In this document: positions 1 through 64,000 of the stretch, piece after piece
How positions within the stretch are numbered: the stretch's first letter is position 1
How the letters are laid out: the number at the start of each line of letters is the position of its first letter
Source of the DNA: Spiribacter halobius
Lineage (GTDB): Bacteria > Pseudomonadota > Gammaproteobacteria > Nitrococcales > Nitrococcaceae
NCBI RefSeq assembly: GCF_020883455.1
Contig: NZ_CP086615.1
Span: 2,356,001 to 2,420,000, forward strand
Length of the DNA stretch: 64,000 nucleotides
Direction: 5' to 3'
Program-made: the position numbers and the translations under genes
The notes under the pieces: generated by a model
Databases searched by the model: none
What the model was told of the DNA's origin: nothing
Seen by the model: the letters and a program-made list of their open reading frames with translations, nothing else

Positions 1-1
1 C

Positions 2-745
2 GGGGTCGAGCTCTTCGACCGGCACCGGCGACCGCCGGAGCTGAATCCGCGGGGCCGGGCGCTCATACAGCGTGCCCGCCAGCTGGTCTATCTCTACGAG
101 CGCCTGCATGACGAGGCCGGCGGCGAGTCCGAGCTGACGGGGCTGCTGGAGATCGGCGCCGTACCGACCACCCTGACCGGCATGGTGCCTCGCGCGCTCG
201 TCCGCCTGCGGGCCAGCCAACCCACGCTCCAGGTACGCGTCTCCAGCGGCCTTTCGGCTGAGCTGCTCGCCCGCCTCGACCGTGGCGACCTGGACGCGGC
301 GGTGGTCAGCGAGCCCAAGCCCGTGCCCACCGGCATGCTCTGGCACCCTGTGGCCGAGGAGCCGCTGATGGTGATCGCGCCGGCGGACTGCAGTGGTGAC
401 GATTACCGGGCGCTGCTCACCGAGCTGCCTTTCATCCGTTTCAGTCGCAATGCCTGGGTCGGGCACAGTATCCAGCGCAAGCTCCTGGACCTCGGGGTTC
501 ACGTCAACGAGGCGATGGAGCTGGATTCCCTGGAGGCAATACGACAGATGGTGCGGCACGGCCTGGGGGTATCCATCGTGCCGGTGCCGGCGGTGACACC
601 GGAGGACGCCGGTGGTCTGCGGACGCTCCCCTTTGGCGATCCGCCTCAGTCCCGGGGTGTTGGGCTGCTGGAGCGACAGGAGCACCTGAAGATGGGGCTG
701 ACGGCGGCCCTGCTAAGGGAACTTCAGGCGGTGGCCGAGCCCTGA
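2..745 (+). CDS. LysR-family transcriptional regulator (5' end outside window)
   Basis: The reading frame is open from the first bases of the window, so the start and most of the helix-turn-helix lie upstream. What remains is 247 residues: the end of the DNA-binding domain and linker helix (around FDRHRRPPELNPRGRALI), then the periplasmic-binding-protein-like effector domain beginning near LLEIGAVPTTLTGMVPRAL and ending EPFEQ-free at ...LLRELQAVAEP. The wing and linker layout is typical of the LysR family. It is followed by a short terminator and then a co-oriented permease gene. Its effector and targets cannot be read from this sequence; it could control the permease or the divergent catabolic module to its right, but that is inference. 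Confidence 0.85.
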   Translation, partial: GVELFDRHRRPPELNPRGRALIQRARQLVYLYERLHDEAGGESELTGLLEIGAVPTTLTGMVPRALVRLRASQPTLQVRVSSGLSAELLARLDRGDLDAAVVSEPKPVPTGMLWHPVAEEPLMVIAPADCSGDDYRALLTELPFIRFSRNAWVGHSIQRKLLDLGVHVNEAMELDSLEAIRQMVRHGLGVSIVPVPAVTPEDAGGLRTLPFGDPPQSRGVGLLERQEHLKMGLTAALLRELQAVAEP

Positions 746-759
746 GTGGGCGGCGCCTT

Positions 760-778
760 CCCCGCAGCGGGGTTTGTT
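760..778 (+). terminator. Intrinsic terminator after the LysR gene
   Basis: A short GC hairpin (CCCCG, loop CAG, CGGGG) is followed directly by TTTGTT, 15 bases after the stop codon. The stem is short, so strength is uncertain. Confidence 0.5.
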
Positions 779-895
779 CAGCGGTTTCTTAAGATCCAGT
801 TCAGTAATTGTCGACCTCCCGGGCACCCGGTTGCCGTACCTTGAGGGGCTCTGCGGCGTCCTTGCCGTGGTGCATTCGCTCGCCGGGGGAGGGTT

Positions 896-1651
896 ATGGA
901 CTGGCTGCCTTTTGCACCGGAGCTCACGGCCCTGGTGGCCATCGCGCTGTTTCTGGGTGGTGCGGTCAAGGGGACGGTGGGCGTAGGGCTGCCGCTCGTG
1001 GTGGTCTCACTGCTCGGGAGCTTCCTCGACCCGAAGCTCGCCGTGGTGCTGGTGACGGTGCCGGTGGTGGTGAGCAACGTCTGGCAAAGCCTGCGCTCGG
1101 GCATCGTGCTGGGGGCCGCACGCCGGTTCTGGCCGCTGATTCTGCCGTTCGTGCTCTGCACCTGGCTGGGGGCGCAGCTGCTCGCCTCCATGCATACGGC
1201 GCTGCTCCTGGGGTTCCTCGGCGCACTGGTGATCGGCTTCTCCATGCTCAACCTGGCGCAGCCGCAGTGGCGCCTCGCCCCCCGCTACGAGCCGTTCGCC
1301 GGACCCGGCGTCGGTGCCGTGGCGGGTGTGCTCAACGGCGTCTCCACCGTGAATGGGCCGCCGCTGATCATGTATCTGGTCTCCCTGGGACTGCAGAAGA
1401 ACGACTTCGTCGGCAGCTACGGGCTGATCGCGCTCGCAGGCTCGATCCCGCTGGTGCTGTCCTATATCGGCGTCGGACTGATGGGGCCGGCAGAGTTCGG
1501 TGCCTCGGCGCTGGCGCTGGTGCCGGTGCTGGCAGGGCTGCTGACCGGCGAGCGGCTGCGCCGGCGGATTGATCCGGACCTCTTCCGCAAGGTGCTGCTG
1601 GTGGTTCTGATCGTGCTCGGCCTGAACCTTATCCGGCGCGCCCTCTACTGA
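896..1651 (+). CDS. TauE/SafE-family membrane permease
   Basis: This 251-residue protein is almost entirely hydrophobic, with about seven or eight predicted membrane segments. Its N-terminal repeat contains FLGGAVKGTVGVGLPLVV, close to the conserved glycine-rich turn of the TauE/SafE (DUF81) family, and a second repeat-like stretch lies near VLNGVSTVNGPPLIMYLVSLG. Family members export sulfite, sulfoacetate or other small anions. The start ATG follows GGGGGAGGG. It stands alone between a terminator and the tail of the flavoprotein operon on the other strand. Because sulfolactate breakdown about 17 kb away releases sulfite, a role as sulfite exporter is conceivable, but the distance makes this only a suggestion. 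Confidence 0.85.
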   Translation: MDWLPFAPELTALVAIALFLGGAVKGTVGVGLPLVVVSLLGSFLDPKLAVVLVTVPVVVSNVWQSLRSGIVLGAARRFWPLILPFVLCTWLGAQLLASMHTALLLGFLGALVIGFSMLNLAQPQWRLAPRYEPFAGPGVGAVAGVLNGVSTVNGPPLIMYLVSLGLQKNDFVGSYGLIALAGSIPLVLSYIGVGLMGPAEFGASALALVPVLAGLLTGERLRRRIDPDLFRKVLLVVLIVLGLNLIRRALY

Positions 1652-1670
1652 GCCCCGGTTTGGCCCGGCG

Positions 1671-3416
1671 TCAACCGGTGATCGGTTCGGACTCCAGCAG
1701 GCTTCCTCCGGGGGCGACCCGCGTGAAGCGGACCGGCTCCCGCGTGACCTCCAGGCGCTCGCCCTCGGTCAGGCGCACCAGCGTGAACTCCGAGCCCTCT
1801 AGGCTACCGGTGTCCGGGAAGTCCTCCCGATAGTGCGCGCCCCGGGAGTTTTCCCGCGCCAGCGCCGCCGTGACGATCGCGCGGCTGACCAGGATCTGGT
1901 TGCGCAGGTTCAGCCAGTCGTGCCAGGTGAGGTTGAAGGCGAGGTCTTCGCCGCCGGCGATGCCAGTGGTGGCAAGCTCAGCGTCCAGGGTGGCCAGGCT
2001 GTCCAGGGCGCGGCGCAGGCGCTCTTCCGTGCGCAGGATGCCGGCATCCTGCCACATGACGTCGCGCAGGCGCTCCTGCAGGCCGAAGAGGTCACCGGGG
2101 GGCTGCTCCAGGGGGAGCCGGCAGTCCTGCACCGCCCGAGCCAGCGCGGCTTCGTCCGGAGCGTGGTGGCCGTCGCCCTCGACCAGGGCAGCGGCCATGC
2201 TGTCGCCGGCAATGCCACCGAACACCGTCGAGTTGGCAACCCCGTTGCCGCCGAGGCGGTTCGCCCCGTGCACCCCGCCGGTATCCTCGCCAGCAGCAAA
2301 CAGGCCCGGCATCTCCGTGCGGCAGTCGGGTCGGAACACCACGCCGCCCATCAGATAGTGCGCGGTGGGCACCACCTCCACGCGCCCCCCGGCGAGGTCG
2401 AAACCGCAATCGGCGCAGCGCTCGACCATGCCCTTGAACTGCCGGCGCACGTTCTCCGGGCCGAGGTGCGACATGCTGATGTACACGCCGCCGCCCGGCG
2501 TACCCCGGCCCTCGCGGATCTCGTGGAAGATGCCCCGGGAGACGATGTCCCGGGTGGCGCGCTCGCCACGCTCGTCGTGCCGGAACATGAAGCGTTCGCC
2601 CTCGCCGTTGAGGAGCTGGCCGCCGGCGCCGCGCAGCCCTTCCTCGAGGACGGTGCCGGTCATGCGGGTCTCGGGGCCGGCGAGCAGGCCGGTGGGATGG
2701 AACTGCACCATTTCCATGTCCCGCAAGGGCAGACCGGCGCGCAGCGCCATGGCGAGCCCGTCGCAGCTCTTGTCGCCGGAGGGCGTGTGGTAGCGGTACA
2801 TGGTGGGTCCGCCACCGGTGGCGAGCAGCGTCGCACGGGCCTGGACGAAGACCAGCTCGCCGCTGCGCACGTCGGCCATGAGCACCCCGGCCAGGCTCTC
2901 GCCGTCCGCCGCCGGGATCAGCGCCAGCGCGCGATGCTCCTCGAGCCGCTCGATGCCGGCGGCCCAGACCTGCTCCGCGAGGCGGCCGATGATCTCGATG
3001 CCGGTGAGATCGCCCTTGTGCACCGTCCGATCGAAGGTCTGGCCGGCAAATGCCTTCTGGTGGACGCTGCCGTCCTCGTTACGGTCGAAGAAGCAGCCGA
3101 TCTCGTTCTCCAGCTCGCGCACCCGCTCCCGGGCCGTGGCCACCAGAGTCCAGGCCAGATCCTGGTCCGGCAGCCACTTGCCGCCATTGATGGTGTCCAT
3201 GAAGTGACGCTCCACCGAATCGCCGGGAGCCAGGGCGACGTTGTAGCCACCCTGCACCATGCGCGTGCAGCCGCATTTGCCGAGCAGCCCCTTCACCGCC
3301 ACGGTGATGTGCAGGGAGGGATCGGCCTGGTGCGCGTGCAGGGCAGCGAACAGGCCGGCCCCGCCGCTGCCGAGGATGAGGACATCGGTGGAGACGCGGC
3401 GCGGGGAAGCAGGCAT
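1671..3416 (-). CDS. Fumarate reductase/succinate dehydrogenase-like flavoprotein subunit
   Basis: This is a 581-residue FAD-dependent dicarboxylate oxidoreductase subunit. The N-terminal dinucleotide fold is GSGGAG (residues 17-22). Active-site motifs of the family are present: HPTGL at 240-244, Arg289-Asp290 in ATRDIVSRG, His353 in PTAHYLMGG, and Arg387 in GANRLGGNG. The odd feature is residue 50: where SdhA and FrdA carry the His that binds FAD covalently (SHT-x-x-A-x-GG), this protein has Cys (GCTRMVQGG, 49-57). FAD is therefore probably non-covalent, as in aspartate oxidase and soluble fumarate reductases. An in-frame extension to 4016 exists, but the ATG at 3416 sits 2 bases after the preceding gene's stop and gives the right length. 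It is the last gene of a B-D-C-A style operon. Confidence 0.9.
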   Translation of the reverse strand: MPASPRRVSTDVLILGSGGAGLFAALHAHQADPSLHITVAVKGLLGKCGCTRMVQGGYNVALAPGDSVERHFMDTINGGKWLPDQDLAWTLVATARERVRELENEIGCFFDRNEDGSVHQKAFAGQTFDRTVHKGDLTGIEIIGRLAEQVWAAGIERLEEHRALALIPAADGESLAGVLMADVRSGELVFVQARATLLATGGGPTMYRYHTPSGDKSCDGLAMALRAGLPLRDMEMVQFHPTGLLAGPETRMTGTVLEEGLRGAGGQLLNGEGERFMFRHDERGERATRDIVSRGIFHEIREGRGTPGGGVYISMSHLGPENVRRQFKGMVERCADCGFDLAGGRVEVVPTAHYLMGGVVFRPDCRTEMPGLFAAGEDTGGVHGANRLGGNGVANSTVFGGIAGDSMAAALVEGDGHHAPDEAALARAVQDCRLPLEQPPGDLFGLQERLRDVMWQDAGILRTEERLRRALDSLATLDAELATTGIAGGEDLAFNLTWHDWLNLRNQILVSRAIVTAALARENSRGAHYREDFPDTGSLEGSEFTLVRLTEGERLEVTREPVRFTRVAPGGSLLESEPITG

Positions 3417-3418
3417 GG

Positions 3419-3778
3419 CTAGACGAGCCTCAGGGCAAAGACAAGGGTGACGGCCAGACTGGCACCGGCGCCAACAGCGGCCAGGCTCTTCTGCCATTCG
3501 CGCCAGGCCAGCAGTTCCAGCGCGAGCAGCCGCAGCCCGCCTGCAAGGTGCAGCGAGAGCATCAGCACCAGCCCGGTCTCGGCAAACTTGAGCAGGGGCC
3601 GGTCGGCCCAGGCCAGGAAACCGTCCAGGGCCTCGGCACCGTTCAGCGCCTGGGACAGGGCCCAGAAATGCAGCGGCAGGAACAGCGTCAGCGCCACGCC
3701 GGAGACACGGTGCAGCACAAAGGCGATGTACGCCGGATGGCTGCGGGCGGCGACGCGTGCGGCACGGCCAGCGCTCAT
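3419..3778 (-). CDS. SdhC-like membrane anchor (cytochrome b type)
   Basis: This 119-residue protein has three predicted membrane helices. It carries both SdhC signatures: HRVSGVALTLFLPLHF near residue 23 and LHLAGGLRLL near residue 81, the latter containing a candidate heme-b ligand histidine. The ATG at 3778 overlaps the previous stop codon by ATGA, and the stop is 2 bases from the flavoprotein start, so translation is coupled. It would anchor the flavoprotein and iron-sulfur subunits at the inner membrane and pass electrons to or from quinone. Confidence 0.8.
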   Translation of the reverse strand: MSAGRAARVAARSHPAYIAFVLHRVSGVALTLFLPLHFWALSQALNGAEALDGFLAWADRPLLKFAETGLVLMLSLHLAGGLRLLALELLAWREWQKSLAAVGAGASLAVTLVFALRLV

Positions 3779-4113
3779 GCGTAGACCCCCCACACCGCCC
3801 GGCCACCGAGCGCCAGCAGGACGCCGGCGAGGGCGAGCAGGGCGATATCCAGCGACGGGCCGCGCCAGCCGAGATGCTCTGCGAGCACGTTGCGCATCCC
3901 AATCGGGGCGTGGATCGCCGCGGACACCACGAAGGCGCCGTAGAACAGCAGCCAGAGCTCGCTGCCGCGGGTGCGCCCGAGGATTTCGGCCGCACTGAGC
4001 CCGCCCTGCACCGCATGGACGATGGTCGCCAGGTGGACCAGCACCAGCACGGCGAGCAGCGCTGCGGAGACCCGCTGGGCGAGCCAGAGCCGGGCCTCGG
4101 TGCGGGCGCTCAC
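3775..4113 (-). CDS. SdhD-like second membrane anchor
   Basis: This 112-residue hydrophobic protein has three predicted membrane helices. RVSAALLAVLVLVHL and IHAPIGMRNVLAEH resemble the quinone- and heme-proximal helices of succinate dehydrogenase anchor subunits; the His in the second motif is a possible heme ligand. I chose the GTG at 4113, which overlaps the iron-sulfur subunit's stop (GTGA), because it gives a normal-length anchor; an in-frame extension upstream lies within the iron-sulfur gene and is not family-like. Together with the neighbouring anchor it forms a two-subunit membrane domain. Confidence 0.75.
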   Translation of the reverse strand: MSARTEARLWLAQRVSAALLAVLVLVHLATIVHAVQGGLSAAEILGRTRGSELWLLFYGAFVVSAAIHAPIGMRNVLAEHLGWRGPSLDIALLALAGVLLALGGRAVWGVYA

Positions 4114-4826
4114 AGCTCCCCCTTGAGTGCAGCGCGGGCGGTAGCGCGCTTCAGCCCGGCGATGGAACGCGTGGGGCTGAGGTGTTTCGGGCAGCGCTCG
4201 GTGCAGCTCATCTGGGTGTGGCAAGCGTGGCAGCCGGCGTCGCCCGCCACGGCGGCCAGCCGCTCTGCGCCGAGCTCGTCGCGCGCGTCCTGCACCAGTG
4301 TCCAGGCGCGGTTGAGCGCAGCGGGGCCGAGATAGTCGGGATTCCATCGCACCACGTCGCAGGAGGCGTAACAGACGCCGCAGCCGATGCACTCGATGGC
4401 TTCGTCAGCCTCGATTCGTGGCGCGGAGCCGGGGGCGACGCGGGCGAAGTCGTCGTGGCGGTCGCGGTTACCGCGGAAGTAGCCACGCGCCTGCACCATC
4501 TTCTCGAAGAACACCGTCATGTCGCAGGCGAGGTCCTTGACGACGGGCAGATTCTCCAGCGGTGCCACCTCCAGGCGGTCACCGTCGATCACCTTGTCGA
4601 CGTGGGTTCGACAGGTCCAGCGAGCCCGACCGTTGACCGTCATGGCACAGGAACCACACATGCCGACGCGGCAGGCATAGCGATAGGCCAGGGTCGGATC
4701 GAGCTCGCGCTGAATATGGCTGACCACGTCCAGCACCGTCTGATTGGCGCGGCGGGGCACCTGAAAGGTCTGGAAGGCGCCATCGTCGCCGCCGCGCCAG
4801 ACAGCCACCTGCAATGTTCCGCTCAT
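4110..4826 (-). CDS. Fumarate reductase/succinate dehydrogenase-like iron-sulfur subunit
   Basis: This 238-residue protein carries the three clusters of SdhB/FrdB. The [2Fe-2S] cysteines are C52, C57, C60 and C72. The second set is C146, C149, C152 and C156, and the third is C202, C208 and C212 in ACHTQMSCTERCPKHLSP, with an extra C199 just before. The fourth Cys of the [4Fe-4S] set is followed by Asp rather than the usual Pro. The ATG at 4826 follows GGCGAGGAGCC, a good ribosome site, and is preferred to an upstream in-frame ATG at 4877. It is the first gene of the leftward operon and overlaps the next gene by 4 bases. It relays electrons between the flavoprotein and the membrane anchors. 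Confidence 0.9.
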   Translation of the reverse strand: MSGTLQVAVWRGGDDGAFQTFQVPRRANQTVLDVVSHIQRELDPTLAYRYACRVGMCGSCAMTVNGRARWTCRTHVDKVIDGDRLEVAPLENLPVVKDLACDMTVFFEKMVQARGYFRGNRDRHDDFARVAPGSAPRIEADEAIECIGCGVCYASCDVVRWNPDYLGPAALNRAWTLVQDARDELGAERLAAVAGDAGCHACHTQMSCTERCPKHLSPTRSIAGLKRATARAALKGEL

Positions 4827-5122
4827 GGCTCCTCGCCTGCTGGCCCTGCGTTGTTCACCGCTCGAGGCTAAGCCCACCCGCAGGGTCGGGTGAAACGAAT
4901 TGTTCTTGAGCTAAACACAAGCAATGCTAATGCTGCGGATGTGCTGGCGCGATGCGCTCCATATGCGGGACAGCAATATAGGTCAGCCGCTCAAACCGGG
5001 CTCGCGGCGCTTCTGCAGGAAACCTGTAGAAATCCTTGATCAGTTTTTGTTTCCCAGGCCGCGAACCCTCAGCTAGCTTTGCGGGGTGGAAGCAACCCAA
5101 GTGCCGGAGGAGGAGGAGTCGC
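4827..5122. promoter_or_regulatory. Divergent promoter region between the reductase operon and the lyase-TTT operon
   Basis: This 296-base gap separates two divergent operons and must hold both promoters. It contains an AT-richer stretch around 4895-4935 and another around 5028-5052. I see no convincing sigma-70 hexamer pair or operator. The head-to-head layout suggests co-regulation. Confidence 0.5.
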
Positions 5123-6628
5123 ATGGCCGACAACGACGGCAGGATCTCGCGAGAACGGCTGGAAGCGCCCCCCGGGCCGATCTACACCGAGACCATCCTG
5201 AAGCCGAGCTACGACTTCATGCTCGAGCACTACTTCGAGGGGCTGCTCGAGGCGAACAAGGCGTGGACGGTGATGCTCGCCGAGACGGGCACCATACCCG
5301 AAGCCACCGCGGGAAGCCTGCTGCGCGCGGTGGTCGCCCTCGAGCGCGAGGGCCGGGCCGGCATGGGGGAATTCAATCCCGCCTACGAGTACTTCTACTC
5401 CACCATGGAGCACTACCTCACCGAACAGGTGGGTGAGGCCGTTTCCGGGGAGATCAATATCGGTCGCACACGGCCGGAGCCGCTGGCGCGGATGGCCATC
5501 CGCGATCGCCTGGACCGACTGCTGGAGCATGTGGTCGAGCTGCAGAGCCGTCTCCTCGAGCTCGCCGAGCGCGAGCGGGATACGGTCATGCCCATGGGCA
5601 CGCACATGCAGCACGGGCAGGTGGCGACGGTGGGTCACTATCTGCTCGGCGTCGTCAACCAGCTGCAGCGCGACGGCACGCGCCTGCTCGCCGCCTATCA
5701 CACGGTGAACCACTGCACTCTCGGTTGCGGGGCGCTTGCCGGCTCCTCCTATCCCATCGACCGCGAACGGGTTGCGGAGCTGCTCGGCTTCGAGGGCATC
5801 GTCGAGAACACCAACGACTGCGTGGGCACCGGTGACTACGCGCTGGAGACCGCCGCCGCGGTGGCGAATCTCATGATCGGCGTCAGCCGGCTGTGCCAGG
5901 ATCTCTACACTTGGCACACCCAGGAATTTGCCTATCTGGTGATCGGGGACGACTACTCCGGTTCCAGCAGCCTGATGCCGCAGAAAAAGAACCCCTATCC
6001 GTTCGAGTACATCCGCTCGCAGGCGGCCCATGCCGTCGGCCAGATGACTGGCCTGTTCACCACGCTGCATAACACCAACTTCCAGGACATCAAGGACGTG
6101 GAGGAGGGGCTGCCGCCGGTGAGCTTCCAGCAGCTGGACGAGAGCATCCAGTCCGTTCGGCTGCTGGCCGGCGTGCTCACCACCGCGGAGTTCGATGCCC
6201 AGGCCATGCGCCGCGAGGCGGCGAAGCACTTCGCCACGGCCACCGAGCTGGCCTCGGTGATCCACCGCGCCACCGAGCATTCCTACCGCACCGCCCACCG
6301 CATCGTCGGCCATCTGGTGTTGCTGGCTTTGAAACAGGGGCTGACCGCCGACCAGGTGGACCTCGAGCTGGTGCAGCAGGCGTCCCGGGACGTCACCGGC
6401 GCGCCCATCGCCATTGACGAGGCGGCGGTCCGCGGCGCGCTCGATCCGGAGGCGTTCGTGCAGGCGCACACCGTCCGCGGCGGGCCGGCGCCGGAGCCGA
6501 TGCGGGAAGGGCTCTCGTCGGCGCGCGCGGCAGTCCGCGAGCTGGCGGAGCAGAAGCAGGCTCTGCGGCAGCGTCGAATCGGAGCGGCGGACCGGCTGGC
6601 AGAGCGGGTCAAGGCACTGGCGGGCTGA
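5123..6628 (+). CDS. Fumarate lyase superfamily enzyme (argininosuccinate lyase/EDDS lyase-like)
   Basis: This 501-residue protein belongs to the superfamily whose members eliminate fumarate from N- or O-substituted succinates. The signature loop is SSSLMPQKKNP (281-291), with the conserved Thr160-His161 pair in MPMGTHMQHGQ. The overall order matches argininosuccinate lyase, but specificity motifs differ: GRSRND is GRTRPE (114-119), the usual NSxDAVSDRDF region reads ENTNDCVGTGDYALE, and KKNPD is KKNPY. Argininosuccinate is therefore unlikely to be the substrate. Lyases of N-substituted aspartates such as EDDS lyase are of similar length (about 500 residues), so an aminopolycarboxylate or other N-(dicarboxyethyl) compound is plausible. 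The ATG at 5123 follows a very strong GGAGGAGGAGGAG. A TTT transporter follows it. Confidence 0.8.
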   Translation: MADNDGRISRERLEAPPGPIYTETILKPSYDFMLEHYFEGLLEANKAWTVMLAETGTIPEATAGSLLRAVVALEREGRAGMGEFNPAYEYFYSTMEHYLTEQVGEAVSGEINIGRTRPEPLARMAIRDRLDRLLEHVVELQSRLLELAERERDTVMPMGTHMQHGQVATVGHYLLGVVNQLQRDGTRLLAAYHTVNHCTLGCGALAGSSYPIDRERVAELLGFEGIVENTNDCVGTGDYALETAAAVANLMIGVSRLCQDLYTWHTQEFAYLVIGDDYSGSSSLMPQKKNPYPFEYIRSQAAHAVGQMTGLFTTLHNTNFQDIKDVEEGLPPVSFQQLDESIQSVRLLAGVLTTAEFDAQAMRREAAKHFATATELASVIHRATEHSYRTAHRIVGHLVLLALKQGLTADQVDLELVQQASRDVTGAPIAIDEAAVRGALDPEAFVQAHTVRGGPAPEPMREGLSSARAAVRELAEQKQALRQRRIGAADRLAERVKALAG

Positions 6629-6782
6629 CCCGGCGCGACCAGACACCGCCCCGCGAGGCGGCGATAAAGGGCAGAGAGGTCCGGTGACGGCACAGGCCAG
6701 CCGGGGCTCTGGCATCAGCGGCGGCACCGGCGCTTCACGCCGGCTGCGACGGCCGCTGCATCATAGAAGAAGGAGGAGAGTC

Positions 6783-7745
6783 ATGTTCCGGAATGCATGT
6801 TCCAGCAGTGTTGCCATAGGTATCGGTGCCGCCCTTGGGCTGGCGCTGGCGAGTGGGGCGGCGACGGCCCAGTACCCCGAACGGCCGGTTACCTACGTCA
6901 ATCCGTTCAGTCCGGGGGGCGAATGCGATATCGCCATGCGGATGATCCAGCCCAAGCTGGAAGAGCGCCTCGGGGTGGACGTGCCCATTGAGTACCACGA
7001 GGGCGGCGGCGGCGCCGTGGGCTGGGCCCATGTTGCGGACCAGGCGCCGGATGGCTACACGATTGCGTGCTTCAGTATCCCCCACATCATCGCCCAGCCG
7101 CTGGCACGGGACCCGGGCTACGAGACAGACGACCTCGAGCTCATCTACACCTACCAGTCCAATCCTCAGGTGCTTGTCGTCCGTGACGACAGCCCATACG
7201 AGAACCTCGAGGACTTCATCGCGGACGCCTCGGAGAATCCGGGCTCGATCACGGTGGGTGGCACGGGTACGGCCAGTGGCAATCACCTCGGGGCGGTGCG
7301 GCTGATGCAGGCGGCCGACATCGAGCTGACCTGGATCCCGTTCCCGGGCACCGGCCCGACGATTCCCGCCCTGGAGGGGGGGCATGTGGGCGCCCTCATG
7401 ACGAACTCGACCGTCGCGCATCAGAACAGCGACAAGTTCCGGGCGCTCGCGGTGGCCTCCGAGGACCGCCTGCCGTTCATGCAGGATGTGCCGACCTTCC
7501 GTGAGCTCGGCTACGACATCCAGGAAGCCATCCATCGGGGCGTTCTGGCACCGGCTGGCTTCCCGGACGAGGCCAAGCAGCTGCTCGCCGAGCATCTCGA
7601 CGAGATCACCGGGGAGCTCGCCCCGCGCATGGAGGAGATGGGCCATTTCGTCGAGTATCTCGGCCCGGAAGAGAGCGCGGAGCTGGTCGAGCGCCTGCAG
7701 CCGGAGTACCGGCAGCTCCTGGACGATATCGGGATGCTCGATTGA
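6783..7745 (+). CDS. TTT transporter periplasmic substrate-binding protein (TctC/Bug family)
   Basis: This 320-residue exported protein has a signal peptide with probable cleavage after Ala29 (GAATA|QYPERP). The family landmarks are present: YPERPVTYVNPFSPGGECD near the mature N-terminus, then GGGGAVGWAHVADQAPDGYT, and the later PFPGTGPTIPALEGGHVGA. TctC proteins capture carboxylates in the periplasm for the TctA/TctB membrane pair. Position 46 region reads PGGECD where many homologs have PGGxxD, so the carboxylate loop is intact. AGAAGGAGGAG precedes the ATG. It lies 154 bases after the lyase gene and is probably co-transcribed, so its ligand should be the lyase substrate or a precursor. Confidence 0.9.
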   Translation: MFRNACSSSVAIGIGAALGLALASGAATAQYPERPVTYVNPFSPGGECDIAMRMIQPKLEERLGVDVPIEYHEGGGGAVGWAHVADQAPDGYTIACFSIPHIIAQPLARDPGYETDDLELIYTYQSNPQVLVVRDDSPYENLEDFIADASENPGSITVGGTGTASGNHLGAVRLMQAADIELTWIPFPGTGPTIPALEGGHVGALMTNSTVAHQNSDKFRALAVASEDRLPFMQDVPTFRELGYDIQEAIHRGVLAPAGFPDEAKQLLAEHLDEITGELAPRMEEMGHFVEYLGPEESAELVERLQPEYRQLLDDIGMLD

Positions 7746-7782
7746 CGGATCGGGACCGATAACAGTCGGAAGCGACCGGATG

Positions 7783-7814
7783 TTGCGGGCGGTGCCGCGG
7801 AGCGCCGCCCGCAA
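7783..7814 (+). repeat. Hairpin between the binding-protein and permease genes
   Basis: A perfect 10-base inverted repeat (TTGCGGGCGG and CCGCCCGCAA) with a 12-base loop lies 37 bases after the tctC-type stop and 60 bases before the tctA-type start. There is no T tract. Such hairpins often protect the upstream message so that the binding protein is made in excess over the membrane proteins. Confidence 0.55.
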
Positions 7815-7874
7815 CGGCCCGGCGAGTGACGCCGGGCACGGCCTCACCGTGCAGCACGCCAGGAGTACCGCACC

Positions 7875-9392
7875 GTGATTGAGGATCTCGTAGCCGGCTC
7901 TGCCGCGATCTTCCGCATCGAGGCATTGGCGCTCATCGTGGCGGGTACTGCGGTCGGCTTGTTCGTCGGCTCGGTGCCGGGGCTCACCGCAACCATGTCG
8001 CTCGCCCTTCTGGTGCCTTTTACCTTCACGATGGACCCGCTGAACGGCCTTGTCCTGCTCGGGGCGGTTTATGTGGCGTCCATGTATGGAGGCGCCTACA
8101 CGGCCATTCTGATCAACACGCCGGGCACGCCCGGGGCCATCGCGACCACGCTGGACGGCTTCCCGATGGCGCAGCAGGGCCGGGCCGAGCTGGCCATTCT
8201 GGTCACCACGCTGGCGTCCGTGATCGGGGGGGTGATCAGCGTCGTGGTCGTGATCATGCTCGCGCCGCCCCTCACTGCGCTGGCCATCCGGTTCGGCCCC
8301 GCGGAGTATTTCTGGATAGCGGTCCTCGGGCTCAGTCTGATCGCGGGGCTGTCCACTGGCTCCCTGATGAAAGGGCTGCTGGGCGGGGCCATCGGGATAC
8401 TGCTCGGCACCATCGGCGTCTCGCCGATCGGCGGCGAGTCGCGATTCCTGTTCGGCCTCTCGTCCCTGCAGGGTGGCGTCAATCTGCTGGTGGCGCTCAT
8501 CGGACTGTTCGCCATCCCCGAGCTCATCCGGCTCACGGCGACGGCGAAGAAGTCCGTCAGCTTCGACTACACGCGGGGTCGGGAACGACTCGCCAACGTC
8601 GTGCGCGAAACCTGCGGCCGGCCGCTTAACGTCATCCGTTCCTCCCTGATCGGGGTGGTCATCGGCATCATTCCGGGGGCCGGCAACAACGTGGCTGGCC
8701 TGGTTGCCTACAGCGAGGCCAAACGGGCCGCGCGCGATCCGGACTCGTTCGGGAAGGGTAACGTCGCCGGCGTGGTGGCCTCGGAATCGAGCAACAACGC
8801 CGCGGTGGCCGGCAGCGTGGTGCCCTTGCTGACGCTGGGCGTGCCCGGCTCGCCGCCGGCGGCCGTCATGCTCGGCGCGCTGATGCTCCACGGCATTCGT
8901 CCCGGAACCGCGCTGTTCGCCGAGAGCGGTGATCTTGCCTATGGCTTCATCCTGTCCCTGGGTGTGGCCGCTCTGGCGCTGCTGCCCGTCGGTCTCATGG
9001 GCGGGCGCATCATTTTCCGCGCGGTGGCTTCCATGCCGCTGGCCTATCTGGTGCCGGTTATCGGATTCATGACCATCCTCGGGGCCTATTCGATGCGCAA
9101 CAGCATCGTCGACGTGTTCATCATGCTGGGGCTGGGGATATTCGCCTATGCGGTCCGGGAGATCGGCATTCAGCCGGCGCCCATTGCGCTCGGCCTGATC
9201 CTCGGCCCGATCGCGGAGAACGGATTCAGCCAGGCCATGCTGATGGGCGGCGCGCGGTACGACTTCGCCGTGCTGGCCCTGTTCGACAGCCTACTGTCGT
9301 GGGTCCTCATCGTCCTGGTGCTGGCGACGCTGGTGTGGCCCTATCTGCAGGCGCGACGCGGGCGTCCGGTGCCAGTCGCCGGAGGGGAATGA
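7875..9392 (+). CDS. TTT transporter large membrane subunit (TctA family)
   Basis: This 505-residue protein has about ten to twelve membrane helices and the two TctA repeats. Conserved glycine-proline stretches are visible: GSVPGLTATMS near residue 36, MYGGAYTAILINTPGTPGA near 74-92, GIIPGAGNN near 262, and the mirrored TLGVPGSPPAAVMLGALMLHG near 320. The start is GTG at 7875, preceded by AGGAG at a suitable distance; no better ATG exists. It forms the transport channel with the small subunit that follows 3 bases later and imports the ligand captured by the periplasmic protein, driven by an ion gradient. Confidence 0.92.
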   Translation: MIEDLVAGSAAIFRIEALALIVAGTAVGLFVGSVPGLTATMSLALLVPFTFTMDPLNGLVLLGAVYVASMYGGAYTAILINTPGTPGAIATTLDGFPMAQQGRAELAILVTTLASVIGGVISVVVVIMLAPPLTALAIRFGPAEYFWIAVLGLSLIAGLSTGSLMKGLLGGAIGILLGTIGVSPIGGESRFLFGLSSLQGGVNLLVALIGLFAIPELIRLTATAKKSVSFDYTRGRERLANVVRETCGRPLNVIRSSLIGVVIGIIPGAGNNVAGLVAYSEAKRAARDPDSFGKGNVAGVVASESSNNAAVAGSVVPLLTLGVPGSPPAAVMLGALMLHGIRPGTALFAESGDLAYGFILSLGVAALALLPVGLMGGRIIFRAVASMPLAYLVPVIGFMTILGAYSMRNSIVDVFIMLGLGIFAYAVREIGIQPAPIALGLILGPIAENGFSQAMLMGGARYDFAVLALFDSLLSWVLIVLVLATLVWPYLQARRGRPVPVAGGE

Positions 9393-9395
9393 GCC

Positions 9396-9890
9396 ATGTC
9401 CGCGCGTACCGTCAACACCGACATTATCGCCGGGCTGCTCGGGGTGGGTGTCTGGGCGCTGTTCTGGTTCGCCCGCGGCGACTGGACAGCGCTGACCGCG
9501 ACCTGGCCCAACGCGGTACTGGTGTTCATCCTGATCGCCTCGCTGGGGCTGCTCCTGAAGGCGTTACTGCGCCCGGAACGGCGGGATCTGCTCGCGGAAG
9601 GCGACAATTTCCGCAAGCTGGTCATCGTGGCGGGGCTGATCGCCTGGGCCATCGGCATCCGATTCCTGGGGTTCGTCGTCACCAGCGTCGTGGTGTTTCT
9701 CTTTCTGTGGTGGTTCATCGGCCGCGCAGTGGCCCGGTCGGAGACCGAGGCGCCCTCGGCGACGGCGCCTGGCCCGTCATGGTTGCAAGGCCTGCGCGCG
9801 CTGGCGGTGACGCTGATCATCGTGCTCGCGTTCTACTGGATCTTCCGCCAGGTGCTCTATGTCCCGCTGCCATCAGGAGTACTGATCTGA
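9396..9890 (+). CDS. TTT transporter small membrane subunit (TctB family)
   Basis: This 164-residue protein has four predicted membrane helices, with a charged loop near residues 62-73, as expected for TctB. It starts 3 bases after the large-subunit stop, behind GGAGGGGAATGAGCC, so it is translationally coupled. TctB sequences are poorly conserved; the assignment rests on size, topology and position. It ends the lyase-transporter operon and converges on the methyltransferase gene. Confidence 0.85.
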   Translation: MSARTVNTDIIAGLLGVGVWALFWFARGDWTALTATWPNAVLVFILIASLGLLLKALLRPERRDLLAEGDNFRKLVIVAGLIAWAIGIRFLGFVVTSVVVFLFLWWFIGRAVARSETEAPSATAPGPSWLQGLRALAVTLIIVLAFYWIFRQVLYVPLPSGVLI

Positions 9891-9904
9891 CCGGTCTCGA
9901 CGGC

Positions 9905-9941
9905 GCCCCACGCGCCCAAGCCAGCTTGAGGCGTGTGGGGC
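9905..9941. terminator. Bidirectional terminator-like hairpin between convergent genes
   Basis: GCCCCACGCGCC pairs with GGCGTGTGGGGC over 12 positions with one G-U pair, and an inner CAAG/CTTG stem extends it. It lies between the convergent transporter and methyltransferase stops. No long T tract follows. Confidence 0.55.
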
Positions 9942-9952
9942 ATCCCGCTGAC

Positions 9953-11056
9953 TCACGGCCGGCAGACGAAGTAGTCGTTCTGGATGTCGTGGGGCAGCTC
10001 GTGGACCTGGACGTCGCTGAAGCCGGCCCCGCGCAGGTAGGCCAGGGCCCGCTCCCGCCCCCACATGGTGCCAAGCCCCTCGCCGCCCTGGGCCAGTGAC
10101 ACCGGCATGCAGTGGTGGCAGGACACGGCGTAGAGGAACGCGCCCATGGGGTTGTCGCGGTCGCGATGGGCGTGGCTCGTGCTGCGGATGTCCTGGGCGA
10201 TGTACACCCCGTCCGGGGCGAGGCTGCGGCGGATGCCCGCCAGCAGGGCGGCAGGTCGCGCCTGGTCATGGATCGCGTCGAAGGTGGTGACAAGCTCGTA
10301 GCGCCCGGGCTCCGCCGTGCGGTCGAAGTCACTCAGGTCGCGCACCTCGAAGCGGATGTTCGTCAGGCCCTCCGCCTGGGCGGACTTGCGGGCATACTCG
10401 ATGGCCTCCGCCGAAAGGTCGTAGCCCAGAAATTCGCTGCGGGGGAAACGCCGCGCCATCAGCTGCAGCGCCAGCCCGCGACCGCATCCGGCATCGAGCA
10501 CGCGGATGCCCGCCTCGAGCCGTTCCGTCAGTCCCGGGGCCAGCGGCAGGATATGCTCGATCAGGGCCGGCAGCACCGTCTGGGCGCTGTCCTCTGCCAT
10601 GACTTCGTGGAAGCGGGCGTAGCGCTCGTAGGGCACGCCCTCGCCGGTGCGGAAGGCGGCGACGATGTCGTCCTCGATGGCGCCGAGCATGGGCAGGAAC
10701 TGGGCGTAGACGGCGAGGTTGGCGCCCTCGGCGTCGGTGACGCGCGCCGCGTGGGCGGTGGGCAGCCAGTAGTGCCCCGTTGCGGGGTCGGTCTCCACCA
10801 CGCCGGCGGCGACGAGCCCGTTCAGGCATTCGCGGACATAGCGCTCCGCAAGACCGGCCGCCTCGGCGATGGCCTCGCTGGTTCGCGGCTCGGCGTTGGC
10901 CATTGCCCGCAGCAGCCCGGTGCGGTGCCCGAGGGAGAGCAGGCTGAGCATGCCGGCCTCGTTGAGGGCATTGACGAGCCGGGCCTCGAAGGCTTCAACG
11001 GCCGCCCGGTTCGTCGCGGGTGCGATGGCGGGCTCGGAAACGGTGGTGTCGGTCAC
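9953..11056 (-). CDS. Class I SAM-dependent methyltransferase with winged-helix domain (Rv2258c-like)
   Basis: This 367-residue protein has an N-terminal winged-helix dimerisation domain (about residues 25-110, around EAIAEAAGLAERYVRECLNGL) and a C-terminal Rossmann methyltransferase domain. SAM motif I is VLDAGCGRG near residue 185, followed by FLGYDLSAEAIE and TTFDAIHDQ. The arrangement matches the Rv2258c-like group of small-molecule methyltransferases, whose substrates are mostly unknown. I chose the GTG at 11056, behind CGAGGAACCCACC; longer in-frame starts would run into the divergent regulator. It is transcribed divergently from a GATase1/AraC regulator across a 100-base gap, which suggests that regulator controls it. 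Confidence 0.8.
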   Translation of the reverse strand: MTDTTVSEPAIAPATNRAAVEAFEARLVNALNEAGMLSLLSLGHRTGLLRAMANAEPRTSEAIAEAAGLAERYVRECLNGLVAAGVVETDPATGHYWLPTAHAARVTDAEGANLAVYAQFLPMLGAIEDDIVAAFRTGEGVPYERYARFHEVMAEDSAQTVLPALIEHILPLAPGLTERLEAGIRVLDAGCGRGLALQLMARRFPRSEFLGYDLSAEAIEYARKSAQAEGLTNIRFEVRDLSDFDRTAEPGRYELVTTFDAIHDQARPAALLAGIRRSLAPDGVYIAQDIRSTSHAHRDRDNPMGAFLYAVSCHHCMPVSLAQGGEGLGTMWGRERALAYLRGAGFSDVQVHELPHDIQNDYFVCRP

Positions 11057-11156
11057 GGTGGGTTCCTCGCGGTTGTCGGGTTGCACAGCCGTGAGCTTGC
11101 GTCGGCGGCCGCAGGCGCTATAAACCCCTTCCGGACGCAATCCGTCGGAATCGGTC

Positions 11157-12182
11157 ATGATCGAGAGCGCTCCCCCCGAAGTCGCACTGCTGGCGGTGTC
11201 CGAGGCCACGGCGTCCACCCTCCACGGCGCCTACGACATGCTCTGCTCGCCGGGACGCGACTGGCCGCTGCTGACCACCGGCGCTCCGGGGCGCTCACTG
11301 CTGCGGCCACGCATCGTCAGCGCCGACGGTTCGCCTTTTCGGGTGAGCAATGGCGTACAGGTGGCGCCCCACGCCCGCATCGCCGACTGCCCCCGTCCCG
11401 CCGTGGTCTGCGTGCTGGAGCTGCTGGTGGCCCCGGAGCAGCCGCTGGCCGGCCGCTATGCCCGTGAGATCGACTGGCTGCGGGACTGCTACGAGGCCGG
11501 GGCGCTCATCGGTGCAGCCTGCACGGGCGGTCTCCTGCTGGCCGAGGCAGGGCTGCTGGACGGCCGCGAGGCGACCACCCACTGGGCCTACTGTGAGGCC
11601 CTGGCCCGGCGCCACCCCGGGGTGAGGGTGCGCCCCGAGTGCGCGCTGCTGAGTACCGGTGAAGGGGGTCGAATCGTGATGGCCGGTGGCGGCACCTCCT
11701 GGATCGACCTAGTGCTGCTGCTGGTGGCGCGACTGCTCGGACCGGACGAGGCCATGCGCCTGGCCCGCCTGCATCTGGTGGACTGGCACGATCGCGGCCA
11801 GCTCCACTTCGCGGCACTGGCGACGCGCCCGCAGCGCGAGGATGCCGTGATCGCCGACGCCCAGGCCTGGCTTGCCTGCCACTACGACGCGGCCAACCCG
11901 GTGCGCGCGGTGGTGGCCCGGAGCGGGCTCGCCGAGCGCTCCTTCAAGCGCCGGTTCGCGCGCGCTACGGGGATGGCGCCCATTGAGTACGTGCACAACC
12001 TGCGGGTGGAGGAGGCGAAATACCTGCTGGAGACCACGGCAGATCCGGTGGAGGCCATCGCCAACCAGGTGGGCTACGAGGAGGCATCCTTCTTCGGCCG
12101 CCTGTTCCGGCGCCGCGTCGGGCTCACCCCGGCGGCCTACCGCCGCCGCTTCGCCGGGCTGCGCACGCGACTCGCCGGCTGA
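11157..12182 (+). CDS. GlxA-family transcriptional regulator (DJ-1/PfpI-like plus AraC HTH)
   Basis: This 341-residue protein joins an N-terminal class I glutamine-amidotransferase-like domain (about 1-190, with the elbow region ALIGAACTGGLLLAEAGLLDG) to a C-terminal AraC/XylS DNA-binding domain (about 225-335, ending VGYEEASFFGRLFRRRVGLTPAAYRRRF). Proteins of this build, such as GbdR, CdhR and SouR, sense quaternary amines and related small molecules. The elbow cysteine is present. Its divergent position 100 bases from the methyltransferase makes that gene the likeliest target; the effector is unknown. Confidence 0.88.
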   Translation: MIESAPPEVALLAVSEATASTLHGAYDMLCSPGRDWPLLTTGAPGRSLLRPRIVSADGSPFRVSNGVQVAPHARIADCPRPAVVCVLELLVAPEQPLAGRYAREIDWLRDCYEAGALIGAACTGGLLLAEAGLLDGREATTHWAYCEALARRHPGVRVRPECALLSTGEGGRIVMAGGGTSWIDLVLLLVARLLGPDEAMRLARLHLVDWHDRGQLHFAALATRPQREDAVIADAQAWLACHYDAANPVRAVVARSGLAERSFKRRFARATGMAPIEYVHNLRVEEAKYLLETTADPVEAIANQVGYEEASFFGRLFRRRVGLTPAAYRRRFAGLRTRLAG

Positions 12183-12319
12183 GGGCCCGGCGCATCCGCT
12201 TCCGGCACGGGCGAGACCACCGTCTCCAACAATGCCTCGGCGGCCACTCGATCCTCCACGGCGGCAGCCTTGCCGCCGATCTGGCCTGCACCCGGGCGCG
12301 CACTGCCGGTGTCGGCGCC

Positions 12320-12775
12320 GTGCGCTTGCTCGGATGTCGCGATCCCGCCTTCATCCTCGGTTATCTGGCGCGCTGCGCCCGCCGGGGCACACATCTGCTG
12401 GCTTTCTGGTGTGAGCCCGAGGGCGGTGCGCCTGTGCAGCAGGTAGTGGCCGCGCTGGCGGGGGAGAGCCTGCCGCGGCTCTACCGCTATCGCGCCGACG
12501 GCGGCCAGACCCCTGGTTCGGAAACCGACAGCCTCACGATCCTCGCCGCGCGGGACTTCGCCCTGCTACCGGCGGCCGCGCAGGGCATGGCCCTGGAGCT
12601 GCTGGACAGCACCGGCCCCGAGGAATTGGCGGCGCGGTCGCGTCGGGCCTGGGACCAGGGTCTCGCGGTGGACGAGTCCCTCTGGCAGCAGTTGCGCTCC
12701 CTGGCGGCGCGCACCCTGGTGGCGTCAACGGAGGACTCCCGGGCCCGCGGTGCGGGCGAGGGCGCTGCGCGCTGA
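12320..12775 (+). CDS. DUF3726-like protein, probably N-terminally truncated
   Basis: The frame encodes 151 residues from a GTG with no clear ribosome site. The C-terminus LRSLAARTLVASTEDSRARGAG resembles the conserved end of DUF3726 proteins, which are usually about 200 or more residues. Upstream of the GTG the same frame stays open back to the araC stop and still reads family-like (SLAADLACTRARTAGVGA), but without a start codon or the expected N-terminal KAARGAG-type motif. Codon use looks coding. I read it as a remnant or a gene with an obscure start. Function is unknown. Confidence 0.45.
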   Translation: MRLLGCRDPAFILGYLARCARRGTHLLAFWCEPEGGAPVQQVVAALAGESLPRLYRYRADGGQTPGSETDSLTILAARDFALLPAAAQGMALELLDSTGPEELAARSRRAWDQGLAVDESLWQQLRSLAARTLVASTEDSRARGAGEGAAR

Positions 12776-12973
12776 AGCGGCGCCGGATGGCGTCCAGCGG
12801 GCGGCCGCCACCCCCCGCTTCCGGGAGACTGTCGGCGGGGATGGCCGAGGTCTACCCACACGCGCCACTATACGGGGGAGCGTCCCGGCGCGGGCACCGC
12901 GCGTGCCGTGCCCGCGGGTGAGGACGGCCACCGTCGGCTGCGCCGTACAACGCACATCGGGAGGGGAGCCATC

Positions 12974-14089
12974 ATGAAGTCACGTGCCGCCGTCGCCTGG
13001 GAGCCGGGACAGCCCCTGGAGATCGAGGAAGTCGAGGTGGGCGGGCCGCGGGAGGGCGAGGTTCTCGTGCGCAACGTCGCCACCGGAGTCTGCCACACGG
13101 ACGCCTTCACCCTCTCCGGGGCCGATCCGGAGGGGAATTTCCCGGCCATCCTGGGGCACGAAGGCGGTGCCGTGGTCGAGGAGGTCGGCCCCGGAGTGCG
13201 CTCACTCACCGTGGGCGATCACGTCATCCCGCTGTACGTCCCGGAATGCGGCGAGTGCAAGTTCTGCCGCTCGGGCCGCACCAACCTCTGCGGGGCCATC
13301 CGCACTACCCAGGGCAAGGGCGTGATGCCGGACGGAACCAGCCGCTTCAGCGCCCGCGGCCGGACGCTGCATCACTTCATGGGCACCTCGACTTTTTCCG
13401 AGTACACCGTGCTGCCGGAGATCTCGGTGGTGAAGGTGCGCAAGGAGGCGCCCCTGGACCGCGTCTGCCTGCTCGGCTGCGGGATCACCACCGGCATCGG
13501 CGCGGTGCTCAACACCGCGAAGGTCCGGCCCGGGTCGACGGTGGCCATCTTCGGCCTCGGCGGCGTCGGGCTCTCGGCGATTCAGGGTGCGGTACTGGCC
13601 AGGGCGGAACGCATCATCGCCATCGACATCAATCCGGACAAGTTCATCTTCGCGCGCCAGCTCGGCGCCACCGACTGCGTGAACCCGAAGGAGCACTCGG
13701 CGCCGATCCAGGAGGTGATCGTCGGGATGACCGACGGCGGCGTGGACTACTCCTTCGAGGCCATCGGCAACGTCGCCACCATGCGGGCGGCGCTGGAGTG
13801 CTGTCACAAGGGCTGGGGCGAATCGACCATCATCGGCGTCGCCGGCGCCGGCGAGGAGATCAGCACCCGCCCGTTCCAGCTGGTGACCGGCCGGGTCTGG
13901 CGCGGCTCCGCCTTCGGCGGCGTCAAGGGCCGCAGTGAGCTGCCGGGCTATGTGGACGGCTACCTGGAGGGTCGTATCAACATCGACGACTTCGTCACCC
14001 ACACCATGGGGCTCGAGGCCATCAACCACGCCTTCGAGCTCATGCACGAGGGGCGCAGCATTCGCAGCGTGATCCGGTTCGACGACTGA
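12974..14089 (+). CDS. frmA: S-(hydroxymethyl)glutathione dehydrogenase (class III alcohol dehydrogenase)
   Basis: This 371-residue zinc enzyme oxidises the formaldehyde-glutathione adduct to S-formylglutathione with NAD. Catalytic zinc ligands are visible in [12 protein letters not shown] (Cys near 39) and GHEGG (His near 61); the structural zinc loop [17 protein letters not shown] has four cysteines. The NAD fold is [13 protein letters not shown]. Class III hallmarks include the [22 protein letters not shown] stretch in two parts and [10 protein letters not shown]. The ATG at 12974 follows GGGAGGGGAGCC. The next gene, 11 bases on, encodes the following pathway step, so this is a formaldehyde detoxification operon. 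Confidence 0.95.
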
Positions 14090-14100
14090 TGGGAGGCACG

Positions 14101-14943
14101 ATGACGCTGGAACCGGTGGCCGAGAGCCGTTGCTTCGAGGGCCGCGTGGCTCGCTACCGGCATCGCTCCGAGGTGCTGGACTGCGAGATGACCTCCGGCA
14201 TCTATCTGCCGCCGCAGGCTGAGCGCAGGCCGGTGCCCGTGCTCTACTGGCTCTCGGGGCTGACCTGCACCGACGAGAACTTCATGCACAAGGCGGGCGC
14301 CCAGCGTGTGGCCGCCGAGCTGGGCATGGCCATCGTCTGCCCCGACACCAGCCCCCGCGGCACGGACCTGCCCGGGGAGCACGAGAGCTACGACCTCGGC
14401 TCCGGCGCGGGCTTTTACGTCAATGCGACCCAGGCCCCGTGGAGCGCCCACTACCGGATGTACGACTACGTGGTGGAGGAGCTGCCGGCAGTGGTGGAGT
14501 CGCGTCTGCCGATAGGGCCGGCGCGCGCCATCAGCGGTCACTCCATGGGCGGCCACGGTGCGCTGATCTGCGCCCTGCGCGAGCCGCGGCGGTATCTTTC
14601 GGTGTCGGCGTTCTCCCCGGTGGTCAATCCCACGGAGGTCCCCTGGGGGCAGAAGGCCTTCAGCCATTATCTCGGGGATGATCCGGCGGACTGGCGGGAG
14701 TGGGATGCCTGTGCGCTGATTCGCGAACGTGGCTCGGCGCTGCCGCTGCGGGTGGAGCAGGGGGAAGCCGACGGCTTCCTGGGCGAGCAGCTGCAGCCGG
14801 AGAGGCTTGCCGAGGCCTGCCGCGAGGCCGGTGTGACCCTGGACCTGCGGGAGCGCCCGGGCTACGACCACAGCTACTATTTCATCGCCACCTTCATCGA
14901 CCACCACCTCCGCTACCACGCCCGGGCGCTGGGTATCGGCTGA
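14101..14943 (+). CDS. fghA: S-formylglutathione hydrolase (esterase D family)
   Basis: This 280-residue alpha/beta hydrolase splits S-formylglutathione into formate and glutathione. The nucleophile elbow is [11 protein letters not shown] with Ser near residue 147; the Asp in GEADGFL and the His in [12 protein letters not shown] complete the triad. [13 protein letters not shown]-type sequence ([13 protein letters not shown] here) is the family oxyanion region. The ATG at 14101 is preferred over one at 14089 because GGGAGG lies just before it. It follows frmA by 11 bases and ends at a strong hairpin. Confidence 0.95.
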
Positions 14944-15018
14944 TCCCGGTGGTGGTGCCCTGGAGAGGGGCCCACGGCACCCGATCCTTAACTCATCGCG
15001 GGGCTCGCGGACGTAGCG

Positions 15019-15047
15019 AGCGGCATCCGCCGCTGGCGGATGCCGCT
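15019..15047. terminator. Bidirectional hairpin between fghA and the chemoreceptor gene
   Basis: A perfect 13-base inverted repeat (AGCGGCATCCGCC and GGCGGATGCCGCT) with a 3-base loop lies between two convergent genes. No strong T tract follows on either strand. Confidence 0.65.
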
Positions 15048-15059
15048 CTGGGGTGGGCC

Positions 15060-16700
15060 TCAGGCGGTCCGGAACCGCCCCATGAGGCTCTGCAGCTCGC
15101 TCGAGAGACGGGCCAGCTCCTGACTCGCCGAGGCCACCTGGCTCGCGCCGGTGGCGGTGCGCCCGGAGATGTCACCGATCTCGTTGACGTTGCGGTTGAT
15201 CTCCTCGATGGCGGTGGACTGCTCCTCCGCCGCGGAGGCGATCTGGGTGCTCATGTCGTTGATGGTGTGGATGCGGGCGGTCATGGCCTCCAGGCGCTCG
15301 CTGCAGCTGCGGGCCATGCCCACGGCCTCGTCGCTCTGCTCGCGGCCGGTGGTCATGAGCCCGTCCGCCTCCCGTGCCCCGTTCTGAACCCGCTGGATGA
15401 TGTCGCGGATCTCGTCCGTGGATTCCTGGGTGCGCGTCGCCAGCGTGCGTACCTCGTCCGCGACCACCGCGAAGCCGCGGCCGTGCTCGCCGGCGCGGGC
15501 AGCCTCGATGGCGGCGTTCAGCGCCAGCAGGTTGGTCTGCTCGGCGACGCTGTTGATCACGTCCAGGACGGTGCCGATCTGCTCGGCGTCACCGGTGAGC
15601 CGGCCGATGCCTTCGTTGGTGCGGGTAAGCTGCTCGGCGAGCTGCTCCACGGTGGCCACCGTGCGGCCCATGACCGCGGACATCTCCCCGGCCTCGCCGC
15701 TGGCACCCCTGGCGGCGTCCGCCGTCTCGCCGACGTTGCGCGCGACCTCCTGGATCGTGGCCGTCATCTCGTTGGTGGCGGTGCTCACCTGGTCGGTGGC
15801 GCTGTGCTGGGCCTCGACGTTGCTGCGGGCCTCGTCGCTGGTGGCGGATAGCTCCTCCGCCGCCGACGACACCTGTTCGGTGGTGCGCGTTGCCTGGCCG
15901 ATGAGGTCCTGCAGCTTGGCCAGGAACTCGTCGAAGTAGTCGGCAAGCCGGCCGATCTCGTCCCGGGCCGGGTTGTCGAGTCGCAGGGTCAGGTCGCCAT
16001 CGCCGCTGTTCAGATCCTTGACACGCTGGGACATGGCCTTCAGCGGGCGCAGCACGATGCCGGGCACGCGCCACATGGCGAGGCCGGAGACCAGCAGGCC
16101 GAGCACCAGCACACCGCCGAGCGCCCGCTGGTTGCCCGCCACGCGGCTCTCCATGGCGGCGTCGAGATCGGCCGACCACGCGTTGACCTGCTGGGTCATC
16201 GTGTCGATGCGGGCGCGGGCGGTATCGAAGGCCGCGATGCCCTGATCGGTGGCGAGGGCGTAAGCCAGCTCGCTGCTGCCGCTCTCAGTGAGCTCGCGCA
16301 CCTCGGCACTGATCTGCTCCCACTCGGCGATTTCCGTGGCGAAGCGCTCCGCAAGCTCGTTCGTGGCGGGTCGGTCCAGGGCCTCCGCAGCCTGGGCGAC
16401 GCGCTCGCGGGCCTGGCCGAGGTTCTCCTCGTAGGTGGCGTAGAAGGTTTCACGCTCCTCGTCGTTGAACGAGCGCACCGCCTGGAGCTGGGCGATCAGG
16501 GACTGGTGCAGGTCGCGGTCGGCCTCGAGCACCAGCATGCCGCCCGGCAGATGCTGATTGGCAAAGGTCTGAGCGTCGCGCGTCAGCCCGACCAGCAGGG
16601 ACATCGCGAGCGCTACCACGCCGATCAGCAGAAGCGTCAGCACGGCCAGCGGCAGACCGAGCTTCCAACGAAACGAGAGATCCCGCCACCACGTCGACAT
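15060..16700 (-). CDS. Methyl-accepting chemotaxis protein
   Basis: This 546-residue receptor has a short cytoplasmic start, membrane helix 1 (about 14-38), a periplasmic helical sensor of about 150 residues (four-helix-bundle type), membrane helix 2 (about 194-211), a HAMP domain (212-264) and a cytoplasmic signalling domain to the end. The CheA/CheW-binding hairpin tip is canonical: [18 protein letters not shown] then [12 protein letters not shown]. There is no C-terminal NWETF-like tether for CheR. The ATG at 16700 is supported by a GGGGGG run upstream. A sigma-28-type promoter lies 75-100 bases upstream. The ligand cannot be read from sequence. Confidence 0.93.
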
Positions 16701-17038
16701 AGTTCTACCCCCCGGGGAATGCATCGTGTATTGGGCGCCTTCTTGGGATGCGGCGCTCTCTGCCCTCAGGAGCGCTATCGGCGTCTGGCCGGCGCAGTTG
16801 AGTGCCGCCGGTCGCCGCCGGGTGGGAGGACGGGAGGTGGCACTGCGTACTGGACGGCGGCACGCTTTCGCGTATGATGCCGCCAGCGATGCCCACCGGT
16901 CGGTATCGCCCGTTCTCGGCCTCCGCATTCGCGGGGCGCTGCGCTCGCAGACTCCAGCCCAATCTTTCTCTGCCTGGACCGGGCCCGTTCCGGCGGCCGT
17001 TGGCCGCGTCGGGTGGCAACCCAGGAGCGCTACACTGC
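16701..17038. promoter_or_regulatory. Divergent intergenic region, chemoreceptor/helicase
   Basis: This 338-base gap holds the chemoreceptor's sigma-28-type promoter (separate entry) and presumably the rhlE promoter. An AGGAG at 17022-17026 serves the helicase start at 17039. I see no protein-coding signal in it. Confidence 0.6.
16775..16801 (-). promoter_or_regulatory. Candidate sigma-28 (FliA) promoter for the chemoreceptor gene
   Basis: Read on the minus strand, TCAA (16801-16798) is followed after 15 bases by GCCGATAG (16782-16775). This fits the flagellar/chemotaxis consensus TCAA/TAAA-N15-GCCGATAA at all but the last base. It lies about 75 bases upstream of the start codon of a chemotaxis gene, which is the expected regulon. 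Confidence 0.65.
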
Positions 17039-18250
17039 ATGTCCTTCGATAAACTCGGCCTCTCGGCCGAACTGCTGCGCGCCGTGCGCGAGCAGGGCTA
17101 CACGACGCCCACCCCGATCCAGTCCCGCGCCATTCCGGCTGTCCTCAGCGGCGGCGATGTCATGGGCGCCGCCCAGACCGGAACCGGCAAGACCGCAGGC
17201 TTTACCCTGCCGCTGCTGCAGCGGCTGACGGACAACCCGCGCGCCGGCGGCCAGCGCTCGGTGCGCGCGCTGGTGGTGACGCCCACCCGCGAGCTCTGCG
17301 CCCAGGTGCAGGAGAGCGTGCGTACCTATGGCCGGCATCTGCCGCTGCGCTCGGCGACCGTGTTCGGCGGCGTCGGCATGCAGCCGCAGGTGGACGCCCT
17401 GCGGCGCGGCGTGGATGTGCTGGTGGCGACGCCCGGGCGCCTGCTCGACCACCTCCGCCAGCGCACCGTGGACCTTTCCGCCGTCGAGATCCTGGTCCTG
17501 GACGAGGCGGATCGGATGCTCGACATGGGCTTTATCCACGACATCCGCAAGCTGCTCGCGGCACTGCCGCCACGGCGGCAGACGCTGCTGTTCTCGGCCA
17601 CGTTCTCGCCGGAGATCCGGCGCCTCGCGGATGGACTGCTGCACGATCCGGTGCGGATCGAGGTGGCGGCGCGAAACACCGCCGCCGAGACGGTGGCGCA
17701 GAAGGTTCACCCGGTCAGCCGGGGCGGCAAGCGCGGCCTGCTGAGCAACCTTATCCGCGAGGGCGACTGGGAGCAGGTGCTGGTGTTCACACGCACCAAG
17801 CACGGCGCCAACCGTCTCGCAAAGCAGCTGGAGGGCGACGGTCTGGTGGCCGCGGCGATCCACGGCAACAAGAGTCAGGGAGCCCGGACGCGGGCGCTGG
17901 CGGGCTTCAAGCAGGGCGACGTGCGCGTTCTGGTGGCGACGGACATCGCCGCCCGCGGACTGGATATCGAGGAGCTGCCCCACGTGGTGAACTTCGAGCT
18001 GCCGAACGTCCCGGAGGACTATGTGCACCGGATCGGCCGCACGGGGCGTGCGGGGCGCGGTGGCCAGGCGGTGTCGCTGGTCTGCGTGGACGAGATCAGC
18101 CTGCTGCGGGGCATCGAGCGGCTGCTTGGCAACCCCATCGAGCAGGAGCTGGTGCCGGGGTTCGAGCCGGACCCGAACGAGCGTCCGGAGCCAATCGTCA
18201 AGGCGCCGCAGGGGCGTCGCGGCGGCGGGCGGCGAGCGAGGCCGCGGTAG
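17039..18250 (+). CDS. rhlE: DEAD-box ATP-dependent RNA helicase, RhlE type
   Basis: This 403-residue helicase has all core motifs in order: F-x-x-LGL start and Q motif (GYTTPTPIQ, 20-28), Walker A AQTGTGKT (45-52), [12 protein letters not shown] within [10 protein letters not shown] (near 155), SAT within [19 protein letters not shown], and [11 protein letters not shown] near 330. The N-terminal MSFDKLGLS and [10 protein letters not shown] match RhlE rather than DeaD, SrmB or DbpA. The short basic tail ([12 protein letters not shown]) is typical for RNA binding. The ATG at 17039 follows CAGGAG; the frame is open further upstream, but that part is not conserved. It remodels structured RNA, for example in ribosome assembly or with the degradosome. 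Confidence 0.92.
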
Positions 18251-18296
18251 CCTTATAGGTAACGGCGGCCGGCTGCGTCACCGGCCGTCGCATCGC

Positions 18297-18325
18297 AGCC
18301 CGCATATCGATTGGATATGCGGGCT
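18297..18325. repeat. Palindrome copy F (short form), downstream of rhlE
   Basis: AGCCCGCATATC and GATATGCGGGCT form a perfect 12-base inverted repeat around a 5-base loop. The outer arm equals the outer arm of the longer palindromes found at four other gene ends in the window. Another GC inverted repeat (GCGGCCGG/CCGGCCG) lies just before it at about 18265-18287. It lies about 45 bases after the rhlE stop and probably ends its transcript. Confidence 0.65.
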
Positions 18326-18387
18326 ACCGGGAGCCTCTCACAGCGGCGCCTCGCGCTCGACTGCGCGCTCGACTGCGTGAATCGAGG

Positions 18388-18648
18388 TTAGGAGCGGCTG
18401 GGCAGCCCCGGCGCGGCGTCGTCGTCGCGCCGCGCGAGTCGGCCGAGGCCCAGGGTGATCGCGGCGATGCCCCGGCAGACGACGTGAATGAAGTCGGCCA
18501 GCCCCGGATTGGTGAAGCCGATGCTGAGGCGGTCGCCGTCGGCCCGGACGTGCACGCCTTCGTGCCCGGCAACGGCCTCGATACGAGCCGCGAGCTCGCC
18601 GGCCTGCTTCGCGTTGCCGGTGCTGATGGTAATTCCGTCGTGGTGCAT
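18388..18648 (-). CDS. Small hypothetical protein
   Basis: This 86-residue protein begins MHHDGITISTGNAKQAGEL at 18648 behind a clear GGAGGA site, with a TATAAT box about 35 bases upstream. It is hydrophilic in its first half, with an alternating stretch HVRADGDRLSIGFTNPG that suggests beta strands, then a helical segment and a basic, Arg/Asp-rich tail. I do not recognise a family. The promoter and ribosome site make it a real gene; converging on rhlE and transcribed separately from the suy genes. Confidence 0.6.
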   Translation of the reverse strand: MHHDGITISTGNAKQAGELAARIEAVAGHEGVHVRADGDRLSIGFTNPGLADFIHVVCRGIAAITLGLGRLARRDDDAAPGLPSRS

Positions 18649-18682
18649 TGCGTGCGTCCTCCGTCTGCGTTTGTTGCAGTGC

Positions 18683-18688
18683 ATTATA
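18683..18688 (-). promoter_or_regulatory. Consensus -10 box upstream of the small gene
   Basis: TATAAT reads on the minus strand, 35 bases before the ATG at 18648, and stands out in this GC-rich DNA. The -35 region is not obvious. Confidence 0.45.
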
Positions 18689-18777
18689 CGCGAACGGAGA
18701 CACACAGATATAGATGAGTGATTTAAGTGTTGTGACTGCGGGTCACAAATATTGCACGCGCTGATAGCGCGGGAGCC

Positions 18778-18801
18778 GGCCCCGGGCGCCTGCCCGGGGC
18801 C
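18778..18801 (-). terminator. Hairpin after suyB
   Basis: GGCCCCGGGC and GCCCGGGGCC form a perfect 10-base stem with a 4-base loop, 13 bases past the suyB stop. There is no T tract, so it may be a weak terminator or an mRNA-stabilising structure. Confidence 0.5.
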
Positions 18802-18813
18802 GATGGCTCGGGG

Positions 18814-19983
18814 TCAGGCGCTCTCGTAGAGGCGGGTGAGCACGAACTCGCGGTGGCCAAGCGCCTCTGCCGCGGTGTAACGGCCGTTGGCGGTACGCAG
18901 CATCATCTCGAGCAGCGAATCGCCGGCCTGGCTCATGTCCATCTCGCGGCGCAGCACGCCCGTGACGTCCACGTCGATGTGCTCACGCATGGTGCGCAGG
19001 GTGCGGGCGTTCGCCGAGAGCTTGATCACCGGCAGGATCGGGTTGCCAATGACGTTGCCCTGCCCGGTGGGGAAGAAGTGCACGACGAAGCCGGAGGCAG
19101 CACATAGAGTCACCATCTCCGCGGCGGCGGAGGATGAATCCATGAACCACAGGCCCGGACCGGTGGGGCGCTCCGCCTTGTCAAGCACGCCGTCCACCAT
19201 GCACTGCTTGCCGATCTTCTGGATGTTGCCGAGGGCCTTCTCCTCGATGGTGGTCAGCCCACCCTCGATGTTGCCCTTGGTGGGCTGGGACTCGGAGAGG
19301 TCGTTGGTCTTCCAGCGGTCGATCATCGCCGAGTAGCGGTCGAACATGAACTGGAAGCGCTCGCGGATCTCCGGAGTGCGGCAGCGCTCGGCCACCAGAT
19401 GCTCGCCCCCGGTGAGCTCCGAGGTCTCGCCGAAGCAGAGCGTGTTGCCGTTGGCGTAGAGCTTGTCGAAGGCATCGCCGACGGTGGGATTGGAGCCGCA
19501 GCCGGAGGTGGTGTCGGACTCGCCGCACTTGGTGGACACCCAGAGCTCCGAGAGCGGGCAGGGCTCGCGCTGCAGCTCCGTGGCCCAGTGCACGAACTCC
19601 TTCGCCTGGCGCGAGGCATTGGCGATGGTGTTGTGATCGCCGTTCTGCTCGATCCAGAAGCCCTCCACCGGCTTGCCGGTCTCGCGGATCCCCTCCACGA
19701 CGCGACTGGTCCAGCCCGGCTCGATACCGATGACCACCACCGCGGCGACATTGGGATTGCTGCCGGCACCGATCAGGGTACGGAAGTGCAGGTCGAGATC
19801 GGGCCCGAACTGCAGGCGGCCGTAGGGATGCGGCAGCGCCAGCGTGCCCTTGATATTGTTGGCGACGGCCTCGGCGGCGGCGTTGGAGATGTCGTCCACC
19901 GGCAGGACGACCACGTGATTGCGCACCCCGACCCGGCCGTTCTCCCGACGGTAGCCGAGGAAGGTCTGACTGCTGAGATCCAT
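18814..19983 (-). CDS. suyB: (2R)-3-sulfolactate sulfo-lyase, large subunit
   Basis: This 389-residue protein belongs to the UxaA/altronate dehydratase superfamily. It reads [20 protein letters not shown] at the start, then cysteine-containing motifs [21 protein letters not shown] and [18 protein letters not shown], which ligand the metal in this family. With the adjacent small SAF subunit it should split (R)-sulfolactate into pyruvate and sulfite. Altronate or galactarate dehydratase is the alternative, but the neighbours (TTT transporter, slcC-like and comC-like dehydrogenases) match the sulfolactate cluster. I chose the ATG at 19983, 2 bases after the suyA stop and behind AAGAGGTGG. Confidence 0.85.
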
Positions 19984-19985
19984 GC

Positions 19986-20276
19986 TTACCACCTCTTGGT
20001 TTTCACGTTGTGGACGTGGACGTGCTCGCCGGTGCGGATGGGGGCAACCACCCGGCCGATGTCGACGCCGTACTTGATGACGGTCTCGCCCTCGGGGAGG
20101 TCGCGGATCGCCAGCTTGTGGCCGATGGGGATGTCGTCCTTGACTTCGAATTCGATGGTGCGGTCCTGATCCATGATCCAGCCGTTCAGCTTCTGGCCGG
20201 CCCGGATACCCTCCACGACGACCACGCCGACGGAGTCGCCCTCATCGTGCACAACGAAGTCCGGTGCTCGAGACAT
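19986..20276 (-). CDS. suyA: (2R)-3-sulfolactate sulfo-lyase, small subunit (SAF domain)
   Basis: This 96-residue SAF-domain protein has the conserved stretch [20 protein letters not shown], then [19 protein letters not shown] and [24 protein letters not shown]. The IPIGHKLA and GEHVHVHN blocks are the hallmark of UxaA/SuyA N-terminal domains. The ATG at 20276 follows CTGAGGAGAG. It is the first gene of the suyAB operon, facing away from the transporter operon, with a candidate GntR operator about 55 bases upstream. Confidence 0.88.
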
Positions 20277-20581
20277 GGGATCTCTCCTCAGTGATGACAG
20301 GAATTGGCAGCTGCCGAAGTGAAGTATACTATGTCTTATACATGACTTGCCATCGAGGGCGGTGCGGCGGATGCTTCGCACTGCCATCGCTCCGACGGGC
20401 GGAAGGCGAGCAAGAAGAAGTCCGGTGGCGATTCGTCACCGGCGAGGTGGCGCCGATACGGCGTCGCCAGCCCCGATGGCTCACCGGGCGGCCGCTTGCC
20501 GCGGGTCAGTGCGCTGTCGGGCTATAGGGGCTGCCCCTGCGATCGTGGGGGTGGTTATCGAGGTAGAGGAGGAGAACCACG
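20277..20581. promoter_or_regulatory. Divergent promoter region suyAB / slcHGF
   Basis: This 305-base gap separates suyA from the transporter operon. An AT-rich patch at 20320-20345 contains AGTATACT, which reads as a TATACT -10 box on both strands, merged with the candidate operator at 20330-20343. The remaining 230 bases up to slcH are GC-rich with no gene that I can support, so the slcH transcript would have a long leader unless there is another promoter. Confidence 0.6.
20330..20343 (+). promoter_or_regulatory. Candidate SuyR operator, site 1
   Basis: TATGTCTTATACAT matches site 2 at 24453-24466 in 13 of 14 bases. It contains the dyad ATGT-N5-ACAT and overlaps a larger GTATA-N8-TATAC repeat. 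It sits on the -10 region of suyAB, where a GntR repressor would block transcription. Confidence 0.65.
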
Positions 20582-21532
20582 ATGCAACGACTAATCGGTA
20601 CCGCGCTGGGCACTGCCGCACTGGCCTTCGCCGTTTCCGCCGGCGCCCAGGAATTCCCGCAGAAGGGCGTTCAGTACATCATCCCGTTCGGTCCGGGCGG
20701 CGAGTCCGACATCTCCGCGCGCCTGCAGCAGGAGTACTTCTCCGGGATCACCGGCGAGGAGCTCGTGATCCAGTACAAGCCGGGCGGGGGCGGCTCGGTG
20801 GGCTGGTCGCAGCTGAACGACATGACCGCCGACGGCCACACCATCATGGGCACCAATCTGCCCCACATCATCCTGCAGCCGCTGGCGAAGGACGTCGGGT
20901 TCGAGACCGAGGACCTGAACAACTTCTACTTCTTCCACTACTCGCCGGACGCCATCGTGGTCAGCAAGGACAGCCCCTACGAGACGCTGGAGGACCTGGT
21001 CGAGGCGGCCAAGGAGACCCCCGGGGCGGTGACCTTCTCCGGCAGCGGCACCTACTCGGCCAACCACGTGGCGCAGACGCGCTTTGATCAGCTCGCCGAC
21101 ATCACCACCACCTACATTCCCTACAAGGGCACGGGGGCCGCGGTGACCGCGCTCAAGGGCGGCGAGGTGAGCGCCGAGTGGGGCTACACCACGGTGGGCG
21201 CCAACCACATGGACGATACCCGCATGCTGGCCGTGGCCTCGGAGGAGCGGCATCCGCTGTTCCCGGACGTGCCCACCTTCCAGGAGCTCGGCTACGACCT
21301 CGTGGGCGGCGCCTACCGCGGCATGGCCGTGCCGGAGGGCACACCGGAGGACGTGCAGCAGCGCCTCTCGGACATCTTCCATGAGATCAACAACAACGAG
21401 GAATTCCAGCAGCGCATGCAGGACCTGGGCTTCTTCATGATCGACGTGCCGGTGGACGAGGTGGACGAGTTCCTCGCCGAGCGCCGGGAAGAGTACACCG
21501 AGGTTGCCCGCGACTTCGGCCTGATCGACTGA
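20582..21532 (+). CDS. slcH: TTT transporter periplasmic binding protein, probable sulfolactate
   Basis: This 316-residue TctC/Bug protein has a signal peptide cleaved probably after Ala22 (VSAGA|QEFPQ). It shows the family's IIPFGPGGESDISARL loop and KPGGGGSVGWSQLNDMTADG. It is only a moderate relative of the other TTT binding protein in the window (6783-7745), with similar motif spacing. A strong GAGGAGGAG precedes the ATG. Its place beside suyAB and two sulfolactate dehydrogenases indicates sulfolactate as ligand, as for SlcH of the slcHFG system; the ligand itself is not readable from sequence. Confidence 0.85.
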   Translation: MQRLIGTALGTAALAFAVSAGAQEFPQKGVQYIIPFGPGGESDISARLQQEYFSGITGEELVIQYKPGGGGSVGWSQLNDMTADGHTIMGTNLPHIILQPLAKDVGFETEDLNNFYFFHYSPDAIVVSKDSPYETLEDLVEAAKETPGAVTFSGSGTYSANHVAQTRFDQLADITTTYIPYKGTGAAVTALKGGEVSAEWGYTTVGANHMDDTRMLAVASEERHPLFPDVPTFQELGYDLVGGAYRGMAVPEGTPEDVQQRLSDIFHEINNNEEFQQRMQDLGFFMIDVPVDEVDEFLAERREEYTEVARDFGLID

Positions 21533-21602
21533 TCCGACCCCGTTCCCGCGGACCCGGGCACGCCGAACGGCGTGCCCGGGCGGCGGCTGCAGGAGCTGAC
21601 CG

Positions 21603-23123
21603 ATGTCCTGGGGATTCCTGTTCGCGGCGCTGACGCCGTTCAACTTCCTGCTGGCCTTCGTCGGGGTGACGGCCGGCATCGTCATCGGCGCGCTGCCGGG
21701 CCTCTCGGCCACCATGGCGGTGGCGGTCCTGGTGCCGGTGACCTTCGGCATGGAGCCCGCCTCGGGGCTGATCATGCTCGGCGCCATCTACACCGGCGCG
21801 ATCTACGGCGGCGCCTACTCCGCCATTCTGGTCAATACGCCGGGAACGCCGTCGGCCATCGCCACGACGTTCGACGGCTTTCCCATGGCCAAGCGCGGCG
21901 ACGGTGACCTCGCAGTCACGCTGGCCACCATCTCTTCGGTGGTCGGCGGCCTGGTGGGCGCGCTCGCGCTGCTCACGCTGGCGCCGACGCTGGCCACCAT
22001 TGCGCTCAAGTTCGGCTCGGTGGAGTACTTCTGGCTAGCCGTGTTCGGGCTGACACTCATCTCCGCCCTGTCGGAGGGCGCCACGCTCAAGGGCTTCATC
22101 GGCGCCGCGTTCGGTCTGCTGCTCTCCACCGTGGGCGTGGCGGTGGTCGGCGGTGACGTGCGCTATACCTTCGGCTCGAGCGTGATGCTCGGCGGCGTGG
22201 AGATCATCTCGGCGCTGATCGGCCTCTACTGCATCCCGGTGCTGATCGATCTCGTGGCCACCCCGGACCCGCATCTGAACGTGGGCGAGGGCAGGCCGCG
22301 CGGCTTCCGGCTGCGCGAGGCCATGGGGCTCGCGCTGCGCAGCAAGCTCAACCTCGTGCGCAGCGCCGTGATCGGCACCATCGTCGCGATCCTGCCCGGG
22401 GCGGGCGGCTCCATCGCGAGCCTCGTGTCCTACACCGAGGCGCGCCGCGCCTCGCCGCGGCGGGAGAACTTCGGCAAGGGCGAGCCGGACGGCATCCTGG
22501 CTACCGAATCCGCCAACAACGCCACCGTGGGCGGCGGCTTCATCCCCACGCTGGTGCTCGGCATTCCCGGCACGCCGCCGGATGCCGTGATCCTCGGCGC
22601 GCTGCTGGTGCAGGGCATTCGCACCGGCCCGGAGCTGTTCAACGAGAACGCGGCGATCTCCTACACGTTCATCTTCGGCCTGCTTATCGCGACGCTGCTG
22701 CTGTTCCCCCTTGGGCTGGTGATCGGGCGCTACGCCTATCAGTCCATCATCACCATTCCGAAGGCGATCCTGGCGCCCACCATTGCCTTCATGACGGTGA
22801 TCGGCACCTACGCCATCCGCAACAACACCTGGGATGTGCTGATCATGCTGGTGCTGGGCGTGATCGGCTGGTTCCTGAGCCGGGGCGGCTTCAAGCCCTC
22901 ACCCATCGTGCTCGGGCTCATTCTCGGGCCGATCGCCGAGCAGGGATTCGTCCAGGGCTATCTCATCGGCAACGCGCGCGGCGCGGTGTTCGAGACCTTC
23001 TTCGGCCGCCCCATCTCCATGGTGATCATCGCGCTCATCGTGGTCGCCACCCTCTATCCTCTGATCGCCGCGCTGCGGCGCCGCGGTCGCCCGCTCCGGG
23101 AGGGCATCGCCAATGACGACTGA
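21603..23123 (+). CDS. slcG: TTT transporter large membrane subunit, probable sulfolactate
   Basis: This 506-residue TctA protein has about ten to twelve helices and the family blocks GALPGLSATMAVAVLVP, IYGGAYSAILVNTPGTPSAI, AILPGAGGSIASLVSY and VLGIPGTPPDAVILGALLVQG. It parallels the other TctA in the window in length and motif order. AGGAG precedes the ATG at 21603. The last 11 bases overlap the TctB-type gene. Together they import sulfolactate captured by the periplasmic subunit. Confidence 0.9.
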   Translation: MSWGFLFAALTPFNFLLAFVGVTAGIVIGALPGLSATMAVAVLVPVTFGMEPASGLIMLGAIYTGAIYGGAYSAILVNTPGTPSAIATTFDGFPMAKRGDGDLAVTLATISSVVGGLVGALALLTLAPTLATIALKFGSVEYFWLAVFGLTLISALSEGATLKGFIGAAFGLLLSTVGVAVVGGDVRYTFGSSVMLGGVEIISALIGLYCIPVLIDLVATPDPHLNVGEGRPRGFRLREAMGLALRSKLNLVRSAVIGTIVAILPGAGGSIASLVSYTEARRASPRRENFGKGEPDGILATESANNATVGGGFIPTLVLGIPGTPPDAVILGALLVQGIRTGPELFNENAAISYTFIFGLLIATLLLFPLGLVIGRYAYQSIITIPKAILAPTIAFMTVIGTYAIRNNTWDVLIMLVLGVIGWFLSRGGFKPSPIVLGLILGPIAEQGFVQGYLIGNARGAVFETFFGRPISMVIIALIVVATLYPLIAALRRRGRPLREGIANDD

Positions 23124-23580
23124 GACCCGCGCCGGCCGGGACTGGCACGGCATGGCCTATGCCGTCGCGTTCGTGGGCGTGGGCGTGATCGCCCTCGCCA
23201 GCTCGGGGGATTTCTCGCCTCTGGGCGCGGTGTTTCCGCGCACCATCGCCACGGCGCTGATCGTCTTCTCGCTTGGCTATATCGCCCAGAACCTGTTCCG
23301 CCCGCCCGGCAAGCTGCCGCGGGGCGACGAGGGGTCCTGGGCCCGACGGGCGCTGCTGGTGGCCGTCATGCTGGGCTGGATCGCGGCACTGCCCTGGCTG
23401 GGGTTCCTGGTGGCCGGCGGGCTGGGCTTCTTCGGCATGATCCTCGTCGGCAACTACGACGCCTGGAGCCCCCGCCGGGTGGTCATCTACGCGATCACGT
23501 CCATCGCCATCATCGGCGGCTTCTATGGACTGTTCGCCGTGGCCCTGAACGTGCCGCTGCCGGAGGCCTCGCTGTTCTAG
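23113..23580 (+). CDS. slcF: TTT transporter small membrane subunit, probable sulfolactate
   Basis: This 155-residue protein has four predicted membrane helices, as in TctB. It overlaps the TctA gene by 11 bases, implying coupled translation, and ends at a palindrome that starts inside its TAG stop codon. Sequence conservation in TctB is low, so identity rests on context and topology. Confidence 0.83.
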   Translation: MTTETRAGRDWHGMAYAVAFVGVGVIALASSGDFSPLGAVFPRTIATALIVFSLGYIAQNLFRPPGKLPRGDEGSWARRALLVAVMLGWIAALPWLGFLVAGGLGFFGMILVGNYDAWSPRRVVIYAITSIAIIGGFYGLFAVALNVPLPEASLF

Positions 23581-23626
23581 CCCGCATGTCTCACCGATTC
23601 ACGGCAATCGGTGAGACATGCGGGCT
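23579..23626. repeat. Palindrome copy A, likely bidirectional terminator
   Basis: The arms AGCCCGCATGTCTCACCGAT(T) and their exact complement form a perfect 21-base stem with a 6-base loop, the strongest hairpin I see in the window. It starts in the slcF stop codon and ends 5 bases before the suyR stop on the other strand, so it separates two convergent transcripts. Confidence 0.85.
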
Positions 23627-23631
23627 TGGGC

Positions 23632-24369
23632 CTAGACGAGCTCGTTGAGATAGTGATGATGTGCCGTGTCGCAGCGGCTCACCCGCATCTCCACCGGCTG
23701 GTTCTCGAGATCGATGGCGGTGCGCCGGATTTCCAGCAGCGGCGCGCCCTTCTCGATGCCGAGGTGCCGCGCGTCGTCAGCGTCCGCGGCGACGGCCCGA
23801 AGCTCTTCGCTGGCGCGCTGGACCGTGACCCGGTACTCGCGCTGGTAGAGCTCGTAGACGGCGTTGGGGAGCTGTTGACCGAAGCGCTCGAGGCCCGGAA
23901 AGCGCTCGGCCGACACGGTGATCCACTCGAGCAGGGTGGGGCGGTTGCCGAGGTAGCGCAGGCGGAAGATGCGCACCACGGGTGCACCCCGCTCCAGGTT
24001 CAGCGTCTCCGCCTCGGCGCTGCGCGCCCGCCCGCGCCGGCATTCCAGCACGCGGGAGGTGGGCAGCTGGCGGCGGCCGTCGCTGCCGTAGAGGTGCCAG
24101 AACTGGAACAGGGAGCGCTCGGTGGTGTGGCGGGCCACCTCGGTGCCTCGGCCCTGGTGCCTTACCACCAGCCGCTCCGCCGCCATGGCGTCCAGGGCCT
24201 TGCGGATCGTGCCCTGGCTGACGCCGTACTCCCGGGCCAGCGCCGTTTCGCTCGGCAGCAGCGCGCCGGGAAGCCATTCGCCCGCGGCGAGGCGCTGGGT
24301 CAGCGTCTCCTTCATCTGCAGATAGAGCGGACGGAAGGCGGGTGCGTTGGCGTTTCCGGCGCTGGTCAT
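23632..24369 (-). CDS. GntR-family regulator (HutC/UTRA type), probable sulfolactate repressor
   Basis: This 245-residue protein has an N-terminal winged helix (about 10-75, with LLPSETALAREYGVSQGTIRKAL in two parts) and a C-terminal UTRA effector domain (about 95-240, with RYLGNRPTLLEWITVSAERFPGL). The HutC type usually represses catabolic operons and is released by a pathway intermediate. It lies in the centre of the sulfolactate cluster, divergent from slcC, and a conserved 14-base motif lies in its own upstream region and before suyAB. By position it corresponds to a suyR-type regulator, though the name is not certain. Confidence 0.87.
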   Translation of the reverse strand: MTSAGNANAPAFRPLYLQMKETLTQRLAAGEWLPGALLPSETALAREYGVSQGTIRKALDAMAAERLVVRHQGRGTEVARHTTERSLFQFWHLYGSDGRRQLPTSRVLECRRGRARSAEAETLNLERGAPVVRIFRLRYLGNRPTLLEWITVSAERFPGLERFGQQLPNAVYELYQREYRVTVQRASEELRAVAADADDARHLGIEKGAPLLEIRRTAIDLENQPVEMRVSRCDTAHHHYLNELV

Positions 24370-24452
24370 GGCTCATCGTTCCAAAATTGCCTGCGGCTGT
24401 GCAGGCTAGATTACCCCAGAGAGGCAAAATGGGGTGAGTTTGTCGCTAGGTT

Positions 24453-24466
24453 ATATATAAGACATA
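24453..24466 (-). promoter_or_regulatory. Candidate SuyR operator, site 2
   Basis: On the minus strand this reads TATGTCTTATATAT, matching site 1 in 13 of 14 bases. It lies 84 bases before the regulator start and 58 bases before slcC, so one site could control both and autoregulate the repressor. Confidence 0.65.
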
Positions 24467-24523
24467 ATTTTAGACATCCTTCTGCCGGCGCTGCCGACCC
24501 ACCTCATACCCCTGGAGAGCCCG

Positions 24524-25459
24524 ATGGCCGAGATTGTCATCACCGAATTCATGGACGAGCAGGCCGTGGCGGACCTCGCCGCGGACCACGACGTCCTCTA
24601 CGATCCGGAGCTGGTGAGCCGGCCCGAGGCCATCGCCACGGCGGCCGCCGAGGCCCGCGCGCTGATCGTGCGCAACCGCACCCAGGTAACCGCGGAGCTG
24701 CTGGCGGCCTGCCCGCGGCTCTGCGCCGTCGGTCGGCTGGGCGTCGGGCTGGACAACATCGCCGTGGAGGCCTGCCGGGAGCGCAACATTGCCGTACTCC
24801 CGGCGACAGGGGCCAATGACGTTGCCGTGGCCGAGTACGTCATCACCGGGGCCATGATGCTCCTGCGCGGCGCCTACCATGCCACCGATCGGGTCGCGGC
24901 CGGGGAATGGCCGCGGCAGGCACTGAGCGGCCGCGAGACCGGCGGTACCACCCTCGGGCTGATAGGGTTCGGCGGCATCGCGCGAGCGACCGCCGAGCGC
25001 GCGCGCCCGCTGGGGATGCATGTGCTCGCCCATGATCCGTTCGTCGCCGCCGATGACGCCGCCTGGGGGCAGCTCGCCGAACGTGCGGACTCCCTCGAGG
25101 CGCTGCTCGCCGCAAGCGACGTGGTGAGCCTGCACGTGCCGTATACCGCCGATACCCATCACCTCATCGATGCGACGGCGCTGACGCGGATGCCGGCCGG
25201 AGCGGTCCTGATCAATGCCGCCCGTGGCGGCGTCGTGGATGAGGCCGCCGTGGCGGAGGCACTGCACGCCGGACGGCTCGGCGGGGCGCTGCTGGATGTC
25301 TTCGAGCAGGAGCCGCTGCCGGCGGGCTCGGTGCTGGCGGATGTCCCCAATCTGGTGCTGACGCCGCACATCGCGGGCGTTACCCGGGAGTCCAACGTGC
25401 GCGTAAGCCGGGTGACCGCCGAGAATGTCCGCCGGGTACTGGAGGAGCGTCGGCCATGA
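24524..25459 (+). CDS. slcC: (S)-sulfolactate dehydrogenase (D-isomer-specific 2-hydroxyacid dehydrogenase family)
   Basis: This 311-residue NAD enzyme has the two-lobed fold of the D-2-hydroxyacid dehydrogenases: NAD-binding LGLIGFGGIARATAERARPLG near 145-165 (split motif GFGGIA), the signature INAARGGVVDEAAV with catalytic Arg near 233, Glu in DVFEQEPLP near 262, and His in TPHIAGVT near 284. SlcC oxidises (S)-3-sulfolactate to 3-sulfopyruvate in Chromohalobacter. Hydroxypyruvate or phosphoglycerate dehydrogenase are family alternatives, but the neighbours decide. GGAGAG precedes the ATG. Its stop overlaps the comC start (ATGA). Confidence 0.83.
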   Translation: MAEIVITEFMDEQAVADLAADHDVLYDPELVSRPEAIATAAAEARALIVRNRTQVTAELLAACPRLCAVGRLGVGLDNIAVEACRERNIAVLPATGANDVAVAEYVITGAMMLLRGAYHATDRVAAGEWPRQALSGRETGGTTLGLIGFGGIARATAERARPLGMHVLAHDPFVAADDAAWGQLAERADSLEALLAASDVVSLHVPYTADTHHLIDATALTRMPAGAVLINAARGGVVDEAAVAEALHAGRLGGALLDVFEQEPLPAGSVLADVPNLVLTPHIAGVTRESNVRVSRVTAENVRRVLEERRP

Positions 25460-26466
25460 CCAGGCATTGCACCCCCGAGGAACTGCGCGAGCTCGTCACG
25501 GCCGCCCTGGAACGTGTCAACGTCCGGGCCGATGGCGCCGCAGCGGTGGCCCGCGCGCTGGTGGCAGCGGAGTGCGATGAGCTCGCCTCCCACGGCCTCT
25601 CCCGCGTTGCGTTCTATGCCGACCAGGCTGCGAGCGGCAAGGTTGACGGCCAGGCCGAGCCCAAGGTGGAAGCGGCCGGCGCCGTGGTCAACGTCGACGC
25701 GGCGGACGGCTTCGCCTACCTGGCCATCGAGCGCGGGCTGGAGACCGCGCTGGCGCGGGTCGGCGAGCAGGGCATCGTCGCGGTCGGAGTCGGCAATTCT
25801 CACCACTTCGGCGTCGCCGGGCATCATGTCGAGCGCATCGCCGAGGCCGGCTGCATCGGTATCGCCTTCGGCAACACGCCGGCGGCCATGGCGCCTTGGG
25901 GCGGGCGGCGGCCGCTGTTCGGCACCAATCCCATCGCGTTTGCCGCGCCGAGGGCGGGTCAGGCGCCGCTGGTGATGGATCTCTCCCTGAGCCGGGTGGC
26001 CCGCGGCAAGATCATGCTGGCGCAGCGCGAGGGGCAGGCCATCCCCGAGGGCTGGGCCCTGGATGCCGACGGCCAGCCGACCACGGACCCGGAAGCCGCG
26101 CTTGCCGGTAGTATGGTGCCACTGGGGGAGGCCAAGGGCTCCGCCCTGGCGCTGATGGTGGAGATCCTCGCCGGGGCGCTGACCGGCTCGCGCTTCGGCT
26201 TCGAGGCCGGGTCGTTCTTCACCGCCGAGGGCGATCCGCCGCGGGTGGGACAGCTCTTCCTGGTGCTGGATCCGGCGGCGTTTGGCGGAGCCGGGGACTT
26301 CGCGGAGCGCCTGGAGCATTTGCTGGGCGCGGTGGCAGCCGAGCCCGGCACGCGGCTGCCGGGGGCGCGGCGGCTGGCCGCCCGCGAGCGCATCGCTCGC
26401 GACGGCATCGCGGTGAGCGATGCTGCCTATGCCGATCTGCGCCGCCGAGCCGGCCGGCACGACTGA
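25456..26466 (+). CDS. comC: (R)-sulfolactate dehydrogenase (MDH/LDH2 family)
   Basis: This 336-residue protein belongs to the LDH2/MDH2 family of NAD(P)-dependent dehydrogenases. The catalytic His lies in ELASHGLSR; VGNSHHFGVAGHHVERI and TPAAMAPWGG with FGTNPIAFAAP are family blocks. ComC reduces 3-sulfopyruvate to (R)-sulfolactate, so slcC plus comC act as a two-step racemase feeding suyAB. Translation is coupled to slcC by the ATGA overlap, in keeping with balanced amounts of the two activities. Confidence 0.85.
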   Translation: MTRHCTPEELRELVTAALERVNVRADGAAAVARALVAAECDELASHGLSRVAFYADQAASGKVDGQAEPKVEAAGAVVNVDAADGFAYLAIERGLETALARVGEQGIVAVGVGNSHHFGVAGHHVERIAEAGCIGIAFGNTPAAMAPWGGRRPLFGTNPIAFAAPRAGQAPLVMDLSLSRVARGKIMLAQREGQAIPEGWALDADGQPTTDPEAALAGSMVPLGEAKGSALALMVEILAGALTGSRFGFEAGSFFTAEGDPPRVGQLFLVLDPAAFGGAGDFAERLEHLLGAVAAEPGTRLPGARRLAARERIARDGIAVSDAAYADLRRRAGRHD

Positions 26467-26487
26467 GCCAACATGGAGGCTGAACCC

Positions 26488-27234
26488 ATGACCGCTAAGG
26501 TTGCACTCATCACCGGCGCCGGCACCGGCCTCGGCCGCGCGGTAACCCGGGCACTGCTGGCCGACGGTTACGCGACGGTGCTCGCGGGCCGGCGGCGGGC
26601 GCCGCTGGAAGAGACTGCGCGCGGGGTGGAGGCGGAGCGGGTGCTGGTGGCACCCACCGACGTCTCGGACCCTGACGCGGTGGACGCGCTGTTCGAGCAG
26701 ATTCGCGCCCGCTTCGGACGGCTGGATGTCCTGTTCAACAACGCCGGGGCCATGGCACCGGGCTGCACGGTGGACGAGCTCGACTGGGCGCAATGGAAGA
26801 CGGTGGTGGACGTCAACCTCAACGGCGCCTTCCTCTGCGCCCGTGGCGCCTTCGGTCTGATGCGCCGGCAGTCGCCCCAGGGCGGGCGCATCATCAACAA
26901 CGGCTCCATCTCCGCCCACGCGCCGCGCCCGGGCTCGGCGGCCTATACCGCGACCAAGCACGCCATCACGGGGCTGACGCGCACGCTTTCCCTGGATGGG
27001 CGGCCGTTCGACATTGCCTGCGGGCAGATCGACATCGGCAACGCCGCCACCGAGATGACCGCGCGCATGCCGGAGGGCGTGCCGCAGGCGGACGGCAGCG
27101 TGCGCGCCGAGCCGGTAATGGATGTCGCGCACGTGGCCGAGGCGGTCCGCTACATGGCGGGGCTGCCGCTGGAGGCCAACGTCCAGTTCATGACCGTCAT
27201 GGCCACCAAGATGCCCTTCATCGGCCGCGGCTAG
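26488..27234 (+). CDS. SDR-family oxidoreductase at the end of the sulfolactate operon
   Basis: This 248-residue classical short-chain dehydrogenase has TGAGTGLGR near residue 9, NNAG near 83, a catalytic Ser in [10 protein letters not shown] near 136 and YTATK near 149-153. The ATG at 26488 follows ATGGAGGC; the ATG at 26473 lacks a site. It lies 21 bases after comC and is probably co-transcribed. No SDR is part of the core sulfolactate scheme I know, so it may feed the pathway, for example by oxidising dihydroxypropanesulfonate or sulfolactaldehyde, or have an unrelated job. This is inference. Confidence 0.85.
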
Positions 27235-27905
27235 CCCGCATATCTCACCGGTCCGCGCCCGCAGCCGCGAACCGGTGAGATATGCGAGCCAGGGGCGCTC
27301 AGAGGAACGGCGGCGACAGCAGCTCGGCGAGGAAGCGGGGCAGCAGCCGCGGCTCCAGCAGCAGCATTGAAGGCCACGCCCCAGGCACCGCCCCAGAGGT
27401 GGGCGCTGTGGTTGATGGCGTCCTGCCCCTGACGCTCGGCGTACACCGAGTAGGCGACATAGGCGGCAGCGAAGATGATCGCCGGCACCGGCACCACGAA
27501 CACCAGCAGCGTGCTCCAGGGCGCCAGCAGGATGTAGGCAAAGAGCATCGCAGAGACTGCCCCGGAGGCGCCGAGGCTGCGGTAGCCCGGGTCGCGCCGG
27601 TGGCGGAAGTGGCTGGGCAGCATCGCGACCACGATGCCGGCGGCGTAGAAGAGCACGAACCCCTCGATGCCGATGCGCGGCGCCAGCACCCGCTCCATGG
27701 TGCTGCCAAAGAAGTACAGCGTCACCATGTTGAACACGAGGTGGGCGCCGTCGGCGTGCACCAGGCCGTGGGTCAGCAGCCGCCACCACTCGCCCCGGGC
27801 GACCGCAGGCGGCCAGTAGATCAGCCGATCGAGCCAGTCCGGCCGCTGCCAGGCATACCAGGACACGGCGGCGGTGACGGCGATCAGGAACAGAGTGGCG
27901 TTCAT
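27231..27905 (-). CDS. Rhomboid-family intramembrane serine protease, 3' end probably frameshifted
   Basis: The frame encodes 224 residues with about five to six membrane helices. Catalytic Ser115 lies in LGASGAVSA and His169 in [24 protein letters not shown] (near 46-60) is the conserved helix-2 motif. After residue 180 the frame becomes Ala-rich and runs through a palindrome to a late stop. The -1/+1 alternative frame from about 27365 reads [15 protein letters not shown] and stops at 27299, which looks like a true rhomboid tail. A one-base slip in the GCTGCTGCT tract near 27355-27370 is the simplest explanation. The catalytic core is unaffected. Confidence 0.82.
27233..27290. repeat. Palindrome copy B between convergent genes
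   Basis: AGCCCGCATATCTCACCGGT (27233-27252) pairs with ACCGGTGAGATATGCGAGCC (27271-27290), with mismatches only near the outer end, around an 18-base GC loop. It begins in the SDR's TAG stop codon and lies before the proposed true rhomboid stop at 27299. Confidence 0.8.
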
Positions 27906-27982
27906 GCAGTCTCCTGCAGGCTAGGCGCCGTTACCATACCGGATCGCCCGGCCGCGCGCCGTTGCCATTGCAAGGAGTCTGC

Positions 27983-28744
27983 ATGAGTCGCGTTTTCCGC
28001 CACTGGCTGCTGGATCTGGACGGGGTCGTCTATGTGGGCGATGCGCCGCTGCCGGGCGCGCCGGAGGCCGTCGAGACCCTGCGTCGCCGGGGCTGCCGCG
28101 TGCGTTTCCTCACCAACGACCCGCTGCCCACCCGCGCGGCGGCGGCGGCGCGGCTGGAGCGCTACGGCATCCCCGCCGAGGCGAAGGACATGGTGACCTC
28201 CGGCTGGGCGACGGCCCGGACGCTGCGCGGCCGGGGCCTGGAGCGGGTGGCCGTGATCGGCAGTGACGGGCTGCGCGAGGAGATCGCGGCGGCTGGCCTG
28301 GCTCTGGTGAGCGATGACTCCGCGGAGGCCCTGGTGGTGGGCTGCGACGACGGCATTGGCTACGCGGACCTGCGCCTTGGCGTGCGCCTGCTGCACCGCG
28401 GTGCGGCGTTCGTTGCCACCAATGCCGACGCGGTCTTTCCCACGCCGGAGGGCCCGGCCCCCGCCACGGGCGCCATCGTCGCCGCGCTGCGTTACGCGTC
28501 GGGCCGCGAGGCGGAAGTGATCGGCAAGCCCTCGCCGGCGATGTTCGAGGCCGCCCTCGAGGGCGCGCCCCGGGAGGCGGCGGTGATGGTCGGGGATACG
28601 CCGGCCACGGACATCGCCGGGGCCCGCCGGGCTGGCATCGCCGCGGTGCTGGTGGCGGCAGACGGCGCCAGCCCTGGGCTGCCCCCGGAGCTGCGCCCCG
28701 ACCGGGTCGTCAGAGGGCTGGCGGAGCTGCTGGCCGATGGCTGA
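27983..28744 (+). CDS. HAD-IIA family phosphatase (NagD-like)
   Basis: This 253-residue protein has the HAD nucleophile motif LLDLDGVVY near residue 9, the type IIA cap, motif II FLTND near 46, Lys in VIGKPSPAMF near 185, and the acidic MVGDTPATDI near 207. NagD, AraL and phosphoglycolate-type phosphatases share this build, so the natural substrate (a small sugar or nucleotide phosphate) is uncertain. The ATG at 27983 follows AAGGAG. Its 3' end overlaps the convergent Ada-like gene by 35 bases. Confidence 0.88.
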   Translation: MSRVFRHWLLDLDGVVYVGDAPLPGAPEAVETLRRRGCRVRFLTNDPLPTRAAAAARLERYGIPAEAKDMVTSGWATARTLRGRGLERVAVIGSDGLREEIAAAGLALVSDDSAEALVVGCDDGIGYADLRLGVRLLHRGAAFVATNADAVFPTPEGPAPATGAIVAALRYASGREAEVIGKPSPAMFEAALEGAPREAAVMVGDTPATDIAGARRAGIAAVLVAADGASPGLPPELRPDRVVRGLAELLADG

Positions 28745-29621
28745 ACGGTGGATCCGCCGGTGCGCCGCCGTACCGGGCGGCCTCCCAGCCCACCAGCGCG
28801 CGCTTGCGCAGGGCGCCGCCGGCGTACTCGCCGAGCACGCCGCTGGCGCGAACCACGCGATGGCACGGGATCAGCAGCGCTATGGGATTGGCGCCCACCG
28901 CCCGCCCCACGGCGCGGTTTGCCCGCGGGCGACCGATGAACCGTGCGATATCGCCGTAGCTGGCGAGCGTGCCCGGCGGCAGCGCCAGCAGCGCCCGCCA
29001 GACGCTGAGCTCGAAGTTCGTGCCGCGGGGGGCGAGAGCGCAGGGCGGCGGCGCCGAGCCGTCCAGCGCGGCGGCCACGGCACCGGTGGCCCGCGCATCC
29101 GTGTCGAGCCGCGCTGCCGGGTAGGCTCGGCGCAGATCCGCCAGGGCCGCGGCCTGGTCGTCGGCGAACTCGAGATGGCAGATGCCCTCGGGCGCCAGGG
29201 CGATCAGCACACGGCCGAACGGGCTGTCGTGGCAGCCCACGCGCAGGCTGAGCCCGCGGCCGCCAGTGCGGTAGCGCCCGGGCGTCATGCCGTCGCTGGC
29301 GAGAATCAGGTCATGCAGCCGCGAGGGTCCGGAGAGCCCGCCATCCAGTGCCGCCTCCAGCACGCTGCGCCCGGCGCGCAGGCGGGCACGGGTGTGCTCC
29401 ACGGTGAGGAACTGCAGGAAGCGTTTCGGCGAGATCCCCGCCCAGCGCTGGAACAGGCGCTGGAAGTGAGCCGGACTGAGGTGCACCGCTGCCGCTACGG
29501 TCTCCAGCGCCGGCTGCTCGCGCCAGTGTTGCTCCAGATAGGCGAGGGCGGCCACCACCCGGCGGAAATCCTCCGGGCGGGCGGCGACCGCGGCGTCGTG
29601 GGGGGTCGTTGCGGTGTCCAT
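28710..29621 (-). CDS. AraC-domain/methylated-DNA-cysteine methyltransferase fusion (Ada-like)
   Basis: This 303-residue protein has an AraC-type helix-turn-helix region (about 20-125) and a C-terminal O6-alkylguanine-DNA methyltransferase domain (about 130-290). The alkyl-accepting cysteine is in IPCHRVVRASG, with PGTLASYGDIARFIGRP as the DNA-binding helix region before it. It lacks the zinc-binding N-terminal Ada domain that repairs phosphotriesters, so it resembles the shortened Ada class. It repairs O6-methylguanine and may activate its own gene. The upstream ribosome site is weak. Confidence 0.92.
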   Translation of the reverse strand: MDTATTPHDAAVAARPEDFRRVVAALAYLEQHWREQPALETVAAAVHLSPAHFQRLFQRWAGISPKRFLQFLTVEHTRARLRAGRSVLEAALDGGLSGPSRLHDLILASDGMTPGRYRTGGRGLSLRVGCHDSPFGRVLIALAPEGICHLEFADDQAAALADLRRAYPAARLDTDARATGAVAAALDGSAPPPCALAPRGTNFELSVWRALLALPPGTLASYGDIARFIGRPRANRAVGRAVGANPIALLIPCHRVVRASGVLGEYAGGALRKRALVGWEAARYGGAPADPPFSHRPAAPPAL

Positions 29622-29707
29622 GGCGGCAGGGTAACGCGCCCATGCGCCGGCGCCACCCGAATCCTGCGCCCGCGGACGCCAGGCGCCGCACTGCCGGGAG
29701 CCCGCGC

Positions 29708-30403
29708 ATGAGCCGCTGGAGCGCGCTGCTGGACGTCACCCTCGGAGTGATGCTCACGCTTGCCGCCGGCCTGCTGGCGAGTCTGCTCGGCGGCTGGCTG
29801 TTCGGCACGCTCGGCCTGCCGCTGCTTACGCTTGCCCTGGTGCAGGGGGTGATCATCCTGCTGGGTCTGCGCGCGCTGCTGCACTGGCGCGGCGAGGGCT
29901 GGCGGGGGCTCGGCCTGGTGCCGCCGCGCCCGGTGGATGTCCTGCGCGGTCTCGGCGCGCTGGCGCTGGTGTTCGCGCTGAACGCGACGGTGGCGCTGGC
30001 GGCTGACTGGCTGGCCCCGGAGGTGCTCGCGGATCATCAGCAGCGCCTAGGCGGCGTTGCCCAGCTCATGGCGGGGAGCGTGCCCATGGCCGGCGTGGCC
30101 GCGGTGATGTTCTTCGTGGGCTTCTATGAGGAGGTGATGGCCCGGGGCTTCCTGCTTGCCCGCTGCCGTCGCCTGCTGCCCGGCCGCTGGCCACCGGTGC
30201 TGCTGTCCTCGCTGCTGTTCGGCCTGGGGCATGCCTACCAGGGGGCCTTCGGGGTCGCCCAGACGGCGCTGATCGGGGTCGTGCTGGCGCTGCTCTACCT
30301 GCGCTGGCAGACGCTCTGGCCGCTGATCATCGCCCACGGCCTGCTCAACACCATCGCCATCGCCGCCTTCCGAGCCATCGACGGCGGCGGCGCGTTATCC
30401 TGA
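29708..30403 (+). CDS. CPBP-family intramembrane metalloprotease
   Basis: This 231-residue protein has six to eight predicted membrane helices and the three CPBP (Abi/CAAX-prenyl protease) motifs: FYEEVMARGFLLAR, FGLGHAYQG and IIAHGLLNT, supplying the catalytic Glu pair and two His. Bacterial members serve in bacteriocin immunity or membrane protein processing; the substrate is unknown. I chose the ATG at 29708, behind CGGGAG. It is followed 38 bases later by the M42 peptidase. Confidence 0.85.
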   Translation: MSRWSALLDVTLGVMLTLAAGLLASLLGGWLFGTLGLPLLTLALVQGVIILLGLRALLHWRGEGWRGLGLVPPRPVDVLRGLGALALVFALNATVALAADWLAPEVLADHQQRLGGVAQLMAGSVPMAGVAAVMFFVGFYEEVMARGFLLARCRRLLPGRWPPVLLSSLLFGLGHAYQGAFGVAQTALIGVVLALLYLRWQTLWPLIIAHGLLNTIAIAAFRAIDGGGALS

Positions 30404-30441
30404 TGCCCGATTGACCACACTTGAACACGGGAGAAGCCACC

Positions 30442-31710
30442 ATGGCCGAGAACGACGCCCCCTGGAACCAGCCCATGCCGGAGGGCCAGTTCCAGCTCAT
30501 GCACGACATCCTGGCGGCACCGAGCCCCATTGGTATCGAAGGCGCCATGACGCTGGGCGTGCTCAAGCCCTATTTCGAGAGCTTCGCACCGTCAGGCTGG
30601 GCGGTGCAGCAGTTCAAGGGCCACGCCGGCGTGATCCTGGATACCCATCCGGGGCGCGACGACCTGTTCAAGGTCATGGTCATCGGACACGCCGACAAGA
30701 TCCGCATGCAGGTGCGCAGCATCGGCGAGGACGGCAAGATCTGGATCAACAGCGACTCCTTCCTGCCCACCACGCTGATTGGGCATGAGGTGGTGCTGTT
30801 CAGCGAGGATCCGGAGCAGCCCGGCCGCTACCGCCGCATCGAGGGCGGCACGGTAGAGGCGCTCGGCGCCATCCACTTCGCCGACCAGAGCGTGCGCACC
30901 GGTGAGAAGGGCGTGAAAAAGGAGCAGCTCTACCTGGAGCTGCAGCTGACCGGCCCGAAAAAGAAGAAGCAGGTGGAGGACCTCGGTATCCGACCCGGCG
31001 ACAGCATCCTCCTGAATCGGCCCATTCGCCGCGGCTTCGGGCCGGACAGCTTCTATGGCGCCTACCTGGATAACGGCCTCGGCTGCTTCGTCACCGCCGA
31101 GACCGCGCGCATGATCGCCGAATGGGGCGGGGCCGAGAACATCCGCATGCTCTTCACCGTTGCCACCTACGAGGAGATCGGCCGCTTCGGCAGCCGGGTG
31201 CTGGCCGGGGAGATGGCACCGGACGCCATCGTCGGCGTGGATGTGAACCACGACTTCAGCGCCGCGCCGGGCGTCGCCGACAAGCGATTCTGCCCGCTGG
31301 AGATGGGCAAGGGCTTCACCCTGAGTGTCGGCTCCGTCGTCAGCGAGCAGCTGAACAGCATCATCGAGGCCACCGCCAGGGAACACGGCATCCCGATGCA
31401 ACGGGACGTGGTCGGGGTGGACACCGGTACCGACGGCATGGCGGGCGTGCTCGGCAACGTTGACTGCGCGGCCACCTCGGTGGGCTTCCCCATCCGCAAC
31501 ATGCATACCATCTCGGAAAGCGGCTGCACGCGGGACGTCATCGCAGCAATTCACGGCGTCGCCCGGGCGCTGCAGGCACTGGACCGGGCGGAGACCGAGC
31601 CGGGCACGCTGGCGCGCCGCTTTCGCGAGAACCACCCCCGCCTCGATCAGGCGGCGCCGCTGGCACACCCGGGGCTTCCGGCGGATGAGGACAAGGACGC
31701 CGACGCCTGA
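30442..31710 (+). CDS. M42-family metallopeptidase
   Basis: This 422-residue protein has the M42 metal-site pattern: GHADKI near residue 80, Asp in GAYLDNGLGCF near 211, TYEEIGRFG with the catalytic Glu pair near 247, GVDVNHD near 268 and HTISE near 358. Family members are cytoplasmic self-compartmentalising aminopeptidases. There is a Lys-rich insert (PKKKKQVED) in the PDZ-like domain. The ATG at 30442 follows GGGAGAAG. The C-terminal Glu/Asp-rich tail is not conserved. Confidence 0.85.
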   Translation: MAENDAPWNQPMPEGQFQLMHDILAAPSPIGIEGAMTLGVLKPYFESFAPSGWAVQQFKGHAGVILDTHPGRDDLFKVMVIGHADKIRMQVRSIGEDGKIWINSDSFLPTTLIGHEVVLFSEDPEQPGRYRRIEGGTVEALGAIHFADQSVRTGEKGVKKEQLYLELQLTGPKKKKQVEDLGIRPGDSILLNRPIRRGFGPDSFYGAYLDNGLGCFVTAETARMIAEWGGAENIRMLFTVATYEEIGRFGSRVLAGEMAPDAIVGVDVNHDFSAAPGVADKRFCPLEMGKGFTLSVGSVVSEQLNSIIEATAREHGIPMQRDVVGVDTGTDGMAGVLGNVDCAATSVGFPIRNMHTISESGCTRDVIAAIHGVARALQALDRAETEPGTLARRFRENHPRLDQAAPLAHPGLPADEDKDADA

Positions 31711-31858
31711 AGCCGATCGACGCCGCGGGCGGGGGCGCCCGCGGCGCACCCCGGATGCCGACGAACGGTGTGCGCCGGGCTCGTGCTGCAACAAAACTGA
31801 CTCCATGCGGCGGTAGTTTGGAATGGCTCCATCCACAACGTTGCATCGGAGGTGCCCC

Positions 31859-33844
31859 GTGAGTGCTGTCGATCCCCGCGCCCCTTCCGCCTATCGCCCG
31901 GAACCCGAGTCCAACAGTGATCCCAACGAGCCCGTGGACAACCCCTCCACGAACCCGACCTTCGCGGAAGTGCTTGAGCGCCGTTGCTCACGGCGGGATG
32001 TCCTGCGCGGCAGCCTGAATGCCGTGGTGGCCGGACTGGTCGTCGGCTCGGGCCTGCCGGCACTGGCCCGCGCGGCCACGGCGCCCGGCGCTGACCATGC
32101 CGCCGCGCCGCTGCTTGGCTTCGAGGCAATCCCGGTGGACTTCGAGTATCGGGTGCAGGTGCCCCGCGGTTACCGGGCGCAGGCCTTCCTGCCCTGGGGC
32201 ACGCCGATCTGCGGCCATTTCCCGGCTTATCGGGATGGCGGCGGCAACAGCGGGGCCGACCAGGAATGCCAGGTGGGTTACAACCACGACGGCATGCACT
32301 ACTTCCCCCTCGATGGCGCCAGTTCCGAGAGCCATCACGGCGTGCTGTGCATCAACCATGAGTACATCCAGCCCTCGGACCTGCATCCGAACGGCCCCAC
32401 CGTGGAGGACGGGGTGCGCACCGTCGCGGACGAGGTACGCAAGGAAATCGCCGCCCACGGGGTTTCCGTCGTGGAGATCCGGCGCAATCCCGGCAGCCGT
32501 TCCTGGGAGGTGGTGCGCGGCACCCTCAACCGACGGATTACCGCCAGCACGCCGATGGAGATCGCCGGGCCGGCTCGCGGCTCTGCGCTGCTGCGCACGC
32601 GCTTCAGCCCCGAGGGCACGCGCACCCGCGGCACCGTCAATAACTGCGCCAACGGGTATACGCCGTGGGGCACCTACCTCACCTGCGAGGAGAACTTCCA
32701 CGGCTACTTCCTGAACACCGGCGAGCAGCCGCGTGAACATGCCCGCTATGGTGTGGCCGCGGAGAAGACCCGGTATGGCTGGGAGAGCGTGCGGGACATC
32801 GATGAGTTTGCGCGCTTTGATGCCACCCCCCGGGGTGAGGAGGCCACCGCCGACTACCGCAACGAGCCGAACACCTTCGGCTGGGTCGTGGAGATCGACC
32901 CGATGGACCCGGAGGGCATACCGGTCAAGCGCACGGCGCTCGGGCGGTTTCGCCACGAGGGGGCCTGGATGGCACCCCCGGTCACCGGCCGGCCGCTGAC
33001 CGTGTATATGGGCGACGATGCCCGGTTCGAGTACATCTACAAGTTCGTGACCCGCGAGCCCTACAACCCGCGTACCGCAAGCGGTGCGCTGCTGGACGAG
33101 GGCACGCTGTACGTCGCCCGCTTCCACGACGACGGCACCGGCGAGTGGGTTGCCCTGGACTTCGAGGATCCGCGGTTTCGCGCTGCCGCCCGCGAGGCGG
33201 GCGTGACGTTCGCGGACCAGGCGGATGTGCTGGTGAATACCCGCACTGCCGCAGATGTGGTCGGCGCCACGAAGATGGACCGGCCGGAATGGGGTACGGT
33301 GAATCCCCAGACCGGCGAGGTCTACATGACGCTCACCAACAACAGCGAGCGGGAGCCGGACCAGACCAACGCCGCCAATCCGCGCGGGCCGAATGCCTAC
33401 GGGCAGATCATCCGCTGGCGGGAGGCGGAGGGCGAGCACCACGCCACCCGCTTCGAGTGGGATCTGTTCGTGGTGGCAGGGCCGCCGGACAACAGCCGGA
33501 TCTTCAACGGCCAGCCGCTCGATGCCAGCAACGTGTTCAACAGCCCGGACGGGCTCTGGTTCGATCCGAACGGTGTGCTCTGGATTCAGACCGACGGCGA
33601 TCAGAGCGAGCCCTTCGGCAACAACCAGATGCTGGCGGCGGACCCACGCACCGGTGAGATCCGGCGGTTTTTCACCGGCGCCCGGGACTGCGAGGTGACC
33701 GGCGTGGACATGACCCCGGATGGCCGCACGATGTTCGTCAACGTGCAGCATCCCGGTGGCAGCTGGCCCGACGGCGGTGATAGCCGTCCGCGCCCGGCGA
33801 CGGTGATCGTTACCCGGGACGACGGCGGGTTGATTGGCCTCTGA
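31859..33844 (+). CDS. phoX: PhoX-family alkaline phosphatase, Tat-exported (DUF839)
   Basis: This 661-residue protein has a twin-arginine signal after a 40-residue leader (RRCSRRDVLRG, with the pair at 45-46, then a hydrophobic stretch ending LPALARA). The DUF839 core shows NNCANGYTPWGTYLTCEENF, typical of PhoX, and later FNSPDGLWFDPNGVLWIQTD. PhoX enzymes are periplasmic calcium/iron phosphatases that release phosphate from esters. The start is GTG at 31859 behind ATCGGAGGTG. No Pho box was recognised upstream. It ends at a strong hairpin. Confidence 0.85.
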   Translation: MSAVDPRAPSAYRPEPESNSDPNEPVDNPSTNPTFAEVLERRCSRRDVLRGSLNAVVAGLVVGSGLPALARAATAPGADHAAAPLLGFEAIPVDFEYRVQVPRGYRAQAFLPWGTPICGHFPAYRDGGGNSGADQECQVGYNHDGMHYFPLDGASSESHHGVLCINHEYIQPSDLHPNGPTVEDGVRTVADEVRKEIAAHGVSVVEIRRNPGSRSWEVVRGTLNRRITASTPMEIAGPARGSALLRTRFSPEGTRTRGTVNNCANGYTPWGTYLTCEENFHGYFLNTGEQPREHARYGVAAEKTRYGWESVRDIDEFARFDATPRGEEATADYRNEPNTFGWVVEIDPMDPEGIPVKRTALGRFRHEGAWMAPPVTGRPLTVYMGDDARFEYIYKFVTREPYNPRTASGALLDEGTLYVARFHDDGTGEWVALDFEDPRFRAAAREAGVTFADQADVLVNTRTAADVVGATKMDRPEWGTVNPQTGEVYMTLTNNSEREPDQTNAANPRGPNAYGQIIRWREAEGEHHATRFEWDLFVVAGPPDNSRIFNGQPLDASNVFNSPDGLWFDPNGVLWIQTDGDQSEPFGNNQMLAADPRTGEIRRFFTGARDCEVTGVDMTPDGRTMFVNVQHPGGSWPDGGDSRPRPATVIVTRDDGGLIGL

Positions 33845-33865
33845 GTGAGGTAGTCCGCCTCTGCG

Positions 33866-33897
33866 CGATGAGCCGGCGCCTCAGCGCCGGCTCATCG
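33866..33897. terminator. Bidirectional terminator hairpin, phoX/pbpG
   Basis: CGATGAGCCGGCGC and GCGCCGGCTCATCG form a perfect 14-base stem with loop CTCA. It overlaps the stop codon of the convergent endopeptidase gene. Confidence 0.7.
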
Positions 33898-34822
33898 ATT
33901 CCGGCCCCTCTGCCGCGGGCCTGGTGCTCTTCAGCGCCGCCGCTCGCCGGCGTTCGTATTCCAGGGCCGCACCGGCCACGCTTCCGCCCTCGCCAGTCTC
34001 CAGCCAGCGGCGCACCCGGCCCGCATCACCAATGGGCGTACGGGAGCCGAAGCTGTTCAGAAACACCATGGCGAGGGGCCTGCCACCGGGGTTGGCGACC
34101 ATCACCAGGCAGCGACCCGACTCGTTCAGATAGCCCGTCTTGCTGAGCGTGACCCGCCAGCCCGCGCGATGCACCAGCGGATTGGTGTTGCCATAGCCGA
34201 GCGTATAGCGGGGTCCGCGGAAGCGGGCGGTGCGGGCCGGCGTCGTGCTGTACTCACGGATCTCGGGGTAGGCATGCGCGGCGTTCACCAGACGCAGCAG
34301 GTCCCGGGCGCTCGCGCGGTTGTCGGGCGACAGGCCGCTCGGGTCGACGAAGCGCGACCGCGTCATGCCGAGGCGCTGGGCCGCCTCGTTCATCGCCGCG
34401 ACAAAGCCCTTGCGGCCCCCGGGGTGATGCGCCGCGAGGACGTGCGCCGCGAGGTTCTCCGAGGACATGAGCGCCAGCCGGAGCAGCTCCCCGCGCTGCA
34501 GGCGGGATCCGATCCGGATGCGGGAGTAGGCGTTCTTGGCCGGTGTCTGTTCCCTCGGCACCACGGTGAGCCACTCGTCCAGGGCGGCGCCGGACTCCAG
34601 GACCACGTAGGCGGTCATGAGCTTGGTGAGCGAGGCGATGGGCACCGCCACGTCCGCACGCTTCTCGTAGAGCGGCCTGTCCTCGCCGAGGACAGCGACG
34701 GCCGCGTGCACGGAGGCGAGCTGCAGGCTGCCGGGGTCGGGGCGCTCGTGCCCGCCCGCCGGCAGCGACAGGATGAGACAAAGGATGCCGAGGCAGAACC
34801 AACGAGTAAGCATGCGGGGCAT
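33881..34822 (-). CDS. pbpG: D-alanyl-D-alanine endopeptidase (PBP7-like)
   Basis: This serine peptidase of the S11 family has the three penicillin-binding motifs: SLTK (catalytic Ser), SSEN and SKTG. Together with YSRIRIGSRLQRGELLRLAL this matches PBP7 (PbpG), a periplasmic endopeptidase that cuts cross-links in peptidoglycan. A signal peptide follows MPRMLTRWFCLGILCLILS. The start is uncertain: ATG at 34822 (chosen, 313 residues), ATG at 34813, or GTG at 34864 with a better ribosome site. Its stop lies inside the terminator hairpin shared with phoX. Confidence 0.88.
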   Translation of the reverse strand: MPRMLTRWFCLGILCLILSLPAGGHERPDPGSLQLASVHAAVAVLGEDRPLYEKRADVAVPIASLTKLMTAYVVLESGAALDEWLTVVPREQTPAKNAYSRIRIGSRLQRGELLRLALMSSENLAAHVLAAHHPGGRKGFVAAMNEAAQRLGMTRSRFVDPSGLSPDNRASARDLLRLVNAAHAYPEIREYSTTPARTARFRGPRYTLGYGNTNPLVHRAGWRVTLSKTGYLNESGRCLVMVANPGGRPLAMVFLNSFGSRTPIGDAGRVRRWLETGEGGSVAGAALEYERRRAAALKSTRPAAEGPESMSRR

Positions 34823-34953
34823 CGTGCCGGAGTTTCCGGCGCCGGCAAAGGGTAACGTGTTCACGCCTCTGACTCCGCCATATTTGCATGCCTCGCGTCG
34901 CGGAAAACGCCAGCAGCGTCTGCGATGCGGGGTGGGGTGGGAGCGCCCCGGGA

Positions 34954-35547
34954 CTACCCCGGCTGCCCGGCCACGGCATCCAGGTGCTGGTCGATCCAGA
35001 CGATGCGGTCCGCGCGGGCCTGCAGGTCCGTGGCGACGCCGGTGGAGAACACGGCGAGCTCGATGCCCTTGCCGTTTTCCGAAAGGTGCTCGACGGCGTC
35101 GATGAGATCGCCATCGCCTGAGGAGAGGACCAGGCTGTCATAGCGCTCGCGGTGGATCAGCGCCAGCGTGGCGAGGCCGACATCGACCCCCATCTGGCGC
35201 TGGTTGAGCAGGGTGTGACCGCTGCCGCCATGCGGGCAGCTCACGTCAACCTTGTTGCCACAGTCCGCGCACCAGGCGTTGCGCACCCGCTCGCTCTTCA
35301 GCCCGTAGAGCCTCACGATCAGGTTCGGGCCGCCGGGGGCTGCGCTCTGCAGCCAGTTGTGGAAGCGGTCGCGCGCCTCATGGGCCTCGTCCTGCACGGC
35401 GTTGAGGAAGTAGCCGCGCCACAGCGGCCCGAGCTCCTGCTCGAGCAGTTGTCTGAGCTTCAGGTAGTCGACCCGGCGGTTCGGGCCGAGCAGCGCCAGG
35501 TTGTTGGCGTGGATGTAGCTTGCGTCGATCAGCCAGAGGCGGCGCAT
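34954..35547 (-). CDS. NYN-domain protein (LabA/DUF88-like) with Cys-rich insert
   Basis: This 197-residue PIN-like protein starts RRLWLIDASYIHANN (acidic first motif) and carries the later LVLSSGDGDLIDAVEHL and ADRIVWID motifs, the acidic cluster of NYN ribonucleases. Between them sits CADCGNKVDVSCPHGG, with three Cys and one His that could bind zinc; most NYN proteins lack it. It is likely cytoplasmic and may act on RNA; substrate unknown. I chose the ATG at 35547, with GGAGCG upstream. Confidence 0.8.
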   Translation of the reverse strand: MRRLWLIDASYIHANNLALLGPNRRVDYLKLRQLLEQELGPLWRGYFLNAVQDEAHEARDRFHNWLQSAAPGGPNLIVRLYGLKSERVRNAWCADCGNKVDVSCPHGGSGHTLLNQRQMGVDVGLATLALIHRERYDSLVLSSGDGDLIDAVEHLSENGKGIELAVFSTGVATDLQARADRIVWIDQHLDAVAGQPG

Positions 35548-35635
35548 CAAGGCGCTCCATGGGGGCGGCAAAGGCAACAGGGTATCTCATTCACGCGCTC
35601 GCAGCCGGGAGACGTTTTACGGCGCACACTCCCAG

Positions 35636-35968
35636 CTAGTCACACCACTCGCCGATGCCACGCTGGGCCCGCTCGCGCGCCGCCAGCCACTGGCGGTTGT
35701 CCGGGCGGACATCGTCCAGCGCGTCGAGCTGCTCCAGGGCGCCGCGGAAGTCCCGGCAGCGAATGCGCTGCACCCGCTCGGAAACGCCCCCCGTGTTGCG
35801 GCCCGGTAGCCGCACCTCCCGCGCCTCGGCTCCCGGGGGTGGCGGTTCCTGGCTCATGTGGGTGACGCCATAGCGGTCGGTCCAGACATAGACGCGCTCC
35901 GCCGCGGCCTCCCGGACCGGGAGCAGCAGGGCAGACACCAGGGCGATGGCGATGATCAGCTGACGCAC
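35636..35968 (-). CDS. DUF4124 domain protein, exported
   Basis: This 110-residue protein starts at GTG 35968 with a signal peptide (RQLIIAIALVSALLLPVREAAA) and continues VYVWTDRYGVTHMSQEPPPPG, the DUF4124 signature (Y-x-W-x-D-x-x-G-x-x-x-x-S). The remaining half is helical and ends in a Cys. DUF4124 proteins are small periplasmic proteins of unknown role. The ribosome site is weak and an upstream start cannot be excluded. Confidence 0.7.
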   Translation of the reverse strand: MRQLIIAIALVSALLLPVREAAAERVYVWTDRYGVTHMSQEPPPPGAEAREVRLPGRNTGGVSERVQRIRCRDFRGALEQLDALDDVRPDNRQWLAARERAQRGIGEWCD

Positions 35969-36029
35969 GCCGCCAGGGTAGCCGTCATCCCTCAAGTATG
36001 GTGCGAGCGATGCCGCAAATCTCTGGCAG

Positions 36030-36058
36030 GGCGCCATCCGCAGCGGGCGGATGGCGCC
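36030..36058. terminator. Hairpin in the gap between the DUF4124 gene and a membrane-protein gene
   Basis: GGCGCCATCCGC and GCGGATGGCGCC form a perfect 12-base stem around a 5-base loop. A pyrimidine-rich GTTTCTTTCC follows on the plus strand; on the minus strand it would end the transcript from 36623. Confidence 0.55.
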
Positions 36059-36179
36059 GTTTCTTTCCCCTCAGGGCACGATCAGCCCCGGCACCGCGCC
36101 GAAAGTCCTTGCCCGCCCTCGAGAGGCCGGCATCCGCCGCCGGCGGGTGCCGGCACGCGCCGTCAGCTCGCGGACCGGT

Positions 36180-36623
36180 TCAATAGGTCGAACCACCGCC
36201 GCCCGGCAGGATGCGCAGGCCGAGACCCGTGCCGAGGCCCCAGGCGCCGTTGATGATCAGGGCGGTGATCCAGATCATGGGGTCGAAGCCGGCGCCCACC
36301 GGGCCACCTTTCAGCGGGACGACCACGAACAGCGCCACCAGGCTCGGCAGGATGGCGCCAAAGGCGAACGCGGTGAGCCAGTAGCGCGCCGGAGGGAACC
36401 GGCCATCCACCAGGGCAAAGACGATGCCCCAGACCCCGCCCCAGAACGCCGCCGAGACGAACCGCGGCACGCCCAGAGGCGGGACAGGGTCCAGCGAGTA
36501 GGGGGCGAAGGGCGCCACCCCGGCGGCATGGAGCACCGCCAGGGTCAGCTGATGGAAAACCAGCACCGACAGTGCCCCGGCAGCGAAGCCGGTGACCGGT
36601 CGCAGCGGATGGCTCGCCTGCAT
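36180..36623 (-). CDS. Hypothetical membrane protein
   Basis: This 147-residue protein has four predicted membrane helices with short loops. GGVWGIVFALVDGR and a second half ending INGAWGLGTGLGLRIL suggest an internal repeat of glycine-rich helices. GGGGAGGACGG precedes the ATG. I do not recognise a named family with confidence. It lies 15 bases after the superoxide dismutase gene and is probably co-transcribed with it. Confidence 0.7.
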   Translation of the reverse strand: MQASHPLRPVTGFAAGALSVLVFHQLTLAVLHAAGVAPFAPYSLDPVPPLGVPRFVSAAFWGGVWGIVFALVDGRFPPARYWLTAFAFGAILPSLVALFVVVPLKGGPVGAGFDPMIWITALIINGAWGLGTGLGLRILPGGGGSTY

Positions 36624-36638
36624 GGACCGTCCTCCCCT

Positions 36639-37181
36639 TTAGCCCTCGATCACGCCGCAGGCAATGCGCCCGCCGGCACCGCCGATGGGCTGGGTCATGT
36701 GGTCATCCGGGTTTTCGTGCACCACCAGCGCGGCGCCATCCGCATCCAGCAGCTCCACGCCGACGCTGCCGTCGAGGCTTGCCCGCTCGTTGAACATCTG
36801 CGCCCAGGCGGTGCCGTCCTCGTGGACGTAGAAATTCGGCAGGTCGCCGGCATCGGGTCCGTCGCTGTTGAGGAAGCCGTGCTGGTGACCGTCCGGGTTG
36901 ACGTGACCGCCGGACGCCTGGAAACCCTCCTCGCCGTCGGAGCAGTCGCCGACGGCGTGGATATGGATCGCCTTCGGCCCCGGCGGCATGTTCTCCGCCT
37001 CGATGGTCAGCGCCAGTCCGGCCGGACCCTGGTGGATGCTGACGGTGCCAAGCGTTGCGCCGTCGCGGCCCATGAGCGTGGCCGTGGCGTCGGCCTCGGC
37101 TGCGCCGGCGCTGGAGGCAGCGACGAGGCCCAGCGTCACGGCCGAGACAAGCAGCAGGGAACGGGGATGCAATGCAGACAT
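36639..37181 (-). CDS. sodC: Periplasmic Cu-Zn superoxide dismutase
   Basis: This 180-residue protein has a signal peptide (SLLLVSAVTLGLVAASSAGA) and the Cu-Zn SOD metal motifs: AIHIHAVGDC, SGGHVNPDGHQHG and LVVHENPDDH. The C-terminal GGAGGRIACGVIEG supplies the disulfide Cys and active-site Arg. It converts superoxide to peroxide in the periplasm. AAGGAG precedes the ATG at 37181. Confidence 0.95.
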   Translation of the reverse strand: MSALHPRSLLLVSAVTLGLVAASSAGAAEADATATLMGRDGATLGTVSIHQGPAGLALTIEAENMPPGPKAIHIHAVGDCSDGEEGFQASGGHVNPDGHQHGFLNSDGPDAGDLPNFYVHEDGTAWAQMFNERASLDGSVGVELLDADGAALVVHENPDDHMTQPIGGAGGRIACGVIEG

Positions 37182-37257
37182 AACGGCACTCCTTTTTCGC
37201 CGTGCGAAACACCACGCCCGGGGGACGTCGTGTGATTCTTCCTGTGCCAAGGATAGC

Positions 37258-37902
37258 TCACCGCTTGCGCTCCGGGCGGCTTCGGCGCTGCCACCAGAGC
37301 AGGCCGGGCAGCGCCAGCGCTACCAGGGCGAGGGGAAGCTCACGGGGCATGCCGAGGATCCAGCCGCTCGCGCCGGCGATAAGCCCCCAGAGGGCAGGGA
37401 GCAGGCAGAGGTGGATCGGCGTGCGCGCTGCCAGCAGCAGGATGCCCAGGGTGGCCAGGGCGGTGGGCGTCGGCGCGGTGCCGGCCATCGGCACGGCCTG
37501 CCAGCTGGCGCCCAGCGCCGCGGCCAGCGCCGGCTGGCCCAGCAGGGCGAAAGCGGCCACCGCGAGACCGATCCAGGCGAGGGCGCCCCGAGCGCTGGTC
37601 CCGGGGCGCCCGGCGAGCGCGCCGGTGACGAGCAGCAGCGCCGCCTGGAGTCCGAACAGGCCCGCATAGGCCGGAGCGGCGAAGTTGAGGACGGCGAATC
37701 GCTCATAGTGAAAGGCGATGCCGGTCCAGAGCCAGCCCGCCGCCAGCACCGCACAGCTCCCGCGCCAGCCCGTCGGGCCTCCGCGCCAGGCGAGGGCGAG
37801 CGCGATGGCGGTCAGCAGCCAGCCGATGACCCGCAGCGGTGCGATGGCGGCGTGATAGTCCGCCAGCAGGGCATCCAGCACCTCTGCCGTGTACGGCAGC
37901 AT
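37258..37902 (-). CDS. DUF6064-family membrane protein
   Basis: This 214-residue protein has six or seven predicted membrane helices. The start LPYTAEVLDALLADYHAAI and the block GWLWTGIAFHYERFAVLNFA resemble the DUF6064 family. The ATG at 37902 follows CAGGGGGTG. Function is unknown. It is read in the same direction as sodC, 76 bases upstream of it. Confidence 0.7.
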   Translation of the reverse strand: MLPYTAEVLDALLADYHAAIAPLRVIGWLLTAIALALAWRGGPTGWRGSCAVLAAGWLWTGIAFHYERFAVLNFAAPAYAGLFGLQAALLLVTGALAGRPGTSARGALAWIGLAVAAFALLGQPALAAALGASWQAVPMAGTAPTPTALATLGILLLAARTPIHLCLLPALWGLIAGASGWILGMPRELPLALVALALPGLLWWQRRSRPERKR

Positions 37903-37935
37903 CGCATTCACCCCCTGCGGGTCAGCGGCGGCCGA

Positions 37936-38850
37936 CTAACTGACGTAGCGCGCCATGCGCGCGCGCAGCTCAGCGTCCGGCAGTGGGCCGTCCAGCGCAC
38001 CCATGTTCTCGCGCATGTGGTCGACACGGGTGGTCGCCGGGATGGCGCAGGTGACCACCGGGTGCGAAATGATGAACTTGAGCAGAAACTGCGGCCAGTT
38101 GCTGACGCTGATCTCGCCCGCCCAGTCGGGCAGCGGCCGGCCCTCGAATCGACGGATCAGCGCCTTGCGACGAAACGGGCGGTTGGCAATCACGGCGATG
38201 CCGCGGTCGGCGGCCAGGGGCAGCAGCCGTTCCTCGGCCTCGCGGTCGAGGATGTTATAGGTGAGCTGGACGAAGTCCAGCGGCTCCCGGCGCATGATGC
38301 GCTCGAGCTCCGCATGTCGCCGACCGTGGGAGGTGGTGACCCCGATGTACCGGATGCGCCCCGCCTCGCGCTGCTCGCGCAGCATCGGCAGGTGCGACTG
38401 CCAGTCCACGAGGTTGTGCACCTGCTCCAGATCGAGCCGCGACAGGCCCCAGAGGTCGAGGGATTCGGCAATCTGCTCCTCGCCGCCACCGGTCCAGCTC
38501 CAGACCTTGGTCGCCGAGAACAGTCCGGACGGATAGCCGAGGCGCTCCAGGCCGTAACCCACCACTGCCTCCGAGGAGCCGTACATGGGCGAGGAGTCGA
38601 TCATCCCGCCGCCGTGCTCGAAGAATGCCCGCAGCACTTCGGTGCGCTCGTTACGCAACGCCGTGTCGTTGCCGACATTGAAGGTGATCCAGGTGCCCAT
38701 GCCGACGGCAGGCACCGTCTCGCCGCTGGCAGGAATGGTCCGGCGATGCGCTGCCGCCGCCAGCGGGCGAAGTAGCGGCGGCGCGGCCAGCCAGGCGAGG
38801 CCACCCAGCAGCTGGCGGCGGGAGAGGCGGGGCGAGCGGCGGTCCTGCAT
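37936..38850 (-). CDS. Aldo/keto reductase with Tat-type signal
   Basis: This 304-residue protein starts RRSPRLSRRQLLGGLAW, a twin-arginine signal with a hydrophobic stretch to about residue 35. The aldo/keto reductase barrel follows: GMGTWITF, the catalytic Tyr in MIDSSPMYGSSEAVVG, Lys in SATKVW, and VIANRPF and AIPATTRVDHM near the end. Most aldo/keto reductases are cytoplasmic NADPH enzymes; export with cofactor by Tat is unusual but occurs. The substrate is unknown. GGGGAG precedes the ATG. Confidence 0.82.
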   Translation of the reverse strand: MQDRRSPRLSRRQLLGGLAWLAAPPLLRPLAAAAHRRTIPASGETVPAVGMGTWITFNVGNDTALRNERTEVLRAFFEHGGGMIDSSPMYGSSEAVVGYGLERLGYPSGLFSATKVWSWTGGGEEQIAESLDLWGLSRLDLEQVHNLVDWQSHLPMLREQREAGRIRYIGVTTSHGRRHAELERIMRREPLDFVQLTYNILDREAEERLLPLAADRGIAVIANRPFRRKALIRRFEGRPLPDWAGEISVSNWPQFLLKFIISHPVVTCAIPATTRVDHMRENMGALDGPLPDAELRARMARYVS

Positions 38851-38975
38851 GCAAGTGCTCCCCGATGGTCACGACCGTGCGGAGTGGGAGCCCCGACCCG
38901 GGCACGGCCGGGCCGCGCCGGGCTGGAGCCACGCCGGTGCCGGTGACTGTGACAACGGGAGCGGGGGGCCGAGTT

Positions 38976-39449
38976 TCAGTCCCGGAAGCGCAGGGTCAGG
39001 CGGTAGCGCTGGTCCTGGTCCTCGTGGGTCACCCGTATCGGAGCCGGGTCCGGGGAGCGGCGCCAGCTGCGATTGGCGAAACGGACTTCCCGGGTGCGGG
39101 GTGCCTCGATGAAGCTCTCGCCGCTGTCGCCGATGCGCGCGCGTCGGGTGCCCTCGGCGATGCGCATGCTGACCTCGGCGTCGATGATCAGCCCCGGATC
39201 AGCGTCCTGGCTCGGGCTGGCGGTGAGGGCGATGCGCAGCTGCGAGGCCTGGCCCGCAGCCTCCGGCTCCAGCACTTCCGTGCGCCCCTCGCGCAGCAGG
39301 GCCTCGCCGGCGGCGATGGTTTCGCCGCCGTCATTACCAAGCCGCGCCAGCTCGTAGCTGACCGGGTGGGCGCGCATCACCGGCGTCGCGGCGCTCGCGG
39401 CGGCAGGGAGCAGCAGGGCGAGGGTGAGGGCGATCAGCAGTCTGGCCAT
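38976..39449 (-). CDS. Exported hypothetical protein
   Basis: This 157-residue protein begins with a signal peptide (ARLLIALTLALLLPAAASA) and is otherwise hydrophilic and strand-rich, with many charged residues in the last third (RTREVRFANRSWRRSPDP). GGAGG precedes the ATG at 39449. I do not recognise a family; a small periplasmic beta protein is likely. The frame is open far upstream, but that part is antisense to the MgtC-like gene. Confidence 0.6.
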   Translation of the reverse strand: MARLLIALTLALLLPAAASAATPVMRAHPVSYELARLGNDGGETIAAGEALLREGRTEVLEPEAAGQASQLRIALTASPSQDADPGLIIDAEVSMRIAEGTRRARIGDSGESFIEAPRTREVRFANRSWRRSPDPAPIRVTHEDQDQRYRLTLRFRD

Positions 39450-39617
39450 GACATGCCTCCGTGCGGCGACTCCGTGCACCGAACACCCGCAGTGTAGCGT
39501 CTCCGTGGGGCGCCGTCTCACACCGGGCTCCCGAGACCGGCCGCAACTTGCCCGAGCAGGACGCGGGCGCGCAGAGTGCCGGAGAGAACGGGCGCGCGGG
39601 GGTTTCGGCGGAGTCGC

Positions 39618-40865
39618 ATGCAGCAGGATTTTCTCCAGCTCGGTGTCGCCCTCGTGATCGGCCTGCTGGTGGGGCTCGAACGTGGCTGGCGGTTGCGCGA
39701 CGCCGACGAGGGCGCGCGTGTTGCGGGCATCCGCACCTTCGCCCTGGTCGGACTCGCGGGCGGGCTGGCCGGTGTGGTTTCCGACGGTCTCGGTGACTGG
39801 CTCGTGGTAGCCGCCTTGCTTGCGCTGGTGGCGCTGCTCTGGCGCGGATTCCAGCAGGAGGCCGAGCGCAGCGGCGATGTCGGCGTCACCACCGAGGTGG
39901 CCGTGGTGGTCACCTACCTGCTCGGCGTCATCGCCGTGCGGGGTGAGCCCGCCGTGGCCGCCGCCGGAGCGGTGGTGACGGCCGGCCTGCTCGGCAGCAA
40001 GGACGTCCTGCACGGCGCACTGCGGCGGCTGGACGAGCTCGAGCTGCGCGCGGTCCTGCAGCTTGCGCTGATCAGTATCGTGGTGCTGCCGGTGCTGCCC
40101 GACCGCGGTTACGGCCCGTGGGCTGCGCTGAATCCCCGCGAGATGTGGCTGATGGTCGTGCTGATCAGCGGCATCGGTTTCTTCAGCCACTTCGCGGTGC
40201 GAATCGCCGGGCCACGGCGCGGGCTGCTCGCCACGGGGCTGTTTGCGGGCCTCGCGTCTTCCACCGCCCTGACCCTGGCGCTCGCACGTGCGGCCCGGCA
40301 GACGCCCGAGCGGCAGCGGCTTCTGGCCGCCGCGGTGGTCATCGCGAGCACGATGATGTTTCCGCGCGTGCTGCTGGAGGTGGCGGCGGTGAACCGCGCC
40401 CTGGTGCCCTCCCTGCTCGCGCCGCTGCTGACCCTCACCGCAGTCGGCACGGCGGCGGCGGTCTGGCTAGCTATGCGCGCACGTGCCGTACCCGATCGTG
40501 GCGGTGGCGGGCCGGCACGGCCCTTCGAGCTCACGACGGCCCTGCAGTTCGCGGCCCTGCTGGCGGTGGTAATGCTTGCCGCCGAGGCGGCCCGGCGCTA
40601 CTTCGGGGAGTCCGGCATCTATACCCTCGCGCTGCTCTCGGGGTTGACCGACGTGGATGCCATTACCCTCTCGCTGGGGCGCCTGGCGCGGGACGAGCTG
40701 GCGGCGCCGGTGGCTGTCCGGGGTATCGTCATCGCGGCGCTGGCGAATACCGCGGTGAAGGGCGGGCTGGTGCTGGCCCTCGCTGGCGGGCTCATGGGGC
40801 TCGCCGTCGCCGCCGCCCTGGGCGCGGTGCTGATCGCCGGCCTGCTGTGGCTACCGTTCCTCTAG
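39618..40865 (+). CDS. MgtC/SapB and DUF4010 membrane protein
   Basis: This 415-residue protein has an N-terminal MgtC-like part (QLGVALVIGLLVGLERGWR, then VAGIRTFALVGLAGGL, about 1-140) and a C-terminal DUF4010 part (to 415), with about ten to twelve helices. GLTDVDAITLSLGRLA near the end is the typical DUF4010 block. The family is linked to magnesium or other ion homeostasis, without a firm mechanism. The ATG at 39618 follows GGCGGAGTC. It ends in palindrome copy C. Confidence 0.82.
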   Translation: MQQDFLQLGVALVIGLLVGLERGWRLRDADEGARVAGIRTFALVGLAGGLAGVVSDGLGDWLVVAALLALVALLWRGFQQEAERSGDVGVTTEVAVVVTYLLGVIAVRGEPAVAAAGAVVTAGLLGSKDVLHGALRRLDELELRAVLQLALISIVVLPVLPDRGYGPWAALNPREMWLMVVLISGIGFFSHFAVRIAGPRRGLLATGLFAGLASSTALTLALARAARQTPERQRLLAAAVVIASTMMFPRVLLEVAAVNRALVPSLLAPLLTLTAVGTAAAVWLAMRARAVPDRGGGGPARPFELTTALQFAALLAVVMLAAEAARRYFGESGIYTLALLSGLTDVDAITLSLGRLARDELAAPVAVRGIVIAALANTAVKGGLVLALAGGLMGLAVAAALGAVLIAGLLWLPFL

Positions 40866-40921
40866 CCCGCCTATCTCACCGATTCGCGGCTGCGGGCGTG
40901 GATCGGTGAGATAGGCGGGCT
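40864..40921. repeat. Palindrome copy C between convergent genes
   Basis: AGCCCGCCTATCTCACCGAT (40864-40883) and its exact complement (40902-40921) make a 20-base stem around an 18-base GC-rich loop. It begins in the TAG stop of the MgtC-like gene and ends 6 bases before the ABC ATPase stop. Confidence 0.85.
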
Positions 40922-40927
40922 GGAGCC

Positions 40928-41722
40928 TCAGCCGAGGAGCAGGGCGTCGTCGGAGACGCTCTCCCCGCGCACCCGCTCGAACAGATGCAGCAGGTCCGCC
41001 ACCCCCATGCCCCGGCGCTGCTCGCCGGCCACGTCGAGCACGACGCGGCCTTCGTGCAGCATCACGGTGCGCTCGCCGTGGTCCAGCGCCTGGCGCATGG
41101 AGTGGGTCACCATGAGCGTCGTAAGACCGAGCTCGCTGACCAGCTCGTCGGTGAGCTTGAGCACGAACGCGGCGGTGCGGGGATCGAGCGCGGCGGTATG
41201 CTCGTCGAGAAGCAGGATGCGGGTCGGGTTGAGCGTCGCCATGAGCAGGCTCACCGCCTGGCGCTGGCCGCCGGAGAGCAGGCCCATCCGGTCGCCCAGC
41301 CGGTGCTCGAGGCCGAGGTTGAGCGCGGCGATCCGCTCCCGGAAGCGCCGGCGCCGCGCACTCGCCACCGCCCGGGAAAGACCCCGGCGCCGGCCACGGG
41401 CGGCGGCGATGGCGAGGTTCTCCTCGATGGTCAGGCCCTCGCAGGTGCCGGCCATCGGGTCCTGGAACACGCGCGCCACCAGGGCAGCGCGGCGGGCCGT
41501 GGGCCAGGCGGTGACGTCGCGGTCGTCGACGCGCACGCGGCCGCTGTCCACGCCTGTCTCCCCGGCCAGGACGTTGAGCAGGGTCGACTTCCCGGCGCCG
41601 TTGGAGCCGATGACGGTGACGAACTGCCCGGTGGGAATGTCGAGATCGAGCCCGCGCAGGGCGTGGGTCTCTATGGCGGAGCCGGGGTTGAAGGTCACTT
41701 GGGCCTGCTCGACGCGGATCAT
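40928..41722 (-). CDS. ABC transporter ATP-binding protein (TrpZ/LivF-like)
   Basis: This 264-residue ATPase has Walker A GSNGAGKST near 38, the signature LSGGQRQAVSL near 149, Walker B ILLLDEHTAALD near 171 and the switch His in MVTHSM near 207. Its start overlaps the permease stop by 4 bases. It powers the importer formed with the two upstream genes. Confidence 0.9.
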   Translation of the reverse strand: MIRVEQAQVTFNPGSAIETHALRGLDLDIPTGQFVTVIGSNGAGKSTLLNVLAGETGVDSGRVRVDDRDVTAWPTARRAALVARVFQDPMAGTCEGLTIEENLAIAAARGRRRGLSRAVASARRRRFRERIAALNLGLEHRLGDRMGLLSGGQRQAVSLLMATLNPTRILLLDEHTAALDPRTAAFVLKLTDELVSELGLTTLMVTHSMRQALDHGERTVMLHEGRVVLDVAGEQRRGMGVADLLHLFERVRGESVSDDALLLG

Positions 41723-42642
41723 CGGCCACCCCCCGTGCCGCCACTGCGCTGGCGGGCGGCTCGCAGGGCGCGCCGGCCGCGCAGGCCGGGGAGGGTCATG
41801 GCGAGCACCACGAGCACGGCGGTGATGAGCTTCAGATCCTGGGCCTGAAGGCCGAGAAAGTCCGCGTTGAGCGCGGCGGCCACTGCCAGCCGGTAGACCA
41901 CCGAGCCGAGCACGCAGCCGAGGGCCGCCAGCAGCACGGTCCGTGGGCTGAGCAGCGCCTCGCCGAGGATCACCGCGGCGAGCCCGACGACGATGGTGCC
42001 AATGCCCATGGTGATGTCCGCGGCACCCTGGATCTGCGCGAACAGCGCACCGGCCAGCGCCACCAGGGCGTTGGCGAGGGCGATGCCGAGCAGCGTCATG
42101 GCACCGGTGCGCACGCCGTTGGCCCGGGCCATGCGCGGGTTGGCGCCGGTGGCGCGCATGGCGAGCCCGATCTCCGAGGTGAGGAAGCGGTGCACCAGCC
42201 AGACCGAGACCAGGAGCAGCCCCAGCAGGATAAGAGGCGTGACCCAGAAGAAGGGCAGCGGCAGCAATGCCTCGAAGGGCGTGAATACGGTGCGCTCGCC
42301 GAGCAGGGCAACGTTGGGCTTGCCCATGATGCGCAGGTTGACGGTGTGCAGCGAGATCATCACGAGGATGCTCGCCAGCAGGTTGAGGATGCCGAGACGC
42401 ACGTTGAGCCAGGCCGTGACCAGACCGGCGAGCCCGCCCGCGACGAAGGCCACGGCGGTGGCAAGGAACGGATCGGCACCGCTGACGATCAGCGTCGCCG
42501 CCACACCCGCGCCGAGTGGCAGGCTGCCATCCACCGTCAGGTCGGGGAAATGCAGGACGCGGAAGCTCAGGTAGACGCCGAGGGCGACGAGGCCGAACAG
42601 CAGTCCGGCCTCGAGGGCCCCCAGCAGTGCGATGACGCTCAC
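41719..42642 (-). CDS. ABC transporter permease (branched-chain type)
   Basis: This 307-residue protein has eight to ten helices of the BPD_transp_2 type, with GLVALGVYLSFRVLHFPDLT near the start and GTIVVGLAAVILGEALL near 215. The family includes TrpY-like and sugar permeases. It begins 12 bases after the binding-protein stop. Confidence 0.88.
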   Translation of the reverse strand: MSVIALLGALEAGLLFGLVALGVYLSFRVLHFPDLTVDGSLPLGAGVAATLIVSGADPFLATAVAFVAGGLAGLVTAWLNVRLGILNLLASILVMISLHTVNLRIMGKPNVALLGERTVFTPFEALLPLPFFWVTPLILLGLLLVSVWLVHRFLTSEIGLAMRATGANPRMARANGVRTGAMTLLGIALANALVALAGALFAQIQGAADITMGIGTIVVGLAAVILGEALLSPRTVLLAALGCVLGSVVYRLAVAAALNADFLGLQAQDLKLITAVLVVLAMTLPGLRGRRALRAARQRSGGTGGGR

Positions 42643-42654
42643 CGGGCCGGCAGC

Positions 42655-43614
42655 CTACTCGATGACGCGGTCGGCGCCGTCCAGGAATGCCGCCGGCAGC
42701 TCCAGCCCCATATCGGCGGCGGCCCCGAGATTGACGTGCAGGAGGGTGCGGTCAACGAACTGCACCGGGATCTCGCCCGGCGCCTCACCCTCCAGCACCC
42801 GGGCGATGATGTCCCCGGTCTGCAGGCCGATGTCGTGATAGTCGAAGCCGGCGGCTGCGGCCGCCCCGCGCTCGACCACGGACGTATCGGCGGCGAAGAC
42901 GGGGATGTCCGCGTCCATGCCCACCTGGGCCACGGACTCGAAGGCGCTCATCAGGGTATTGTCGGTGGTGACGTAGATGGCATCCACCTTGCCCACGAGG
43001 GAGCGGGCCGCCGCGAGCACGTCGGCCGACGAGGGCGCGGAGGCGGTGACCACCTCGAGCCCGTACTCCGGGGCCAGCGCCTTGATGCGCTCCACCAGCA
43101 CGGCGGCGTTGGCCTCGCCGGGATTGTACGGTACGCCCAGGCGCTCCAGACCCGGCATGGCCTCGAGCATCATCTCGATGTGCCGGTCCACCGGGGTCAT
43201 GTCCGACACGCCGGTGACATTGCCGCCGGGCGCCTCCAGCGAGGACACGAGGCGTGCGTCCACCGGGTCGGTCACCGCCGAGAAGATCACCGGCACCCGG
43301 CCCCGCGCCGCGGAGACGGCGGCCTGGGCAGAGGGTGTCGCGATGGCCAGTATCACATCGGGAGACTCGCCGACGAAGGTCCGGGCAATCTGCCCGGCGA
43401 TGCCGACGTCGCCCTGGGCGCTCTGGAACTCCCAGTCGATGTCCTCGCCGACGTCGTAGCCGCGGGCCTCCAGGGCCTCGCGGGCGCCCGCCCTTACCGC
43501 GTCCAGGGCAGGGTGCTCGACGATGGCGGTGACCTTCACGGTGTACTGCTGGGCTACGGCCGGCACGGCCACGAGCAAGGCGGCAACCGCCGCGCAAACG
43601 GTCCTGCGGAACAT
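42655..43614 (-). CDS. ABC transporter substrate-binding protein (ABC_sub_bind family, TrpX-like)
   Basis: This 319-residue exported protein has a signal peptide (VCAAVAALLVAVPAVA) and the family blocks VTAIVEHPALDAVRAG, PVIFSAVTDPVDA, GVPYNPGEANA and IPVFAADTSVVERGAAA. It is the pfam04392 type; some members (TrpX) bind tryptophan or tyrosine. The ligand is not readable. GGAGG lies upstream of the ATG at 43614, chosen over longer in-frame starts because it gives the signal peptide at the terminus. First gene of the SBP-permease-ATPase operon. Confidence 0.88.
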   Translation of the reverse strand: MFRRTVCAAVAALLVAVPAVAQQYTVKVTAIVEHPALDAVRAGAREALEARGYDVGEDIDWEFQSAQGDVGIAGQIARTFVGESPDVILAIATPSAQAAVSAARGRVPVIFSAVTDPVDARLVSSLEAPGGNVTGVSDMTPVDRHIEMMLEAMPGLERLGVPYNPGEANAAVLVERIKALAPEYGLEVVTASAPSSADVLAAARSLVGKVDAIYVTTDNTLMSAFESVAQVGMDADIPVFAADTSVVERGAAAAAGFDYHDIGLQTGDIIARVLEGEAPGEIPVQFVDRTLLHVNLGAAADMGLELPAAFLDGADRVIE

Positions 43615-43829
43615 GTCTGGCGTCCTCCGGCTGTGTTCTTCGGCTTCTGGGCGCCCGCACCCCTCGGCCTGCGGGCGCTTGCTGGTATACACGCTGTGCG
43701 CGTTGCGGGAAAGCCTCGCCCGCCAGCTTGGCAGGCCGCACCGACGCTGCCAATTGCCGGGTCCAGGGAACCGTGGCCCGGGGACGCGTTCGACTCGGGG
43801 TATGCCGGCAAGCAATGAGGGAGCAAGTC

Positions 43830-44621
43830 ATGACCACGCAGTCCGATCGCCCGCCTCGGTGGCCCGGTGCCGGCGGCTGGCGGGGCAGGCTGGGCCTGCT
43901 CCGCTCCATGGCCATTTACTGGCGGCCGGGGCGTCAGCGCGGCCTGCGTCGCCTCTACCGCGGGCTGGTGCCGCCGGGGGCGCTCGTCTTCGACGTCGGC
44001 GCCCACCTGGGCGATCGCACCCTGGCCTTTGCGGGGCTGGGTGCACGGGTGGTCGCACTGGAGCCGCAGCCCTCCCTGTATGCCTGGCTCCGGCGCCGTC
44101 TGGGCAGCCATCCGGCGGTGATGCTGCGCCCGGAGGCCGTCGGCGCGGCACCAGGCACCGCCGAGCTCGCCGTAAGCCGCGCCAATCCCACCGTCTCCAC
44201 GCTGGCCCACGACTGGCGCCGTGGCATCGGCGCCGCCAACCCGACCTTCCGCGGGGTGACCTGGGAGGATCGCATCCGGGTGCCGGTGACGACCCTGGAC
44301 GCACTGATCGCCGAACATGGGCGCCCCGCCTTCTGCAAGGTGGACGTGGAGGGCTACGAGGCGGAGGTGCTGGCGGGGCTGAGCGAGCCGCTGCCGGCGC
44401 TGTCATTCGAGTTCGTCCAGGGCTCCGTCGACGTCGCCAGAGCCTGTGTCGAGCAGTTGGGCGCCCTTGGTGACTACCGCTACAACGTTGTCATCGGGGA
44501 AGGACGGCGTTTCCACTACGCCGACTGGCTGGACGCCGGAGCGCTGATGGAGGCACTGCACGGCGAGCTCGCCGACGCCAGCTCGGGGGACGTCTACGCC
44601 CGGCGCGCGGTGGCCCGGTAG
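43830..44621 (+). CDS. FkbM-family methyltransferase
   Basis: This 263-residue protein has the SAM-binding VFDVGAHLGDRTLAF near residue 54 and the FkbM motif CKVDVEGYEAEVLAGL near 170. Such enzymes methylate sugars or other glycan-linked groups, but substrates vary widely. The ATG at 43830 follows ATGAGGGAG. It stands alone, divergent from the ABC operon across 215 bases. Confidence 0.82.
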   Translation: MTTQSDRPPRWPGAGGWRGRLGLLRSMAIYWRPGRQRGLRRLYRGLVPPGALVFDVGAHLGDRTLAFAGLGARVVALEPQPSLYAWLRRRLGSHPAVMLRPEAVGAAPGTAELAVSRANPTVSTLAHDWRRGIGAANPTFRGVTWEDRIRVPVTTLDALIAEHGRPAFCKVDVEGYEAEVLAGLSEPLPALSFEFVQGSVDVARACVEQLGALGDYRYNVVIGEGRRFHYADWLDAGALMEALHGELADASSGDVYARRAVAR

Positions 44622-44689
44622 GCAGCGTGCCGGCCGCTGCCGTGCACGGCCACCGCCGTGATAACGTCGCGGGCTGATCGTCCTGCCCC

Positions 44690-45064
44690 ATGGCTCGGGA
44701 GTCGAGTTTGATCCGACAGCTGCTGCTCACTGCGCTGGTCATCGTGATCGTCGTGCTGATTGTGCGCTGGCGCAGGGCGCCGGCCAGGCAGGCGCCGTCC
44801 GCGCCGCGCCGGGGGCCGTCACCCCAGGCGATCGCGGGCTGGGCCCTGCTCGGGATCATGGTGATCGGTGCCACCGTCACTTTCTATCTGCAGTGGTCCG
44901 AGGCCCATGAGGTGGTCACCATCGAGGTGGTGGACGGCCGCAGCGGCGAGCGCACGACCTATCAGGTCTACCGGAAGGAGGTGGGCGACCGCAGTTTCCG
45001 CACCGTGGACGGCCGCGAGGTGTCACTCGGCCAGTCCGACCGCATGGTGCTCACTGACAGGTAG
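44690..45064 (+). CDS. Small hypothetical membrane protein
   Basis: This 124-residue protein has two hydrophobic segments (about 8-25 and 47-66) separated by a basic Pro/Ala/Arg-rich loop, then a hydrophilic strand-rich C-terminal domain (IEVVDGRSGERTTYQVYRKE). A TTG at 44708 with GGGAG 6 bases before it is an alternative start. I know no function. Confidence 0.6.
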   Translation: MARESSLIRQLLLTALVIVIVVLIVRWRRAPARQAPSAPRRGPSPQAIAGWALLGIMVIGATVTFYLQWSEAHEVVTIEVVDGRSGERTTYQVYRKEVGDRSFRTVDGREVSLGQSDRMVLTDR

Positions 45065-45070
45065 TGCGGG

Positions 45071-45829
45071 CTAGCGCTGGCGTTGCCGCCGCTCGAAGGC
45101 GGCCACCATGCGCTCCATGGCCTCGGCGTCATACGGCCGCAGGCCGCTCACCACCAGGTTCTTGGCCCCCTCGCCGAGGCGCCGCTCGCCCTCGTGGATG
45201 GCAAAGGTCAGCTGCGCATCGCCGCGTCGACCGGCCACGCTCAGGTGGCTGTCGGTCAGCGTCAGGCGGGCCTCCGCGGATGGCGTCTCGTCCAGCCGCA
45301 GGCGCATGCTGTCGTACACCACCAGAGGCCGCTCTGTGTTGAACATCACCCCCTCGGCGGCCAGCAGCGGATGCAGCAGTTCCGGGAAGCTGCGCCCGGA
45401 GAAGGCCACATAACCCCGGATCACCGCCGCAATGGCCGCCGGGGAGGCCGGCAGTGCCCCTTCCCGCACGACGTCCACCACCGGCCGTCCGCCCGCATCG
45501 ATCACCGCAAGGCGATCCTCCGCGGCGGCCGGAAAGCGCAGCGGTGTGTCACCCCGTAGCATGCCGCGAAAGGCGAGGTTGAGCTGCCGGCAGAGCCCAT
45601 AGCGCTGCAGGATCAGCCCGAACAGCAGATCCCCCGGAACACAGAAGCGCGGTGCGTCGGCGTCGTGGATCGGGTTGTGATCGCCGGCGACCTCCTTGGC
45701 GAACCGGCTGCCCTGGAGGGCGCTGATGACCACCTGACCACCCCGCTGGTCGTGGTAAGGGGCAAGCAGTTCCTCGGGGGTCGTCTCCGAACCTGCCGAG
45801 GCGGCGCCCTTGTATTGTCGATCGTTCAT
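45071..45829 (-). CDS. DUF3581 family protein
   Basis: This 252-residue protein contains SRFAKEVAGDHNPIHDAD and RFCVPGDLLFGLILQRYG, blocks typical of DUF3581, a gammaproteobacterial family. The NPIHD/GDLLF pattern recalls MaoC-like hot-dog dehydratases, suggesting an acyl-thioester ligand, but that is inference. GGGGGA precedes the ATG at 45829. Confidence 0.8.
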   Translation of the reverse strand: MNDRQYKGAASAGSETTPEELLAPYHDQRGGQVVISALQGSRFAKEVAGDHNPIHDADAPRFCVPGDLLFGLILQRYGLCRQLNLAFRGMLRGDTPLRFPAAAEDRLAVIDAGGRPVVDVVREGALPASPAAIAAVIRGYVAFSGRSFPELLHPLLAAEGVMFNTERPLVVYDSMRLRLDETPSAEARLTLTDSHLSVAGRRGDAQLTFAIHEGERRLGEGAKNLVVSGLRPYDAEAMERMVAAFERRQRQR

Positions 45830-46180
45830 GCCGTCCCCCACTGACTAATCGTTTCGGACGCATTGTCAGGTCTCAGAGCCCCGGAGCCGCTGCCGCGGCC
45901 ATGCCGGGCGCGACGCGGGGCAGGAGCGCCGTTGCCGGCCGGCATCATAACGCCGCTTCGCCGCTGCCGCTCATCGGGCCGCGCGCGGTCCGGGGTCAAT
46001 CCTGCGCCGTCCCGGTGCTCTGGCCTCGGCTCAACGGGGGGATGCAGGCGCTCGGGATCCCGCATTACGAAATGTCAAACACATTGCGACACCAGGGTGA
46101 AGCCGGCAACATGACGGCCAGAGGGCGGCGCCACGGGGCGTGACAGTCGGTCATCGATTGTGGGGAGAGACGTAGACGCC
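45830..46180. promoter_or_regulatory. Divergent intergenic region DUF3581 / pckA
   Basis: This 351-base gap holds the promoters of both genes. The AT-richest part is 46064-46090, with the inverted repeat AATGT-N5-ACATT at 46071-46085, about 95 bases before the pckA start; it is a weak operator candidate. No gene is supported here. Confidence 0.45.
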
Positions 46181-47809
<1,629 letters not shown>

Positions 47810-47852
47810 GACGGCGCTCAGGGGGCCTCCCTGGCCCCTCCGCCGGGCGGGC

Positions 47853-48386
47853 TCAACCGTCTCGGCGCGCCTGCGCGGTCTGAATCCACTCCTTCACCCG
47901 CGCCTCCGAAATGACGGCCTTGTCCTCCTTAAGCTGCCGGAGTAGCCGGTACGGGTCGGCGGCGGCAAGGTCGGCGAAGCTGCGGATCCCGTGGGCGTTC
48001 AGCCGCTGCTGCATGGCTGCGCCAATGCCCTTGATCTCGGTGAGATCGTCAGCCCGGCCCGGGGAGGCGGTGGTCTCTGGTGCGGGCTCCGGGCGGGGTG
48101 CGGATTCGGGTTTGGATGCCGCCTCGGGTTCGGACGCAGCGGCTGGCTTGGGGGCAGGTTCGGGCTTCGCCGCTGGCTCGGACTCGGCCGGGGCGTCCGG
48201 CGCAGAGTCGGCCTTCGGCTGCCGGGCGGCCTGGGGGCGCGTTGCCTGTGCCGGCCGCTGTTCCTCGCGCGACTCCCGGGCTGGCGTTGCCTGATCGTGC
48301 CTCGCTGGGCGCTCCTCCCGGGTGCTCTGGCCTGGGAGCCACCAGAAGGCCATATCAAGCCAGCGCCGGATCAGATCGTTCCACAT
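47853..48386 (-). CDS. Helix-hairpin-helix protein with low-complexity linker
   Basis: This 177-residue protein has an N-terminal amphipathic helix (WNDLIRRWLDMAFWWLPG), a long Ala/Pro/Glu/Lys linker (about 25-110) with KPEPAPKPAAASEPE-type repeats, and a C-terminal helix-hairpin-helix domain: DLTEIKGIGAAMQQRLNAHG then FADLAAADPYRLL. Such HhH domains bind DNA or act as interaction modules. AGGAGGG precedes the ATG. Function unknown. Confidence 0.7.
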   Translation of the reverse strand: MWNDLIRRWLDMAFWWLPGQSTREERPARHDQATPARESREEQRPAQATRPQAARQPKADSAPDAPAESEPAAKPEPAPKPAAASEPEAASKPESAPRPEPAPETTASPGRADDLTEIKGIGAAMQQRLNAHGIRSFADLAAADPYRLLRQLKEDKAVISEARVKEWIQTAQARRDG

Positions 48387-48456
48387 GATTCCCTCCTGAA
48401 TCGACGTATTTCCCCCATGGTAGCCCCCCGAGCGGCCTTTGACCCAGCGCGCGGTG

Positions 48457-48996
48457 TCAGCGTGGGCTCGCGAACCGGCCGCCGCGCCGCCGCCGCTCGT
48501 GTCGGCGGCGCGCCCACGTCAGCCAGGCCCAAAGGAAAAGCAGGTAGCCAAGCGCCGCGCCCAGCGCGGCTACGGGCAGGCTGCCGAGGGCGACGTAGAG
48601 CGTCTCCAGCGCGGCCTTCTCGACGAGGTCGGATCCGTCGATAAAGGTCGTGAACAGTGGCTGGAAGAGCATCTCGCCGAGCACGCCGAAGGCGAAATAC
48701 ATCGGCGCGATGGTGAAGGGATTGCTGATCCACGAGGCAAGGAAGGCAGCCGGAAAGTTCGCTCGCAGGAGCAGACAGGCGCCGAGCATGAGCAGCGTCT
48801 GCATGCCCACCGTCGGCGTGAGCCCGATGAAGACGCCTACCGCCACCCCTCGGGCGAGCGCATAGCGCTGCAGGCTGAGGCAACCCGTGCGCGTCATCAC
48901 CCTAGCAAGGCGCGGATGGCGATCCAGCCACGCCCGCCCGTGGCGCAGCGGGTGTCGGAACAGGTCGCGGAGCGACTCTCGCATGGAGGAATCCAT
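48457..48996 (-). CDS. DUF2062 membrane protein
   Basis: This 179-residue protein reads ARGVAVGVFIGLTPTVGMQTL then FLASWISNPFTIAPMY, the hallmark of DUF2062. It has three predicted helices and a basic tail. ATGs at 48996 and 48984 are both possible; neither has a clear ribosome site. Function unknown, envelope-associated. Confidence 0.83.
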   Translation of the reverse strand: MDSSMRESLRDLFRHPLRHGRAWLDRHPRLARVMTRTGCLSLQRYALARGVAVGVFIGLTPTVGMQTLLMLGACLLLRANFPAAFLASWISNPFTIAPMYFAFGVLGEMLFQPLFTTFIDGSDLVEKAALETLYVALGSLPVAALGAALGYLLFLWAWLTWARRRHERRRRGGRFASPR

Positions 48997-49110
48997 CACG
49001 GCTGGCGGTGCGTGCCGTCGTGCCGGCGCTATCATACGCCGGCCCGGCGCGCAGCCCCATAGCGCGCGGCGAGTCCGGACGGCGTGCCGCGGCACGATGG
49101 CCCGCAGGTA

Positions 49111-50295
49111 CTACCGGCGCGCGACCCCGAGTGCCTGCAGTGTGCTGGGCCCCGGATGGCCGTCGGCTACCAGGCCCTCTTCCTCCTGAAAGCGGCGCAG
49201 GGCGCTCCGGGTTGCCGGGCCGAGACGCCCGTCGGGCTCGCCGCTGTCGTAGCCGCGCTCGTTGAGGCGAGCCTGCACCGTGCGCAGGGTATCGATGCGC
49301 AGCGGCGGCTCTTCGGGGGGCGGCTGGTGCAGCGACGGGGCGCCGACCAGGCGGTCCGCGAGGTGTCCCACCGCCAGCGCATAGAAGCGCGATGGGTTCC
49401 AGCCCATGATGACGTCAAAGTTCTCGTAGACCAGGAACGCGGGGCCGCGGTGCCCGGCGGGCACGATGATGCGGCCCTCCAGCGCCGCATCGGGCAGCGG
49501 GCCGCCATCAGCCCGGCGTACGCCGTCCGCGGCCCAGGCCGAGACCGGCCGGCGGCGCTCGGCGGCGGCGTAGTCGAAGTCGTCGGGCAGGCGCACCTCG
49601 CGGCCCCAGCGCTCGCCGTACTGCCAGCCCAGGGCGTTCAGGAAGCGGGCGGCCGAGGCCGCGGCGTCGGCAATGCTGTTCCACAGATCGGCGCGACCGT
49701 CACCGTCGCGATCGACGGCGTAGCGCTCGTAGACCGAAGGCATGAACTGGAAGTTGCCGAGGGCACCGGCCCAGGAGCCGCGGAGCTGATCGCTGGTCAC
49801 CGCATCGCGGTCCACCAGGGTGAGCGCGGCGAGCAGCTCGTTGCCGAAGTAGCTGCCGCGCCGGCGGTCGCAGGCGAGGGTGGCGAGGGCGTCCAGCGTG
49901 GACAAGTCGCCGGTGTAGCTGCCGTAGTTGGTCTCAAGCCCCCAGATGGCGACCAGGTAGCGGGCCGGCACGGCGTACTCGCGCTCCACCGCCTGGAGCA
50001 GGTCGCGGTGCCTGTCCAGCATTTCGCGGCCCTCGCGAATTCGGGCCTCGGTCACCCGCCGGTTCAGGTAGTCGCCGAACGAGGCGGTGAATTCCGGCTG
50101 CTGCCGGTCCAGCTCGATCACGCGGTCGAGGCGCTCGACATCGCCGAGCAGCCCGGTGACGACCGGCTCGGAGAGGCCCTGCTCCCGCGCGCGCTCCTGG
50201 AGCTCGCCGATGCAGGCACGGAAGTCGGCCTGCGCGGCCGTGGCGGAGAAGCCGGGCAGCAACAGGGCGAGGGCAACGAGCGGAGCAATGCGCAT
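49111..50295 (-). CDS. Lytic murein transglycosylase (MltB family) with peptidoglycan-binding domain
   Basis: This 394-residue exported protein has a signal peptide (RIAPLVALALLLPGFSATAAQA), an MltB-type domain with catalytic Glu in IWGLETNYGSYTGD near 113 and GALGNFQFMPSVYERYAVD, and a C-terminal PG_binding_1 domain (about 330-394, VQARLNERGYDSGEPDGRLG). There is no lipobox Cys, so it is soluble periplasmic rather than a lipoprotein. It cleaves glycan strands to 1,6-anhydro ends. AGAAGG precedes the ATG at 50295. Confidence 0.92.
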   Translation of the reverse strand: MRIAPLVALALLLPGFSATAAQADFRACIGELQERAREQGLSEPVVTGLLGDVERLDRVIELDRQQPEFTASFGDYLNRRVTEARIREGREMLDRHRDLLQAVEREYAVPARYLVAIWGLETNYGSYTGDLSTLDALATLACDRRRGSYFGNELLAALTLVDRDAVTSDQLRGSWAGALGNFQFMPSVYERYAVDRDGDGRADLWNSIADAAASAARFLNALGWQYGERWGREVRLPDDFDYAAAERRRPVSAWAADGVRRADGGPLPDAALEGRIIVPAGHRGPAFLVYENFDVIMGWNPSRFYALAVGHLADRLVGAPSLHQPPPEEPPLRIDTLRTVQARLNERGYDSGEPDGRLGPATRSALRRFQEEEGLVADGHPGPSTLQALGVARR

Positions 50296-50378
50296 CAACG
50301 GCCTTCTCTGCAGTGCCCGCTCCCTGGCGTGGATTCCAGGGCGCAGCGTAGCCTGCGTGGTGGTCCCCGCACCAGTGG

Positions 50379-50711
50379 TCAGTAGGCCTCGATGAAGGCG
50401 TCGATCATCGGCTGCAGGGCCTGTCGCCACCGCGGCTCGAGCTCGGGCGCGTAGCGCGGATCACACTCGGCGACCGTGGTGATGAGGCTCTCGATCCAGA
50501 ACTGATAGAGCTCGGGATCGACGGGCGCGCGGCCGCGGCGGCTATGCACCTCCGCCATGGTCCGCATGGTGCCGTGAGTGAGCTCGCTGCCGCCGGCGTA
50601 GAGCATGGCGGCGGTAATGCCCCGCCGCAGGGCACGGCGCTGATGGCCCCAGTGGGTGCGCGCGAACATCGGTCGCATGGCGGGATGGCTCACCATCGGC
50701 CTGTGCGCCAT
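50379..50711 (-). CDS. Globin-like protein, N-terminally short
   Basis: This 110-residue frame reads SHPAMRPMFARTHWGHQRRALRRGI, then MAEVHSRRGRAPVDPELYQFWIESLI and ends FIEAY. This matches the second two-thirds of bacterial single-domain globins, including the proximal His in AEVHSRRG. Normal relatives have about 30 more residues covering helices A and B; here the upstream sequence in all three frames shows nothing similar before the AbiTii-like gene. There is no good ribosome site before ATG 50711 (others at 50696, 50678). It may be a degraded globin or use an odd start. Confidence 0.6.
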   Translation of the reverse strand: MAHRPMVSHPAMRPMFARTHWGHQRRALRRGITAAMLYAGGSELTHGTMRTMAEVHSRRGRAPVDPELYQFWIESLITTVAECDPRYAPELEPRWRQALQPMIDAFIEAY

Positions 50712-50803
50712 GCCGCATCCGAAAGCCCGACGCCGGGAGGGTGCGGGTCCGGGTGATCCCGGCCGGGCGAGCGTCTGCCTCCCTCTGGCCAGCGAAAAGG
50801 AAC

Positions 50804-51472
50804 TCAGGCGCGGCCGAACAGGCGGCCGAGCAGTCCGCCCTTCTGTGCCCGCAGCGCGGCGGCCCGCTCCCGGGCCGGGCCCTGGGCGCGTTCGGCGTAG
50901 TCGGCCAGGGACTCGTCCAGGTGCGCGACGCTGTCGCGCTCGTTGCGGCTGAACACCATGTTCTCGCCAACCAGGCCGAGATCCAGGAGATCGGTAGTCC
51001 AGAGCACGATGATCTCGCGCACGCTCTCCGGCACCGCCGCCAGCTCGGTGGTGGTGACGGCGAAGGTGAGTCGGGTGTCCAGCTGGGTGCGCGCCCGCAG
51101 CGCCTTCTCGCGCTCGGGGTCCGGATCCAGGCGCAGTCCGCCGGCCCGGCGGTTGCGCCGCACCTGCTGCTCCAGGGATGGCGAGGGATCGCGCAGGTCG
51201 AGGCTGTGAGCGTCGGCGGCCATCTGTTCGGAGATCGGCGCCTGCACCCAGCCGTTCGCGGGCATCCAGGCCAGGAGGGTGCCCTCGATGTTGCGCCGGT
51301 AGGCGGGTACCTCGGCCCCGTCGGCGAAGCCCTCCAGCTCCTGGCGCAGCCACGCGCCCATCTGCTTGAGCCTGAGCACCGACGCCAGAAAGATGGCGCG
51401 CTGCAGCACGTCCTCGAGCGGCTGCTCCTGATCCCGGGCCTGAGCCTGGACGGATTCGACTGCCGACGCCAT
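50804..51472 (-). CDS. AbiTii-domain-like protein
   Basis: This 222-residue protein has near its N-terminus LEDVLQRAIFLASVLRLKQM, GAWLRQELEGFAD and VPAYRRNIEG. The order LLRxAxxLA, WxxxELxGY, PxYR is the pattern of the AbiTii domain, found in phage-defence-associated (abortive infection) proteins. The second half is helical and ends KGGLLGRLFGRA. GGAGGGAG precedes the ATG at 51472. No partner nuclease or toxin lies beside it. The domain call is by motif only. Confidence 0.55.
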   Translation of the reverse strand: MASAVESVQAQARDQEQPLEDVLQRAIFLASVLRLKQMGAWLRQELEGFADGAEVPAYRRNIEGTLLAWMPANGWVQAPISEQMAADAHSLDLRDPSPSLEQQVRRNRRAGGLRLDPDPEREKALRARTQLDTRLTFAVTTTELAAVPESVREIIVLWTTDLLDLGLVGENMVFSRNERDSVAHLDESLADYAERAQGPARERAAALRAQKGGLLGRLFGRA

Positions 51473-51683
51473 AGTCTGCTCCCTCCCCCCTGGTAACGGG
51501 GCAGCCCGTCGCCCCGCATGTGTCACGTGTTCCGACTGTGCTCCCTGTATCGACGGGCGGACCAAGAACTGGATCACATCCCGCGGAGCGCGGTCACATC
51601 TCCGACCGTCGGCGTGTGGCGCGCCCGCGGCGATGCTAACGTTCGCAACGCACGATTCCGCCCCGGAGCAAGGAGACGGCCCA

Positions 51684-52055
51684 GTGAAACCCGGTCGCAC
51701 CGGCCTTGATCGCATCGTCCACGCCGCCGGCTATTCGCTGCGCGGGTTACGTCTGGCCTGGCGGGGCGAATCCGCCTTCCGCCAGGAGGTGGCGCTGGCG
51801 CTGCTGCTGCTGCCGGCGGCCTTCTGGCTGGGGCGCGATCCCGTCGAGGTCAGCCTGCTGGTGGTGGTGGTGATGGTGGTGCTGATCACCGAGCTTCTGA
51901 ACACGGGGGTAGAGGCCGTGGTGGACCGGGTTGGTCACGAGCACCATGAGCTTGCAGGCATGGCCAAGGATGTCGGCTCGGCGGCGGTGATGCTCAGCCT
52001 GTTGCTGACCGGCTTCGTCTGGGGCGCGATCCTCTGGGGCCGCTTCGTCGGCTAG
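51684..52055 (+). CDS. dgkA: Diacylglycerol kinase
   Basis: This 123-residue integral membrane enzyme has three helices and the prokaryotic DAGK signature ELLNTGVEAVVDRVG with the catalytic Glu, plus ESAFRQEVAL and KDVGSAAVML. It phosphorylates diacylglycerol to phosphatidic acid in the inner membrane. The start is GTG at 51684 behind AAGGAG. Its TAG stop begins palindrome copy D. Confidence 0.94.
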   Translation: MKPGRTGLDRIVHAAGYSLRGLRLAWRGESAFRQEVALALLLLPAAFWLGRDPVEVSLLVVVVMVVLITELLNTGVEAVVDRVGHEHHELAGMAKDVGSAAVMLSLLLTGFVWGAILWGRFVG

Positions 52056-52233
52056 CCCGCCTATCTCACCGATCTGCGCAGCGAGGGCGTGGAGATGGCG
52101 GGCAGGACAAGGCGCGGGAGAGTTCGGGCGCGCAGGCGTACTCGACAGTACGTCGAGCACCCGGACCGAGCGCAACGCCGGCCTGCCCGCCAGATCCGCG
52201 CCCGCAGCCGCAAATCGGTGAGATAGGCGGGCT
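52054..52233. repeat. Palindrome copy D, 180 bases, with a nested element
   Basis: The outer arms AGCCCGCCTATCTCACCGAT (52054-52073) and exact complement (52214-52233) equal those of copy C, but the loop is 140 bases rather than 18. The extra DNA is a second palindromic element at 52097-52191. The flanking loop halves (GAGGGCGTGG and ATCCGCGCCCGCAGCCGCAA) correspond to the loop of copies B and C. It lies between dgkA and fxsA, which run in the same direction. Confidence 0.85.
52097..52191. mobile_element. Nested 95-base MITE/REPIN-like element
   Basis: The element is bounded by GGCGGGCAGG and CCTGCCCGCC and has the central dyad GTACT-CGAC-AGTAC (52138-52151). It codes for nothing. It sits in the loop of palindrome copy D, as an insertion would. 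Its mobility is inferred from structure only. Confidence 0.55.
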
Positions 52234-52316
52234 AGGCTTGCCCGCACCCGGCCGGGGGCGGACACTGCGCGCCGGAGTCCATGGCGGCCGAGCCGCCGAG
52301 CCTGCAGGAGGTGTGC

Positions 52317-52772
52317 GTGCCGGTATTCCTGGTGCTGTTCCTGGTCGTGCCCCTGGTGGAGATCTATCTCCTGATCGAGGTGGGGCAGATCATCGGGGCC
52401 CTGCCCACAATCGGTCTCTGCGTGCTGACGGCGGCCGTCGGCGGCGCGCTGTTGCGCCAGCAGGGCCTGGATACTCTGGCCCGCGCGCGCCGCAACCTGG
52501 ACGAGGGCCATGTTCCGGCGCTGGAGCTGTTCGAGGCCGTCGCCCTGGCGGTGGGCGGGGCACTGCTGCTGACGCCGGGCTTCGCGACGGACGTGATCGG
52601 CTTCGCCTGTCTGCTGCCGCCGACCCGCCGCCTGCTGGTGCAGTTCGCCCTGCGCCGGGTCAACGTGGTCTACGGGCCCGCCGGGCGTCCGGGCGGGGGG
52701 CAGGGCGATCGGGGCCGTCGTGACCCCCGTACCATAGAGGGCGAGTACCGACGCCGCGACAGCGACCGCTAG
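52317..52772 (+). CDS. fxsA: FxsA-family membrane protein
   Basis: This 151-residue protein reads FLVVPLVEIYLLIEVGQIIG, then GGALLRQQGLDTLARAR and GGALLLTPGFATDVIG, all typical of FxsA, with three membrane helices and a basic cytoplasmic tail. Overproduced FxsA relieves F-plasmid exclusion of phage T7 in E. coli; its normal role is unknown. I chose the GTG at 52317 behind GCAGGAGG. Confidence 0.88.
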   Translation: MPVFLVLFLVVPLVEIYLLIEVGQIIGALPTIGLCVLTAAVGGALLRQQGLDTLARARRNLDEGHVPALELFEAVALAVGGALLLTPGFATDVIGFACLLPPTRRLLVQFALRRVNVVYGPAGRPGGGQGDRGRRDPRTIEGEYRRRDSDR

Positions 52773-52804
52773 ATGAGAGTTGCGCGCTGCCCCGTCCGGG
52801 CCGC

Positions 52805-54781
<1,977 letters not shown>

Positions 54782-54794
54782 CGGTCTCCTGTCC

Positions 54795-55577
54795 TCACTG
54801 CATGTGCCAGCCGTGACTGACCACCACCGACTGGCCGGTCAGTGCCGCGGAGGGGAACGCCGCCAGGTGCACGGCCACCTCGGCCACATCCTCAAGGGTA
54901 GTGAACTCCTGGTCCACCGTGTGCTTGAGCATGACGTCCCGGATGACCGACTCCTCGCTGATGCCGAGCTCCCGGGCCTGTTCGGGGATCTGCTTGTCCA
55001 CCAGCGGCGTGCGCACGAAACCGGGGCAGATGAGGTTGGCCCGCACGCCGTGCTCCGCGCCCTCCTTGGCAATGGCGCGGCAGAGCCCGAGCAGGCCGTG
55101 CTTGGCGGCGACATAGGGGCTCTTCAGCGGTGAGGCCTCCTTCGAGTGGACCGAGCCCATGAGCAGCATGGTGCCGCCGCGGCCACCGGCGTACATGCGG
55201 CGCAGGCAGGCGCGGCTTACCAGAAAGCCCCCGTCCAGATGCACGGCGATCACCTTGCGCCAGTCGGCGAAGGCGAGGCGGTCCACCGGATCGATGTGCT
55301 GGATGCCGGCGTTGGCGACGGCGATGTCGACGCCACCCCAGGTCTCCGCGACCTGGGTGACGCCGTTCTCGACGGCGTCCTCGTCGGTAACGTCCATCGC
55401 GAGGCCCATGGCCTCGCCGCCGGCGTCGCGAATGGCCTGGGCCGCGGCCTCGGCGCCCGCGTGGTCGAGGTCGGCGATGGCGACGCGGGCGCCCTCACGG
55501 GCGAAGGCCTCGGCGATGGCCCGGCCGATGCCGCGGCCTGCTCCGGTAATCAAGGCAGTCTTGTCAGTCAGGCGCAT
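54795..55577 (-). CDS. bdhA: 3-hydroxybutyrate dehydrogenase
   Basis: This 260-residue SDR has TGAGRGIGRAIAEAFA near 11, NAGIQHIDPVD near 89 (the QHI-P block is typical of this enzyme), Ser in GSVHSKEASPLK near 141 and YVAAKHG near 154. ICPGFVRTPLVDKQIPEQA and the end SHGWHMQ (GGWTAQ-like in others) also fit. It oxidises 3-hydroxybutyrate to acetoacetate with NAD, a step in polyhydroxybutyrate use. GGGAGAGAG precedes the ATG at 55577. First gene of the bdhA-acetoacetyl-CoA synthetase operon. Confidence 0.93.
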   Translation of the reverse strand: MRLTDKTALITGAGRGIGRAIAEAFAREGARVAIADLDHAGAEAAAQAIRDAGGEAMGLAMDVTDEDAVENGVTQVAETWGGVDIAVANAGIQHIDPVDRLAFADWRKVIAVHLDGGFLVSRACLRRMYAGGRGGTMLLMGSVHSKEASPLKSPYVAAKHGLLGLCRAIAKEGAEHGVRANLICPGFVRTPLVDKQIPEQARELGISEESVIRDVMLKHTVDQEFTTLEDVAEVAVHLAAFPSAALTGQSVVVSHGWHMQ

Positions 55578-55983
55578 GGTCTCTCTCTCCCGACATGGAC
55601 GCCCTCGTGGGCGCCCGGACGACGAGGACGGACGCGGGCACACCGTGCCCGCGCCAGGCTCGCAGGATGTTCTCAGGATAATCCTCCAGGGGCGTTATTG
55701 TTGCAGCGGGTCGCCCCTGCGGCCTACGGGCAGGAGCCATGCCAGCCGCCCAGGGCATAGATATAGTACTAACCTAATCAGACGCTTGGCGATAGTATCT
55801 GACGTCCCCTGTCACCATCCGGACGCCGCCCACCGTGCGGCATATCGGACGGCGCGACCCCTTCGCGCGGCCCAGGCGTCCGGGGCGCCGGAGCCGCTCC
55901 GGACTTCCGGACTGCACCTGCGCCCATCCGGTATCATCCCGAGCCTTTTGGACAATCCGCCCTGATCACCTTCGGAGGGCCCT
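55578..55983. promoter_or_regulatory. Divergent intergenic region bdhA / AEC carrier
   Basis: This 406-base gap is mostly GC-rich, with a distinct AT-rich island at 55757-55801 (contains ATAGATATAGTACTAACC and GATAGTATCTGAC). The island is the likeliest promoter/operator zone for one or both genes. Inverted-repeat fragments AGATA/TATCT bound it. I see no coding signal. Confidence 0.45.
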
Positions 55984-56919
55984 CTGCTTCAGATTCTCGG
56001 CATTCTCGCCCCGGTGCTGATGGTCATTGGGCTGGGCTGGGTCCTGTCCCGGCTCGGGTTCCTGTCCCGGCAGGCACTGTTCGACCTCAATCGACTGAGC
56101 TACTGGATCGGCCTGCCGTGTCTGCTGGTGGTTCGCATCGGCGGGGCCAGTCCGGCCCTCAGCGACGTTGCCGGACTGCTGTTCGTCGCCGCCGGAGGTA
56201 CGGCACTGGGCATGGCGCTGGCCGCGGTTGTGGCCTGGCTCCTGGGCATGCCCTCACGCTCCCTCGTCACCTTCGTCCAGGGGGTGTATCGGGGCAACCT
56301 GACGTTCGTGGGTCTGCCCGTGGTGCTCTATGCCTTCGCCGGCACCGGTGCGGCCACCAGCGCCGAGGCGGCGGCACTGATCGCGTTCGCGCCGATGGTC
56401 GTCCTCTATAACGTCGCCGCCGTCGCGCTGCTGCTCGCCCCGCAGCGTGCCGGGCTTGCGGGCACGCTGCGGGCCATGGGGCACGGGCTGGTGACCAACC
56501 CGATCCTGATCGCGGCGCTCGTCGGCCTGGCCGTCTCCCTCGGCGGCTGGCCCATCCCCGTGGTGCTGGAGCGGAGTCTGTCCGCCGTGGGCCAGATGGC
56601 TCTGCCGCTGGCGCTGCTCTGCATCGGCGGCAGCCTCTACACCGCGCGCATCGAGGGGCGGGTGCTCTGGGGCGCGCTCGCCGCCGGGCTCAAGGTCGCG
56701 GCGGTGCCGCTGCTGGGGCTCGGGCTTGGGCTGGCCGTCGGGCTTTCGGCAGAACATCTGCGCATCGCGCTGATTCTGCTGGCCTGTCCCACCGCCTCGG
56801 CGTCCTACGTGCTGGTTCTGCAGCTGCGGGGCGACGCCGCGCTCGCTTCCACCACTATTGTGCTGAGCTACGTCCTGGCGCTGCCGGCCATGATGGCCGT
56901 GCTCGCGCTCACGCAGTGA
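55984..56919 (+). CDS. AEC-family transporter (probable CTG start)
   Basis: This protein has about ten helices and the auxin efflux carrier family pattern: LGWVLSRLGFLS, LPCLLVVRIGGAS, VQGVYRGNLTFVGLPVVLYA and a C-terminal ACPTASASYVLVLQL. The annotated-looking GTG at 56014 would delete the usual first segment. In frame upstream the sequence reads LQILGILAPVLMVIGLGW after a CTG at 55984, which is the expected AEC N-terminus, and GGAGGG lies 4 bases before that CTG. I therefore give 311 residues with a CTG start. Family members export malonate, malate or similar acids. Confidence 0.8.
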   Translation: MLQILGILAPVLMVIGLGWVLSRLGFLSRQALFDLNRLSYWIGLPCLLVVRIGGASPALSDVAGLLFVAAGGTALGMALAAVVAWLLGMPSRSLVTFVQGVYRGNLTFVGLPVVLYAFAGTGAATSAEAAALIAFAPMVVLYNVAAVALLLAPQRAGLAGTLRAMGHGLVTNPILIAALVGLAVSLGGWPIPVVLERSLSAVGQMALPLALLCIGGSLYTARIEGRVLWGALAAGLKVAAVPLLGLGLGLAVGLSAEHLRIALILLACPTASASYVLVLQLRGDAALASTTIVLSYVLALPAMMAVLALTQ

Positions 56920-56935
56920 GCGGACACCCGCGGCA

Positions 56936-59900
56936 CTAACCCGATTCCCCCTTCAGCGCGGCAGCCTCCAGCTCCCGCTCCAGGCGCTCGGCCTCGCTGG
57001 CGCGGGGGCGGCTGAAGCGGGCGAGGCCCTGATAGATCACGGGGGTGAGGTAGAGGGTGAACACGGCGGCCAGGCCGAGGCCGCCGAAGACCACCCAGCC
57101 GATGGCCGAGCGGGCCTCGGCCCCCGGGCCGGAACCCAGGATGAGGGGCAGGCCACCGAGCACGGTGGCGATCATGGTCATCGCCACCGGTCGCAGGCGC
57201 ACGCGGGCACTGCCGAGGGCCGCCTCGGTGACCGAGGCGCCGCGGTCCCGCAGCTGATCCGCGAACTCCACCAGCAGGATGCCATTCTTCGCCATGAGTC
57301 CGATCAGCAGGATCAGCCCGATCTGCGAGTAGATGTTTACCGAGGTCCCGGTGAGGTAGAGCGCGAATACCGCGGCGGCGACGCCGAACGGTACGGTCAG
57401 CGTGACCACCAGCGCGCTGGTGAGGCTTTCGAACTGGGCGCAGAGCACGAGCAGGACCACGAGCAGCGCCAGGCCGTAGGTGAGGGTGACGTCGCGGCTG
57501 GTCTCCTGGAGCGTCTGCGCCTCGCCCAGAGGCACCATGGTGACGCTGTCCGGCAGCACCTCGTCCGCGAGCGCCCGCAGGTCGTCCACCGCGGACTGCA
57601 GTGGGTAGTCCCCGGCCACCGCCACGTCCAGCGTGATGGCGCGGCGCTGGAACTCCCGGTCGAGCTCCGCGGCCACCCCCTCTTCGCTCAGCGTGATGAC
57701 GGAGGAGAGCGGCACCAGCGCCCCGGCATCGGTGCTGACATAGAGGTTGGCAAGGTCCCCCGGGTCGTTGATCTCGCCGGTGGTGGACTCGAGAAATACC
57801 GGCACCGCCTCGTCGGCGACGTTCAGGTCCACCAGCTCCTCCCCGTCGATCATTGCCTGCAGTGTCCGCGCCAGTCCGTCGAGGCCGATGCCGAGCTCGC
57901 GGGCGCGCTGGCGGTCCACCTGCAGGCGGAGCTGTGGCTGGGTGGGCTGATAGGAGATGTCCGGCTGGGAGAGGTTCGGCAGATCGGTCTCGACGCGGCG
58001 CGCGAGCTCGCGGGCGGCGGCATAGAGGGTTTCGTAGTCGTTGCCGAGCAGCGCCACCTCGAGCCCCGAGCCGACGCCGCGCAGATTCAGGCTGTTGGGG
58101 CTGCCGACGCGTATCTGGGCTCCGGGGATGCCCTCGAGGCCGGCACGCAGGTCGGCGGCGATGGCCTGCTGGCTGCGGCTGCGCTCGTCCCAGGGGGCCA
58201 GCGGCGCCACGATGAGCGCGCGATTGGGATCGTAGCGACCGACGATGGTGAATAGGCGTGCCACCTCCCCGCTCTCCAGTAGCGGGCGCACTGCCGCCTC
58301 CATGCGGTTGGCCTGCCGCTCGGTGTAGGTCAGTCCAGCGCCGTCCGGCCCGCTGGCGCTGATGAACAGCAGCCCCCGGTCTTCCGGGGGCAGCAGCTCG
58401 CGCTCGAGCTGCGGGAAGAGCAGGGCGGCACCGCCCGCCGCGAGCAGTCCCAGGGCCAGGGTCAGGAACGGCCGGCGCAGGGCCAGGGCGAGGCTGCCTT
58501 CGTAGCCCCCGGCGATGCCGCGGCCGATACGCGCGAGTCCGCGGGCGAGTGCCGTGCGCCGGCGTGGCCGGGCCAGGACCCGCGCAGCCATGGCCGGCAC
58601 CAGGGACAGCGCCACGAACGAGGACAGGGCGACGGCTACCGCAAGCACGATGCCAAACTCCCGGAACAGCCTACCGGCGGTGCTCGGCAGCAGGGAGATG
58701 GGCACGAATACCGAGATGAGCACCGCCGTGGTGGCGACTACGGCGAAGAACACCTGATGGGTGCCGAGCAGCGCCGCTGCCCGCGGCGCCAGGCCCTGGC
58801 TGCGCCGGCGCTGGATGTTCTCCAGCACGACGATGGCATCGTCCACCACCAGCCCCGTCGCCAGCACCAGCGCAAGCAGGGTAAGCAGGTTGATGGAGAA
58901 GCCGAGCATCCAGATGGCCGCCACCGTGCCAATCAGAGCCAGCGGGATGCTCACCGCCGGAATCAGTGTCGCCCGGGGTGAGCCGATGAACAGCCAGATG
59001 GCGGCGATGACGATCAGCGTGCTGAAGCCGAGCGTGATCAGCACCTCGCGAATGGCGCCGCGAATGAAGATGGCATCGTCCGAGGTCTTGATGAGCTCGA
59101 CGTCGTCGAGCCGGGCATTGAGCCGTTCCAGGACCCGCTCGATGCCTGCGGAGATCTCCACGGTGTTGGAGCGTGCCTGCCGGATCACGCCGAGGCCGAT
59201 GATGCTGCCCCCGTTGAGCCGCACGAAGCTGCTGGCGTCCGCCGGCGCGAAGGTGGCGTGGGCGACGTCGCCGACCCGAATCGCGTCGCGAATCTCCAGC
59301 GCCTCCACCTGGTCGGCCGTGACCGTCGAGGCATCCGCCCGGACCAGCAGCTGCAGATCGTCGGAGCGGAAGCTGCCGGCGGGGACGTCCAGGGAGGCGT
59401 CTTCCAACACCTCCGCGATGTCGTTCACGGCGAGCCCGTAACTCGCGAGGCGCAGCGGATCCACCACCACCCGCAGCTGGCGCTGGCGCTCGCCGAACAG
59501 CGAGATGTCGGCGACCCCCGGCACCGAGACCAGCTCCGGAATGACGTCCTGCTCGACCACCCGGGTCAGGGCGTCCGTGCCAAGGGTGGGGCTGCGGGCG
59601 GCGATGCGCACCACCGGCGAGGCGTTGTCGTCGGCCTTGATGACGTTCACCTGCTCCACCTGGTCGGGGAGCTCGCGCTGAACGCGGCTGACCGCCTCGC
59701 GGGCATCCGCCGCGACCTGGTCGAGGTCTTCGTCCGGGTTGAACTCGATGACGATGCGGGTGTTGTTCTCCTCGCTGGAGGCGCTGATGGAACGCACCCC
59801 CGAGACCCGCGCCACGGCACCCTCGATCAGGCGGGTCACCTCGGCATCCATGGTCTCCGGCGAGGCGCCGGGGTAGCTCGCCGTGACCGTGACCCGCGGC

Positions 59901-60040
59901 CGGTCCACGTCCGGCAGCTCCCGCACCTCCACCGCCAGCAGCGCGGCCACCCCGGCCAGGGCGATCAGCAGGTTGATCACGAGGACCAGGACCGGGCGGC
60001 GGATGCCCAACGCCGGCAGCCCGCCTCGGGGATCCCTCAC
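56936..60040 (-). CDS. RND-family efflux pump inner-membrane protein
   Basis: This 1034-residue protein has the RND build: TM1 near 14-34, two large periplasmic loops, and twelve helices. Family landmarks include the VRELPDVDRPRVTVTASYPG start, proton-relay acidic residues in TGLVVDDAIVVLENI near 403, and GLMAKNGILLVEFA near 935. It resembles the VexF/MexF-like multidrug (HAE1) branch, not the metal-exporting branch. The start is a GTG at 60040 overlapping the adaptor stop (GTGA). No outer-membrane factor gene follows, so it must borrow a TolC-type channel. Confidence 0.92.
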   Translation of the reverse strand: MRDPRGGLPALGIRRPVLVLVINLLIALAGVAALLAVEVRELPDVDRPRVTVTASYPGASPETMDAEVTRLIEGAVARVSGVRSISASSEENNTRIVIEFNPDEDLDQVAADAREAVSRVQRELPDQVEQVNVIKADDNASPVVRIAARSPTLGTDALTRVVEQDVIPELVSVPGVADISLFGERQRQLRVVVDPLRLASYGLAVNDIAEVLEDASLDVPAGSFRSDDLQLLVRADASTVTADQVEALEIRDAIRVGDVAHATFAPADASSFVRLNGGSIIGLGVIRQARSNTVEISAGIERVLERLNARLDDVELIKTSDDAIFIRGAIREVLITLGFSTLIVIAAIWLFIGSPRATLIPAVSIPLALIGTVAAIWMLGFSINLLTLLALVLATGLVVDDAIVVLENIQRRRSQGLAPRAAALLGTHQVFFAVVATTAVLISVFVPISLLPSTAGRLFREFGIVLAVAVALSSFVALSLVPAMAARVLARPRRRTALARGLARIGRGIAGGYEGSLALALRRPFLTLALGLLAAGGAALLFPQLERELLPPEDRGLLFISASGPDGAGLTYTERQANRMEAAVRPLLESGEVARLFTIVGRYDPNRALIVAPLAPWDERSRSQQAIAADLRAGLEGIPGAQIRVGSPNSLNLRGVGSGLEVALLGNDYETLYAAARELARRVETDLPNLSQPDISYQPTQPQLRLQVDRQRARELGIGLDGLARTLQAMIDGEELVDLNVADEAVPVFLESTTGEINDPGDLANLYVSTDAGALVPLSSVITLSEEGVAAELDREFQRRAITLDVAVAGDYPLQSAVDDLRALADEVLPDSVTMVPLGEAQTLQETSRDVTLTYGLALLVVLLVLCAQFESLTSALVVTLTVPFGVAAAVFALYLTGTSVNIYSQIGLILLIGLMAKNGILLVEFADQLRDRGASVTEAALGSARVRLRPVAMTMIATVLGGLPLILGSGPGAEARSAIGWVVFGGLGLAAVFTLYLTPVIYQGLARFSRPRASEAERLERELEAAALKGESG

Positions 60041-61131
60041 GGGTCGCGTTCCCCGTCGCGCTGCGCCACCACCGGCTCGTCGCCGTCCAGCTGCTCGGGA
60101 TCGACGATGCTGACCTGGACGTCTTCCCGCATCTGCTGCACGCCCTCGGAGACAACGGCCACGCCCCGCTCCAGATCGGCGTCTACCAGCACCGTGCCCT
60201 CGCGGCGGGCCACGACAGTGGCCGGGACCCGCACGGCCCGCCCATCACGTATGGCCCAGACGTAGGCGCCTTCGCCACCCCACTGCAGCGCAATCTCCGG
60301 CACCACCGGATACTCCTGCCCGAGCAGGTCCAGGGCGACGCGGAAGCTCGTGCCCGGCAGCAGCCGGCCCTCGGGGTTGTCCACCCGGGCGCGGACAGTG
60401 AACGTCCGGGTCTCCGGGGCGACGCGGCTGTCGATGGCATCCACCGTCGCCTCCAGGGGCCGCCGCGGCTCCGCCCATGTGGTCACCGACAGCGGCTGGC
60501 CCTCGTGCAGGCGGTCCAGGAACTGCTCCGGCACCTCGAAGCGAACCAGCAGGCGCGCGCGGTCGTCGAGGCTGGTCACCGCGGTGTCCGTGTCGATGCG
60601 GTCGCCGACATCGATATCCGTGAGGCCCACCACGCCATCAAAGGGGGCCCGCAGGGTGCGGTCCTCCAGCGCCACCTCCGCCCGGGCCAGCTCCAGGCGG
60701 GCCGTGGCGAGAGCGGTACGCGCCGAATCGATCGTGGTGGGGGACACCGCGCCGGTACCCTCGGTGCGCTGGTAGCGCGACAGCAGCAGCTCCGCGTCCT
60801 CTACCCGCACCTCGGCGAGCTGCACGGCAAGGCGCTGGTCGCGGCTGTCCAGGCGCAGCAGCACCTGCCCCTGGCTGACCCGGTCCCCCGAATCGAACCC
60901 GATTTCCGTCACCTCGCCGCTGGCCGCGGGATACAGCGTTACCGAGCGCTGCGCCCGTGACTCGCCCACGGCCCGGATCTCCACCCGCTCGTGCTCGAGG
61001 CGAACGTCGGAGACGATCACCGGGGTGCCGTCGGCCTGCGCGCCGGCGAGGGCCGCCCAGCCGCTGGCGAGGGTCAGCGCAACGGCCGCCGCGCGATGCA
61101 GCCTGCGGGTCGGGGTGCGGTGTGTCGGCAT
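60037..61131 (-). CDS. RND efflux periplasmic adaptor protein
   Basis: This 364-residue protein has an N-terminal signal or anchor (RRLHRAAAVALTLASGWAALAG), a lipoyl half-motif ASGEVTEIGFDSGDRVSQGQ, a short helical hairpin, the second lipoyl half TLRAPFDGVVGLTDIDVGD and a beta-barrel region. AAGGAG precedes the ATG at 61131. It links the RND pump to an outer-membrane channel and overlaps the pump gene by 4 bases. Confidence 0.92.
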   Translation of the reverse strand: MPTHRTPTRRLHRAAAVALTLASGWAALAGAQADGTPVIVSDVRLEHERVEIRAVGESRAQRSVTLYPAASGEVTEIGFDSGDRVSQGQVLLRLDSRDQRLAVQLAEVRVEDAELLLSRYQRTEGTGAVSPTTIDSARTALATARLELARAEVALEDRTLRAPFDGVVGLTDIDVGDRIDTDTAVTSLDDRARLLVRFEVPEQFLDRLHEGQPLSVTTWAEPRRPLEATVDAIDSRVAPETRTFTVRARVDNPEGRLLPGTSFRVALDLLGQEYPVVPEIALQWGGEGAYVWAIRDGRAVRVPATVVARREGTVLVDADLERGVAVVSEGVQQMREDVQVSIVDPEQLDGDEPVVAQRDGERDP

Positions 61132-61283
61132 CGAGACTCCTTGCCTGCTCGTCGTTAGGAACCCACGGCACCGGGCAGGTTCCCTGGCGCCGGCGCCGCC
61201 GGTCGTCGCGCCGCGCCCGCCCCACCGGCAATTGACGCGGGGCTGACGGGGGTTGGGCGTATCTGTCAGCCTCTGCACCCGCG

Positions 61284-61856
61284 ATGCAGGAGCAAAGGTC
61301 AGCCGATGACACGAGCGTGGCGGTCAGTGCGCCGCCGCCCGGTCCGCGGCGCCGGCTGGCGGACGCTGCGGCAGTGTCCGAGCTCGTGCGGGCATTCTAC
61401 GCGCGTCTGCTGGACGATCCGCTGATGGCGCCGGTGTTCGTGGATGTGGCCGGGGTCGACCTCAGCCACCATCTGCCACGGATCGAGGCGTTCTGGCGCC
61501 GGATGCTGTTCCGGGAGCCCGGCTATCGCCGTCACATGATTGCGCACCACGAGCGGGTGCAGGACCTGCAGCCGCTGACCAGGGCGCATTTCCAGCGCTG
61601 GCAGGCGCACTTCCTGTTCACCCTCGACGAGCGCTTCCACGGGCCCGAGGCGGAACGGGCCGCGCGCCTCGCCCGGCGGATCGCCGCGCACATGGCCCAC
61701 TGGCTGCTGGAGGAGCGCCCGCGGCGTCTCGCCGCCGCGGGCGCAGAGGCCGTGGGGCCTAGCCTGGACGCCGCACCTGGCCCGGACAGCTCAAGGATCC
61801 GCGCCCGCAGCCGCGAATCGGTGAGCTATCCGGGCTGGCCGGTGAGGTCCCGGTAG
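61284..61856 (+). CDS. Truncated hemoglobin (group III-like) with repeat-derived tail
   Basis: The core (about residues 22-150) reads LVRAFYARLLDDPLMAPVF, HLPRIEAFWRRMLF and HERVQDLQPLTRAHFQRW, matching the 2/2 truncated hemoglobins of group III, with the proximal His in MIAHHERV. Such proteins bind oxygen or nitric oxide. The last 20 or so residues (SRIRARSRESVSYPGW...) are encoded by palindrome copy E, so the tail is an accident of the repeat. The start is uncertain; GTG at 61317 is an alternative to ATG at 61284. It overlaps the convergent DUF2189 gene by 31 bases. Confidence 0.82.
   Translation: MQEQRSADDTSVAVSAPPPGPRRRLADAAAVSELVRAFYARLLDDPLMAPVFVDVAGVDLSHHLPRIEAFWRRMLFREPGYRRHMIAHHERVQDLQPLTRAHFQRWQAHFLFTLDERFHGPEAERAARLARRIAAHMAHWLLEERPRRLAAAGAEAVGPSLDAAPGPDSSRIRARSRESVSYPGWPVRSR
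61780..61835. repeat. Palindrome copy E overlapping two convergent gene ends
   Basis: GCCCGGACAGCTCA (61780-61793) pairs with TGAGCTATCCGGGC (61822-61835) at 13 of 14 positions. The loop GGATCCGCGCCCGCAGCCGCG matches the loop of copies B and D in more than 15 bases. It lies inside the 3' end of the hemoglobin gene and covers the DUF2189 stop codon. Confidence 0.75.
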
Positions 61857-62605
61857 GCGTGCCAGCTGGCATGGGCCACCAGGGGCATGGTCACGATCAG
61901 GCCGAGGAAGGCGGTGGCGAGACCGATACCCACCAGCAGGACGATGAGCATGGCCCAGACGAGCATGGCTGCCGGGTTGGTGCGGGTAGCCGTGAAGCTG
62001 GTGATGGCGGCCGTGACCGGATCCAGTGGCCGGTCCAGCAGCATGGGCAGGGCGATCACGCTCACGGCGAAAACCCCGGCGGCGAGGACGCCACCGATCA
62101 GCACATAGGCTGCCAGGAACAGGGGATCGGCGGCGCCGAACAGGGCCTCCGTCCAGCTGGCCTGGATGTCCGGCGGCTGACGGCCATGGAAGAGGGCGAA
62201 CAGGATTGCCGACACCCGCTCCCAGGAGAGCAGGACAAAGGCGAGCATCACCCCGAACATGCCGATTGACCAGGCATTCCGGCGCCAGGCGGTAAGCGAA
62301 TCTAAGAACCGGGGACGCCGGCCCGCCCCGCGCTCGCGGCTGAGGTGGTAGAGGCCGATACCGAGGAACGGGCCGGCCAGGAAGAAGCCCGACAGCGCTG
62401 CCGACACGAGGTAGGGCCGACCGCTGGCCAGGGTGACGATGAGATAGCCGACGGCCGCCAGCAGCACGCCGTAGCTCAGACTTGCGAGCGGCATGGCGGC
62501 TATATCCGCCAGGCCGGCGCGCAGCCAGTGCAGCGGACGGCCCGCGGCCACATGGCGTACCGCGACGGGCGCCGGGGTGGCCTCGGTGGATTCGACGGTG
62601 GTCAT
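61826..62605 (-). CDS. DUF2189 membrane protein
   Basis: This 259-residue protein has about six helices; PLHWLRAGLADIAAMPLASLSYG near 24-46 and LAGPFLGIGLYHLSRERGAG are DUF2189 blocks. The family often lies next to respiratory or redox-stress genes, but its function is unknown. GGAGGA precedes the ATG at 62605. A Crp/Fnr-like dyad lies about 95 bases upstream. Confidence 0.85.
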   Translation of the reverse strand: MTTVESTEATPAPVAVRHVAAGRPLHWLRAGLADIAAMPLASLSYGVLLAAVGYLIVTLASGRPYLVSAALSGFFLAGPFLGIGLYHLSRERGAGRRPRFLDSLTAWRRNAWSIGMFGVMLAFVLLSWERVSAILFALFHGRQPPDIQASWTEALFGAADPLFLAAYVLIGGVLAAGVFAVSVIALPMLLDRPLDPVTAAITSFTATRTNPAAMLVWAMLIVLLVGIGLATAFLGLIVTMPLVAHASWHAYRDLTGQPG

Positions 62606-62905
62606 GGGCGCTGTCCTCCGTTGCGCACGCAGACTTGGCAGCCCGGCTCAGGGTGCCACGGACTCGATGATGCCGGCTCGGCGCCGCGTGAATCTGACCT
62701 GGGTCAAGTCCCGGGTGCGCCGGGCCCACGGGCGGCCACGCTCACGGCGGCCGACGGCACCAGCGCAACGGTGGAGGTCGACATCGACGGGTACGTGTTC
62801 CCAGGCGGGGTGGGCTATCGCCTCTGACGCGAAGCCGTCGCACAAAAAAGGCCGCCGACCCCGGGGGGATCGGCGGCCGCGTCGCCGGTAACGCCCCGCG
62901 GGGTG
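62606..62905. promoter_or_regulatory. Intergenic region DUF2189 / phasin 3' end
   Basis: This 300-base region holds the DUF2189 promoter and the phasin terminator (62844-62878). CTGAC-CTGG-GTCAA at 62694-62707 differs by one base from the dyad TTGAC-N4-GTCAA used by several Crp/Fnr-family regulators. An open plus-strand frame ending VEVDIDGYVFPGGVGYRL at 62827 is too short and lacks a start to be called a gene. Confidence 0.45.
62844..62878 (-). terminator. Intrinsic terminator of the phasin gene
   Basis: GGCCGCCGA (62850-62858) and TCGGCGGCC (62870-62878) form a 9-base stem; on the minus strand it is followed by TTTTTT (62849-62844). It lies 28 bases past the phasin stop. The T tract makes this the clearest rho-independent terminator in the window. 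Confidence 0.85.
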
Positions 62906-63277
62906 TTACTTGGCCTGGGCGGCAGTAGCCGCCTCGGAGGCGCTCTTCACGTTGCTCTCGACGAGCTTGCGGGCCTCGTTGACGAACTCCTGGTTCATCG
63001 CCACGACCTTCTCGGCGTCGCCCTTGACGCGCTCGCTGAGGTCCTTGGCGACCTTCTGCTGACCTTCGGCATACGCCTGCAGGCCCTTGGTGTCCTTGAT
63101 CTCGAGAGCCGCGCGGGCCTGGCCGACACCCACCTCGGTGTAGGTGCGGACCGCCTCGAGCTGCGCGTTCACCAGCTTCTCGGTGTAGTCCACCGCCAGC
63201 TTGCCATAGGCGCGGGCGGGACCGACGAAGAGCTTCTCGACCTGCTCGTTGTACTTGTTGATCATCTCGTTGTTCAT
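62906..63277 (-). CDS. Phasin family protein
   Basis: This 123-residue, almost wholly helical protein reads [38 protein letters not shown] and [18 protein letters not shown], typical of the phasins that coat polyhydroxybutyrate granules. GGAGG precedes the ATG at 63277, a good promoter lies 57 bases upstream and a strong terminator follows, as expected for a highly expressed single gene. Confidence 0.88.
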
Positions 63278-63333
63278 GCTGGAAACCTCCTGCTGTGGTT
63301 TATGCAAGGCCACCGCTGGCCTTGTTGCGGTGC

Positions 63334-63362
63334 AATATAGCAATCCGTTTGCTGCAACGCAA
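63334..63362 (-). promoter_or_regulatory. Sigma-70-type promoter of the phasin gene
   Basis: On the minus strand, TTGCGT (63362-63357) and TATATT (63339-63334) are separated by 17 bases. The -10 is one base and the -35 two bases off consensus, at ideal spacing. Confidence 0.6.
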
Positions 63363-63458
63363 CACTCCTTGCCGCGAGCAGGCACGGCGCGCGTCCCGGC
63401 TGCCATCGTGGCAAAGTCTGCGGGTAAGTCGTGGCCGGCATTTCGGGAGACAACAACA

Positions 63459-64000
63459 ATGGCTGCTGAGGAAGACGTGCTGGTGCTCTTCGATGACGCG
63501 ATGCTCGAGCACCGGCCGGAGGCGCGGGATCCGTTCCTGCCGGGGCGGCTGGAGCGCCGCGTCCGGGAGCTGCTCGCCGGGCTCGGGGTGCAGTGGAACT
63601 ATCCGGAACATCCAGGGCGGCTGACCGCCGTGCTCGAGGGGCTGGCGAAGACGCCTATCGCCGGCGTGCGGCGCGGGACCGGCCGGCGGGCGACGGTGGA
63701 CGAGCTGGCGCGCGTTCACGCACGCACCCACATCGATGCCATGGCGGCGTTGCGTGGCCAGTACGCCTGGGTGGACATGGACACCACGGCGGTCTCACCG
63801 GGCAGCGTGGATGCGGCGGAATGGGCGGCGGGTACCGCGATCGCAGCGGTGGAGGCGGTCGTGCGTGGTGAGGCGGGTTCGGCCTTCGCCCTGGTGCGCC
63901 CGCCCGGGCACCATGCCGAGCCGGTGCGGGCGCGCGGCTTCTGCCTGTTCAACAACGTCGCGGTTGCCGCTGCCCATGCTCAGGCCGAGCTCGGCTGCAA
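63459..64000 (+). CDS. Histone deacetylase family protein (3' end outside window)
   Basis: The first 180 residues are present. [15 protein letters not shown] near residue 48, [13 protein letters not shown] near 86, and [23 protein letters not shown] near 145-167 (motif RPPGHHA) define the family, which covers acetoin-utilisation AcuC, acetylpolyamine amidohydrolases and class II HDAC-like enzymes. The zinc-binding Asp residues lie beyond the window end. GGGAG lies upstream of the ATG at 63459. Substrate cannot be decided from this part. Confidence 0.87.

Follow-up and report, generated by a model that had tools for sequence, protein, structure and literature searches.

In the Spiribacter halobius genome, the gap between dgkA and fxsA holds a palindrome whose loop contains a second palindromic element, which raises the question of how the two came to lie one inside the other. 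An earlier note, made from the letters of the window (the whole 64,000-nucleotide stretch analysed, in which the coordinates of this locus are given), proposed either that one small non-coding mobile element had inserted into another or that this copy is the long parent form of a family from which short copies derive. The parts that it named, namely the outer arms, the GGCGGGCAGG/CCTGCCCGCC pair and the GTACT-CGAC-AGTAC centre, were all found at 52054–52233. Including the CTAG on both sides, the complete unit spans 52052–52235 (184 nt) and is described on the + strand, which is the better-folding one.

The left CTAG (52052–52055), probably target sequence, contains at 52053–52055 the TAG stop codon of dgkA (51684–52055, + strand; PF01219, 120.8 bits), whose last codon therefore lies inside the end of the element. 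The left outer arm (52054–52073, + strand) reads AGCCCG-N5-CTCACCGAT and resembles the inverted repeat found in certain insertion sequences (ISs) of the IS1380 family, and the right outer arm (ATCGGTGAGATAGGCGGGCT, 52214–52233, + strand) overlaps the right CTAG (52232–52235), a probable second target copy, with fxsA (52281–52772, + strand; PF04186, 121.2 bits) downstream. Between the arms, likewise on the + strand, the inner stem pairs GGCGGGCAGG (52097–52106) with CCTGCCCGCC (52182–52191) and encloses the tip AGGCGTACTCGACAGTACGTCGAG (52134–52157), whose hairpin GTACT-CGAC-AGTAC occupies 52138–52151; the right loop half (52194–52215) is retained by most short derivatives. The predicted RNA fold of the 184-nt unit has an energy of −135.7 kcal/mol, compared with −79.8 ± 4.5 for 200 shuffles (z −12.3). 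Elsewhere in the window lie short derivatives with approximate ends: A, with a truncated loop (23579–23626), B (27233–27290), C (40864–40921) and the diverged E (61780–61836).

Full-length copies, short derivatives and nested variants

Searched as the single 4,172,350-bp contig that contains the window, the genome holds 312 matches to the arm pattern (at most one mismatch), against 10 for a reversed control, and 54 matches to the 28-nt inner core (at most three mismatches; 41 perfect; 29 forward and 25 reverse), against 0 for the reversed control. Counts so far above the controls indicate that the palindrome is not a product of chance. A 211-base query around the feature recovered, among the best 40 of 264 candidates, near-whole elements in the same orientation at 87–100% identity, and the inner 97 nt alone, among the best 40 of 133 candidates, gave 92–100% identity. 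Both arms lie within ~15 nt of the standard spacing around 44 of the 54 cores; nine further cores also sit between arms, eight in longer variants and one in a variant with a shortened interior, and core 3804937, which is degenerate, is the sole armless case. With its small size, predicted lack of coding content and many dispersed copies (184 nt; 54 cores), the unit has the general character of a MITE.

Because 54 full copies require 108 arm matches, the 312 observed imply that short forms are numerous. The inner sequence is neither unique in the genome nor carried by every family member, as short palindromes without the core exist, and neither count speaks against the earlier claim. Among 18 strict short palindromes classified by eye, the right loop half survives in 15 and neither half in two, and one (2289987) has a left-type half, a pattern that supports the suggestion of a long parent form giving rise to short copies. 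A regular expression applied to 8.8% of the genome, which misses palindrome 2289987 owing to a changed base in its right arm, found 15 arm pairs that lack the core; 13 of them retain the right half, none the left and two neither, one of these last measuring 220–239 nt and hence not being short. The short palindromes look like deletion derivatives of the 184-bp form, and the short form most plausibly arose by internal deletion and later spread independently, since the long form is the one common to several phyla.

The other suggestion, in which an inner mobile element of 95 nt entered an older short palindrome, would agree with the near-invariance of the inner part and the variability of the arms within this genome, and with the extra nested hairpin modules that some copies hold at a CAAGG loop; it is set against the finding that 53 of the 54 cores lie between the same arms, so that the inner part was met without arms once, as a wreck, and was not found alone, as well as against the recurrence of the 184-nt layout across phyla and the retention of the right loop half alone in most short forms. 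We therefore regard insertion as a very improbable origin of the copy at 52052–52235. Real nesting does occur in the eight longer copies (cores 524130, 851084, 970943, 1043874, 2797938, 2808969, 3511410 and 3888958; loci L136, L138–L140, L144, L146, L148 and L153), where inspection by eye placed the extra hairpins at the CAAGG internal loop. The extra sequence of core 3511410 is one stem, and the seven others carry one or two further core-like hairpins of the form CAAGGCG...CAACGCC, inverted in some copies (by eye).

Host range and strand-specific fold

Element matches (E ≤ 0.001) were obtained in nine of the 95 genomes searched, S. halobius included, with clear copies at 66–89% in G004, G047 and G062 and, in the other five, short matches resembling chance or a lone arm. 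When the named genome collection was scanned for the tip pattern, at least 120 stretches were returned, 80 of them titled, from Ectothiorhodospiraceae, Sedimenticola, Chromatiaceae, Methylocaldum, Lysobacterales, Thauera and Pseudothauera and from Acidobacteria (Bryobacterales, Holophagae), Thermoanaerobaculales, "Deltaproteobacteria", Eisenbacteria and Aminicenantes; most titled matches are metagenome bins and may individually be misassigned, whereas Pseudothauera lacus and Methylocaldum sp. 14B are among those not so labelled. The same layout appears in Gamma- and Betaproteobacteria, Acidobacteria and "Deltaproteobacteria", and the geometry is near-constant across hosts, with an arm ~80 nt before the core and a unit of ~184 nt. 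The distribution is nevertheless patchy: among 398 genomes drawn from the phylum, the exact tip pattern occurs in one, that of S. halobius itself. The exact core pattern was absent from the viral contigs scanned, and blastn of two element queries against plasmids and of one against phages gave zero matches. Many contigs of an Ectothiorhodospiraceae bin (SLSJ contigs, L155–L274) begin or end in or near an element copy; the element therefore probably breaks assemblies in that bin.

Arm complementarity reached at least 14 of 19 positions in 77 of 97 extracted copies and fell below that in 20. For structural analysis, 53 of the 97 were picked for diversity, each with 13 or more complementary positions among the 19 of the arm. 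RNAalifold, run on these rows, yielded 54 pairs, 43 of them with compensatory changes; the arm criterion biases the result towards the outer helix, the search pattern predetermines the tip, and the structure was predicted from the alignment on which it was scored. Paired cells amounted to 93.9%, compared with 72.5% in shuffled and at most 43.1% in slid alignments, and the covariation score was 0.592, compared with 0.196 ± 0.007 and at most 0.113, respectively. Compensatory change is also extensive in the unselected inner helices, affecting 8 of 8 pairs in helix 3, 8 of 9 in helix 4 and 4 of 5 in helix 6, and the C-G pair that tops the tip hairpin is G-C in 25 of the 53 rows and U-A in one (other hosts).

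The two strands differ consistently. The consensus fold energy is −75.9 kcal/mol for the top strand and −42.4 for the bottom strand (−160.1 and −144.1 with RIBOSUM scoring), and the top strand folds better in all 53 single sequences. The top-strand structure contains 302 G-U cells, 63 of which belong to the pattern-fixed tip helix, against 26 A-C cells, and within the inner helices the ratio is 198 to 14; in the bottom strand's own best fold, the corresponding numbers are 91 and 88, or 142 and 220 with RIBOSUM. Template-switch repair maintains quasi-palindromes and might keep the arms complementary with no selection on a fold, a reading favoured by the N5 of the arm: although it varies among copies, its left and right versions are identical in 35 of the 44, where shuffling gives a mean of 9.2 and a maximum of 19. 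This match counts for the mobile-element reading as well. Such repair leaves unexplained, however, both the inner-helix asymmetry between G-U and A-C and the internal loops conserved across phyla, and it is an unlikely account of the arms' complementarity.

The interior is predicted to fold as a rod with conserved internal loops and a conserved tip, much better on one strand than on the other. As fold and covariation depend on the strand, the element would work as a single strand. We infer both which molecule folds and what the fold is for, RNA being the simplest reading and single-stranded DNA the alternative. Rfam gave 0 matches at gathering score for the window and ten related loci, with two permissive matches far below the cut-offs.

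Stop codons, target sites and IS1380-type ends

Many copies are flanked by CTAG on both sides. In 43 copies the ends are clear: TA stands on either side in 28 of them, and a preceding C with a following G in 30. The dinucleotides that flank the element left and right are the same in 28 copies, against 28.6 after shuffling, so that variants on the two sides are independent, and none of the 43 shows a direct repeat of 3 bp or more. The IS1380-family target direct repeat is listed as 4 or 5 bp in the accessible parts of two sources (PMC4133298, PMC3281130). Of the 88 element ends in 44 copies, 22 (in 19 copies) have a terminal TAG that serves as the stop codon of a coding frame. In the stretches of the genome analysed, the same holds for 306 of 9165 stop trinucleotides elsewhere (3.3%) and for 18 of 258 CTAG sites elsewhere (7.0%); coding frames were called with a home-made codon score that may err in single cases. 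In three copies a frame is closed at both ends, and a gene caller confirms converging genes for cores 1702620 and 2702459 but not for 2690722. At the first two, an insertion into a CTAG common to two overlapping convergent genes would give this arrangement.

Exact placement at many stop codons, together with the strand-specific fold, could also be produced by an immobile host RNA element, such as a 3′ UTR stabiliser or terminator, spread by selection. Orientation at the stop codons is unbiased, though: the gene is continued by the folding strand in 11 cases and by the opposite strand in 11 (11 left ends, 11 right ends), an even split that argues against a function in the mRNA of the upstream gene. 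All gene contexts occur among the 54 cores (<< 17, >< 12, >> 10, <> 9, inside a called gene 6), the host range is patchy and the ends are transposon-like, and a host RNA element is accordingly among the least probable readings; a 3′-end role at stop codons was dropped on the same evidence of orientation.

Orthologous sites also bear on mobility. Two dgkA orthologues, in G004 (59% identical) and G006, end in GGCTAG and carry no element, and two others end differently (GTCTAAC in L292, TGGTAGC in L293); CTAG was thus already present at the dgkA end in two of four orthologues. Among six dgkA loci compared, fxsA lies near dgkA only in S. halobius. At a second locus (L164), aligned at gene level only, the flanking genes are 65–171 nt apart in 8 of 19 relatives, against ~310 nt with the element, and in the other 11 the flanks are separated by 330–658 nt or the left one aligns poorly. 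Here CTGA and TAAA, not CTAG, lie outside the element ends, and the preceding gene ends two codons past an LLEL motif, like that of the element-free L312 and L321 (by eye). Among relatives, G602 has copies at other loci, with 91–95% identity. Judged from these alignments, the proteins appear not to be shortened in either case (dgkA, L164), and the presence/absence differences among relatives are those expected of a mobile element.

The ends themselves point to a particular family. An arm scan of viral contigs yielded six stretches. In one of them (L327), the arm CTAGCCCGGATTTCTCACC lies, as one end, upstream of a 453-aa ORF that matches NF033539 (NCBIfam IS1380; 413.9 bits, cut-off 180) and PF13701 (516.4 bits); in another (L330), the residues encoded after the arm begin as those of the L327 ORF do (by eye). 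Two plasmids, from Pseudomonas putida and Stutzerimonas, carry annotated IS1380 elements that encode an identical transposase protein and occupy unrelated sites; in both, CTAGCCCGCATTTCTCACA stands at either end, matched at 16 of 16 positions. A Rhizobium plasmid IS1380 element has a 13/16 version of the ends with TTAG on both sides. Such terminal repeats were thus found in three of four plasmid IS1380 elements (two at 16/16, one at 13/16) and in L327; IS1380A of Acetobacter, of the same family, is without these ends. Because annotated IS1380 elements carry such ends, the arms may be assigned to an IS1380 subgroup as its terminal repeats. No IS1380 transposase was found in at least 366,888 bases (8.8%) of the S. 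halobius genome or in 20 stretches around arms. IS1380-family-like ends and orthologous sites without the element together bear out the view of a small non-coding mobile element.

Other viral contigs from the scan show related arrangements. L331 (4768 bases) and L328, both phage-like, have a CTAGCCCGCATTTCTCACC arm near the contig end (both ends in L331), followed by sequence that is alike in the two and differs from the element; these are possibly a different element with the same ends. In L332, arms of the ATTATTCATGAA type enclose a long palindrome unlike that of the element; the whole, at 802–1043, measures ~240 nt.

A competing reading takes the strand asymmetry as recognition of single-stranded DNA and the feature as a REP/BIME-type palindrome moved by a tyrosine transposase (RAYT or IS200/IS605). 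Beyond the strand-specific fold and covariation, it can draw on CGTC-like and GTAG motifs that many alignment rows show immediately interior to the outer stem (by eye), these being tags of the two REP superfamilies in the part of PMC3733652 available, and on Y1 transposases in seven of eight genomes tested. Yet scanning 20 of the 22 Y1 loci in those eight genomes revealed neither a core nor an exact arm, the nearest being arm-like matches with one or two mismatches, and the RAYT of S. halobius (L119) adjoins a different inverted repeat, AGGGGTCAAGTCTTGAC; moreover, GCAGTAG reads GCAGCCG in the S. halobius copies, and the element ends match IS1380 instead. With these points weighed, tyrosine-transposase mobilisation seems improbable.

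At G000:C1:445187–446140 (L119, L124), two adjacent RAYT-like Y1 transposase matches were observed. The long inverted repeat beside L119 is unrelated to the element and recalls the TIR-flanked RAYTs described in the portion of PMC3733652 available.

Several candidate partners were set aside. A RAYT was rejected on the 20 Y1 loci, with other inverted repeats beside some of them; an IS630/Tc1-type MITE (TA target) was rejected with 0 PF13358 matches in the S. halobius genome and matches in 4 of 11 host genomes; and blastp among 3085 ORFs near copies gave clusters whose listed examples partly overlap the elements, with no common neighbour enzyme recognised among them. Beside lone arms in L226 and G067, no transposase was seen by eye or pattern, nor by tblastn in L226.

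Interpretation and closest known systems

Alongside the observed copy number, shared ends, strand-specific covariation, stop-codon position and element-free orthologous sites, we consider it likely that the feature is a full-length, non-autonomous MITE-like element, mobile, with IS1380-type ends and moved in trans. An IS1380-type DDE transposase, provided in trans, would recognise the element ends; insertion would take place at CTAG-like sites, often a gene's stop codon, and would leave CTAG on both sides, so that gene length would be unchanged. Both the mobilisation by IS1380 and the target duplication are inferred steps of this model. The fold would serve the element itself, as a transcript or in single-stranded form, more than the host gene, because stop-codon copies face either way equally often.

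More tentatively, the element may persist as a structured single strand, most likely RNA, with one 184-nt fold that shows compensatory change over several phyla and is required for its spread or survival, and that sheds its interior or gains hairpin modules in an internal loop; this is a possibility that we entertain rather than favour. Bacterial MITEs are usually viewed as transposon remnants with a passive hairpin. A non-coding interior whose strand-specific fold is preserved from phylum to phylum through compensatory changes implies that something selects for the fold. It makes three ideas testable, namely that the core of a MITE is a working RNA or single-stranded DNA, that there is a route to distant phyla and that landing on stop codons is a form of harmlessness, and the transposon-like ends indicate which enzyme to test. 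As far as the literature on IS1380 and MITEs was accessible, it contains no IS1380-derived MITE, and IS1380 is not mentioned in the available part of a MITE review (PMC10969869).

Among known systems, the IS1380-family ISs of the CTAGCCCGCATTTCTCAC-end subgroup (e.g. on P. putida pKF715A) share with the element the same terminal inverted repeats and the CTAG at both ends; unlike the element, they carry a transposase gene, and no 184-nt core was seen beside their ends (by eye only). GTAG/CGTC REPs, BIMEs and RAYTs resemble it as dispersed palindromes, often near gene 3′ ends, and CGTC-like and GTAG motifs occur in many element copies too; REPs, however, are units of 20–40 bp, the GTAG ones tied to tyrosine transposases (PMC3733652, in the part available), whereas the element has 184 nt, IS1380-type ends and no RAYT link among the 20 Y1 loci scanned. 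As far as the accessible parts of two sources describe them (PMC10969869, PMC4133298), ERIC, NEMIS/Correia, Nezha, TIME and QMITE are, like the element, small and non-coding, with IS- or transposon-like inverted-repeat ends and a stable predicted RNA fold. Compared with those descriptions, the element is set apart by its 184-nt layout with compensatory change over several phyla, its strand preference and its placement at stop codons.
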